A stretch of DNA of 35,744 bases from Minisyncoccota bacterium. Its GTDB lineage: Bacteria; Patescibacteriota; Minisyncoccia; Phycocordibacterales; UBA9973. Below, in pieces: positions 1 through 35,744 of the stretch. Location: the NCBI GenBank assembly GCA_016649835.1, contig JAENWX010000003.1:1-35744 (forward strand), given 5' to 3'. Both the position numbers and the translations under genes were made by a program. The notes under the pieces are model-generated. The model was given only the letters and a program-made list of their open reading frames with translations. It was not told the origin of the DNA and ran no database searches. Within the stretch, counting starts at the first letter, position 1; the number at the start of each line of letters is the position of its first letter.

Positions 1-1
1 A

Positions 2-142
2 ACAAAATCAACAAGAAATATGTCTGGTTTAAAAATTGTTTACACGGAGGAATATCCTTCCTTAAAAGAAGCTCGTGCTCGTGAAGTATATTTCAAGACA
101 GCGGCTGGTAGAAAGTTTCTGAAGAAAAATTTGCGGTCGTAG
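2..142 (+). CDS. C-terminal fragment of GIY-YIG endonuclease domain protein (truncated by window edge)
   Basis: Frame 2 reads TKSTRNMSGLKIVYTEEYPSLKEARAREVYFKTAAGRKFLKKNLRS*, matching the typical end of small GIY-YIG proteins (SLKEARxREVYFKTAAGRKFLK). Confidence 0.8.
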   Translation, partial: TKSTRNMSGLKIVYTEEYPSLKEARAREVYFKTAAGRKFLKKNLRS

Positions 143-206
143 CTCAACTGGTTAGAGCACTCGCCTGTCACGTGAGAGGTTGCCGGTTCAAGTCCGGTCG
201 ACCGCG
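133..206 (+). tRNA. tRNA-Asp (GTC)
   Basis: Cloverleaf GCGGTCG-TA-GCTC..GAGC-A-CTCGC CTGTCAC GTGAG-..-GCCGG TTCAAGT CCGGT-CGACCGC-G; anticodon GTC. Confidence 0.95.
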
Positions 207-257
207 CAAATAATAAAAGCCTCCTTTTAAGGGGGCTTTTATTATTTGCGCGGTCGA
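198..257 (+). terminator. Terminator hairpin of tRNA-Asp, extended into an inverted copy of the tRNA 3' end
   Basis: tcgaccgcgcaaataataaaagcc...ggcttttattatttgcgcggtcga is an inverted repeat that includes the tRNA acceptor strand. Confidence 0.85.
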
Positions 258-463
258 TAAAATGTGAAACATTTTAAGGACTTGAACGCCGGAGCAATAT
301 TTTGACAGTAGTTAAAATGCGAGGCGGTGCCCAGACAAATTTTTGTGTCGACAAAAATTTAGTCGCGGGAAAGATTCCGGTCGACATTCATATTTAGTCG
401 AGGTCAAGAAGCGCGAATGAGTACATTCGCCTACTTGGCACTCGCGCTCCGGTCGATACTCCC
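207..463 (+). repeat. tRNA-3'-flanking hairpin mosaic (Asp locus)
   Basis: Antisense tRNA-Asp pieces (gcgcggtcga, ggacttgaac) interrupted by hairpins taaaatgt-gaa-acatttta and attttgac-agta-gttaaaat; shares ggtgcccagac...agtcgcggg with 26472-26518. Confidence 0.75.
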
Positions 464-499
464 ATAAAAAATACCCCTGTATAAAAATACAGGGGTATA
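464..499 (-). terminator. Rho-independent terminator
   Basis: Minus strand ATACCCCTGtatttttatACAGGGGTATTTTTT downstream of ORF 544-1032. Confidence 0.85.
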
Positions 500-543
500 G
501 AGATTAAAACCTCAATTTTTTTCTGCGAAATACAAAAAATAAT

Positions 544-1032
544 TTAAGCAGCTAAAGTTTTTGAAACCAAAGGATCAATTGGTAGAACAGCAGACGGGCT
601 ATTAGCGTTCCAATCACACCCAAGCCAAAAGTGGTCCCAGCGCCACTTACCACCGTACCAGTACAAGCACAGAATATAACGGCTACCGCTAGAGTTCCGA
701 AGAACAGTTCCGTCAAAAAAAATGTATGTCGTATTTCTATTTGTTTGCTCTTTCCATTTGGAAGGTATTAGAGTTTGGTTTTCCCAAAGTGTTTTAAAAA
801 CACCAACATCCAAGCGGATACGATTTGTTTTTGCTTTTAGACGTTTGAGTTTGTCTTCACCCTTAATGCTTTTTTCTCCCTTTTCCAAGGTTGAGTCAAG
901 CATCACGCAATTTAAATCGATTTCGGTGAGAGCAACTGCTCTTTCATCTTGTTCTAGAATAGACCATCCTTTACCAATATAGGTTGTTGGATCAAACGGA
1001 TCTGACCGGTCAATACTTACTTTACTACCCAT
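544..1032 (-). CDS. Hypothetical protein, Trp-rich C-terminus
   Basis: 162 aa ORF with upstream promoter and downstream terminator. Confidence 0.7.
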   Translation of the reverse strand: MGSKVSIDRSDPFDPTTYIGKGWSILEQDERAVALTEIDLNCVMLDSTLEKGEKSIKGEDKLKRLKAKTNRIRLDVGVFKTLWENQTLIPSKWKEQTNRNTTYIFFDGTVLRNSSGSRYILCLYWYGGKWRWDHFWLGCDWNANSPSAVLPIDPLVSKTLAA

Positions 1033-1059
1033 GATTTTATCTTTTTATTTGTTTGTTGA

Positions 1060-1112
1060 GAACAATATTGTTCTTTGTGTTTATTAAAGCACTATATTGC
1101 TTATTATGTCAA
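1060..1112 (-). promoter_or_regulatory. Promoter (TTGACA N18 TTTAAT) followed by palindrome GAACAATATTGTTC
   Basis: Minus strand; -35 at 1107-1112, -10-like at 1083-1088, 14 bp perfect palindrome at 1060-1073. Confidence 0.6.
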
Positions 1113-1190
1113 TATGCCTATTTTTTCCTTTAAATTGAAATAAATCTATTGTCGCGTTTTCAGCAGAGTCCAATATGGTGTGCAAAAATA

Positions 1191-1219
1191 AAAAGAGTAA
1201 CATTAGTTACTCTTTTTAA
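1191..1219 (-). terminator. Rho-independent terminator
   Basis: AAAAAGAGTAAC atta GTTACTCTTTTT. Confidence 0.8.
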
Positions 1220-1222
1220 AAA

Positions 1223-1891
1223 TTAAATGTGCTTTTTTATAAAAGCGAACCAAACAAAATTGTAATTCAAACTGCTTAAGTAATACAAATTTGCTTTGCG
1301 TTTAGTATTATTCCAACTCAGATTGCAAGCACTAGCTGTATTATATAACAAGCATCCGGTTGTCTCAACAACATACATTGAACTTGCTCCAAGCTCCATG
1401 TTAAGTTTTGGAAATTGTTCACCAATTGCAAATGGAACATGTGGAGTAGTTTTGAGTAATCCATTTTGTTTTCCCCAATCGCAAGCTTCAGGATAACTTC
1501 CCTTACCATTAATCCACTTAAACAAAACAATAACTTCATCAGTAATTTTGTTCTCTCTAGACTGATATAGATCTGCCACTTTTAGAGCCTTATGATCTAA
1601 ATCTGTTTGCGGTCCACCTGCCATTGCTGCCTCTTTGTATGACCTTGTGTAATCTACCTTAAGTTCAATTAAATGGACACGGGCTCCGATTTTATTTGCT
1701 TCAATTTGAAGCTCGTTAAACCAATTATATCCATTCTTAATCTCATCACAAAATCTTTTAACATCTTCAGGATTATTAAGAAACCTTACAAAAGCCTCTC
1801 TGGAAACTCCATTTTCTCTAGCTTTTCGAGCTAACTGCACGCCATTTCTATTTGTAACGTGCTTTTCTGAATTTACTTCATTCTGTTGCAT
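1223..1891 (-). CDS. Hypothetical protein
   Basis: 222 aa ORF with own promoter and terminator. Confidence 0.7.
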   Translation of the reverse strand: MQQNEVNSEKHVTNRNGVQLARKARENGVSREAFVRFLNNPEDVKRFCDEIKNGYNWFNELQIEANKIGARVHLIELKVDYTRSYKEAAMAGGPQTDLDHKALKVADLYQSRENKITDEVIVLFKWINGKGSYPEACDWGKQNGLLKTTPHVPFAIGEQFPKLNMELGASSMYVVETTGCLLYNTASACNLSWNNTKRKANLYYLSSLNYNFVWFAFIKKHI

Positions 1892-1913
1892 AACGTCTAT
1901 TTTATTTGTTGTG

Positions 1914-1965
1914 GAACAATATTGTTCTTATTTATATTATAACATAAAATAAACACTTGCGTCAA
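1914..1965 (-). promoter_or_regulatory. Promoter (TTGACG N18 TATAAT) followed by palindrome GAACAATATTGTTC
   Basis: Minus strand; -35 at 1960-1965, -10 at 1936-1941, palindrome at 1914-1927 identical to the one at 1060-1073. Confidence 0.7.
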
Positions 1966-1996
1966 TGCATATATTTTACTCAATTTTTAATTTAAA

Positions 1997-2024
1997 AAGA
2001 GTAGCCATAGCTACTCTTTTTAAA
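1997..2024 (-). terminator. Rho-independent terminator
   Basis: AAAAAGAGTAGC cata GCTACTCTTTTT. Confidence 0.75.
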
Positions 2025-2631
2025 TTACTCTCAATTCCTCAAAAAAGTTTTGATACATTTTTATCACTCGCCTACCTTCAACCTGGCTTAAAGAAAAGTC
2101 AGAACCGGTATGCGCTATTTGATTTCGAACCAAGTGTGCACTCCATGCATCTTGGATGCTTCTGTATCCACTCTCTTTAGCTCCATCTAAAAGCTCGCTT
2201 ACAGTTCCACCAGACAAACCATTTTCTTTTAAAATTTCTTCCATTAGAGAATCAGCCTCAATAATAGCAACTCTCCAGTCTGATTCATTTGGGCTTTCTA
2301 TTAAGGTCTGAATATAATGCCATCGTGGGTTTGAATTTCTATTTCTTTCTTTTTCTCTTAGATGAGCTTTGTGTATTTCGTGCTCGATTTCTTCCTTGTC
2401 GTAAATCTGGATTTCTATTAGTCTCACAATAGAAAAAATAATGATTGCTATTATTATAATAGACAAAATAGCCGATATTATACCAGCAATATTCCATGTG
2501 TTTGGATTCGATAAAAATTCAACTATCGATTGTGTATATTCAATTATTTTACTAAATACGTATTCAACATTTAAATAATTGGGATTAAACAAAGGCTTAT
2601 CTAATGCTGATTGTATTACGGTTTGCTCCAT
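2020..2631 (-). CDS. Membrane-anchored protein with possible HEPN-like C-terminal domain
   Basis: 203 aa; one strong TM segment (IISAILSIIIIAIIIFSIV) and C-terminal HLVRNQIAHTG, which fits an R-x4-H pattern. Confidence 0.65.
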   Translation of the reverse strand: MEQTVIQSALDKPLFNPNYLNVEYVFSKIIEYTQSIVEFLSNPNTWNIAGIISAILSIIIIAIIIFSIVRLIEIQIYDKEEIEHEIHKAHLREKERNRNSNPRWHYIQTLIESPNESDWRVAIIEADSLMEEILKENGLSGGTVSELLDGAKESGYRSIQDAWSAHLVRNQIAHTGSDFSLSQVEGRRVIKMYQNFFEELRVI

Positions 2632-2753
2632 CTCGTTAGAAGTAGAGAATCTTTAAATTCTCATACATTAAATTAATTAATAATCAAAATACTATTACAA
2701 TTCTTTAAAATAAATCCCGTAAGCTATATGACATATATGACTTCTAACGGGAT
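2630..2753 (-). repeat. Leader element with terminal inverted repeats ATCCCGTTAGAAGT
   Basis: atctcgttagaagt ... acttctaacgggat; one arm overlaps the ATG of ORF 2020-2631. Confidence 0.7.
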
Positions 2754-2765
2754 GCATACTTTATA

Positions 2766-4184
2766 TTATATATGTTTTTCAAAATCTTTCCCAATTGTAA
2801 AAAGGATATCCTCTCTCAAGAAAGGTGCCATTATATGAAAACCAAATGGTAGTCCTTCACTGTTTTTTCCTGATGGAATAGATATAGCTGGAATTCCGGC
2901 AATGTTAGCTGGAACTGAAAACAAATCAGCCAGGTACATACTAAGTGGATCTTTTGATTTTTCTCCAAATTTAAAAGGCATCATTGGTGAAGTTGGAGTA
3001 ACAATAGCATCAACTTCTAAAAATATTTTTGTTAGCTCATCTTTAATGGCATCGCGAACTTTTATGGCTGTATTGTAATAAGCATCATAATATCCATGAG
3101 AAAGAATATATGTTCCTAGTAATATTCTTCTGCGAACTTCTTTACCAAAACCTTTTCCTCTACTTTTTGTATAAACATCATAAAGATTTGCACCATCCTC
3201 GTGTAATCCATATCGAATACCATCATAACGTGCCAAGTTACTAGAAACTTCAGCGGGAGATATTATGTAATAAACAGCAAGAGAATATTTAATTAAAGGT
3301 AATGAAACATCTACTATTTCGTAACCTGCTTCTTCTAACTTTTTACAGCTTTCGTTAAAATTTTTAATTATTTCAGGATCAGTCCCCTCTGTACTTAAAA
3401 ATTCTCTAGGAATACCTATTTTCTTTTTAAGTGGCTGTGACTCTAATCTGTTTTCTTTTTTTATTGAAGTACTATCTTTTTCATCATAATCATTAATAGC
3501 GTTAAAAAGAATTTCAGCATCTCTTACTGTTTTACCAAAAGGACCTACCTGGTCGAGAGAGCTTCCCATGGAAATGATTCCAAAGCGAGAAACAGCTCCA
3601 TATGTTGGCTTGAGTCCTACTAGGCCACAATAAGATGCAGGCTGGCGTATTGAGCCTCCTGTGTCACTTCCTAGGGATACCAGGGCTCCATTCATAGCAA
3701 CTGCAGCTACTGAACCTCCCGAAGAACCACCTGGTACACGTGTTATATCTAGCGGGTTTTTTGTATTACCAAAGGCACTTGTCTCGGTGGAAGAACCCAT
3801 AGCAAATTCATCCATGTTTGTTCTTCCTAAAAATACTGCACCTTGTTTTTTGAGTTGTTTTACAATACCAGAATCATAAGTTGCTTTATAATTTTCAAGT
3901 ATCAAAGATGAAGCTGAAGCGATATGCCCTTCAAAAAGCATGTTGTCTTTTAGTGCCATAGGGATGCCTGTCATTAAAGTATCAGTGCCATTTTTAAACA
4001 TTTCTTCGGCAATTTTTGCTTGCTCTAATACATCATTATAAATTTCTCTATATGCATTTATCTCTTCATTTTTTTCTTTGATAACTTCCAAATAAGAATT
4101 TACTAATTGGGTTACTGTAAATTCACCGCTCTTAAGAGACGCATGGGCTTTTTCAATTGTTAAATTTTTTAAATCTATCTGCAT
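2766..4184 (-). CDS. gatA: Glutamyl-tRNA(Gln) amidotransferase subunit A
   Basis: Amidase signature PGGSSGGSVAAVAMNGALVSLGSDTGGSIRQPASYCG. Confidence 0.97.
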   Translation of the reverse strand: MQIDLKNLTIEKAHASLKSGEFTVTQLVNSYLEVIKEKNEEINAYREIYNDVLEQAKIAEEMFKNGTDTLMTGIPMALKDNMLFEGHIASASSLILENYKATYDSGIVKQLKKQGAVFLGRTNMDEFAMGSSTETSAFGNTKNPLDITRVPGGSSGGSVAAVAMNGALVSLGSDTGGSIRQPASYCGLVGLKPTYGAVSRFGIISMGSSLDQVGPFGKTVRDAEILFNAINDYDEKDSTSIKKENRLESQPLKKKIGIPREFLSTEGTDPEIIKNFNESCKKLEEAGYEIVDVSLPLIKYSLAVYYIISPAEVSSNLARYDGIRYGLHEDGANLYDVYTKSRGKGFGKEVRRRILLGTYILSHGYYDAYYNTAIKVRDAIKDELTKIFLEVDAIVTPTSPMMPFKFGEKSKDPLSMYLADLFSVPANIAGIPAISIPSGKNSEGLPFGFHIMAPFLREDILFTIGKDFEKHI

Positions 4185-4218
4185 TTTAGTTACTAGTATT
4201 TAACGGCTAGTTGCTAAC

Positions 4219-4518
4219 TTATAATATTTGTTTAACTTTTAGGAATCCATCTTGAGTGTCTGGCATTTCTGCAATAATCTTTTCTGTATATTCTCCCCGA
4301 CTATTTGCAACAACATCTTCACGCATTACATTGTGCAAAAAATAGTTTTCTGGTTTTTTATTTTCTAGGGAAATTTTCTCGCTCAATTTTAATGCCTCTT
4401 GCACCTGACCAACATATGCCAAAATAGGATCAAAATCTTTTGCGATTTTTGTCATTTCTTCATCGCTCATATCAATACGAGCTAAATCAGCTAATTTTTT
4501 AACATCTTCTAGTTGCAT
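4219..4518 (-). CDS. gatC: Glutamyl-tRNA(Gln) amidotransferase subunit C
   Basis: MQLEDVKKLADLARIDMSDEEMTKIAKDFDPILAYVGQVQE; adjacent to gatA; internal Met preferred over the ORF start at 4557. Confidence 0.92.
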   Translation of the reverse strand: MQLEDVKKLADLARIDMSDEEMTKIAKDFDPILAYVGQVQEALKLSEKISLENKKPENYFLHNVMREDVVANSRGEYTEKIIAEMPDTQDGFLKVKQIL

Positions 4519-4565
4519 ATGTTTAGAATAACATATTTTGATAATTATATAAAACAAAAAACGTT

Positions 4566-4620
4566 ATTTACTTTTTACATATTTCTTACGCTATCGCGCA
4601 CAAATGTGTAAAAAGTAAAT
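4566..4620. repeat. Imperfect long palindrome, TACGCTAT core
   Basis: atttactttttacatatttcttacgctatcgcgcacaaatgtgtaaaaagtaaat. Confidence 0.75.
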
Positions 4621-4622
4621 TA

Positions 4623-5105
4623 TTATCTACCATCATATCCTTTCTCTAGTTTAAAAGTTTTTAGATTATCCTTTAATCCAATTTTTTTGACATAGTCCAT
4701 AAATTCTTTAGGTAAAGGTGACGGGCCAACCCAAACACTTCTTTGAATCATAATGTATCCAAATTTATGTAAATGTCTACGAAACCAATCCCTCTCCGGC
4801 TTTTTATCTTCTGGAATATCATACATAACCAATAGGTTTTTTGGTGCATTTTGAGGATATGAAAATTCAAAAATCTTTTGTGACAATAATTTATCTTTGA
4901 GATATTTTTGACCTTTTTTGGTAAGAATAATATTTTTATCCTCTGTGCTTAAATAGCCTTCATCACAAAGTGAATAATATGCATTTTTAATAGATTTTGA
5001 ATTCTTATTTTTAAAAACTGGTAAACCAAAAATATTTACATCGATGCCTTTATAATTAGCAAATTTGGTATTAAATAAATTAAGAAGATCTTGTTTTATT
5101 GTCAT
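4623..5105 (-). CDS. PaaX/Cas2-like protein (N-terminal winged-helix-like region plus C-terminal Cas2-like fold)
   Basis: LLVMYDIPEDKKPERDWFRRHLHKFGYIMIQRSVWVGPSPLP resembles the Cas2/PaaX C-terminal domain; no cas1 or CRISPR array nearby. Confidence 0.7.
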   Translation of the reverse strand: MTIKQDLLNLFNTKFANYKGIDVNIFGLPVFKNKNSKSIKNAYYSLCDEGYLSTEDKNIILTKKGQKYLKDKLLSQKIFEFSYPQNAPKNLLVMYDIPEDKKPERDWFRRHLHKFGYIMIQRSVWVGPSPLPKEFMDYVKKIGLKDNLKTFKLEKGYDGR

Positions 5106-5124
5106 AATTTTATTATATCATAAT

Positions 5125-5158
5125 ACATATTTCGTACGCTATAGCGTACGAAATATGT
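5125..5158. repeat. Perfect 34 bp palindrome, TACGCTATAGCGTA core
   Basis: acatatttcgtacgcta|tagcgtacgaaatatgt. Confidence 0.9.
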
Positions 5159-5190
5159 AAATTAAAATAAATACAATATAAATATTTTGT

Positions 5191-5226
5191 TTAAGTAGGA
5201 TTAAGTAGGATTAAGTAGGATTAAGT
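5191..5226. repeat. 10 bp tandem repeat (TTAAGTAGGA x3 plus partial)
   Basis: ttaagtagga ttaagtagga ttaagtagga ttaagt. Confidence 0.9.
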
Positions 5227-5279
5227 GTAATAAATGAAGCTTAAATCATTTATAAAAATTTATTTTGGAAACAATTAAG

Positions 5280-5316
5280 AAATACAATGATTAAAATATT
5301 TTTAATCATTGTATTT
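5280..5316 (-). terminator. Long AT-rich inverted repeat downstream of ligA, possible transcript end
   Basis: aatacaatgattaaaa tat ttttaatcattgtatt. Confidence 0.5.
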
Positions 5317-5340
5317 GGAAAAAATTGATAAATATAATAC

Positions 5341-7503
5341 TTAAATCAGCTTCAGAAATTCATTTTCGGTTAGAACTTTTATGCCTAGTTTTTTTGCATC
5401 ATTGTATTTACTACCTGGCTTATCCCCCGCTACTACATAGCTAGTATTTGAAGAGACTGAAGAAGCCACAGAACCTCCTAATTCAATTATTTTTTTCTTT
5501 GCGTCGTTACGAGATAGAGCAGAAAGTGTTCCTGTTAAAACAAAAATTTTACCTGACAATTTAAGACTCTTTGCTTTTTCATGGTAAATAGAAACTCCAT
5601 TTTTAATAAGCTTTTCTATAAAATGTAAATTGGTTTTGTCTTTAAAATAATTAAAAACACTTTGTGATACCACTGGACCTATATTGGCTATTTTATTTAT
5701 GGTTTCAATGTCAGCTGACATTATTTTATTTAGAGAGCCAAAGTTGTCTGCTAAATCTCTGGCTGTTTGCTCGCCAACGTGTATTATTCCAAGTGAATAA
5801 ATAAACCTCCAAAGAGATATTTTTTTATGTGACTGAATAGAAGATATTATATTGTCTGCAGATTTTTCTCCAAAACGTTCCAAACCAGCAAGGTCTGCCT
5901 TTTCAAGAACAAACAAATCCGCCCCATCACTTACCAGCCCTTCATCTTTTAATCTATCTAAAATTCTTGGACCTATCTCGTATATTTCAAATATATTCAC
6001 AAAATGCTGCAAGCCTCTTCTACTTCTAGCTGGGCAATTTTTGTTTGTGCAGTAAAAAGCAACAGACTTTGATACTGATTCCGTTAAAACCTTAGAGGCA
6101 AGATTCATGCCTCGCTTTAGAGGTACAACCTCCGAAGCCAATTTAGAGGTTGGACCTCTTAGCGAATAGTCCTCGCCCCTCATAGGACTTTCTTCAAGTC
6201 CCGCTAAATTGCTTTTTAAATTTATATTTTTTTCTGGACCGGATCTTTTCTCTACTTTAAAATCGCACACAGGGCAAGTGTCCGGCATTTTAAATTTCTT
6301 TTCTTTTCCATTTCGAAGGTTTATCAAAACTTCAACAACCTCAGGAATAACATCCCCTGCTTTTTGTATAACCACAGTGTCACCTGTTCTAATATCAAGA
6401 CGGTTTATCTGGTCCATATTATGAAGTGTGGCTTTTGAAACAGTAGAACCCGCAACTAAGGTTGGGTTAAAGTGGGCCACAGGAGTTAGAACCCCTGTGC
6501 GTCCTACGTTTACAGAAATATCTTTTAGTGTGGTTGTGGCGCGCTCTGCTTGGTATTTATATGCAACCATATAGCGAGGTGCCTTCCCAACAACACCCAA
6601 AACATCTTGTAGCTCTATCTCGTCTACTGAGACAACAACCCCATCTGTTCCATAAGGAAGATTTGGTCTAATTTTTTCTATTTCTTCTATAAAAGAAAAA
6701 ACTTCTTCAAAAGAATTAGCTTTCTTCTCATATGGAGCGACTTGAAAACCTAAGCCCCTGAGAAGATTATGTTTTTCAGAATGGTTTTTAATTTTTAATT
6801 CTTCATTCGTAATTCTTAATTGAGCCACATCCCAAGCAAAAAAATCTAGATTGCGTTCTTTTGCGATATTTGGGTCGAGCTGGCGCAAACTCCCTGCTGC
6901 TGCATTTCTGGTATTTGCAAAAGGTTGCTTACCTTCTTTAATTTGTTTTTTATTTAAAGAAATTAATATTCTTTTTGGCATTACCACTTCCCCACGGACT
7001 TCTAAATAACTAGGATATGGTGCTTTGAGTTTTAGCGGAACAGTCACAATCATTTTTAGATTTTCAGTTACATCTTCACCAATAAATCCATCTCCGCGAG
7101 TTGAACCTTCTACAAAAACTCCATCTTTGTAAATAAGAGAAGCAGACAAGCCATCTAGTTTTAATTCACAAAAATATGAGTGCTTTTTATTTATAAGTTT
7201 TGAAATACGAGTCTCCCAATCTAATACTTCTCCAAACGAAAAAACGTCATTCATGGAAAGCATCCTGATTTCATGTTTAACTTTTACAAATTTATCCAAA
7301 GGTTTACCACCTACTCTGTTTTCTGGAGCATTTAAATCAATATATTCTGGATTTTTTTCTAAAAGTAACCTGAGTTCTTTATTTAGAGAATCATATACAT
7401 CATCCGTTACCCATGGGGCATCTTCTACGTGGTATAAAAATCTTAACCTAGAAATCTCTTCCCGAAGTTTTTGTATTCGGTTTTTAATTTGAGAATCTTT
7501 CAT
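5341..7503 (-). CDS. ligA: NAD-dependent DNA ligase LigA
   Basis: CELKLDGLSASLIYKDG (KxDG), CPVC...CTNKNCPARSRRGLQHFV zinc-finger region, C-terminal BRCT (LTGTLSALSRNDAKKKIIELGG). Confidence 0.97.
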   Translation of the reverse strand: MKDSQIKNRIQKLREEISRLRFLYHVEDAPWVTDDVYDSLNKELRLLLEKNPEYIDLNAPENRVGGKPLDKFVKVKHEIRMLSMNDVFSFGEVLDWETRISKLINKKHSYFCELKLDGLSASLIYKDGVFVEGSTRGDGFIGEDVTENLKMIVTVPLKLKAPYPSYLEVRGEVVMPKRILISLNKKQIKEGKQPFANTRNAAAGSLRQLDPNIAKERNLDFFAWDVAQLRITNEELKIKNHSEKHNLLRGLGFQVAPYEKKANSFEEVFSFIEEIEKIRPNLPYGTDGVVVSVDEIELQDVLGVVGKAPRYMVAYKYQAERATTTLKDISVNVGRTGVLTPVAHFNPTLVAGSTVSKATLHNMDQINRLDIRTGDTVVIQKAGDVIPEVVEVLINLRNGKEKKFKMPDTCPVCDFKVEKRSGPEKNINLKSNLAGLEESPMRGEDYSLRGPTSKLASEVVPLKRGMNLASKVLTESVSKSVAFYCTNKNCPARSRRGLQHFVNIFEIYEIGPRILDRLKDEGLVSDGADLFVLEKADLAGLERFGEKSADNIISSIQSHKKISLWRFIYSLGIIHVGEQTARDLADNFGSLNKIMSADIETINKIANIGPVVSQSVFNYFKDKTNLHFIEKLIKNGVSIYHEKAKSLKLSGKIFVLTGTLSALSRNDAKKKIIELGGSVASSVSSNTSYVVAGDKPGSKYNDAKKLGIKVLTENEFLKLI
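6090..6222 (-). repeat. Hairpin-rich in-frame insertion within the ligA zinc-finger region
   Basis: Minus strand hairpins GGACTT-gaaga-AAGTCC, AGAGGT-cca-ACCTCT, GAGGT-tgt-ACCTC, GAGGCA..TGCCTC between CPVC and CTNKNC. Confidence 0.65.
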
Positions 7504-7629
7504 CCGGTAGTGAAAAATGGCATTATGGATTCACCATTTTTATCTTATATTTTACAAAAAATTATAATATCTAATAAATCTATTAATAAAATTCCCGTTA
7601 CACAACTATGCCATTTTATACTACGGGAT
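7502..7629 (-). repeat. Leader element with terminal inverted repeats overlapping the ligA start codon
   Basis: atccggtagtgaaaaatggcat ... atgccattttatactacgggat. Confidence 0.7.
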
Positions 7630-7642
7630 TCATAAAAACAAA

Positions 7643-8134
7643 TTATTCTGAGAAATTAACTACGACTTCACGTTCAACTGTTCTTAAATTAGTTTTATTA
7701 CAAATATTATATCCTTTTGCTGATATTCTTGTTTTTGTAATTTCATTTGGATAAACTCCTGTAATCGTTTTTGTAACATCTATTCTAAAACATGGATCAG
7801 TGGAGGTTCCATTTGCAAGAGTAGGATAAACAGTATAACCAGTTGGAGTAGTAGATACAACTAAATTTTCACCAGCACAAGTCCAATTACCAACAATAGC
7901 TCCATATACTCTGTCTGCATAAAGCCCACAATCTGAAGCTGAGTCGGCTTGATAAAAAGCAGTTTGTGAATCTTTTGCTAAAGAAGAAAGTACGAGTTGC
8001 TTATAAGCTGTGTTTGATAACCCAGCAGTAATAACAGAAATAGCGCTCACAATAACAACTGTAAATAAAATTGCGTATCCTTTTTGTTTATTAATTTTTA
8101 TAAAATTATTAATCATTTTATTTATATCTGCCAA
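7643..8134 (-). CDS. Type IV pilus minor pilin / PilX-like
   Basis: QKGYAILFTVVIVSAISVITAGLSNTAYKQLVLSSLAKDSQTAFYQADSASDCGLYA, in the pilin cluster. Confidence 0.7.
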   Translation of the reverse strand: MADINKMINNFIKINKQKGYAILFTVVIVSAISVITAGLSNTAYKQLVLSSLAKDSQTAFYQADSASDCGLYADRVYGAIVGNWTCAGENLVVSTTPTGYTVYPTLANGTSTDPCFRIDVTKTITGVYPNEITKTRISAKGYNICNKTNLRTVEREVVVNFSE

Positions 8135-8928
8135 TTCATAAGAGTTGTATCTAGCGACCTTGTTTTAGTTAAACCTCCATTTTTCCAAGAAACAGTAATG
8201 GTAACATTTACTCCATCATTGGCCACATTTGGAACCACTAATATTTGTCTCTTGAAACTAGTTTTCACTCCTCCAATAGAATTATAATTATAGAAAACAC
8301 CACCTGCAGAATCTGCATGATAATATAAAGCGCATTCTGTTGTAGGACATGCTCCGAGTGTTGCTCCTACGGTTTGGCCTATACCACTTGATACATCTAT
8401 ATAACATCCATTATATTGATTTGCTGTTGCATTACAAAGAGCATATTTTGCTACAAATGTATTCCATGGACCTACTACATCTACACCTGTCTGAAGAAAA
8501 ACACTAGAGTCTCTGTCATTTCTAATATAGTCTATTGCTTCTTGTAAAAGATAACTGGCAGTTATTTCATCTCTAGCATATCTTGCAGCAAACAAACTGT
8601 TTGCAACAACTGTCATAAGACTAACAATAGTAATTGTTAGGATTAAAACTGCAACCATTGTTTCAACGAGTGTAAACCCCCGACACCAAATTTTGTGTTG
8701 TGTTTTTGTTGCACTACTAATAAAAGTTTTAAAAATTGATTTATTACTATATTTAAGTTTATTAAGAAAACTGTCTAAAACACTGTGCGACGACACAAAA
8801 TTTGGGGGGGGGGTAAATCCTTTATTATTTTTTTTATAAATATTATTTATCATCCCATTAGAAGTAAATACTCGCAATCTACTTGTCAGATTTATTATAT
8901 TATTTATTTTTGTGTAAATTGTTTTCAT
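8122..8928 (-). CDS. PilV-like prepilin with a disrupted and restored GFT(L) processing site; start uncertain
   Basis: RGFTLVETMVAVLILTITIVSLMTVVANSLFAARYARDEITASYLLQEAIDYIRN; an upstream NKGFT is split off by an insertion. Confidence 0.75.
   Translation of the reverse strand: MKTIYTKINNIINLTSRLRVFTSNGMINNIYKKNNKGFTPPPNFVSSHSVLDSFLNKLKYSNKSIFKTFISSATKTQHKIWCRGFTLVETMVAVLILTITIVSLMTVVANSLFAARYARDEITASYLLQEAIDYIRNDRDSSVFLQTGVDVVGPWNTFVAKYALCNATANQYNGCYIDVSSGIGQTVGATLGACPTTECALYYHADSAGGVFYNYNSIGGVKTSFKRQILVVPNVANDGVNVTITVSWKNGGLTKTRSLDTTLMNWQI
8677..8812. mobile_element. MITE-like 136 bp insertion with inverted ends and apparent 5 bp target duplication (GTAAA)
   Basis: + strand ends ccccc-gacacc-aaattttgtgttg / cgacacaaaatttgggggggggg, flanked by gtaaa at 8672-8676 and 8813-8817. 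Confidence 0.65.
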
Positions 8929-8971
8929 AATTTATTTTTATTTACTTTATGATTGCGACTTCTAACGGGAT
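8852..8971 (-). repeat. Leader element copy A (terminal inverted repeats ATCCC[A/G]TTAGAAGT)
   Basis: Near-identical to 9561-9680. Confidence 0.85.
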
Positions 8972-8983
8972 AGGTATATTTAT

Positions 8984-9637
8984 TTAAAAATTGCGCTGTG
9001 AAGCTAAAGTTTGAATAGAAAAACTTGATGGAATTCCTTTTACCAGAACTGAGCCTTTCATTATTATATATACGCTTGCTTGTTTAGTATCATTAGGAGT
9101 AGAACCATTTACAATAAATTTCAACTCATCTATTCTTACATCTGGTGAAACAATAGGGACGCATACGTTCCCTTCTCCGCAACGCTCAATAGAAGTACCA
9201 CTTGCAGACCTTTTATATGCGATCTTGTTTGTAGCAGTAGGATCTTGCGGTCTGAATGCTATCAAAGTACCAGGTGATGTGCTCGTGCAATCTTTAACAT
9301 CTGTTAAATTACTCAAGTTAACAGTATCTTCTGCAAGAACACAATAATAGTTGGTTCCCATACGTATAGAACGAGTCATACTTTCCATTGCAAAGTTTAC
9401 GTTGTCCATAGCAAAACGTAGAGCTCTGGAAGTTTTGGATGCATCAAGTAAAGTAAAAAGAGAACCCATTGAGGCAAGCATTATAACAACAAAGATAGAG
9501 GTGGCTACCATTAATTCAACGAGTGTGAAGCCTTTATTTATTTTTCTATTTTTTGTAATCATCCCATTAGAAGTAACCGCTCGCAATCTACTTGTCAGAT
9601 TTATTATATTATTTATTTTTGTGTAAATTGTTTTCAT
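8984..9637 (-). CDS. PilW-like prepilin (start may be the internal Met, MITKNRKINKGFTLVE)
   Basis: KGFTLVELMVATSIFVVIMLASMGSLFTLLDASKTSRALRFAMDNVNFAMESMTRSIRMG. Confidence 0.8.
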   Translation of the reverse strand: MKTIYTKINNIINLTSRLRAVTSNGMITKNRKINKGFTLVELMVATSIFVVIMLASMGSLFTLLDASKTSRALRFAMDNVNFAMESMTRSIRMGTNYYCVLAEDTVNLSNLTDVKDCTSTSPGTLIAFRPQDPTATNKIAYKRSASGTSIERCGEGNVCVPIVSPDVRIDELKFIVNGSTPNDTKQASVYIIMKGSVLVKGIPSSFSIQTLASQRNF

Positions 9638-9680
9638 AATTTATTTTTATTTACTTTATGATTGCGACTTCTAACGGGAC
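9561..9680 (-). repeat. Leader element copy B
   Basis: Near-identical to 8852-8971; inverted ends. Confidence 0.85.
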
Positions 9681-9687
9681 GGGTATA

Positions 9688-10359
9688 TTAATTTGAAACA
9701 CTTATTTGACCATTGTTTGAGATAGTTACTGTTTTTGTGGTTACAGGAATTTCGCTAGTTGCTAATATTATTTGTATATATGATATGCCTTCCATAGCAT
9801 CACAGCTGGTATTGGTCACAGCACTTTTATAACAAAAAACTGGCTCTGGGTTTGGGCGTTTAAAAACTATATCCAAAGTCCCAGTTGCGGGTAGTGTCTT
9901 ATCAACAAGATAACCTCCTACATAATATTTTATTCCTAATATTTTATCTGTACTTGCTATATTTAAAACCTCAAGACATTCACTTCCGGTAGTAGGAGCT
10001 CCACAAACTGTATTATAATCATACATTTTATTTTGGACCACATCCATATCTGCAAATAAAATAAATGCTTTATTAGTGCCAGAGTAGGTACCAACAGGTA
10101 GAGGATTTACAGTGAAATGAACTCCGTAACCAACATCAAAAACTGAGTCAGTACTATGAACTCCAATGGCGTAGCCTTGAGCTTTTCTGACTGATAAAGC
10201 AATATCATCGGCTAGGTTTTGGATAGATAAAGAGGATCGGAATTTACCATAGTCAAAAATAGTTATCCCCGAGATAATCACGAAAATGAAAATCACAACC
10301 AAGAGTTCAACTAGGGTTACTCCTTTATTATATTTTATTTTGTGAAAATTTTTAAACAT
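9688..10359 (-). CDS. GspH/FimT-like pseudopilin
   Basis: NKGVTLVELLVVIFIFVIISGITIFDYGKFRSSLSIQNLADDIALSVRKAQGYAIG. Confidence 0.85.
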   Translation of the reverse strand: MFKNFHKIKYNKGVTLVELLVVIFIFVIISGITIFDYGKFRSSLSIQNLADDIALSVRKAQGYAIGVHSTDSVFDVGYGVHFTVNPLPVGTYSGTNKAFILFADMDVVQNKMYDYNTVCGAPTTGSECLEVLNIASTDKILGIKYYVGGYLVDKTLPATGTLDIVFKRPNPEPVFCYKSAVTNTSCDAMEGISYIQIILATSEIPVTTKTVTISNNGQISVSN

Positions 10360-10377
10360 TATATTAGTATCTAATAA

Positions 10378-11190
10378 TTATATACTAAATAATCTAATTA
10401 AAGAAAAGATATCTAAATTAAATATGAAAACAATAAGGGCGCTAACTATCAGAAATGGAGCAAAAGGTATTTCTGACTTCATATTTAGCTTATTTCTGGA
10501 TAAAAACATCGCTGTTAAGCTTATAATAGTACCTATCCAAAATGATAGTATTACCATAGCAATACCAGCGTATAGTCCTAGCAACCATCCAATACCCAAC
10601 ACCAGCTTCCCATCACCAAGACCCATAAGTCTTCCTTTTGAAAACAACCAAAGTAGTGCAAATGGTAGAGCAAGCACAGGACCAGCAAGCAATGCGGAAG
10701 TAGATGGCATTACAAATAAAGAACCAAAAGGTAGCGGATTTATAAATGTTGAAATAAGTGAAACAACTATAAAAATAAAAACAAGTTTGTCTGGGATTAT
10801 TTTGTGGCGTAAGTCGTAAACTGATATCACTATAAGTAGTGAAAAGATAAACATATACGACACAATAAAGAAAAGATATATATTACTTGAAAAATATAAA
10901 ATGGGCATAAACTTATATGCGATGAGCGCAAAAACAATACCAGAAATAACTTCTACGAGAGGATATTGGTGAGATATTTTACTTGCGCAACGACGGCACT
11001 TGCCTGACTGAATTAGAAAACTAAGAACTGGAATAAGTTCGTACCATCTGAGGTGCTTGTTGCAAGTCATACAAATAGACCTACCCCTAACGATAGTCAT
11101 ACCTGTATTAAATCTATAAATAACTACATTTAAAAAACTTCCGATAATTGTGCCCATTAAAAAAATAAAAATAAATATAAGTATGTACAT
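10378..11190 (-). CDS. pilD: Prepilin peptidase
   Basis: GSFLNVVIYRF, CxxC pairs (SICMTCNKHLRWYELIPVLSFLIQSGKCRRC), MGLGDGKLVLGIGWLLG. Confidence 0.95.
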   Translation of the reverse strand: MYILIFIFIFLMGTIIGSFLNVVIYRFNTGMTIVRGRSICMTCNKHLRWYELIPVLSFLIQSGKCRRCASKISHQYPLVEVISGIVFALIAYKFMPILYFSSNIYLFFIVSYMFIFSLLIVISVYDLRHKIIPDKLVFIFIVVSLISTFINPLPFGSLFVMPSTSALLAGPVLALPFALLWLFSKGRLMGLGDGKLVLGIGWLLGLYAGIAMVILSFWIGTIISLTAMFLSRNKLNMKSEIPFAPFLIVSALIVFIFNLDIFSLIRLFSI

Positions 11191-11295
11191 GAATATAGTA
11201 TAACATTCTGTGGAGAATTTTGGTATAGGGGAAACTTAATTAAAATTAACTTAATTTTTAAATAACAAAATGCACTACAGAATAAATTGAGACAA

Positions 11296-11335
11296 ATAAA
11301 AAACACTCCGAATAAATTCGGAGTGTTTTTTATTT
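11296..11335 (-). terminator. Terminator
   Basis: aaaaaacactccgaataaattcggagtgtttttt. Confidence 0.85.
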
Positions 11336-11346
11336 GATTAAATTAA

Positions 11347-11847
11347 TTATTCTACACAATTACCTGCTGCATTTATTTCTGCAGTAATAGCTGTTTGTCC
11401 GCCGTCAGCAACAGTAACCTCTTTAGATTTACCTGTATTATCAACACACCATGCTTTTGTTGAACTAGATTTTAACCCAGCCACTATAGCCCAAGTTGCC
11501 TGATTGGCACTTGAAGAACACGCAGCCAATACTCCTTGACCTATAGTGGCAGTAATAGCAGCTTGTACATTGGCGTTACCAAATATTGTACCTGCTGTAG
11601 TAGGACATACACCTGCAGTTACAGCTGTAGCAGCACATGCTACTGCTCCATCACTACTATAACAACCCTTATCTGTAAAAATAAGTTCTCCTTGCGCACG
11701 CATGTTTCCTAAATTTGACTTAATAGCAGCATCTGCTCCTTTAGCACGAGCTGTGTTAAGTGAGGCTAAAACAACTGAAGATAATATACCGATGATTGCG
11801 ATAACAACTAGCAATTCGATTAATGTAAAACCTTGATTTTTTTTCAT
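11347..11847 (-). CDS. Type IV major pilin-like protein 1
   Basis: KNQGFTLIELLVVIAIIGILSSVVLASLNTARAKGADAAIKS. Confidence 0.93.
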   Translation of the reverse strand: MKKNQGFTLIELLVVIAIIGILSSVVLASLNTARAKGADAAIKSNLGNMRAQGELIFTDKGCYSSDGAVACAATAVTAGVCPTTAGTIFGNANVQAAITATIGQGVLAACSSSANQATWAIVAGLKSSSTKAWCVDNTGKSKEVTVADGGQTAITAEINAAGNCVE

Positions 11848-11871
11848 AATAATTTTTATCTTTAATAATAT

Positions 11872-11887
11872 GTCTTTCTCGAAAGAC
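11872..11887 (-). promoter_or_regulatory. Conserved 5' UTR hairpin of pilin genes
   Basis: gtctttctcgaaagac. Confidence 0.6.
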
Positions 11888-11920
11888 GCGACTTTGCTTT
11901 TAAATTATATCATACAATAA

Positions 11921-11953
11921 CAAAAAAACTATCTTTTAAGATAGTTTTTTTGT
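11921..11953 (-). terminator. Terminator
   Basis: aaaaaaactatcttttaagatagttttttt. Confidence 0.8.
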
Positions 11954-11966
11954 ATAAAAATTTATA

Positions 11967-12437
11967 TTAACACGCCACACCTGTTGTTGTTGCTGCCGCT
12001 TTTCCTCCGGAAAAACCAGTTGAATCTACACACCAGTGAGAGAAACTACCGTCAGCAACTTTTAATGGAACAGAAACTACCCAAGCAGAAGAAGAACCTA
12101 TAGATGAGCCACAAAATCCTGCAGCACCTCCAGCAGAAACAGCAGACGCAACTTGCGCAACTATATTTTTTTCTCCTTTTGTACCCGCTGGATCAAAAAG
12201 TGAACCCGCAGCTCCAGTACAACTAGATGCATTGGCAACAGTTCCGTATGCACTTCCAACCGTATCATAAACCATCTCAGCCTGAGCACGAATATTTGCT
12301 AAGTTTGATTTAATTGCAGCGTTAGCTCCTTTAGAACGTGCTGTATTTAGTGATGCCAAAACAACTGAAGATAATATACCAATAATAGCAATAACAACTA
12401 ACAGTTCGATAAGAGTGAAACCTTTATTTTTATTCAT
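11967..12437 (-). CDS. Type IV major pilin-like protein 2
   Basis: NKNKGFTLIELLVVIAIIGILSSVVLASLNTARSKGANAAIKSNLANIRAQAE. Confidence 0.93.
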   Translation of the reverse strand: MNKNKGFTLIELLVVIAIIGILSSVVLASLNTARSKGANAAIKSNLANIRAQAEMVYDTVGSAYGTVANASSCTGAAGSLFDPAGTKGEKNIVAQVASAVSAGGAAGFCGSSIGSSSAWVVSVPLKVADGSFSHWCVDSTGFSGGKAAATTTGVAC

Positions 12438-12462
12438 AATAATTTTTTAACTTTCATAATAT

Positions 12463-12478
12463 GTCTTTTTCGAAAGAC
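12463..12478 (-). promoter_or_regulatory. Conserved 5' UTR hairpin of pilin genes
   Basis: gtctttttcgaaagac. Confidence 0.6.
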
Positions 12479-12543
12479 ATGACACTGCTTTTAATATTTT
12501 CATTATATCATATACAAATTAAATGTATACAATGTTTAAATCA

Positions 12544-12573
12544 AAAAACACCCCAATATTATTGGGGTGTTTT
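12544..12573 (-). terminator. Terminator
   Basis: aaaacaccccaatattattggggtgtttt. Confidence 0.85.
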
Positions 12574-12590
12574 AAAAATATATTAATATA

Positions 12591-13001
12591 TTAACAAACT
12601 AGGTCCGTTGTAGCAGTTAGGGATGTTCCTGTATTTACTTTTGCTGCTCCTGTTGAATCAACACAGTAGAAGCTAGTGCTTGCTTTAAGCTGTGCTTCAA
12701 GTCCCCATGCTGCTGCAGTATCAACACATTTTACATTTGTTCCTCCAGCTGTTCCTGCTCCTGTAACCATAGCAGGAATACCTGTTGTTGCTGTTGTACA
12801 AACGCTTAAGTAACTTGAGGAATTACCATCATAGTATAATTCTGCCTGTGCTCTAGCGTTATTTATAGTTGACTTTATTGCAGCATCTGCGCCCTTGGAA
12901 CGAGCTGTGTTTAGAGAAGCCAAAACAACTGATGATAATATACCTATGATTGCAATAACAACCAATAATTCTATAAGAGTGAAACCTTTATTTTTATTCA
13001 T
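12591..13001 (-). CDS. Type IV major pilin-like protein 3
   Basis: NKNKGFTLIELLVVIAIIGILSSVVLASLNTARSKGADAAIKSTINNARAQAELYYD. Confidence 0.93.
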   Translation of the reverse strand: MNKNKGFTLIELLVVIAIIGILSSVVLASLNTARSKGADAAIKSTINNARAQAELYYDGNSSSYLSVCTTATTGIPAMVTGAGTAGGTNVKCVDTAAAWGLEAQLKASTSFYCVDSTGAAKVNTGTSLTATTDLVC

Positions 13002-13023
13002 AATAATTTAACTTTAATAATTT

Positions 13024-13039
13024 GTCTTTTTCGAAAGAC
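13024..13039 (-). promoter_or_regulatory. Conserved 5' UTR hairpin of pilin genes
   Basis: gtctttttcgaaagac. Confidence 0.6.
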
Positions 13040-13122
13040 TCGACTGCTTTTAATAATCTCTATACATTATATCACATAATTAATTAAACAATGCAATATA
13101 TTATTGTTGCGGATATCTGCTT

Positions 13123-14331
13123 CTAGCTGATACCTCCAGCAATATCATAAATAGGCATCAAAATAGCTGCAAGCAGTATACCGACACCCAAACCTAGCAT
13201 TATAATCATAATAGGCTCGATTAAACTCACCATTGTATCGACTGCATCGTTTACTTCTCGAGTATAGAAATGCCCAAGAGTTTTTAAGATGTTTCCAATA
13301 GAACCTGTTTCCTCTCCAACACGAATCATACCAGACATAATAGTTGGGATTTCGGTATGTTTAGAAAATGCATCTGAAAGAGAGCTCCCCCCCTTCACAG
13401 CTTCTGCTACATCTTTCAAGATATTTTCATAAACCAAGTTTCCTGTGACCGCACTTGTGAGCTCTATGGCACGAACGATAGGAATACTGGATGAAAGCAT
13501 TGTATCCATGTTGTCAGAAATACGAGCTAGATATAATTTGGAATATATGTTTTTGAAAACTGGAACTGAAATTTTTAATCTATCAAAATATAACTTTCCT
13601 GCAGTGGAACGAGAGAATCGTGCTAAATAAATCATTAAAAGTACTAAACCAATAAGCAAAAAGGCTCCATAATTTATTAGAAAATCACTGAACCCCATTA
13701 TTATCTTTGTGAAGAATGGAATAGCCATTCCTGACTCTTTAATAATAACTGTAAGTTTTGGAATAATGAAAACGAACATCATTCCCATAACAATAACGAA
13801 AACTCCAATAACGAAACCCGGATATATAAGAGCGTTTTTGGTTTTAGAAGAAAGCTGGTACTGACGGTCGAGATAATCTGCTAAATAAGAAAAAGTCTGC
13901 GTGAGCTTACCTGACTCTTCCCCTGACTTGACCATGTTTACATAAAAATCTGAAAATACTTTTGGGTGTTTGGATAGGGCGACAGAAATATACACCCCGG
14001 ATTTAATATCTTCGGAAACCTCACTCAAAATATGAGATAATTCTTGGTTCTCTGTATTTTCAGAAAGAAGATTGAACGCTTTTAGAGCAGCAACTTGTGA
14101 CTCGAACAAAGTGGACATCTGTCGTGACATTATCACGATATCTTTCATGGGAACAGAACCTGTAAAGAAAGCTCTCTCAAAAATACTTTTTTTAACAACA
14201 CTTTCGTTGATACTAGAAAGAATTAAACCACGGCGCTGAATAGCTGCTATGGCTAAATCCCTGGAGCCCGTTTCAATGGAACCAGTTTTTTTCTCCCCTG
14301 TGCTAGTTATTGCTTCGTAATTAAATATCAT
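13123..14331 (-). CDS. pilC: Type II secretion F / PilC family inner-membrane platform protein
   Basis: MIFNYEAITSTGEKKTGSIE; duplicated T2SSF-like domains; GMIRVGEETGSIGNILKTLGHFYTREV. Confidence 0.95.
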   Translation of the reverse strand: MIFNYEAITSTGEKKTGSIETGSRDLAIAAIQRRGLILSSINESVVKKSIFERAFFTGSVPMKDIVIMSRQMSTLFESQVAALKAFNLLSENTENQELSHILSEVSEDIKSGVYISVALSKHPKVFSDFYVNMVKSGEESGKLTQTFSYLADYLDRQYQLSSKTKNALIYPGFVIGVFVIVMGMMFVFIIPKLTVIIKESGMAIPFFTKIIMGFSDFLINYGAFLLIGLVLLMIYLARFSRSTAGKLYFDRLKISVPVFKNIYSKLYLARISDNMDTMLSSSIPIVRAIELTSAVTGNLVYENILKDVAEAVKGGSSLSDAFSKHTEIPTIMSGMIRVGEETGSIGNILKTLGHFYTREVNDAVDTMVSLIEPIMIIMLGLGVGILLAAILMPIYDIAGGIS

Positions 14332-14334
14332 ATA

Positions 14335-15396
14335 TTAAAACATTTGCTCTAAGGCCTTAGGGTTAATAGAATATTCATAAGCTATATCTAAGCTTATTTC
14401 ACCTCGTTGTACTAAGTCGATAAGACTTCTGTTCATGTCTATCATGCCTTCATGGGAAGAAGTTTCAATAACGGTATCAATCTCGTGGGTTCTTTTTTCG
14501 CGAATAAGATTGGCAACGGCTTTGTTGTTTATGAGAAGCTCATATGCTGGAATACGTCCACCAGAAATTCGAGGAATCAGACGCTGTGAAAATATACCTA
14601 GCAAACTAGAAGCCAATTGTAATCTGATTTGGCCTTGCTGTGATGCTGAGAATGAGTCAATAATACGGTCGATAGTTTGTGAAGCATTATTTGTATGAAG
14701 TGTTGATAAAACCAAGTGCCCTGTCTCTGCGGCAGTAACTGCAGCTGAAATAGTATCTGCATCACGCATTTCTCCAATAAGAAGAACGTTTGCATCTTCA
14801 CGAAAAGCGGCTTTTAATGCTCCAACGAAATCTTCAGTATCTACTCCTATTTCTCTTTGGTCAATAATAGACCTTTCTGGTTGGTATATAAATTCGATAG
14901 GGTCTTCTATGGTAATAATATGAGCTGCTGTTTCAGCATTTATCATATTTATCATAGTAGATAATGTTGTGGACTTACCTTGCCCCACTGGACCTACAAC
15001 CAAGAAAAATCCTTGTTTTTTTCTAGAAAAATCTTTAAGAATTAAAGGAAGGTTTAGCTCTTCAAAAGATTTAGGTTTTGGAACTAGACGAATAGCGATA
15101 CATATCATACCGCGTTGGAAAAATGCATTTCCGCGTAGTTGAACCTTGCCGTCGTTTAGATTTGCGGAAAAGTCGGAACTTTTTGTTTCTACAAATTTCT
15201 TGTATCTCTCGGGATTAATAAATGTACCTAAAATACCTAGCATGTCTGCATCGGTCATGACATTACTGTTTACAAGAAAAACAAGCTGTCCGTTTATTCT
15301 AATGGCGGGCTTGCGACCAACACCCAAGTGAAGGTCTGAACCATCTTGGTCTATTAGATTTTGTATTAAACCATGAACGAAATTTTTGTAATCCAT
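14335..15396 (-). CDS. pilT: Twitching motility ATPase PilT
   Basis: Walker A-like GPVGQGKSTTL; AFREDANVLLIGEMRDADTISAAVTAAETGHLVLSTLHTNNASQTIDRIID. Confidence 0.95.
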   Translation of the reverse strand: MDYKNFVHGLIQNLIDQDGSDLHLGVGRKPAIRINGQLVFLVNSNVMTDADMLGILGTFINPERYKKFVETKSSDFSANLNDGKVQLRGNAFFQRGMICIAIRLVPKPKSFEELNLPLILKDFSRKKQGFFLVVGPVGQGKSTTLSTMINMINAETAAHIITIEDPIEFIYQPERSIIDQREIGVDTEDFVGALKAAFREDANVLLIGEMRDADTISAAVTAAETGHLVLSTLHTNNASQTIDRIIDSFSASQQGQIRLQLASSLLGIFSQRLIPRISGGRIPAYELLINNKAVANLIREKRTHEIDTVIETSSHEGMIDMNRSLIDLVQRGEISLDIAYEYSINPKALEQMF

Positions 15397-15402
15397 AAAA
15401 TA

Positions 15403-15801
15403 TTATTGTTGTTTATTTGAATCATTAATTATTTTAACTACTTTTTCTATAACTTCACTTGGTATGCAAGAGGCCTTTATAATATAACCCGCTGCTCCTA
15501 GTGCATTTGCGCGAGTAACATCTGATGGCTGACCTCTATTTGAAAGAAATATTGTTTTTGCTTTTGGTGCTAAATTTTCTTCTTTTATTTTCTCATATAA
15601 TTCAAACCCATCCATTTCGGGCATCATTATATCTAAGAGAATAATATCAGGAGAAAGCCCACCACGTAATTTTTCTAATGCTAAAGCTGAACCCAGAGAA
15701 GTAGAAACATCAAAATTTGATTTGATAAATTTTAATGCATACATATCAAGAAGGAAACTATCGTCGTCCACAATTAAAATGTTTTTCATTTCTGCTTCCA
15801 T
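15403..15801 (-). CDS. CheY-like response regulator
   Basis: MKNILIVDDDSFLLDMYALKF...DIILLDIMMPEMDGFELYEKIKEE; start set at MEAEMKN, excluding repeat-encoded N-terminal extension. Confidence 0.9.
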   Translation of the reverse strand: MEAEMKNILIVDDDSFLLDMYALKFIKSNFDVSTSLGSALALEKLRGGLSPDIILLDIMMPEMDGFELYEKIKEENLAPKAKTIFLSNRGQPSDVTRANALGAAGYIIKASCIPSEVIEKVVKIINDSNKQQ

Positions 15802-15810
15802 ATGTTTTAT

Positions 15811-16143
15811 TATAACAATAAGTGAGGAGCATATGCAAATAAAGTAATCTTTGATTTGCATAATGTCCGAACGCCGTTGTTCTATCGTAATCGATATAAC
15901 AACAAACGAGGAGCGTATGCAAATAAATACCAATTTATTTGCATCACGTCCGAGAGCCGTTGTTCTATCGTAATCGATATAACAATAAGTGAGGAGCATA
16001 AGCAAATGAATACCAATTTATTTGCTTAATGTCCGAACGCCATTGTTCTATAGTAATCTATATAACAACAAGTGAGGAGCATATGCAAATGAATTAATAT
16101 TTATTTGCATAATGTCCGAACGCCGTTGTTCTATCGTAATCGA
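15811..16143 (-). repeat. Four tandem 83-84 bp units, each with two hairpins
   Basis: Units at 15811-15894, 15895-15977, 15978-16060, 16061-16143; consensus tataacaacaagtgaggagcatatgcaaat...atttgcataatgtccgaacgccgttgttctatcgtaatcga. Confidence 0.93.
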
Positions 16144-16180
16144 TATAATACAAATATAAATGTTTTGCTACGTATTAAAA

Positions 16181-17920
16181 CTATGTGTTATAAACTTCCT
16201 GTATTGGTATAAATCCTTTCGTGCTTTTCATTATGGCATCTTCGCGTAGAGTAAGCATTCCCTTTTGACGTGCCGAATTATAAATTACACTTTCTTCTGG
16301 ATTTTTAAGAATGATGCTTTGCATCTCCTTGTCTATTTTAAACATTTCAAAAAGAGCGATACGTCCACTAAGACCACTAGCACTTTCTGGAGAAGCTACA
16401 GCTTCAAAAATAGAATTGCCTAAATTTAATTTAGACCTATATACTTCTGGCAGGTCGGCAAATTGTTTGTCGAACATTTTTTGAGTTGATTCATCTATTG
16501 GAATTTCATGTTTTGAATTTGGATGAATTCTACGAGCCAAACGCTGAGCCATGCAAAGAATAAGAGTAGGGGCAATAAGATATGGGTCTATTCCCATATC
16601 TATAAGACGAGGAATAGCACCTATTGCGTTATTGGTGTGAAGAGTGGATAAAACTAAGTGACCAGTAAGAGCCGCCTGAATAGCTAGCTCTGCTGTTTCT
16701 TTATCGCGGATTTCTCCAACAAGAATAATATCTGGATCCTGACGAAGAATTGAACGCAGTCCAGAAGCGAATGTATAACCGATTTCAGGCATAACTTGTG
16801 ACTGATTAACTCCATCAATCTTGTATTCAACAGGGTCTTCTAGGGAAACAATATTTCTATCTTCTTTATTTAGTTCACCAAGCATAGAATATAGAGAAGT
16901 CGTCTTACCAGAACCCGTAGGACCTGTCATCAATATTAAACCATACGGTCTAGCTAATGCTTCACGAATAAGAACTAAATTTTCCTCTGATAAACCAATA
17001 TCATCAATTTTATGAATACCTCTTTGTGAGTCAAGAATACGCATCACAACCTTTTCTCCGAAATATGCGGGCATGGTAGATACACGAAAATCAATTTTAC
17101 GATTATCTATTTTAGCAGAAAATCCACCGTCTTGAGGTTTTCGTTTTTCGTCTAATCTAAGTTTTGAAAGAATTTTTATACGGGCTACCACTCCATTGAA
17201 TACATTTATAGGTAAGAAAAGTGAGGTATGAAGAATACCATCCACACGAAAACGAACTTTTACTTTATCTCCTGTGTTTTCAATGTGTATATCGGAAGCA
17301 AGTCCTTCCGTGGCACTACGCAATATAACCGCAACAATTTTAATAATCGGAGCATCTTCAACTATTTTTTCTTCTTCTCCTGGTTTTAGGTTATCTGATG
17401 TTTTGGCACTTGATTCAATAGTCACACCTGCGTCTGTTGCGCCTGCGATTTCTGTATCAAGTTCGTTTAAAGCTTGGTCAACTTCTTGAGTAGTATCCCC
17501 TTCATATCTTTCCATTAATTTATTAAAAACAGAAATTGAAATCAAATATAATTTGAAGGGCTTGTTTAGCTTGGATGTAATAAAAGTTAATGCATCTACT
17601 GCTTGAATATTTTCTGGGTCAACTATTCCAACTTCTAAAAAAGAATCTGTTAAGTCGATAGGCACAAAGTGGTATATTTTAGCCGCTCCGATTGGGATAA
17701 GTTGAAGAACTGAAACTGGTACACTTTTTGGATCAACATTTTTAACTGGAACACCAAAAATTTCACCTTTTATTTCAAGGATTTTTTCTTCATCAATATT
17801 AAAGTCGAGCAGCGCTTCATCAATGTTACCGTTGTATTTCTCTTCGGCAATTTTAGTAACTTCAGGCAGCTGGCTCTCTTTAAGAAGACCACGTTTTATA
17901 AGCTCTTCTGTAAGTACCAT
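16181..17920 (-). CDS. pilB: Type IV pilus assembly ATPase PilB (GspE family)
   Basis: GPTGSGKTTSLYSMLGELN; RQDPDIILVGEIRDKETAELAIQAALTGHLVLSTLHTNNA. Confidence 0.95.
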   Translation of the reverse strand: MVLTEELIKRGLLKESQLPEVTKIAEEKYNGNIDEALLDFNIDEEKILEIKGEIFGVPVKNVDPKSVPVSVLQLIPIGAAKIYHFVPIDLTDSFLEVGIVDPENIQAVDALTFITSKLNKPFKLYLISISVFNKLMERYEGDTTQEVDQALNELDTEIAGATDAGVTIESSAKTSDNLKPGEEEKIVEDAPIIKIVAVILRSATEGLASDIHIENTGDKVKVRFRVDGILHTSLFLPINVFNGVVARIKILSKLRLDEKRKPQDGGFSAKIDNRKIDFRVSTMPAYFGEKVVMRILDSQRGIHKIDDIGLSEENLVLIREALARPYGLILMTGPTGSGKTTSLYSMLGELNKEDRNIVSLEDPVEYKIDGVNQSQVMPEIGYTFASGLRSILRQDPDIILVGEIRDKETAELAIQAALTGHLVLSTLHTNNAIGAIPRLIDMGIDPYLIAPTLILCMAQRLARRIHPNSKHEIPIDESTQKMFDKQFADLPEVYRSKLNLGNSIFEAVASPESASGLSGRIALFEMFKIDKEMQSIILKNPEESVIYNSARQKGMLTLREDAIMKSTKGFIPIQEVYNT

Positions 17921-17924
17921 TTAT

Positions 17925-18578
17925 TTAGTTTGTAGTAAATGAAATTACATCACCACAATTAGCTAGATTGTTAATTTTTGCACACGCCTTAAAAAAGTAG
18001 GTTGTCTTGGGAGTTAAACCTATTATATTATTCATAAAAGTGCCAACAAGTGACTGCTTAGATGTAACAATTTGAGTTAGACCTTGTACTGTTGCGCCAT
18101 ATTGAAAATAAGTATCTGTGACTACTCCGTTTGAATTAACTATTCCATTCAAAACCGCAGACTTATCTGTGATATCAGAGGGTTCTTCTGTTATTACAAC
18201 TGGAGCAGTACTTTCCATACTAACTGTTGTTGCAGAAATTGGAGCAAAAGGATTTATTCTTCCTGGCTTAACTGGCTCTATTCTTACACTATTATTTTTA
18301 AGTGAATTAAATCCACTTGACTCAAAAATAGAAGTGTCCATTGTTATGTTTTTTAGAGAAACTAGAGTTGTTAGAAAAGCAATATCAGAACTTATATCAT
18401 CTCCTAATGTAGGAATAGTGCTTGGTGAATCTGAAGGAATATTTGAAACTAAAGCCGCACCAAAAGCTACGGGAACTATTTCTCCTGAATTTAAACTATT
18501 TGAAGAATACAAATATACTCCCCCAACTAAAAGAAAGACTGTAGATACTATTAAGAATTTGTTATATTTATTTTTCAT
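17925..18578 (-). CDS. Secreted/membrane protein with fibronectin III-like domain
   Basis: N-terminal TM; VVITEEPSDITDKSAVLNGIVNSNGVVTDTYFQYGATVQ...IIGLTPKTTYFFKACAKINN. Confidence 0.7.
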   Translation of the reverse strand: MKNKYNKFLIVSTVFLLVGGVYLYSSNSLNSGEIVPVAFGAALVSNIPSDSPSTIPTLGDDISSDIAFLTTLVSLKNITMDTSIFESSGFNSLKNNSVRIEPVKPGRINPFAPISATTVSMESTAPVVITEEPSDITDKSAVLNGIVNSNGVVTDTYFQYGATVQGLTQIVTSKQSLVGTFMNNIIGLTPKTTYFFKACAKINNLANCGDVISFTTN

Positions 18579-18579
18579 A

Positions 18580-19170
18580 TTATTTTAGCCAATAAATTTC
18601 TATTTTTAATGTGTAACTATAAATATTTGGGTTGGTGGTTTCTCCTGCCCCTGCAGAAGGAACCAAAAATGAAATTGATTTAACATCTACTAAGCGTAAG
18701 TTAAGTTCTAAATCTTTTAGGAAATCTACAAAGTCATCGTATCTGCCTTCTATAACGAATTCCATTGGGAAAACTCCATATGGCAAATAATCCTTTGGGT
18801 CCTTTTCTGCAACCACTACATTGTCTTTATTTACTATTCCTTCTTCCAAACTTTTAGTCTCAAACTTTATATCTTTTATAGGCATTCCATGTAGACTTGC
18901 AATCTTTTCTATTTCAAGAATTAGCTGAATATTACCAATAGTTGTAGGTAAAAAATGTTCCAAATTGGCCTTATCTTCATTTTTTACATTTTTATATATT
19001 TCTATTAAGTCATCCCTGGTCTTTTGTAATTCTGTTGAGTTACTAAGAGCAGTATTGTATGTATTTACTTCAGTATTTAACCGTCTTATATCTCCATACA
19101 TAGGATCTGTAAAAACAAAGAATAATGCTATCGAGATAATTATAAACGAAATTGAAAATATTAATCTCAT
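18580..19170 (-). CDS. pilO: PilO-like pilus assembly protein
   Basis: N-terminal TM plus coiled coil and YGVFPMEFVIEGRYDDFVDFLKDLELNLRLVDVKSISF. Confidence 0.8.
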   Translation of the reverse strand: MRLIFSISFIIISIALFFVFTDPMYGDIRRLNTEVNTYNTALSNSTELQKTRDDLIEIYKNVKNEDKANLEHFLPTTIGNIQLILEIEKIASLHGMPIKDIKFETKSLEEGIVNKDNVVVAEKDPKDYLPYGVFPMEFVIEGRYDDFVDFLKDLELNLRLVDVKSISFLVPSAGAGETTNPNIYSYTLKIEIYWLK

Positions 19171-19174
19171 AAAA

Positions 19175-19831
19175 TTATTGTGTTCTATTATCTAAACCTA
19201 ATGATAATGGATTGGCAGAAGTGTCATTTAAACTCTGGATATTGGTTGGCAAAATATTATTTTTATAAGAAAGAAGACTTGGGTCAACTGTAAATTTAAG
19301 ACTGAAACTAATGTTGTTACTTTTATCTTTTGTTAAATTATAAAATAAAATATTTTTAAATGAACTACCTTTTGGAGTATTAAAAGCATCTGACTGAAGA
19401 ACTATGGATTTGTAATCAAGGGCTATACCTTCTATGATCACTGCAAACCCATCGGCACCTGTCTGCTGGCTAAAATTGGTATATTGAACAGATGGAATTG
19501 TTATCTCCCCTAATAAAGCAAACATCGGAGACATAATGATATGTTTATTTAAAACTTGTTTTGATATTTCAATTCTTTTGTCAAATAAACCCAACTCGTC
19601 TATAGTATCTTTTTCAAAACTATCACGGGCTACCAACAAAGAAGCAGACAGTGACTCTCTTTGTTTTGTTAAATAAGATTTATATAAAAATAATCCAACG
19701 GGAGCTATTATGGAAACTACTAATAAAAAAGTAGCTATTATTGAAAAAAGACTCTTTGGCTCCTTGCTAGTAGAAACAGAAGACGTTATTGGCTTCTTTG
19801 GTATAAATGATGTTTGAAATTGATTTTCCAT
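19175..19831 (-). CDS. pilN: PilN-like pilus assembly protein
   Basis: Single TM and periplasmic domain; located between pilM and pilO. Confidence 0.7.
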   Translation of the reverse strand: MENQFQTSFIPKKPITSSVSTSKEPKSLFSIIATFLLVVSIIAPVGLFLYKSYLTKQRESLSASLLVARDSFEKDTIDELGLFDKRIEISKQVLNKHIIMSPMFALLGEITIPSVQYTNFSQQTGADGFAVIIEGIALDYKSIVLQSDAFNTPKGSSFKNILFYNLTKDKSNNISFSLKFTVDPSLLSYKNNILPTNIQSLNDTSANPLSLGLDNRTQ

Positions 19832-19842
19832 AATATATTTAT

Positions 19843-20979
19843 TTATGATAATTGACGTAGAGCTAAACCAACTGCTACGGAAAACTCGGGTCCACTAACT
19901 TCTAATATTGGTCCGAGAAAAGCTGGTGCTTCTGTTTTGGAAAAAGGATTGCCATAGATAACTTCTATTTTAAAATTTTCTTTAGCACCTTCGAGTAACC
20001 CTTGCAACAGAGAACCTCCTCCGACTAAAATAATTTTACTAATGTTTTTATTATACTTCTTCTCGTACGCAAGCACAACACTGCTGATATCTGAAAAGAT
20101 ATAATCTATGGATAAACTTATTATACTGGCTACTTTTGAATCAATTTTGGCATCTAGTCCAACTGATCTTTTTAATTTCTCTGCTTCTTCAAATGTTATA
20201 GCCATGGACTGTGCAATATTTTTGGTGATATCTTGAGAGCCACGATTTACTACGTGGAACACGCGAACTATTCCCGCTTCTACTATAGACACTTTGGTTT
20301 TAGAAGCCCCGAAGTCTATCAATAAAACTGGAGCCAAGTCGTGGTTGAAAGAAGAACGAATATTACTAAAGATTTCCATTTCAAAAGAATCGGAATGTAA
20401 ATTTGTCTTTTTTAAAATATCTCGATATTTAGATAAGGTGTCATTGTGAATAGCAACAACTAAAACTTCTATGTTTGATTTTACTATACTTTCATTTTCT
20501 GTATCAGTTTCAAATGACTCCGCTTCTTGAGGAATTACAAACCAATCGAGAGCAACTTCTGAAATAGGAACTGGAATATATTTGCGGGCTTCAATAGGAA
20601 TAATTTTTGATAACTGACTTTCGGAGATTTTACCAGGCAAAGAGAGAGTGAAAATCAAACTGGACAATGAAGGGATGGCTATCACCGCACTGTTGGTGGT
20701 TACGTTTGATTCTTTTATAACATCGAGCAGTGCGCGAGCAATGTCTTCTGTTTGTAAATTTGTTACTGCTCCAATATCTGTCTTGCCGTATGGACCAAGA
20801 GAAAGAACGCCGTATGTTTGTAATACAGCTTTACCTCCCTTCTTTTTCAACTGAACAACTTTTATAGAGGAAGACCCAATATCTATACCAAGTGCATCGT
20901 CTTTAAATTTATTTGAGGCAAAAACACTTGATAGACTGGTAAGCCCCTCAGAAAATATTTTTTTTAATGAATTATCCAT
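19843..20979 (-). CDS. pilM: Pilus assembly ATPase-fold protein PilM
   Basis: LGIDIGSSSIKVVQLKKKGGKAVLQTYG...LLIDFGASKTKVSIVEAG...ILVGGGSLLQGL. Confidence 0.93.
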   Translation of the reverse strand: MDNSLKKIFSEGLTSLSSVFASNKFKDDALGIDIGSSSIKVVQLKKKGGKAVLQTYGVLSLGPYGKTDIGAVTNLQTEDIARALLDVIKESNVTTNSAVIAIPSLSSLIFTLSLPGKISESQLSKIIPIEARKYIPVPISEVALDWFVIPQEAESFETDTENESIVKSNIEVLVVAIHNDTLSKYRDILKKTNLHSDSFEMEIFSNIRSSFNHDLAPVLLIDFGASKTKVSIVEAGIVRVFHVVNRGSQDITKNIAQSMAITFEEAEKLKRSVGLDAKIDSKVASIISLSIDYIFSDISSVVLAYEKKYNKNISKIILVGGGSLLQGLLEGAKENFKIEVIYGNPFSKTEAPAFLGPILEVSGPEFSVAVGLALRQLS

Positions 20980-21024
20980 GTTTAATCAGTATTTATTATA
21001 TCATATCTAGTGTAAAATAAGAAA

Positions 21025-21696
21025 ATGAAATTAAGTATAGATTTCAATCAAATAAAGAATTTTTTATTGGGATTATTTTTCCCCATAAAATGCGTTGGGT
21101 GCCAAGCAGAAAATGAAATACTATGCGCTAATTGTATCAAAAAAATAGGATTAAGTGAACAAAAAATTGACGGAGATATTTTTGCAGTATTTAGCTATCA
21201 AGATGAAATAATAAAAAAAGCTATATGGGAGTTGAAATATCACCAAAAACGTTATATAGGTGACAAGCTGGGTAAATTATTATATGAATATTTAATTGAA
21301 GAAATTTCTGATATTAAAATGGATGTATCAGGCAGGTCTATATATGTCATCCCTACCCCTATCTCAAATAAAAAAATGAGGACTCGAGGTTACAACCAAT
21401 CTTTGGCTATTGTGAAGGGTTTTTGTAGTACAGAAGGAAAAGAAGTTTTTGAAATAAAAAATAAAATAATTAATAAAAAAGTGGATAACATTCCTCAGGC
21501 AAAAATTACAAACAAAAAAAGAAGATTGGAAAATGTGCGAGGGGTTTTTGAAATAAAAAATAAAGAGAGTGTTAAAGGCCGAACTATCATTGTCGTAGAC
21601 GACGTCACAACTACCGGTGGAACGCTAACAGGAATAATGAAAATTCTTAAAAAAGCGGGAGCTAAAAAAGTTTATGGATTTGCAGTGGCGCATTAA
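21025..21696 (+). CDS. comF: ComF family phosphoribosyltransferase-like protein
   Basis: CVGCQAENEILCANC zinc motif; VIPTPISNKKMRTRGYNQS; IIVVDDVTTTGGTL PRPP motif. Confidence 0.92.
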   Translation: MKLSIDFNQIKNFLLGLFFPIKCVGCQAENEILCANCIKKIGLSEQKIDGDIFAVFSYQDEIIKKAIWELKYHQKRYIGDKLGKLLYEYLIEEISDIKMDVSGRSIYVIPTPISNKKMRTRGYNQSLAIVKGFCSTEGKEVFEIKNKIINKKVDNIPQAKITNKKRRLENVRGVFEIKNKESVKGRTIIVVDDVTTTGGTLTGIMKILKKAGAKKVYGFAVAH

Positions 21697-21733
21697 CCTC
21701 CGTCTATTTATAAAGATTAGATAAGTAAATTTT

Positions 21734-22083
21734 AAAATAGCTCTTCTCTGAGGGTACGGAAATTTATTGCTATAAATTTCCTGAAGTGTTCACGCCGACG
21801 CGTTCACCTTCCTTACAGGAACAGTATACCTTTTGGATACTTTGATTACAAAGATATCTCAAAAGTTCTTGCGAAAGCTCCAAGCGTTCGTTTTCTCACC
21901 TCTCTGATAAGACTATTTAAAAATTTACCTGACACAATAATTTATTATAAAATAATTAAATTATAGGCTAGAAACAAACAAAATAGTCTTTTAAAAATGC
22001 ATTGCGGAAGGCGTCGGCCTGAGCATAACAAATTTTCAGCAGAAAATTATGTGCGGATTTTTAAAAGAGCTATTTTGTTTTTT
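21734..22083. ncRNA. Candidate structured noncoding RNA / hairpin element; strand not determined
   Basis: Nested stems AAAATAGCTCTT/AAGAGCTATTTT, GCCGACGC/GCGTCGGC, AAGACTATTT/AAATAGTCTT, local hairpin ggaaatttat-tgct-ataaatttcc; + strand ends in gttttttt. Confidence 0.5.
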
Positions 22084-22148
22084 TCTTATGTGCTCAAGTG
22101 GTAAAAACCATAGTAATTTATGTTTAGTTTTTATAATTAATATTAAAT

Positions 22149-23360
22149 ATGTTATCATTAAAACTAATGTCTAATAAAAATAAAAATTATTGTGTTGATT
22201 GTGGTGGTAGTCAGGTGAACCATACTATTACTTATACTTCTATATTATTAGGAGCTCTTGTCGAACCATGGACAAACTGGATGGGAAACTGGATTCCTAA
22301 AGCATCGTTTGATTGGATGGGTATTCCACTAACTAAAACTTTAACCTTTTTAAAATTAGGAAAAATTTCATACGAACCTAAGAGTGATGACAGTGGCAGA
22401 GCCAGAGTACTTTGGGATGAAGCTATTAAAAGAGAAATAAATATGTACGAGTTTCGTTTGTTTAATATTGGACATGATATTTTTGTATCCAATTATAAAA
22501 ATGATAAAAGATTTTTTGATGTTCTTCCACGACCAAAAATTTATAATCCAAAAGGTTTAGACTGGATGGATAATAAAGGCGAAATGAAAAAGCATTTTGA
22601 AAAAGCTGGAATAAAAATAGCCAAAGGTGGTGTTACTCATTCAACAAAAAATGCTCTTAAAATTTTTAATTCTCTAAATAAGCCAGTAATAACAAAACCA
22701 AATCTAGGCTCACGAAGTCGCCACACAACAACTCACCTGAGTACTCCAGAAGAATTTTTGAAGGCATTTAAAGTTGCCCGCCAGCTTTCACCTTGGGTCA
22801 TGATAGAAGAAGAACTTTCTGGATATGTTTTTAGAGGAACTCTTATTGGAGGAAAGCTAATTGCCGTACTCCGCAGAGAACCTGCTTATATAATAGGCGA
22901 CGGAGTTCACAATGTAAAAGAACTTATAGAAATTGAAAATAAAAATCCACTCAGAGAGGGTCCAATATTTCACCAGCTGTCACTAGATGCGGAAGCCATA
23001 AAAGAATTAACACATTGGGGACACACAGAAAATACAATACCTAAAAAAGATGAAATAATAACTCTTGGACAAAAAACAAGTAGAGCTGTTGGTGGTGGTA
23101 TTATTGACATGACTGATGTTGTTCATCCTGATAATAAAATAATGTTAGAAAGAGTTGCGGAAGTTCTTGATGACCCTCTTATTGGAGTAGACTTTATAAT
23201 GGACGATGTATCTGTCTCCTGGAAGGACCAACCGAGGTGTGGAGTTATAGAATGTAATAGTGCTCCATTTATAGACCTGCACCACTTCCCCCTTGTAGGA
23301 AAACCCCGCGATGTAGCTAGTGCTCTTTGGGATATAGTTTATCCGGAATCTAAAAAATAG
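22149..23360 (+). CDS. ATP-grasp ligase related to cyanophycin synthetase / glutathione synthetase family
   Basis: VITKPNLGSRSRHTTTHL...WVMIEEELSGYVFRGTLIGGKLIAVLRREPAYIIGDGVHNVKELI...GVIECNSAPFIDLH. Confidence 0.8.
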   Translation: MLSLKLMSNKNKNYCVDCGGSQVNHTITYTSILLGALVEPWTNWMGNWIPKASFDWMGIPLTKTLTFLKLGKISYEPKSDDSGRARVLWDEAIKREINMYEFRLFNIGHDIFVSNYKNDKRFFDVLPRPKIYNPKGLDWMDNKGEMKKHFEKAGIKIAKGGVTHSTKNALKIFNSLNKPVITKPNLGSRSRHTTTHLSTPEEFLKAFKVARQLSPWVMIEEELSGYVFRGTLIGGKLIAVLRREPAYIIGDGVHNVKELIEIENKNPLREGPIFHQLSLDAEAIKELTHWGHTENTIPKKDEIITLGQKTSRAVGGGIIDMTDVVHPDNKIMLERVAEVLDDPLIGVDFIMDDVSVSWKDQPRCGVIECNSAPFIDLHHFPLVGKPRDVASALWDIVYPESKK

Positions 23361-23377
23361 AAAAAATAAAAATGTAA

Positions 23378-23419
23378 AATTCCCCCAATCCTACGCTATA
23401 GCGTAGGATTGGGGGAATT
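23378..23419. repeat. Perfect 42 bp palindrome between convergent genes, core CCTACGCTATAGCGTAGG
   Basis: aattcccccaatcctacgcta|tagcgtaggattgggggaatt. Confidence 0.9.
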
Positions 23420-23448
23420 ACAAATTGAAAAATATTTTTTCAAAAAAT

Positions 23449-24474
23449 TCAAATTTTGAACAAAAAATTATTTTTATCAGAAAACAATAACGGAACTCCC
23501 TTGTTATCAATTTTTACATTGCCCACAACAAAAGCTTCAGTGTCTGTATTTTTAATAATCTTTTTAAGCTCGCTGTTATTTTTAATTTGGCTTCTTATTT
23601 TTGCTAACTCCCCCATGTCTTTAAGAACGAGAATTCCTTTTATAAATACTTCCACTCCATCATCTTTATATCTATAACCGCTTCCAATATCACCGGAAAG
23701 AGAGTCCCCGACTATAACCAGCTTTTCTTTTGAAACTGAAATACCCTTGGCCTCGAGTTGTTTTATTAGTTTTGGTATTATAATTTCTTTTCCACCACCT
23801 ACCATATCTTCATCTGTAGCTATATCTATAAATAAATCATTCAAGTTAAGGTATTTTGCAATAGTGTGTACAAATTGTTTTCCGTTTGCTGTCATTCCAA
23901 ACATTGGCACTCCAAGTGTTTGGTAAAGTTTTGCTAAGGCTATAACTGGTATTATTTTAGATGACTGAAATTCTTGTGGATTATTTATAAAAATTTTATC
24001 TGCAATACCTGATGCAATTTCAACATATCTATCCAAATACATTTTTGCAATTTTATGGTCTTCATTTCCTTCACTATCGATTTCCTTACGTTTTATATCA
24101 AGACGTTCTTTTGTATAAACTTCTGGGTCAATCCATTCATTGTATCCAAGACCATAAATTCCATTCATTCTATCAAATTCGCGAAAAGAATTTCCTAATC
24201 TAAATCCTTTAAAATATACATCTTCAATATCATCAAAATCTTTTTCAAAAACTTCTTTAAACAAAATTTTAATAGCTTTGCCATGAATATTTTTTAATTC
24301 TGCTAGAGTTTTATCTATATCAAAAAAAGCCACGGCCATTGGTGTTCCATCGGGTGTTATAGTGATAGATATTTCCTTGTATTTTCCATCAATACCTGCG
24401 AGTTCTGATTTAATTAGAACAGTTGAATTTTTATTCTTTATGTCTTCCATTTTTTGTGTAATTTTTATCATCAA
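23449..24474 (-). CDS. HAD superfamily hydrolase
   Basis: VAFFDIDKTLAELKN (DxDxT); KLVIVGDSLSGDIGSGYRYKDDGVEVFIKG. Confidence 0.8.
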   Translation of the reverse strand: MMIKITQKMEDIKNKNSTVLIKSELAGIDGKYKEISITITPDGTPMAVAFFDIDKTLAELKNIHGKAIKILFKEVFEKDFDDIEDVYFKGFRLGNSFREFDRMNGIYGLGYNEWIDPEVYTKERLDIKRKEIDSEGNEDHKIAKMYLDRYVEIASGIADKIFINNPQEFQSSKIIPVIALAKLYQTLGVPMFGMTANGKQFVHTIAKYLNLNDLFIDIATDEDMVGGGKEIIIPKLIKQLEAKGISVSKEKLVIVGDSLSGDIGSGYRYKDDGVEVFIKGILVLKDMGELAKIRSQIKNNSELKKIIKNTDTEAFVVGNVKIDNKGVPLLFSDKNNFLFKI

Positions 24475-24961
24475 TAGTAATTTCTGAATCAGGAGCTATA
24501 TTAACATCTGCTCTAAGACGAGAGATGTATTTTTTTTGTACAATATAGCGCCCTAAAAACTTTCTGAACTCTTCTATGCGTGCCTCCTCATTTATTTCTC
24601 CGAAATGTTCAAAGGGTTTACTCTCTGGAGTAAATTCATGGTGTCCTCTTATTTCCCCATCTCTAAAAACACGGATATGATATTGCTCATCAAAGCTTTC
24701 TAGCTTACGCCAAGAAAGAACTTGCCCTTTATCGTGCCATGCTACAAAGTGATTTCCAAAACCCCATTCAGTGTGTAAATGGCGTTCTAAATCTTTTAAA
24801 GTTTTTCCTGGAGCAAGCCACCCTATATGATATGGCTGACGGCCCTTTTCATGCCATGCTAAGTGCCATTTTAAAAAATGAGTTTGCATCCATGGAAATA
24901 TAAAGTAAATCTTTTTCCAAATATTTTTTTTTATTCTTTGACTTAGTGTTAAATTGGTCAT
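24431..24961 (-). CDS. Hypothetical protein, overlaps the HAD gene start
   Basis: 176 aa ORF, codirectional with and overlapping the HAD gene. Confidence 0.75.
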   Translation of the reverse strand: MTNLTLSQRIKKNIWKKIYFIFPWMQTHFLKWHLAWHEKGRQPYHIGWLAPGKTLKDLERHLHTEWGFGNHFVAWHDKGQVLSWRKLESFDEQYHIRVFRDGEIRGHHEFTPESKPFEHFGEINEEARIEEFRKFLGRYIVQKKYISRLRADVNIAPDSEITIDDKNYTKNGRHKE

Positions 24962-24968
24962 TTTTATT

Positions 24969-25112
24969 TTATATATTATTTATAGTATAAGCATCTAATA
25001 TTGAATTTATAAAATAAGCTTCTAAAATTTTAGAGAAAACAACATATATAGAAACAACAATAGCAACTAGAATAAAAACTATAATCCAGTATCTAATTAA
25101 TGTCATTTTCAT
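24969..25112 (-). CDS. Small (47 aa) single-pass membrane protein, absent from the ORF track
   Basis: MKMTLIRYWIIVFILVAIVVSIYVVFSKILEAYFINSILDAYTINNI*. Confidence 0.55.
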   Translation of the reverse strand: MKMTLIRYWIIVFILVAIVVSIYVVFSKILEAYFINSILDAYTINNI

Positions 25113-25149
25113 AACTGCTATTATAGCATGAAAATTGTAATCTAAAAAT

Positions 25150-25178
25150 AAAAAAACCGCTTCATTTTGAAGCGGCTT
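25150..25178 (-). terminator. Terminator
   Basis: aaaaaaccgcttcattttgaagcggctttt. Confidence 0.8.
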
Positions 25179-25199
25179 TTGTTTTTTAGTTCATCGGTC

Positions 25200-25625
25200 T
25201 TAACGACGTTTATGAACTTTTTTGTTTTTGTCTTCTTCTTTTTTTGCCTCAACACATGTTGTTGCAGTCAAATTAGACAGAAGTCTTTGTTTGGGAATCC
25301 TTTGCCCAGTAATGCGGCAAATCCCATACTGCTTCGAATGCACTCTATTCAGTGCATGTTTTAAATCTACTTCGTGCCTCTCAAAATGACCTATTTCCAA
25401 ATCATTTTGGATCTTAGCCGCTTCATCCTGCCCGGCTTGATCCTGAATGAAAGCTTTTCCTGTATCGTCGGTACCATTTGGGTTTCTACAGGCTCCCTTT
25501 AAAAGAGAGATTTCTTTTTTAACAGCTTCTAGTTTAACTAGAATTAGTTTTTCAAAATTTTTCAATTCTGAGTCGGAAAATCTTACAAATGAAATTTCTT
25601 TTACGCTTGTTTTTACTTTTGTCAT
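25200..25625 (-). CDS. DksA/TraR-family-like protein with degenerate zinc finger
   Basis: HFERHEVDLKHALNRVHSKQYGICRITGQRIPKQRLLSNLTATTCVEAKK; acidic, coiled-coil N-terminus. Confidence 0.8.
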   Translation of the reverse strand: MTKVKTSVKEISFVRFSDSELKNFEKLILVKLEAVKKEISLLKGACRNPNGTDDTGKAFIQDQAGQDEAAKIQNDLEIGHFERHEVDLKHALNRVHSKQYGICRITGQRIPKQRLLSNLTATTCVEAKKEEDKNKKVHKRR

Positions 25626-25658
25626 GATTATTAAATTTTAATGTTTTTATTTAGTTAT

Positions 25659-25686
25659 ATTATACACTTTTAGGTGAAATTGTCAA
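25659..25686 (-). promoter_or_regulatory. Sigma70-like promoter (TTGACA N16 TATAAT)
   Basis: Minus strand TTGACAATTTCACCTAAAAGTGTATAAT. Confidence 0.75.
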
Positions 25687-25744
25687 GATACATATATTCC
25701 ACCCTCTTTACTCAAAAAGACCTGTATTTTAAAAGACTAATTAT

Positions 25745-26056
25745 ATAAGAACGAAAAATCTTTCGAATCTTGCACGCACTAGGTGAGACCGTGAGTACAC
25801 TTTTCGCCTATTACATAGGCAGGTACTTTTCCGCCTATGGCAAGGAAAAGTCTTTCGAATCTTCCTCACGGTTCGATTTACTAATCGCACACGCGAGACC
25901 GTGAATACACTTTTCGGTCCCTACTGGACCAGTACACCTTTTCGTTTCGGTTAACACCGAAAAACGAAAAGCTTTTCGAATCTCGCACGAAAGCCAAGCA
26001 GTTGGCTTTCTCGTCTCCACATATTTAAAAAGCCCTAGCGGGTTTTTTAAATATGC
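25745..26056 (-). repeat. tRNA-3'-flanking hairpin mosaic (Ser-GCT locus)
   Basis: Two units of gaccgtgaRtacacttttcg..[stem]..ttttcg..[stem]..cgaaaagtctttcgaatc; mirrored tRNA end at 26015-26060. Confidence 0.85.
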
Positions 26057-26142
26057 GGAGCCGGCGAGATTCGAACTCGCGAGGGGTTTTATCCCCTGCA
26101 TCTTTAGCAAAGATGTACCTTAGACCACTCGGACACGGCTCC
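26057..26142 (-). tRNA. tRNA-Ser (GCT)
   Basis: Anticodon stem/loop CATCT TTGCTAA AGATG; long variable arm; T-arm GCGAG TTCGAAT CTCGC; acceptor GGAGCCG/CGGCTCC. Confidence 0.95.
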
Positions 26143-26232
26143 TTAAACACTTTAATACCTTATCATATTTAACATTTTTACTCAAAAAACTCATTTTATG
26201 TTTCAAGATAAATATGCTAATATAAGCAAATT

Positions 26233-26319
26233 GGATGAGTGGCCGAGAGGCTTAAGGCAGCGGTTTACTAAACCGCCGTCCCTTTACCGGGACCGTGAGT
26301 TCGAATCTCACCTCATCCG
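26233..26319 (+). tRNA. tRNA-Ser with ACT anticodon
   Basis: GGATGAG-TG-GCC..GGC-A-GCGGT TTACTAA ACCGC-long variable arm-GTGAG TTCGAAT CTCAC-CTCATCC-G; G73 and type II structure indicate Ser. Confidence 0.85.
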
Positions 26320-26368
26320 CATGTTGAAAAAATTGCCCCTATTAAGGGGCTTTTTTCTTATGCGGATG
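26314..26368 (+). terminator. Terminator hairpin of tRNA-Ser(ACT) with mirrored tRNA end
   Basis: catccgcat...gcccc tatta aggggcttttttctt atgcggatg. Confidence 0.85.
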
Positions 26369-26645
26369 CGAAGACGTGAACTGCTCATTTAGTAAAATGA
26401 CCTACTGGGTTCACGTCTGGGTGAGATTCGAACAGCGGAGTCATATTTTGTTAGCAAACAAAATAGACGAGCTGGTGCCCAGACAAAACTTTTTGACGAA
26501 AAAGTTTTAGTCGCGGGCGAAACATGTACTCATGGTCTCGGGAGGAAGATTCGAAAGACTTTTCCTTGCCGTAGACGGAAATACCTCATTTAGTAAAATG
26601 ACCTACTGGGCGCCGCAGTATTGGCGAATCTCACCGCCTCCCCAT
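26321..26645 (+). repeat. tRNA-3'-flanking hairpin mosaic (Ser-ACT locus)
   Basis: Antisense pieces gcggatg, ggtgagattcgaac; hairpins; exact 26 bp repeat ctcatttagtaaaatgacctactggg at 26384-26409 and 26585-26610. Confidence 0.85.
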
Positions 26646-26672
26646 TCACACATATTCTGATATAATATTTAC

Positions 26673-26801
26673 ATGAAAATGGAACTCAATAAAACCAAAA
26701 CACTAATACTTCTTTTTATATTTATTACAATTGGTGGAATTATTTTATACGGAGAAAATAATCCTAATAACTTTTCGCCATTAGATTACATAATTAAATA
26801 A
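26673..26801 (+). CDS. Small (42 aa) single-pass membrane protein, absent from the ORF track
   Basis: MKMELNKTKTLILLFIFITIGGIILYGENNPNNFSPLDYIIK*; upstream tataat. Confidence 0.55.
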   Translation: MKMELNKTKTLILLFIFITIGGIILYGENNPNNFSPLDYIIK

Positions 26802-26805
26802 GTTT

Positions 26806-27660
26806 TTATTTCAATGATTCTACAAAGCGGATTATAGTTTCTTTAATTTTTGCTGACTTATGAGACTTGGCTATAAATGAAATTTTTATAGAAACTTCTC
26901 CTTTTTCGTTGTAATCGAAATCTATTTTATATTTCTTTCCAGCGTAACCTTTAAAGTGCCCCACTTTTAAAATACTTCTTTTGGGTAATAGCTCTTCTAA
27001 ATAATCTTCAATTTTTTTCATCCAGGCATCAAAGTTATCTGGAAAATTCTCATTATTGTAATAAATGGATAAAGATATTTTATTGTAATCTCCAGACTTG
27101 AGTTGCTGCTGATTAACTATCTGACCCAAAAACATAAAATTGGGAATATGGTGGAGCCTTCCGTTGTATTCTCCGTTTTCGTCTTTTCCAATAAGATCAG
27201 TATACAAAGGTTTTACTCTTAAAATTTCTCCCAAAAAATTATCTATTTGAATATTATCTCCAGATTTATAATTTGATAAAATATAAAAAAATGAAACTAA
27301 AGAAGCAAGAGGTTCTTTTAAGATTATAATAAGTGCACCTGTAGCAACTGCCAAAATACTAAAAGCTTGCACATTGTATGCACCCAACACTGCAATAATA
27401 CCTATAAAAATAATTACAAAACGAATAATATCAATGTGCTGGATTTGTTTATTGTGTTCAACTGACAAATCTTCTATTTGTTCAATAGATTCAATGCTTT
27501 CTTTTTTAAGCTTAAATTCTTTTACTTTTTGACGCTTTACGTGTCTCAAAACTAACTCTATAAATATAAACAACAATAAGAGTGCCGCGGCACTTAGATT
27601 TTGCCCATATGAAAATGATTGAAAGAATGACATATGCTGATTATATCTTAAAAAGAACAA
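26806..27660 (-). CDS. MscS-family mechanosensitive channel-like membrane protein
   Basis: Multiple TM segments; AFSILAVATGALIIILKEPLASLVSFFYILSNYKSGDNIQIDNFLGEILRVKPLYT. Confidence 0.8.
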   Translation of the reverse strand: MFFLRYNQHMSFFQSFSYGQNLSAAALLLLFIFIELVLRHVKRQKVKEFKLKKESIESIEQIEDLSVEHNKQIQHIDIIRFVIIFIGIIAVLGAYNVQAFSILAVATGALIIILKEPLASLVSFFYILSNYKSGDNIQIDNFLGEILRVKPLYTDLIGKDENGEYNGRLHHIPNFMFLGQIVNQQQLKSGDYNKISLSIYYNNENFPDNFDAWMKKIEDYLEELLPKRSILKVGHFKGYAGKKYKIDFDYNEKGEVSIKISFIAKSHKSAKIKETIIRFVESLK

Positions 27661-27728
27661 AATATAAACAGGGTCTTTTATTCTAAAATAAAATATTTCT
27701 TGTTATTTTATATGATATAATTTAAAAC

Positions 27729-29915
27729 ATGAATTTAGGTGATAAAATTGAATCTCATTTTAGAATAGATATAAATCAAAAAAAAGCACTGGCTAAACTC
27801 GGAATACATGAAGTCCGAGATCTTTTATATTATTTTCCTTCTAGATATACAGATATAAGTGAATTTCGTTATATAAACACTTTAAAAGATGGTGAGCAGG
27901 CCACAATAGTTGGAATCATATCTAACCTTCAAACAAAAAAAGGTTTTAAAAGTAAAATTCCTATGGGCCAAGCCACTATTACTGACCTAACTGGCAAGCT
28001 AAATATTATTTGGTTTCATCAGCCGTACTTGGCAAAGATGCTAAAAGAAGGTTCTACTGTAAGAGTTACAGGTAAAGTATCCGAAAACAAAACTTACGGA
28101 CTAACTCTTACGAACCCAGAAATAAATAAAGAAGATATTCTTCCTATTGATTTACATGATTCACTTTTTCAGAAAAAAGAAGGAGTTGAACAATTTGGAT
28201 ACCCAGTCTACCCTGAATCAAGAGGAGTAACATCAAAATGGATGTATCATGCTATTAATAAAATTCTTAAATCTGATTGCGTAAATAATATTCAAGATTA
28301 TTTAGATAAAGAAATTTTAAATAAATATAAACTACCAAGCCTTCATACTGCTCTAGTCTGGATACACTCTCCTCAAAAAAAAGAGCATGCGGAAATTGCC
28401 CGCAAAAGATTTGCTTTTGAAGAAGTATTTTTTATACAACTTGCTCGCCAGCAAGAAAGAAAAAAATATGAGGAATTATATTCTTATAAACTTATAGTTA
28501 AAGACAGCGATATAAAAGATTTCGTTTCTCGTTTTCCTTTCAAACCTACAACTTCTCAAAGTAGTACTATTCATACAATTTTAGAGGATTTAAAAAAAGA
28601 TAAACCAATGTCACGCTTAGTAGAAGGAGATGTTGGAAGTGGTAAAACTTTCGTGGCTGCAACAATAGCATATGCTGTTATTAAAAACAGACCAGTGGGT
28701 CAATCTTTTGGAAATCTCCAGGTTGCTTACATGGCACCTACTGAAGTGCTAGCCACACAACTATTTGAAAATTTTACTCAATATTTTGAACATACCGGTA
28801 TATCTATTGCCCTTATAACATCATCTGGTTGCCGTAAATTCCCTAGCAAATCAGGTGGGTGGAAGGATGGACAACAGATTAAAACCTGGACTCCTATAGC
28901 AAAGAACCAGCTTCTTAAATGGATTAAAAACGGTGAAATACCAATAGTGATAGGCACTCATTCTCTAATATCCAAATCAATAGAATTTGAAGATTTAGGC
29001 TTAGTTATTATTGATGAGCAACATAGATTTGGAACAAATCAAAGAATGAAACTCGCAAAAAAAGAAGGCCACTCTCCTCATTATCTTTCTATGACAGCTA
29101 CGCCTATTCCACGAACTTTAGCACTTACAATATACGGAGACTTGGATTTATCAATAATTGACCAAATGCCTTTGGGGCGAAAAACTGTTATCACTGAAAT
29201 AGTTTCCGAAAATAAAAGACTGGAAGCTTACGAAAAAATTAAAAAAGAATTGGAGAGTGGTCGCCAGCTATATGTAATTTGTCCAAAGATTGACGAGACA
29301 ACAGACGACGAAGATAAAATAAAACTTGATGTAAAGTCTGTAACAAGCGAAGCTAAAAGATTACAGAAAGAAGTTTTCCAAAATTATCGTATTGATATAA
29401 TGCATAGTAAAATGACCAAACAAAAAAAGGAATTGGTTATGAAGGAATTTGCGGAACACAAGATAGATATTCTTGTGTCTACTTCTGTTATTGAAGTTGG
29501 AGTTAATATTCCAAATTCAACTGTAATTATTATTGAGGGGGCAGAGAGATTTGGTCTTGCTCAGCTTCACCAGCTTCGTGGAAGAGTAATACGTTCTAAC
29601 TATCAATCATATTGTTATTTATTTGCGGATGCAAAAAGCGATAAAACTATAGACAGATTAAAAGCTTTAACAAAAGCAGCAAATGGATTTGAACTTGCTG
29701 AACTTGATTTGTCTTTAAGAGGAGCCGGGCTACTAGGTGGCGACAAACAATGGGGCATCACAGATATTGGGATGGAGGCTCTCCGAAATATAAAGATGGT
29801 GGAAGCTGCAAGAACAGAAGCTATAAATATAATTCAAAATGATGTTGAATTAAAAAATTCTCCCCTTTTGGCAAATACTCTCTCGGCTAAAAATATTAAG
29901 CTGCATTTTGAATAA
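27729..29915 (+). CDS. recG: ATP-dependent DNA helicase RecG
   Basis: VEGDVGSGKTFVA, IIDEQHRFGTNQR, SMTATPIPRTLALTIYGDLDLSIIDQMPLGRK, QLHQLRGRV. Confidence 0.97.
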   Translation: MNLGDKIESHFRIDINQKKALAKLGIHEVRDLLYYFPSRYTDISEFRYINTLKDGEQATIVGIISNLQTKKGFKSKIPMGQATITDLTGKLNIIWFHQPYLAKMLKEGSTVRVTGKVSENKTYGLTLTNPEINKEDILPIDLHDSLFQKKEGVEQFGYPVYPESRGVTSKWMYHAINKILKSDCVNNIQDYLDKEILNKYKLPSLHTALVWIHSPQKKEHAEIARKRFAFEEVFFIQLARQQERKKYEELYSYKLIVKDSDIKDFVSRFPFKPTTSQSSTIHTILEDLKKDKPMSRLVEGDVGSGKTFVAATIAYAVIKNRPVGQSFGNLQVAYMAPTEVLATQLFENFTQYFEHTGISIALITSSGCRKFPSKSGGWKDGQQIKTWTPIAKNQLLKWIKNGEIPIVIGTHSLISKSIEFEDLGLVIIDEQHRFGTNQRMKLAKKEGHSPHYLSMTATPIPRTLALTIYGDLDLSIIDQMPLGRKTVITEIVSENKRLEAYEKIKKELESGRQLYVICPKIDETTDDEDKIKLDVKSVTSEAKRLQKEVFQNYRIDIMHSKMTKQKKELVMKEFAEHKIDILVSTSVIEVGVNIPNSTVIIIEGAERFGLAQLHQLRGRVIRSNYQSYCYLFADAKSDKTIDRLKALTKAANGFELAELDLSLRGAGLLGGDKQWGITDIGMEALRNIKMVEAARTEAINIIQNDVELKNSPLLANTLSAKNIKLHFE

Positions 29916-29945
29916 AAAATACCCCATAAGGGGTATTTTTTATTC
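29915..29945. terminator. Bidirectional terminator
   Basis: aaaaaataccccataaggggtatttttta between recG and the convergent ORF. Confidence 0.9.
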
Positions 29946-29953
29946 AAAATTAT

Positions 29954-32900
29954 TTATTTTGTTTTTTCTTGTTCAGCTTTAGTTATCTTTATATTGCCGT
30001 TCTTTAATTCTCCTTCTAATTCATTTTTATCATACGACACTAAAGTTTCTACTCCCTTGCTGTCTGTATAGATTGCTTCAATTTTAGTTTTTCCAAAAAA
30101 TCCAAAGAATCCGCCGCTTGAAATTACTTTTGTAACTTTAAAGGAACCACTTTCACTCTTAAATTCGGTACCTATTTTTGATAAATCTTTTGCAGTAAAT
30201 ACTTTTTCTGCAGTAGATATATTTGTAGGAGTTTTTCCTAAGACTTCCTCTGGTTTCTTTTTTTCTTCTGTTGTTACTGTTTTTTGTTCAACTTCTGTAG
30301 TTTTCACAATTTCAGGGTTAACTTCAGACTCACCCTTATTTATACCTCTACCATCCTCTGCTTCACTTTTATCTAAACGTTTAATTCCTGCATCAGTAAA
30401 TTCAACAACATCACCTGCTTTGTATGTTTCGTTTGAAGTTTCTACTTTTTTCGAGATACTTAGAAGGCCATCTAATTCATCTCCGATTTTCATTACTTCT
30501 TCCTTGTTCCAAGTTATATTTTTACCTTCTTCAATATGATTAAGTTCGTTATATCTTTTTTTACCATAAGCGGACTTAAAATCTTTTTCAGTTAAAGTAA
30601 GGACTCCTTCGGATGATTGCTCTTTTTTATTTATCATCTTAAGGTCATCATACATTCCGTCATATTCTTCTTTGCTAATTTTATTAACAACATCTTTTTT
30701 CTCAATCTTATCTATATCATCTGCCACAACCGGAGCTACATCAATTTTATCTATATCTTCTTTGGTGACAGTAGTTACATCAATTTTATTTATATCTTCT
30801 TCAGAGATTTGTTCTGGTTTTATTTCCTTTGCTTGATTAACTTTTCCAAGAGGTCTATGAGCAACCAACGGAACAAACAATGGCATCTCTGTTCCCATAG
30901 TTGGACTAAGATTATCGATAGTTACATCTACATGTGAGGGAACGATATCTTTTATTTTATCTAGGCCTTCTCCAACCACTGTACTAAGAGTTCGAATATG
31001 TTCAACTCCATTTTTATCTATTCCCATTTTCTGAACAATCTCAATAAATTTTGCATGTGAGACCATATGTCCGTCAGGGCCAGGGCTAAAAATTTGTTGC
31101 ATTAGTGGATTATTGTGGTCAAAAATAATATTTCCACTTGCATCAATAGGAACAGGAATTCCTTGGCCTTGATGTGATCCGTCTAGAAATATCATCGCCA
31201 TTAGGTTACCCTTACCCATTGCTTCTTGAGCATTTACAGACAAACCATCTTGAAATGAACCTCCTGGTGTCATATGAGAAATATTTAAAACATAATCTCC
31301 ATTTTCTGCTACACCAGTTCCGTTTATACCACCCCAATGAGTACCTAGCTCATTTAAGTCTGCTCCGAGTAATTTGCCAGTCTCAGGATCTACGTTCATG
31401 CCTGTATCGTTCCCATACCACAAATCATGATTAACATTTATTGTTTCTCCAGGGTGGTTTGCTAGCCAGTCTTGCGCACTACCCGTTATTTCTTTAGTAG
31501 AATCAATCACGCTATGAGTAGCTGTTGCTAAAATTCCATCTTGTCCAAGTCTTTGAATAGATGCTGCATCTAAACCTCCATTTACATCAAATGTTGGCTG
31601 AAAATGACTTGTTACAACATGGTCTCCTCTTAATAAATCAAACGTACCATCGGCATTATTTACCAAACTAGTGCCTTCTGGAATATTTATATCATGTCCA
31701 TTAAATACTGCTGTAATTGCATTCCCCATACCCATATGAGATGGGTTTCCAGACACCCAACCACGAATATGTTCAAATGGTGTTTGAATAGAAGCATGAC
31801 CCTCTTCTGGCTTAACTAAACCTTCAACAAAACCTTGAACATCATCTTTAAAGAAAGCTAGACCTTCTTGAATTGTTCCTCCAATAATTAAACCGACTAC
31901 AGCTGTTTGGGCCATTTTTTTAGCGATACGTCCTGCTTTATATTTACGGAAAGCTTTATCCTGAGCAGTAATTCCTTTTTCTCCACCTAGCAATGTATCT
32001 TCGATAACTTGTGTTTGTTCTGCCAAAAGAGCTTCAAAAGTTTTTCCGTCTTTCAAACCATCTTTTAGATCACCTTCAAGTCTTTTGCGTAATTCTACTT
32101 TTGCTCTTGCTGTTAGAATAGTAAGGTCAGTGCTCTCCTTTTCAACATTACCAATTCCTGAATATGAAATAAGGTCTATTTTATTTCTTGCATTAAGTCC
32201 TTTGCGCGCATCTATTTCACCTAGACTTGCAATAATTTTATCTATATCTTCTTGTTTAATATCTTTTGGAACATCTTTACCGTCTTTATCTATATCAAAC
32301 ATTAAATCGCGTAAATTTTGAGCAAGAACATTTGAGCTTTCCATTGTGTATGCAAATCTATCTAATTGTTCTCTACTCTTATCACCTTTTTCTGTTTCAC
32401 TCCCTTCAGCTGCTTCAATATCGCGTTGTTTTTTATCAAGAACAACCTTCCTACTTGCACCTACGCCTGCAGATAGAGCAGCAAGAGCTACCGAACCACC
32501 TAAAGAAAATAATGCTGCCGCCTTACTAGTCATAAGCTTCTTGCTTAATCCCACCGAAAGAGAATAGGTTAAGCCAATTGCAGTAGAAACAACTGCTGGG
32601 CTGATAAATTTACCAACAGGAGTTTTATTTGTCCAATCCACCGCTTTATCTATCATATTAAAATGAGCTTCTGTTTTAAGACTACTTTTTGCCTTACCAA
32701 TAACAATTTCTAAATCAAAATCTAACTCTTCTATTTTAGCACCATGCTCTATAGCAAGACGTGCATTTTGAGCGATTTCAAAAAGATTGTCTGCGTAATG
32801 ATTAGCACCTTTTAATAAATCTTCACCTTTTAAAATCTTTATTGAATTATTTTTACCAGTTTTAAAAGCCTCTTCATCTATCTTGCTCATTGCATAATCA

Positions 32901-33394
32901 TTTATCAAACTTTTTAGCTCAGTTTTTGCTTTTATTGTTTCTGGGTCTTTATCGTCGAGCATTTTTTTAGCTTCTCCTTCAGCAAGTGTACCTTCATAGT
33001 CGGAAGTGAAACGGTCAGAAATTGCTTTCATAGTATTTTCATGAGCTGTTTTGTCTTTGTTTTCTAATCTTCCTGTATAAATATTTCCAGTACTATCTAT
33101 TTCCTCTTTTACTTTATTAACTTCCTTTTGTCTATAATATTCATCAAAAAATGTATGTTTCCACATTTTTTTAAAGAAACCAATTTTATTGCTTCCGTAT
33201 GATTCAGCCATATTTGCATCAGCTGCTTTTCTGGCTTCATTTTCTGCTAACTCTGATATATTTACTATGGACACACCTTGTTTAACTTTCTCTAGTGCGC
33301 TTTGCTTAGCTGATTCATTAATCTGCATTTCTGAATTTCCATCTTTTATATCATTATTTTCGTTATTTATTATTTTTTTTGGAGGTATATCCAT
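29954..33394 (-). CDS. Large hypothetical protein with TM segments and short EDIDKIDV-type repeats
   Basis: 1146 aa ORF; FISPAVVSTAIGLTYSLSVGLSKKLMTSKAAALFSLGGSVALAALSAGVGA; repeats EDINKIDVTTVTKEDIDKIDVAPVVADDIDKIE. Confidence 0.85.
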   Translation of the reverse strand: MDIPPKKIINNENNDIKDGNSEMQINESAKQSALEKVKQGVSIVNISELAENEARKAADANMAESYGSNKIGFFKKMWKHTFFDEYYRQKEVNKVKEEIDSTGNIYTGRLENKDKTAHENTMKAISDRFTSDYEGTLAEGEAKKMLDDKDPETIKAKTELKSLINDYAMSKIDEEAFKTGKNNSIKILKGEDLLKGANHYADNLFEIAQNARLAIEHGAKIEELDFDLEIVIGKAKSSLKTEAHFNMIDKAVDWTNKTPVGKFISPAVVSTAIGLTYSLSVGLSKKLMTSKAAALFSLGGSVALAALSAGVGASRKVVLDKKQRDIEAAEGSETEKGDKSREQLDRFAYTMESSNVLAQNLRDLMFDIDKDGKDVPKDIKQEDIDKIIASLGEIDARKGLNARNKIDLISYSGIGNVEKESTDLTILTARAKVELRKRLEGDLKDGLKDGKTFEALLAEQTQVIEDTLLGGEKGITAQDKAFRKYKAGRIAKKMAQTAVVGLIIGGTIQEGLAFFKDDVQGFVEGLVKPEEGHASIQTPFEHIRGWVSGNPSHMGMGNAITAVFNGHDINIPEGTSLVNNADGTFDLLRGDHVVTSHFQPTFDVNGGLDAASIQRLGQDGILATATHSVIDSTKEITGSAQDWLANHPGETINVNHDLWYGNDTGMNVDPETGKLLGADLNELGTHWGGINGTGVAENGDYVLNISHMTPGGSFQDGLSVNAQEAMGKGNLMAMIFLDGSHQGQGIPVPIDASGNIIFDHNNPLMQQIFSPGPDGHMVSHAKFIEIVQKMGIDKNGVEHIRTLSTVVGEGLDKIKDIVPSHVDVTIDNLSPTMGTEMPLFVPLVAHRPLGKVNQAKEIKPEQISEEDINKIDVTTVTKEDIDKIDVAPVVADDIDKIEKKDVVNKISKEEYDGMYDDLKMINKKEQSSEGVLTLTEKDFKSAYGKKRYNELNHIEEGKNITWNKEEVMKIGDELDGLLSISKKVETSNETYKAGDVVEFTDAGIKRLDKSEAEDGRGINKGESEVNPEIVKTTEVEQKTVTTEEKKKPEEVLGKTPTNISTAEKVFTAKDLSKIGTEFKSESGSFKVTKVISSGGFFGFFGKTKIEAIYTDSKGVETLVSYDKNELEGELKNGNIKITKAEQEKTK

Positions 33395-33427
33395 GTTAGT
33401 AATTTAAGTTAGTGAATAATATACTAT

Positions 33428-33754
33428 TTATGAAAGATAAGTTTGTTTAAATACAATAAGTTCTGTTGCTATTAACTGTGATAAACCTGGAATATTATCT
33501 GAGCAAAACTTTTGCATCTCAGTATCTGAAACATCTTTATCCATTAAATCATTAAATTCTGCAAGTTTTTCTTCTGAAAGATTACTAATGATAACCATAT
33601 TTACGGCGTCTTCTACTCTACTCAATAAATCCTTCTTGATTTGATCAATAACTTCCTTTTCTAAATCTGCTGGATAATTTTTCTCTGCAACTAGACGGTC
33701 AACAAACATTTGTAAATCTAAACTCTCACCTGTTTTTTTTGTTTCTTCGTTCAT
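33428..33754 (-). CDS. DUF5663-like small protein
   Basis: DLQMFVDRLVAEKNYPADLEKEVIDQIKKDLLSRVEDAVNMVIISNLSEEKLAEFNDLMD. Confidence 0.75.
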   Translation of the reverse strand: MNEETKKTGESLDLQMFVDRLVAEKNYPADLEKEVIDQIKKDLLSRVEDAVNMVIISNLSEEKLAEFNDLMDKDVSDTEMQKFCSDNIPGLSQLIATELIVFKQTYLS

Positions 33755-33906
33755 AATATAAATAGTTAATTATTAATTTTAATTATATTCATTATATACT
33801 TATTTGCCAAAGCAATATAATTGTTATTATATTATAACATATTTATATACATAATGTCAATGGATATAAATGACCAGTAAATACAATTTATTTAATTTTG
33901 AGTATA

Positions 33907-33942
33907 AAAAATACCACTAAGTTAAACTTAGTGGTATGTTTT
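33907..33942 (-). terminator. Terminator
   Basis: aaaaaataccactaagttaaacttagtggtatgttttt. Confidence 0.85.
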
Positions 33943-33959
33943 TGGTTAAGAAGTTGGGA

Positions 33960-34763
33960 TTATTTCCCTTCTTCTTTTAATGGCTCGGTTTTTTGTTCTT
34001 CAACAACAGGGGCAGGGGCAGGTTTTTCTACTCCATGATTAAAAAATTTTGCAGACATTACAAAAAGGTTTTCATTTTTCTCAATAAACAATCGAGAAAG
34101 TTGATTCTTTTTTGCACTATCTGACAAAATATCCAGTGCATGATCCTGGAAATCTTGCTCGCGTCCCAAAAGAGTTGCCCGTGTGGCTAGGTCAATATTG
34201 CCTCCGTTATGGATAGCAATATGAACAGCAGTAGATGAACTAATTTCTACTTTATTATTTTTTTGATAGTAATCTATCAACCAAACAACAAATGCAATTA
34301 GTGCTCCAATCAGCAACCATCCCCACCAAGGAATTCCTGAATCAGATTTTATTGGTGTAGAGGTTGTTGTTGTTACAGTTTCTTCAACCGTATAACTTGG
34401 AATAAGAATTTCGTTTCCGATTTTAACAACCTCTCCAGGATAGATTATTACAATCCATTGCTTTCTTTCTGGATTGAAATAAATTCTGCCGGGAGCATTT
34501 AGAAATGGGTTCATGGCTATTATTTCACGCCATTTAAATCCTGTTCCGTATTCCTTTTCAGAATAACCCCAAACAGTTTCACCTTTTACAACCACTTTGG
34601 TTTTTATAGTAAAACCATTCATGTCCGAAATGGAGGTTTTGGTTGTTGTTGTCGTAGTTACAACCTTTGATGAAGGTTGGTTACCACATGAACTAATCAT
34701 AAACGCCATAACGGCAACGGTTAAAAATACAATTTTTCTCATCTTTACGTTTTTTGTTTTCAA
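33960..34763 (-). CDS. Lipoprotein with LysM-like segment and single TM
   Basis: Signal peptide with lipobox-like ISSC; VVVKGETVWGYSEKEYGTGFKWREIIAMNP; GIPWWGWLLIGALIAFVVWLI. Confidence 0.7.
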   Translation of the reverse strand: MKTKNVKMRKIVFLTVAVMAFMISSCGNQPSSKVVTTTTTTKTSISDMNGFTIKTKVVVKGETVWGYSEKEYGTGFKWREIIAMNPFLNAPGRIYFNPERKQWIVIIYPGEVVKIGNEILIPSYTVEETVTTTTSTPIKSDSGIPWWGWLLIGALIAFVVWLIDYYQKNNKVEISSSTAVHIAIHNGGNIDLATRATLLGREQDFQDHALDILSDSAKKNQLSRLFIEKNENLFVMSAKFFNHGVEKPAPAPVVEEQKTEPLKEEGK

Positions 34764-34800
34764 ATTTGGTCCTTAGTTGGAAGCCAAACGATTTAGGTAT

Positions 34801-34828
34801 ATTATAGCAGATTAGAGAAAATTGTCAA
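34801..34828 (-). promoter_or_regulatory. Sigma70-like promoter (TTGACA N16 TATAAT)
   Basis: Minus strand TTGACAATTTTCTCTAATCTGCTATAAT. Confidence 0.75.
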
Positions 34829-34844
34829 GCGGGTGATGTGGCTC

Positions 34845-35234
34845 TAGGACCGCGAGTACGCAGTAGGTCAGTACTGGACCAGTACAAATTTTATGGCGGA
34901 CACTGTCGTCAGGAATAATTTGCTTTTCGTCAAAAGCAAATTTTCACGACCCTCAATCAGTAGATTGACCTACTGGGCGACTCGGCTCGTCAGCCTCCGT
35001 CTTTATTTCTTTTATTTAAAAAGAAATAACCCTACTGGACCAGTACACCTTTTCGAACCATAGACGAGGACCGTGAGTACACTTTTCGGCTACCACGTAG
35101 CCAGGTACTTTTCGCTCCGATATCAATCGGAGAACGAAAAGTCTTTCGAATCCTAGACGCAGGCAAAGCAGTTTGCCTGCTAGGGCGGACCATATTAAAA
35201 AACCACACACTTTTCAGTGTGTGGTTTTTTAATA
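34845..35234 (-). repeat. tRNA-3'-flanking hairpin mosaic (Ile-TAT locus)
   Basis: Shares a 26 nt block ccctactggaccagtacaccttttcg (35030-35055) with 25919-25944; same unit gaccgtgagtacacttttcg...cgaaaagtctttcgaatc; mirrored tRNA end at 35182-35245. Confidence 0.85.
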
Positions 35235-35311
35235 TGGTCCGCCCTCTAGGATTCGAACCTAGGACCCCAGAGGTATAAGCTCTGTGCTCTAACCAACTGA
35301 GCTAAGGACGG
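35235..35311 (-). tRNA. tRNA-Ile (TAT), CCA encoded
   Basis: CCGTCCT-TA-GCTC..GAGC-A-CAGAG CTTATAC CTCTG-GGGTC-CTAGG TTCGAAT CCTAG-AGGGCGG-A-CCA. Confidence 0.88.
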
Positions 35312-35364
35312 ATACAGTGGTTATTTTTTAATACTACAAAATAAAGTGAGTTTATGCAAAGAGC

Positions 35365-35743
35365 TTAAGCTTTCTTTTCCGTGTCTATTGCACTATCTTT
35401 TTTCTTTAATTCTATACCGTGGCGAGTTAATATCTTCTCATATTCTTCTTGTTCTAGGGTTTCAACTTCAATCAACTTCTTGGCAATATCTACAAATGCT
35501 TTCTGGTGTTCTTTAAGAACTTTCTCAGCAGAAACTAGTCCGTCATTTATTATCCTAGAAATCTCTTCATCTACTTTAGTAGCAATATGTTCAGAATGTT
35601 CTTTATTATTACTTTCAGCATATGGATTCATTCCATCTTTCCCAGCTAAAGCCACAGGGCCTATGACATCTGACATACCCCATCTAGTCACCATAGCTCG
35701 AGCTAGGTTAGTAGATACCTGTAGATCGCTCGATGGTCCAGTA
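35365..35743 (-). CDS. ftsH: ATP-dependent zinc metalloprotease FtsH, C-terminal part (truncated by window edge)
   Basis: GPSSDLQVSTNLARAMVTRWGMSDVIGPVAL...HSEHIATKVDEEISRIINDG. Confidence 0.93.
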   Translation of the reverse strand, partial: TGPSSDLQVSTNLARAMVTRWGMSDVIGPVALAGKDGMNPYAESNNKEHSEHIATKVDEEISRIINDGLVSAEKVLKEHQKAFVDIAKKLIEVETLEQEEYEKILTRHGIELKKKDSAIDTEKKA

Positions 35744-35744
35744 G

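Follow-up and report, generated by a model that had tools for sequence, protein, structure and literature searches.

Most bacterial palindromic repeats are copies of one sequence. MITEs and the palindromic elements of Rickettsia or Wolbachia are non-autonomous, dispersed and hairpin-forming, and integron attC sites are imperfect palindromes that are maintained at the DNA level and have conserved unpaired features. Short palindromic DNA units in intergenic mosaics are also seen in the REP/BIME systems with RAYT (Y1) transposases, as outlined in PMC2817692 and PMC3733652, and tRNA and tmRNA genes are the targets of integrated islands, such as those of Dehalococcoides at ssrA in the outline given in PMC3146451. 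In addition, template switching between nearby inverted repeats creates and repairs perfect hairpins, as summarized in PMC8794818, and homogenizes the arms of inverted repeats, as summarized in PMC8604942.

In the window analyzed here, i.e., the whole 35,744-nt stretch of DNA, contig C21 of a 735-kb genome in 56 contigs, we identified members of an element family in which a conserved core is flanked by arms whose matching tRNA changes from site to site. In a search of Rfam 15, no family except tRNA reached its gathering score. We also found no description in the open literature on CPR, Nomurabacteria or Parcubacteria, a scope that takes in few subscription papers and preprints, so the family is apparently undescribed there.

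Anatomy of the element

The focal locus is a divergent pair of tRNA-Ser genes, each followed by a reversed copy of its own 3' end, and two further flanks in the window, of tRNA-Asp and tRNA-Ile(tat), have a comparable structure. The features are given below, where R1 denotes a covariance model trained on 18 copies found in this genome, which took the place of a first regular expression for cores that was too strict (14 matches).

26055..26142, minus strand: tRNA-Ser(gct), source of the reversed 3'-end copy downstream (ARAGORN; RF00005, 50.4 bits)
26011..26054, minus strand: AT-rich terminator-like palindrome, then an imperfect reversed acceptor, GTGGAGACGA, at 26020-26011 (inverted repeat I1, 24 nt, 88%; DNA fold)
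25989..26010, minus strand: hp1, GAAAGCCAA-CTGC-TTGGCTTTC, a perfect 9-bp stem with a CTGC loop, placed where acceptor and T-stem meet (sequence; family statistics)
25975..25986, minus strand: reversed T-arm (T') GCGAGATTCGAA, 12/12 to tRNA-Ser(gct) (inverted repeat I3, 12 nt, 100%)
25893..25988, minus strand: core of unit 1 of the Ser(gct) flank, with P1, P2 and hp2, hp3, and hp4 (GTG-TATT-CAC) (R1 match, 103.9 bits, E 4e-27)
25783..25867, minus strand: core of unit 2, in tandem, with a GCGATTAGTAAATCGAACCGTGAGGA module before it (R1 match, 76.4 bits)
25745..25776, minus strand: third unit, truncated (CGTGCAAGATTCGAAAGATTTTTCGTTCTT) (direct repeat family D1)
26233..26320, plus strand: tRNA-Ser(act), divergent partner of Ser(gct), with its own reversed flank (tRNA call)
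26360..26432, plus strand: Ser(act) flank with reversed acceptor, an hp1 whose loop holds a 25-nt M5 hairpin (26385-26409), and reversed T-arm (26421-26432, 12/12) (sequence)
26433..26620, plus strand: Ser(act) flank, alternative (type II) core, then a degenerate unit with another M5 (26588-26610) (weak R1 match at 26419-26541)
248..460, plus strand: Asp flank with reversed acceptor, divergent hp1 (TAAAATGT-GAA-ACATTTTA, 258-276), reversed T-arm (278-287) and type II core (sequence; M5-like match at 416-438)
34844..35200, minus strand: Ile(tat) flank with reversed acceptor, hp1, reversed T-arm, core (35065-35158) and more units to 34844 (R1 matches, 96.3 and 25.7 bits)

The palindrome that follows Ser(gct) is a continuation of the tRNA 3' end, and the T-loop insertion and two further units of this flank run to about 25745. 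A perfect sigma-70-type promoter (TTGACA-16-TATAAT) lies upstream of the next gene at 25686-25659 on the minus strand, and the focal array is located between it and the palindrome on the tRNA side. Transcription may read through the palindrome, which contains no more than three G-C pairs and which a terminator scan did not flag. The only listed ORF across the focal flank, of 91 aa, merely runs through the tRNA and the hairpins. Elsewhere in the window, the translations between 7643 and 20979 read as a type IV pilus/competence-like cluster (prepilin peptidase, pilB, pilT, pilC, a pilM-like gene and several pilins).

In a typical flank, the tRNA 3' end is followed by an AT-rich terminator palindrome, which is an optional component, and then by the reversed acceptor strand, hp1 and the reversed T-arm. 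The second half of the flank consists of P2 enclosing hp2, GTACY, hp3 (loop TGTAA or similar), GATAA, hp4 (GTG-TACT-CAC, GCG-TACT-CGC or ATG-TACT-CAT), GGTCC and a T-stem copy in forward orientation, which sometimes extends through the whole acceptor. Units are about 100–200 bp in size, tandem units are frequent and, with few exceptions, the core of the first unit lies 56–80 nt beyond the tRNA. Across copies the loops CTGC, TACT and TGTAA are conserved.

The preliminary description had presented the flanks as antisense acceptor/T-arm mosaics split at comparable points by modular hairpins. All the features it described are in the sequence, among them the T-arm copy of Ser(gct), the hp1 hairpins after Ile, Ser(gct) and Ser(act) and the divergent hp1 after Asp, and the two insertion points agree across loci, the acceptor/T junction for hp1 and the T-loop for the core. 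What it gave as a conserved AACTGCT loop is more aptly described as a CTGC tetraloop on a stem of 9 bp. The shape of hp1 is fixed (9+4+9) and its sequence is not, with 72 distinct perfect stems seen and four different stems at the tmRNA locus of four congeners. In a wider set, arms of exactly 9 bp were present in 54 of 70 distinct perfect hairpins and the CTGC loop in 37 of the 70. The modularity was likewise evident, as cores are interchangeable, hp1 is optional and 25-nt hairpins are inserted in loops. The alternative cores, type II (GGTGCCCAGAC...GTCGCGGGC) and type III (GGGTCGC...TGTGACC), take the place of the main core, with the reversed T-arm on one side and the forward T-arm on the other.

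The 25-nt hairpin M5 (TCATTTAGTAAAATGACCTACTGGG and variants; also TCATTYAGTARAATGACCTACTGGG) has 26 copies in this genome versus none for the reversed pattern, at 26385-26409, 26588-26610 and 34955-34977 of the window and on contigs C14, C18, C27, C35, C40, C43, C47, C48 and C55. About 16 of the 26 have no detected tRNA next to them; those within tRNA flanks are in the loops of hp1, hp3 or hp4. REP palindromes are about 20–40 bp in size and have a GTAG or CGTC tag at the foot. The reverse strand of M5 reads CCCAGTAGG plus a hairpin, with GTAG adjoining the hairpin, a tag that the main core does not have. M5 is a separate dispersed repeat and on this strand looks like a GTAG-tagged REP. The idea that M5 is an insert preferring hairpin loops was set aside as weakly supported, with 9 of 35 copies (26%) between inverted arms of at least 9 bp versus 9.7% of random places. 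On contig C55, loci L410 and L413 have tandem hairpin variants with the tail CTTACGTG near GGGGTCCGACCC...GTCGGACCCC, a nested palindrome mosaic outside tRNA flanks.

Distribution and turnover at tRNA and tmRNA genes

The family is not restricted to the four loci from which it was first described and extends across the genome. Of the 36 tRNA/tmRNA genes, 24 are followed within 450 nt by a copy on the same strand at E ≤ 0.001, and about a third of the tRNAs are without the element. R1 has 54 matches in this genome at E ≤ 0.1. At the stricter threshold, 30 of 47 copies lie downstream of a tRNA or tmRNA, and nine of the other 17 are at contig ends, so that a tRNA would fall outside the contig. 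The structure does not arise by chance, as the genome has 35 matches to the pattern GATTCGAAAGACTTTTC when up to three mismatches are allowed, compared to two matches for a reversed control. The tmRNA gene also carries a copy downstream. Because the T-arm/acceptor end is the only part that tmRNA has in common with tRNAs, it is this end that defines the target.

A covariance-model search found the element in each of the 24 genus genomes and in 48 of 61 relatives, with carriers among Candidatus Nomurabacteria, Yonathbacteria, Taylorbacteria and Kaiserbacteria, and 90 of the 118 aligned copies are downstream of a tRNA or tmRNA. The preliminary description had staked its proposal on such a search recovering further tRNA-adjacent copies, and dozens were recovered. 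In wider samples there was a match in 16 of 384 genomes of the class and nine of 380 of the phylum, which are lower bounds as the stricter filters of large searches drop weak matches. All but one of these genomes belong to the same order of Patescibacteria, to which the element is thus almost confined in these samples. Viral contigs were rejected as carriers, as their nine short pattern matches, none with the anatomy, were judged to be chance.

The reversed T-arm copy is specific to the local tRNA. A perfect reverse complement of 12 T-arm bases was identified in 60 of 195 tRNA flanks, and 11/12 in 23 more, whereas with T-arm segments of other tRNAs these values were reached in 0.1% and 2.5% of trials, respectively. 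The 17-nt tRNA end recurs in forward orientation, with at least 15/17 matching, in 20 of 184 flanks, compared to about 0.24% for the ends of other tRNAs. Most other flanks have a partial forward copy, of the T-stem only, and sense-antisense-sense zigzags of the tRNA end also occur.

The element is gained and lost at orthologous tRNAs, with presence/absence differences among congeners at the Phe, Cys, Pro, Gly, Ile and Asp tRNAs. Clean contrasts between occupied and empty sites are seen at Phe (G018 versus G004), Cys (G004 versus this genome) and Pro (G018 versus G004). At the Phe locus of G018, the insert lies exactly between the tRNA and the terminator and closes with 18 nt copied from the tRNA end. 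Most congeners have a recognizable Ser(gct)/Ser(act) divergent pair, with the mirror at Ser(gct) in G016, G020 and G017, at Ser(act) in G010, G022 and G006, and at neither in G004, G018 and several others; the mirrors that are present differ in their hp1, their core or their tandem arrangement. An empty site in a congener could result from loss, and as the nearest genome has only ~75% DNA identity at the Ser locus, no single insertion event is dated. The nearest relative of a core was at another tRNA of the same genome in 15 cases (6.5 expected) and at the same tRNA of another genome in 15 (3.6 expected), which shows both intragenomic spread and retention at the locus.

This patchiness is as expected of a mobile or fast-turnover element, and to that extent agrees with the earlier suggestion of a possibly mobile, tRNA-parasitic system; mobility itself is inferred, and no mobilizing enzyme was found. 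Two candidate genes were searched for, and neither tracks the presence of the element. Reverse transcriptase (RVT_1), which would accompany a retroelement with a tRNA primer, is found in 28 of 61 genomes and is absent from the element-rich G005, G004, G010 and G033, and Y1_Tnp, which would be expected in genomes with RAYT-mobilized palindromes, is found in 37 of 61, with no match in the element-rich G033, G046, G036 and G023, so both were rejected as drivers. This genome (735 kb) has five RAYT-like Y1 transposase genes (C34:18519, C47:10153, C40:20452, C7:4521 and C56:20471), its relatives have up to six, and neither CCTACTGG nor CCAGTAGG, the M5 core motif, was found near the five.

No tRNA was called upstream of 28 of the 118 copies. 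Many of the 28 have upstream a truncated tRNA/tmRNA 3' end, a deleted tRNA body or a contig edge, and tRNA-less copies are probably mostly tRNA loci broken or displaced by deletions and integrative elements. Three such copies, L039 (G000:C49:1-240), L104 and L108, from three genomes, have a common upstream sequence, GCGAATCC.TTCCCGCAAATT.GTTTCGCAAAACCGAGTC...TTCGAACTTTGTCCAA, which is possibly the end of an integrative element. Another, L196 (G009:C57:5-1039), has a reverse transcriptase gene ~1 kb upstream.

Base pairing of the element stems

The covariation score of the stems was 0.607, compared to 0.162 for shuffled and at most 0.10 for slid alignments. RNA structures tolerate G-U intermediates and not A-C, and a G-U on one strand is an A-C on the other. 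In the acceptor stems of 202 tRNA genes, which served as a control, G-T and A-C pairs numbered 66 and 3, respectively. The corresponding counts were 41:42 and 72:63 in two sets of element stems, 39:31 in hp1 and 14:9 for the mirror against the tRNA, the last being an instance in which G-T is marginally above A-C. Near equality of the two argues against an RNA from either strand. Therefore, our results demonstrate that the pairing is maintained in the DNA itself, which speaks against an RNA that mimics a tRNA. Folding energy alone cannot decide between the two levels, as it is extreme for both (z = -12.7 for the DNA fold of 25886-26080; z -9.5 for the RNA fold, which is stable). Compared with what characterizes noncoding RNA families, the element has covarying stems, lacks a preference for G-U over A-C and matches no described family. 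The balance of G-T and A-C thus provides a simple test for separating DNA-level palindromes from RNA structures, and it matters since strong covariation alone would have classed the element as a new noncoding RNA.

Possible origins and comparison with known systems

On balance, we favor the explanation that these are non-autonomous palindromic DNA elements of tRNA/tmRNA 3' ends whose reversed copies are matched to the local tRNA by template switching. The core must have spread, as it is conserved and without counterpart in the tRNA or terminator, and the arms, which match each tRNA, must have been rewritten after insertion or copied during it. The insertion reaction, the copying by template switching and the absence of a host function are inferred. 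A unit would insert at a tRNA 3' end via DNA recombination or a copying reaction, which could place a direct repeat of ~17 bp of that end, from T-loop to discriminator, beyond the unit. Its T-stem-like arms, being close to the T-arm of the tRNA, would then form foldback DNA during replication, and template switching would rewrite them to the local tRNA, producing the locus-specific mirror. The same switching would hold the pairing of hp1, P2, hp3 and hp4 close to perfect Watson-Crick even as the sequences change, and units would duplicate in tandem, gain smaller hairpins in their loops and decay. Template switching explains in one process why the stems are nearly perfect yet drift and why G-T and A-C are equally frequent.

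The conserved loops go beyond what template switching alone would give and hint at protein recognition or a function. Potentially, the element is part of a new DNA-level system that captures the 3' end of the tRNA or tmRNA it occupies and re-copies it in reverse, via a dedicated enzyme recognizing folded single-stranded DNA with CTGC and TACT loops. We propose this only tentatively. If true, it would be mobile DNA of a new type, targeted to tRNAs, in streamlined genomes where there seems to be little room for parasites.

Rather unlikely, in our assessment, is a folded single-stranded recombination site resembling attC, whose hairpin would be recognized by a recombinase of the host or of an element and which would act as a docking point for integrative elements at tRNAs. 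In its favor are the pairing at the DNA level and the fixed 9+4+9 geometry of hp1 with its conserved loop. In addition, several tRNA-less copies adjoin tRNA/tmRNA 3' fragments, like the far junction of an integrated island, and three copies without a whole tRNA (L193, L195 and L197) are ~2–8 kb from large serine recombinase genes. However, the flanks inspected held no gene cassette array, no recombinase is consistently linked to the element, the element is missing from about a third of tRNAs, and a locus-matched mirror is not a feature of attC.

Purely mutational growth, in which terminator hairpins are extended by repeated template switching that copies the tRNA end, would need no mobile element. 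The mirror does continue the terminator palindrome, the zigzags of the tRNA end are in keeping with such growth and the mechanism is a known one (as outlined in PMC8794818). We nonetheless consider it improbable, because cores with no source in the tRNA or terminator are common to tens of loci in many genomes and something must therefore have spread.

A little less probable still is a structured RNA, either a pre-tRNA trailer that folds on the T-arm to control processing or the opposite-strand mimic of a tRNA 3' half that had been suggested at the outset. The stable fold, the strong covariation and the consistent architecture would suit an RNA, and some units come directly after the tRNA with no terminator between (Phe in G018, Cys in G004). 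Against an RNA of either kind, and leaving the mimic unsupported, are the findings that G-U is not favored over A-C on either strand (72:63 versus 66:3 in tRNAs), that the array in the window is between a terminator-like palindrome and the next promoter, and that many congeners lack the element at the same tRNAs; nor is there an Rfam relative, and the fold would sequester the tRNA 3' half. Foldback chimeras of metagenome assembly or amplification, which might be suspected from a genome in 56 contigs with several contigs ending at arrays, have a negligible probability given that the modules recur in 24 of 24 genus genomes, including the single-contig G018 and a 704-kb contig of G004, and in assemblies from many separate projects.

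The non-autonomous DNA element that we favor has partial likenesses to each of the systems introduced above. Like MITEs and the Rickettsia or Wolbachia palindromes, it is non-autonomous, dispersed and hairpin-forming, and it differs from them in its placement at tRNA 3' ends and its target-matched inverted arms. With attC sites it shares a DNA-level palindrome with conserved unpaired features, whereas its anatomy is tied to the adjacent tRNA and no cassettes were seen in the flanks inspected. The likeness to REP/BIME sequences, as these are outlined in PMC2817692 and PMC3733652, lies in the short palindromic units and intergenic mosaics, in the GTAG beside the M5 hairpin on its reverse strand and in the presence of RAYT-like Y1_Tnp genes (five matches). 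Unlike them, the element cores are linked to the 3' ends of tRNAs and come with a reversed copy matched to the local tRNA, four element-rich genomes (G033, G046, G036 and G023) have no Y1_Tnp match, and no M5 motif lies beside the RAYT-like genes. A tRNA-integrated island has an intact tRNA at one end with a direct repeat of the 3' end of this tRNA at the other, and it encodes an integrase or has cargo. Integrated islands such as those outlined in PMC3146451 have the same target class, and a forward 3'-end copy on the far side is also found in a subset of the elements, which in contrast are 100–200 bp in length, contain no genes or integrase, have an inverted copy and share a core across isoacceptors. 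The template-switch hairpins have the same perfect, fast-changing stems and foldback copies, but those outlined in PMC8794818 are single mutations in RNA genes, whereas here a conserved core is present at dozens of loci. As the arms differ from site to site, one genome, with about two dozen loci, constitutes a natural replicate experiment on how inverted repeats are kept perfect.
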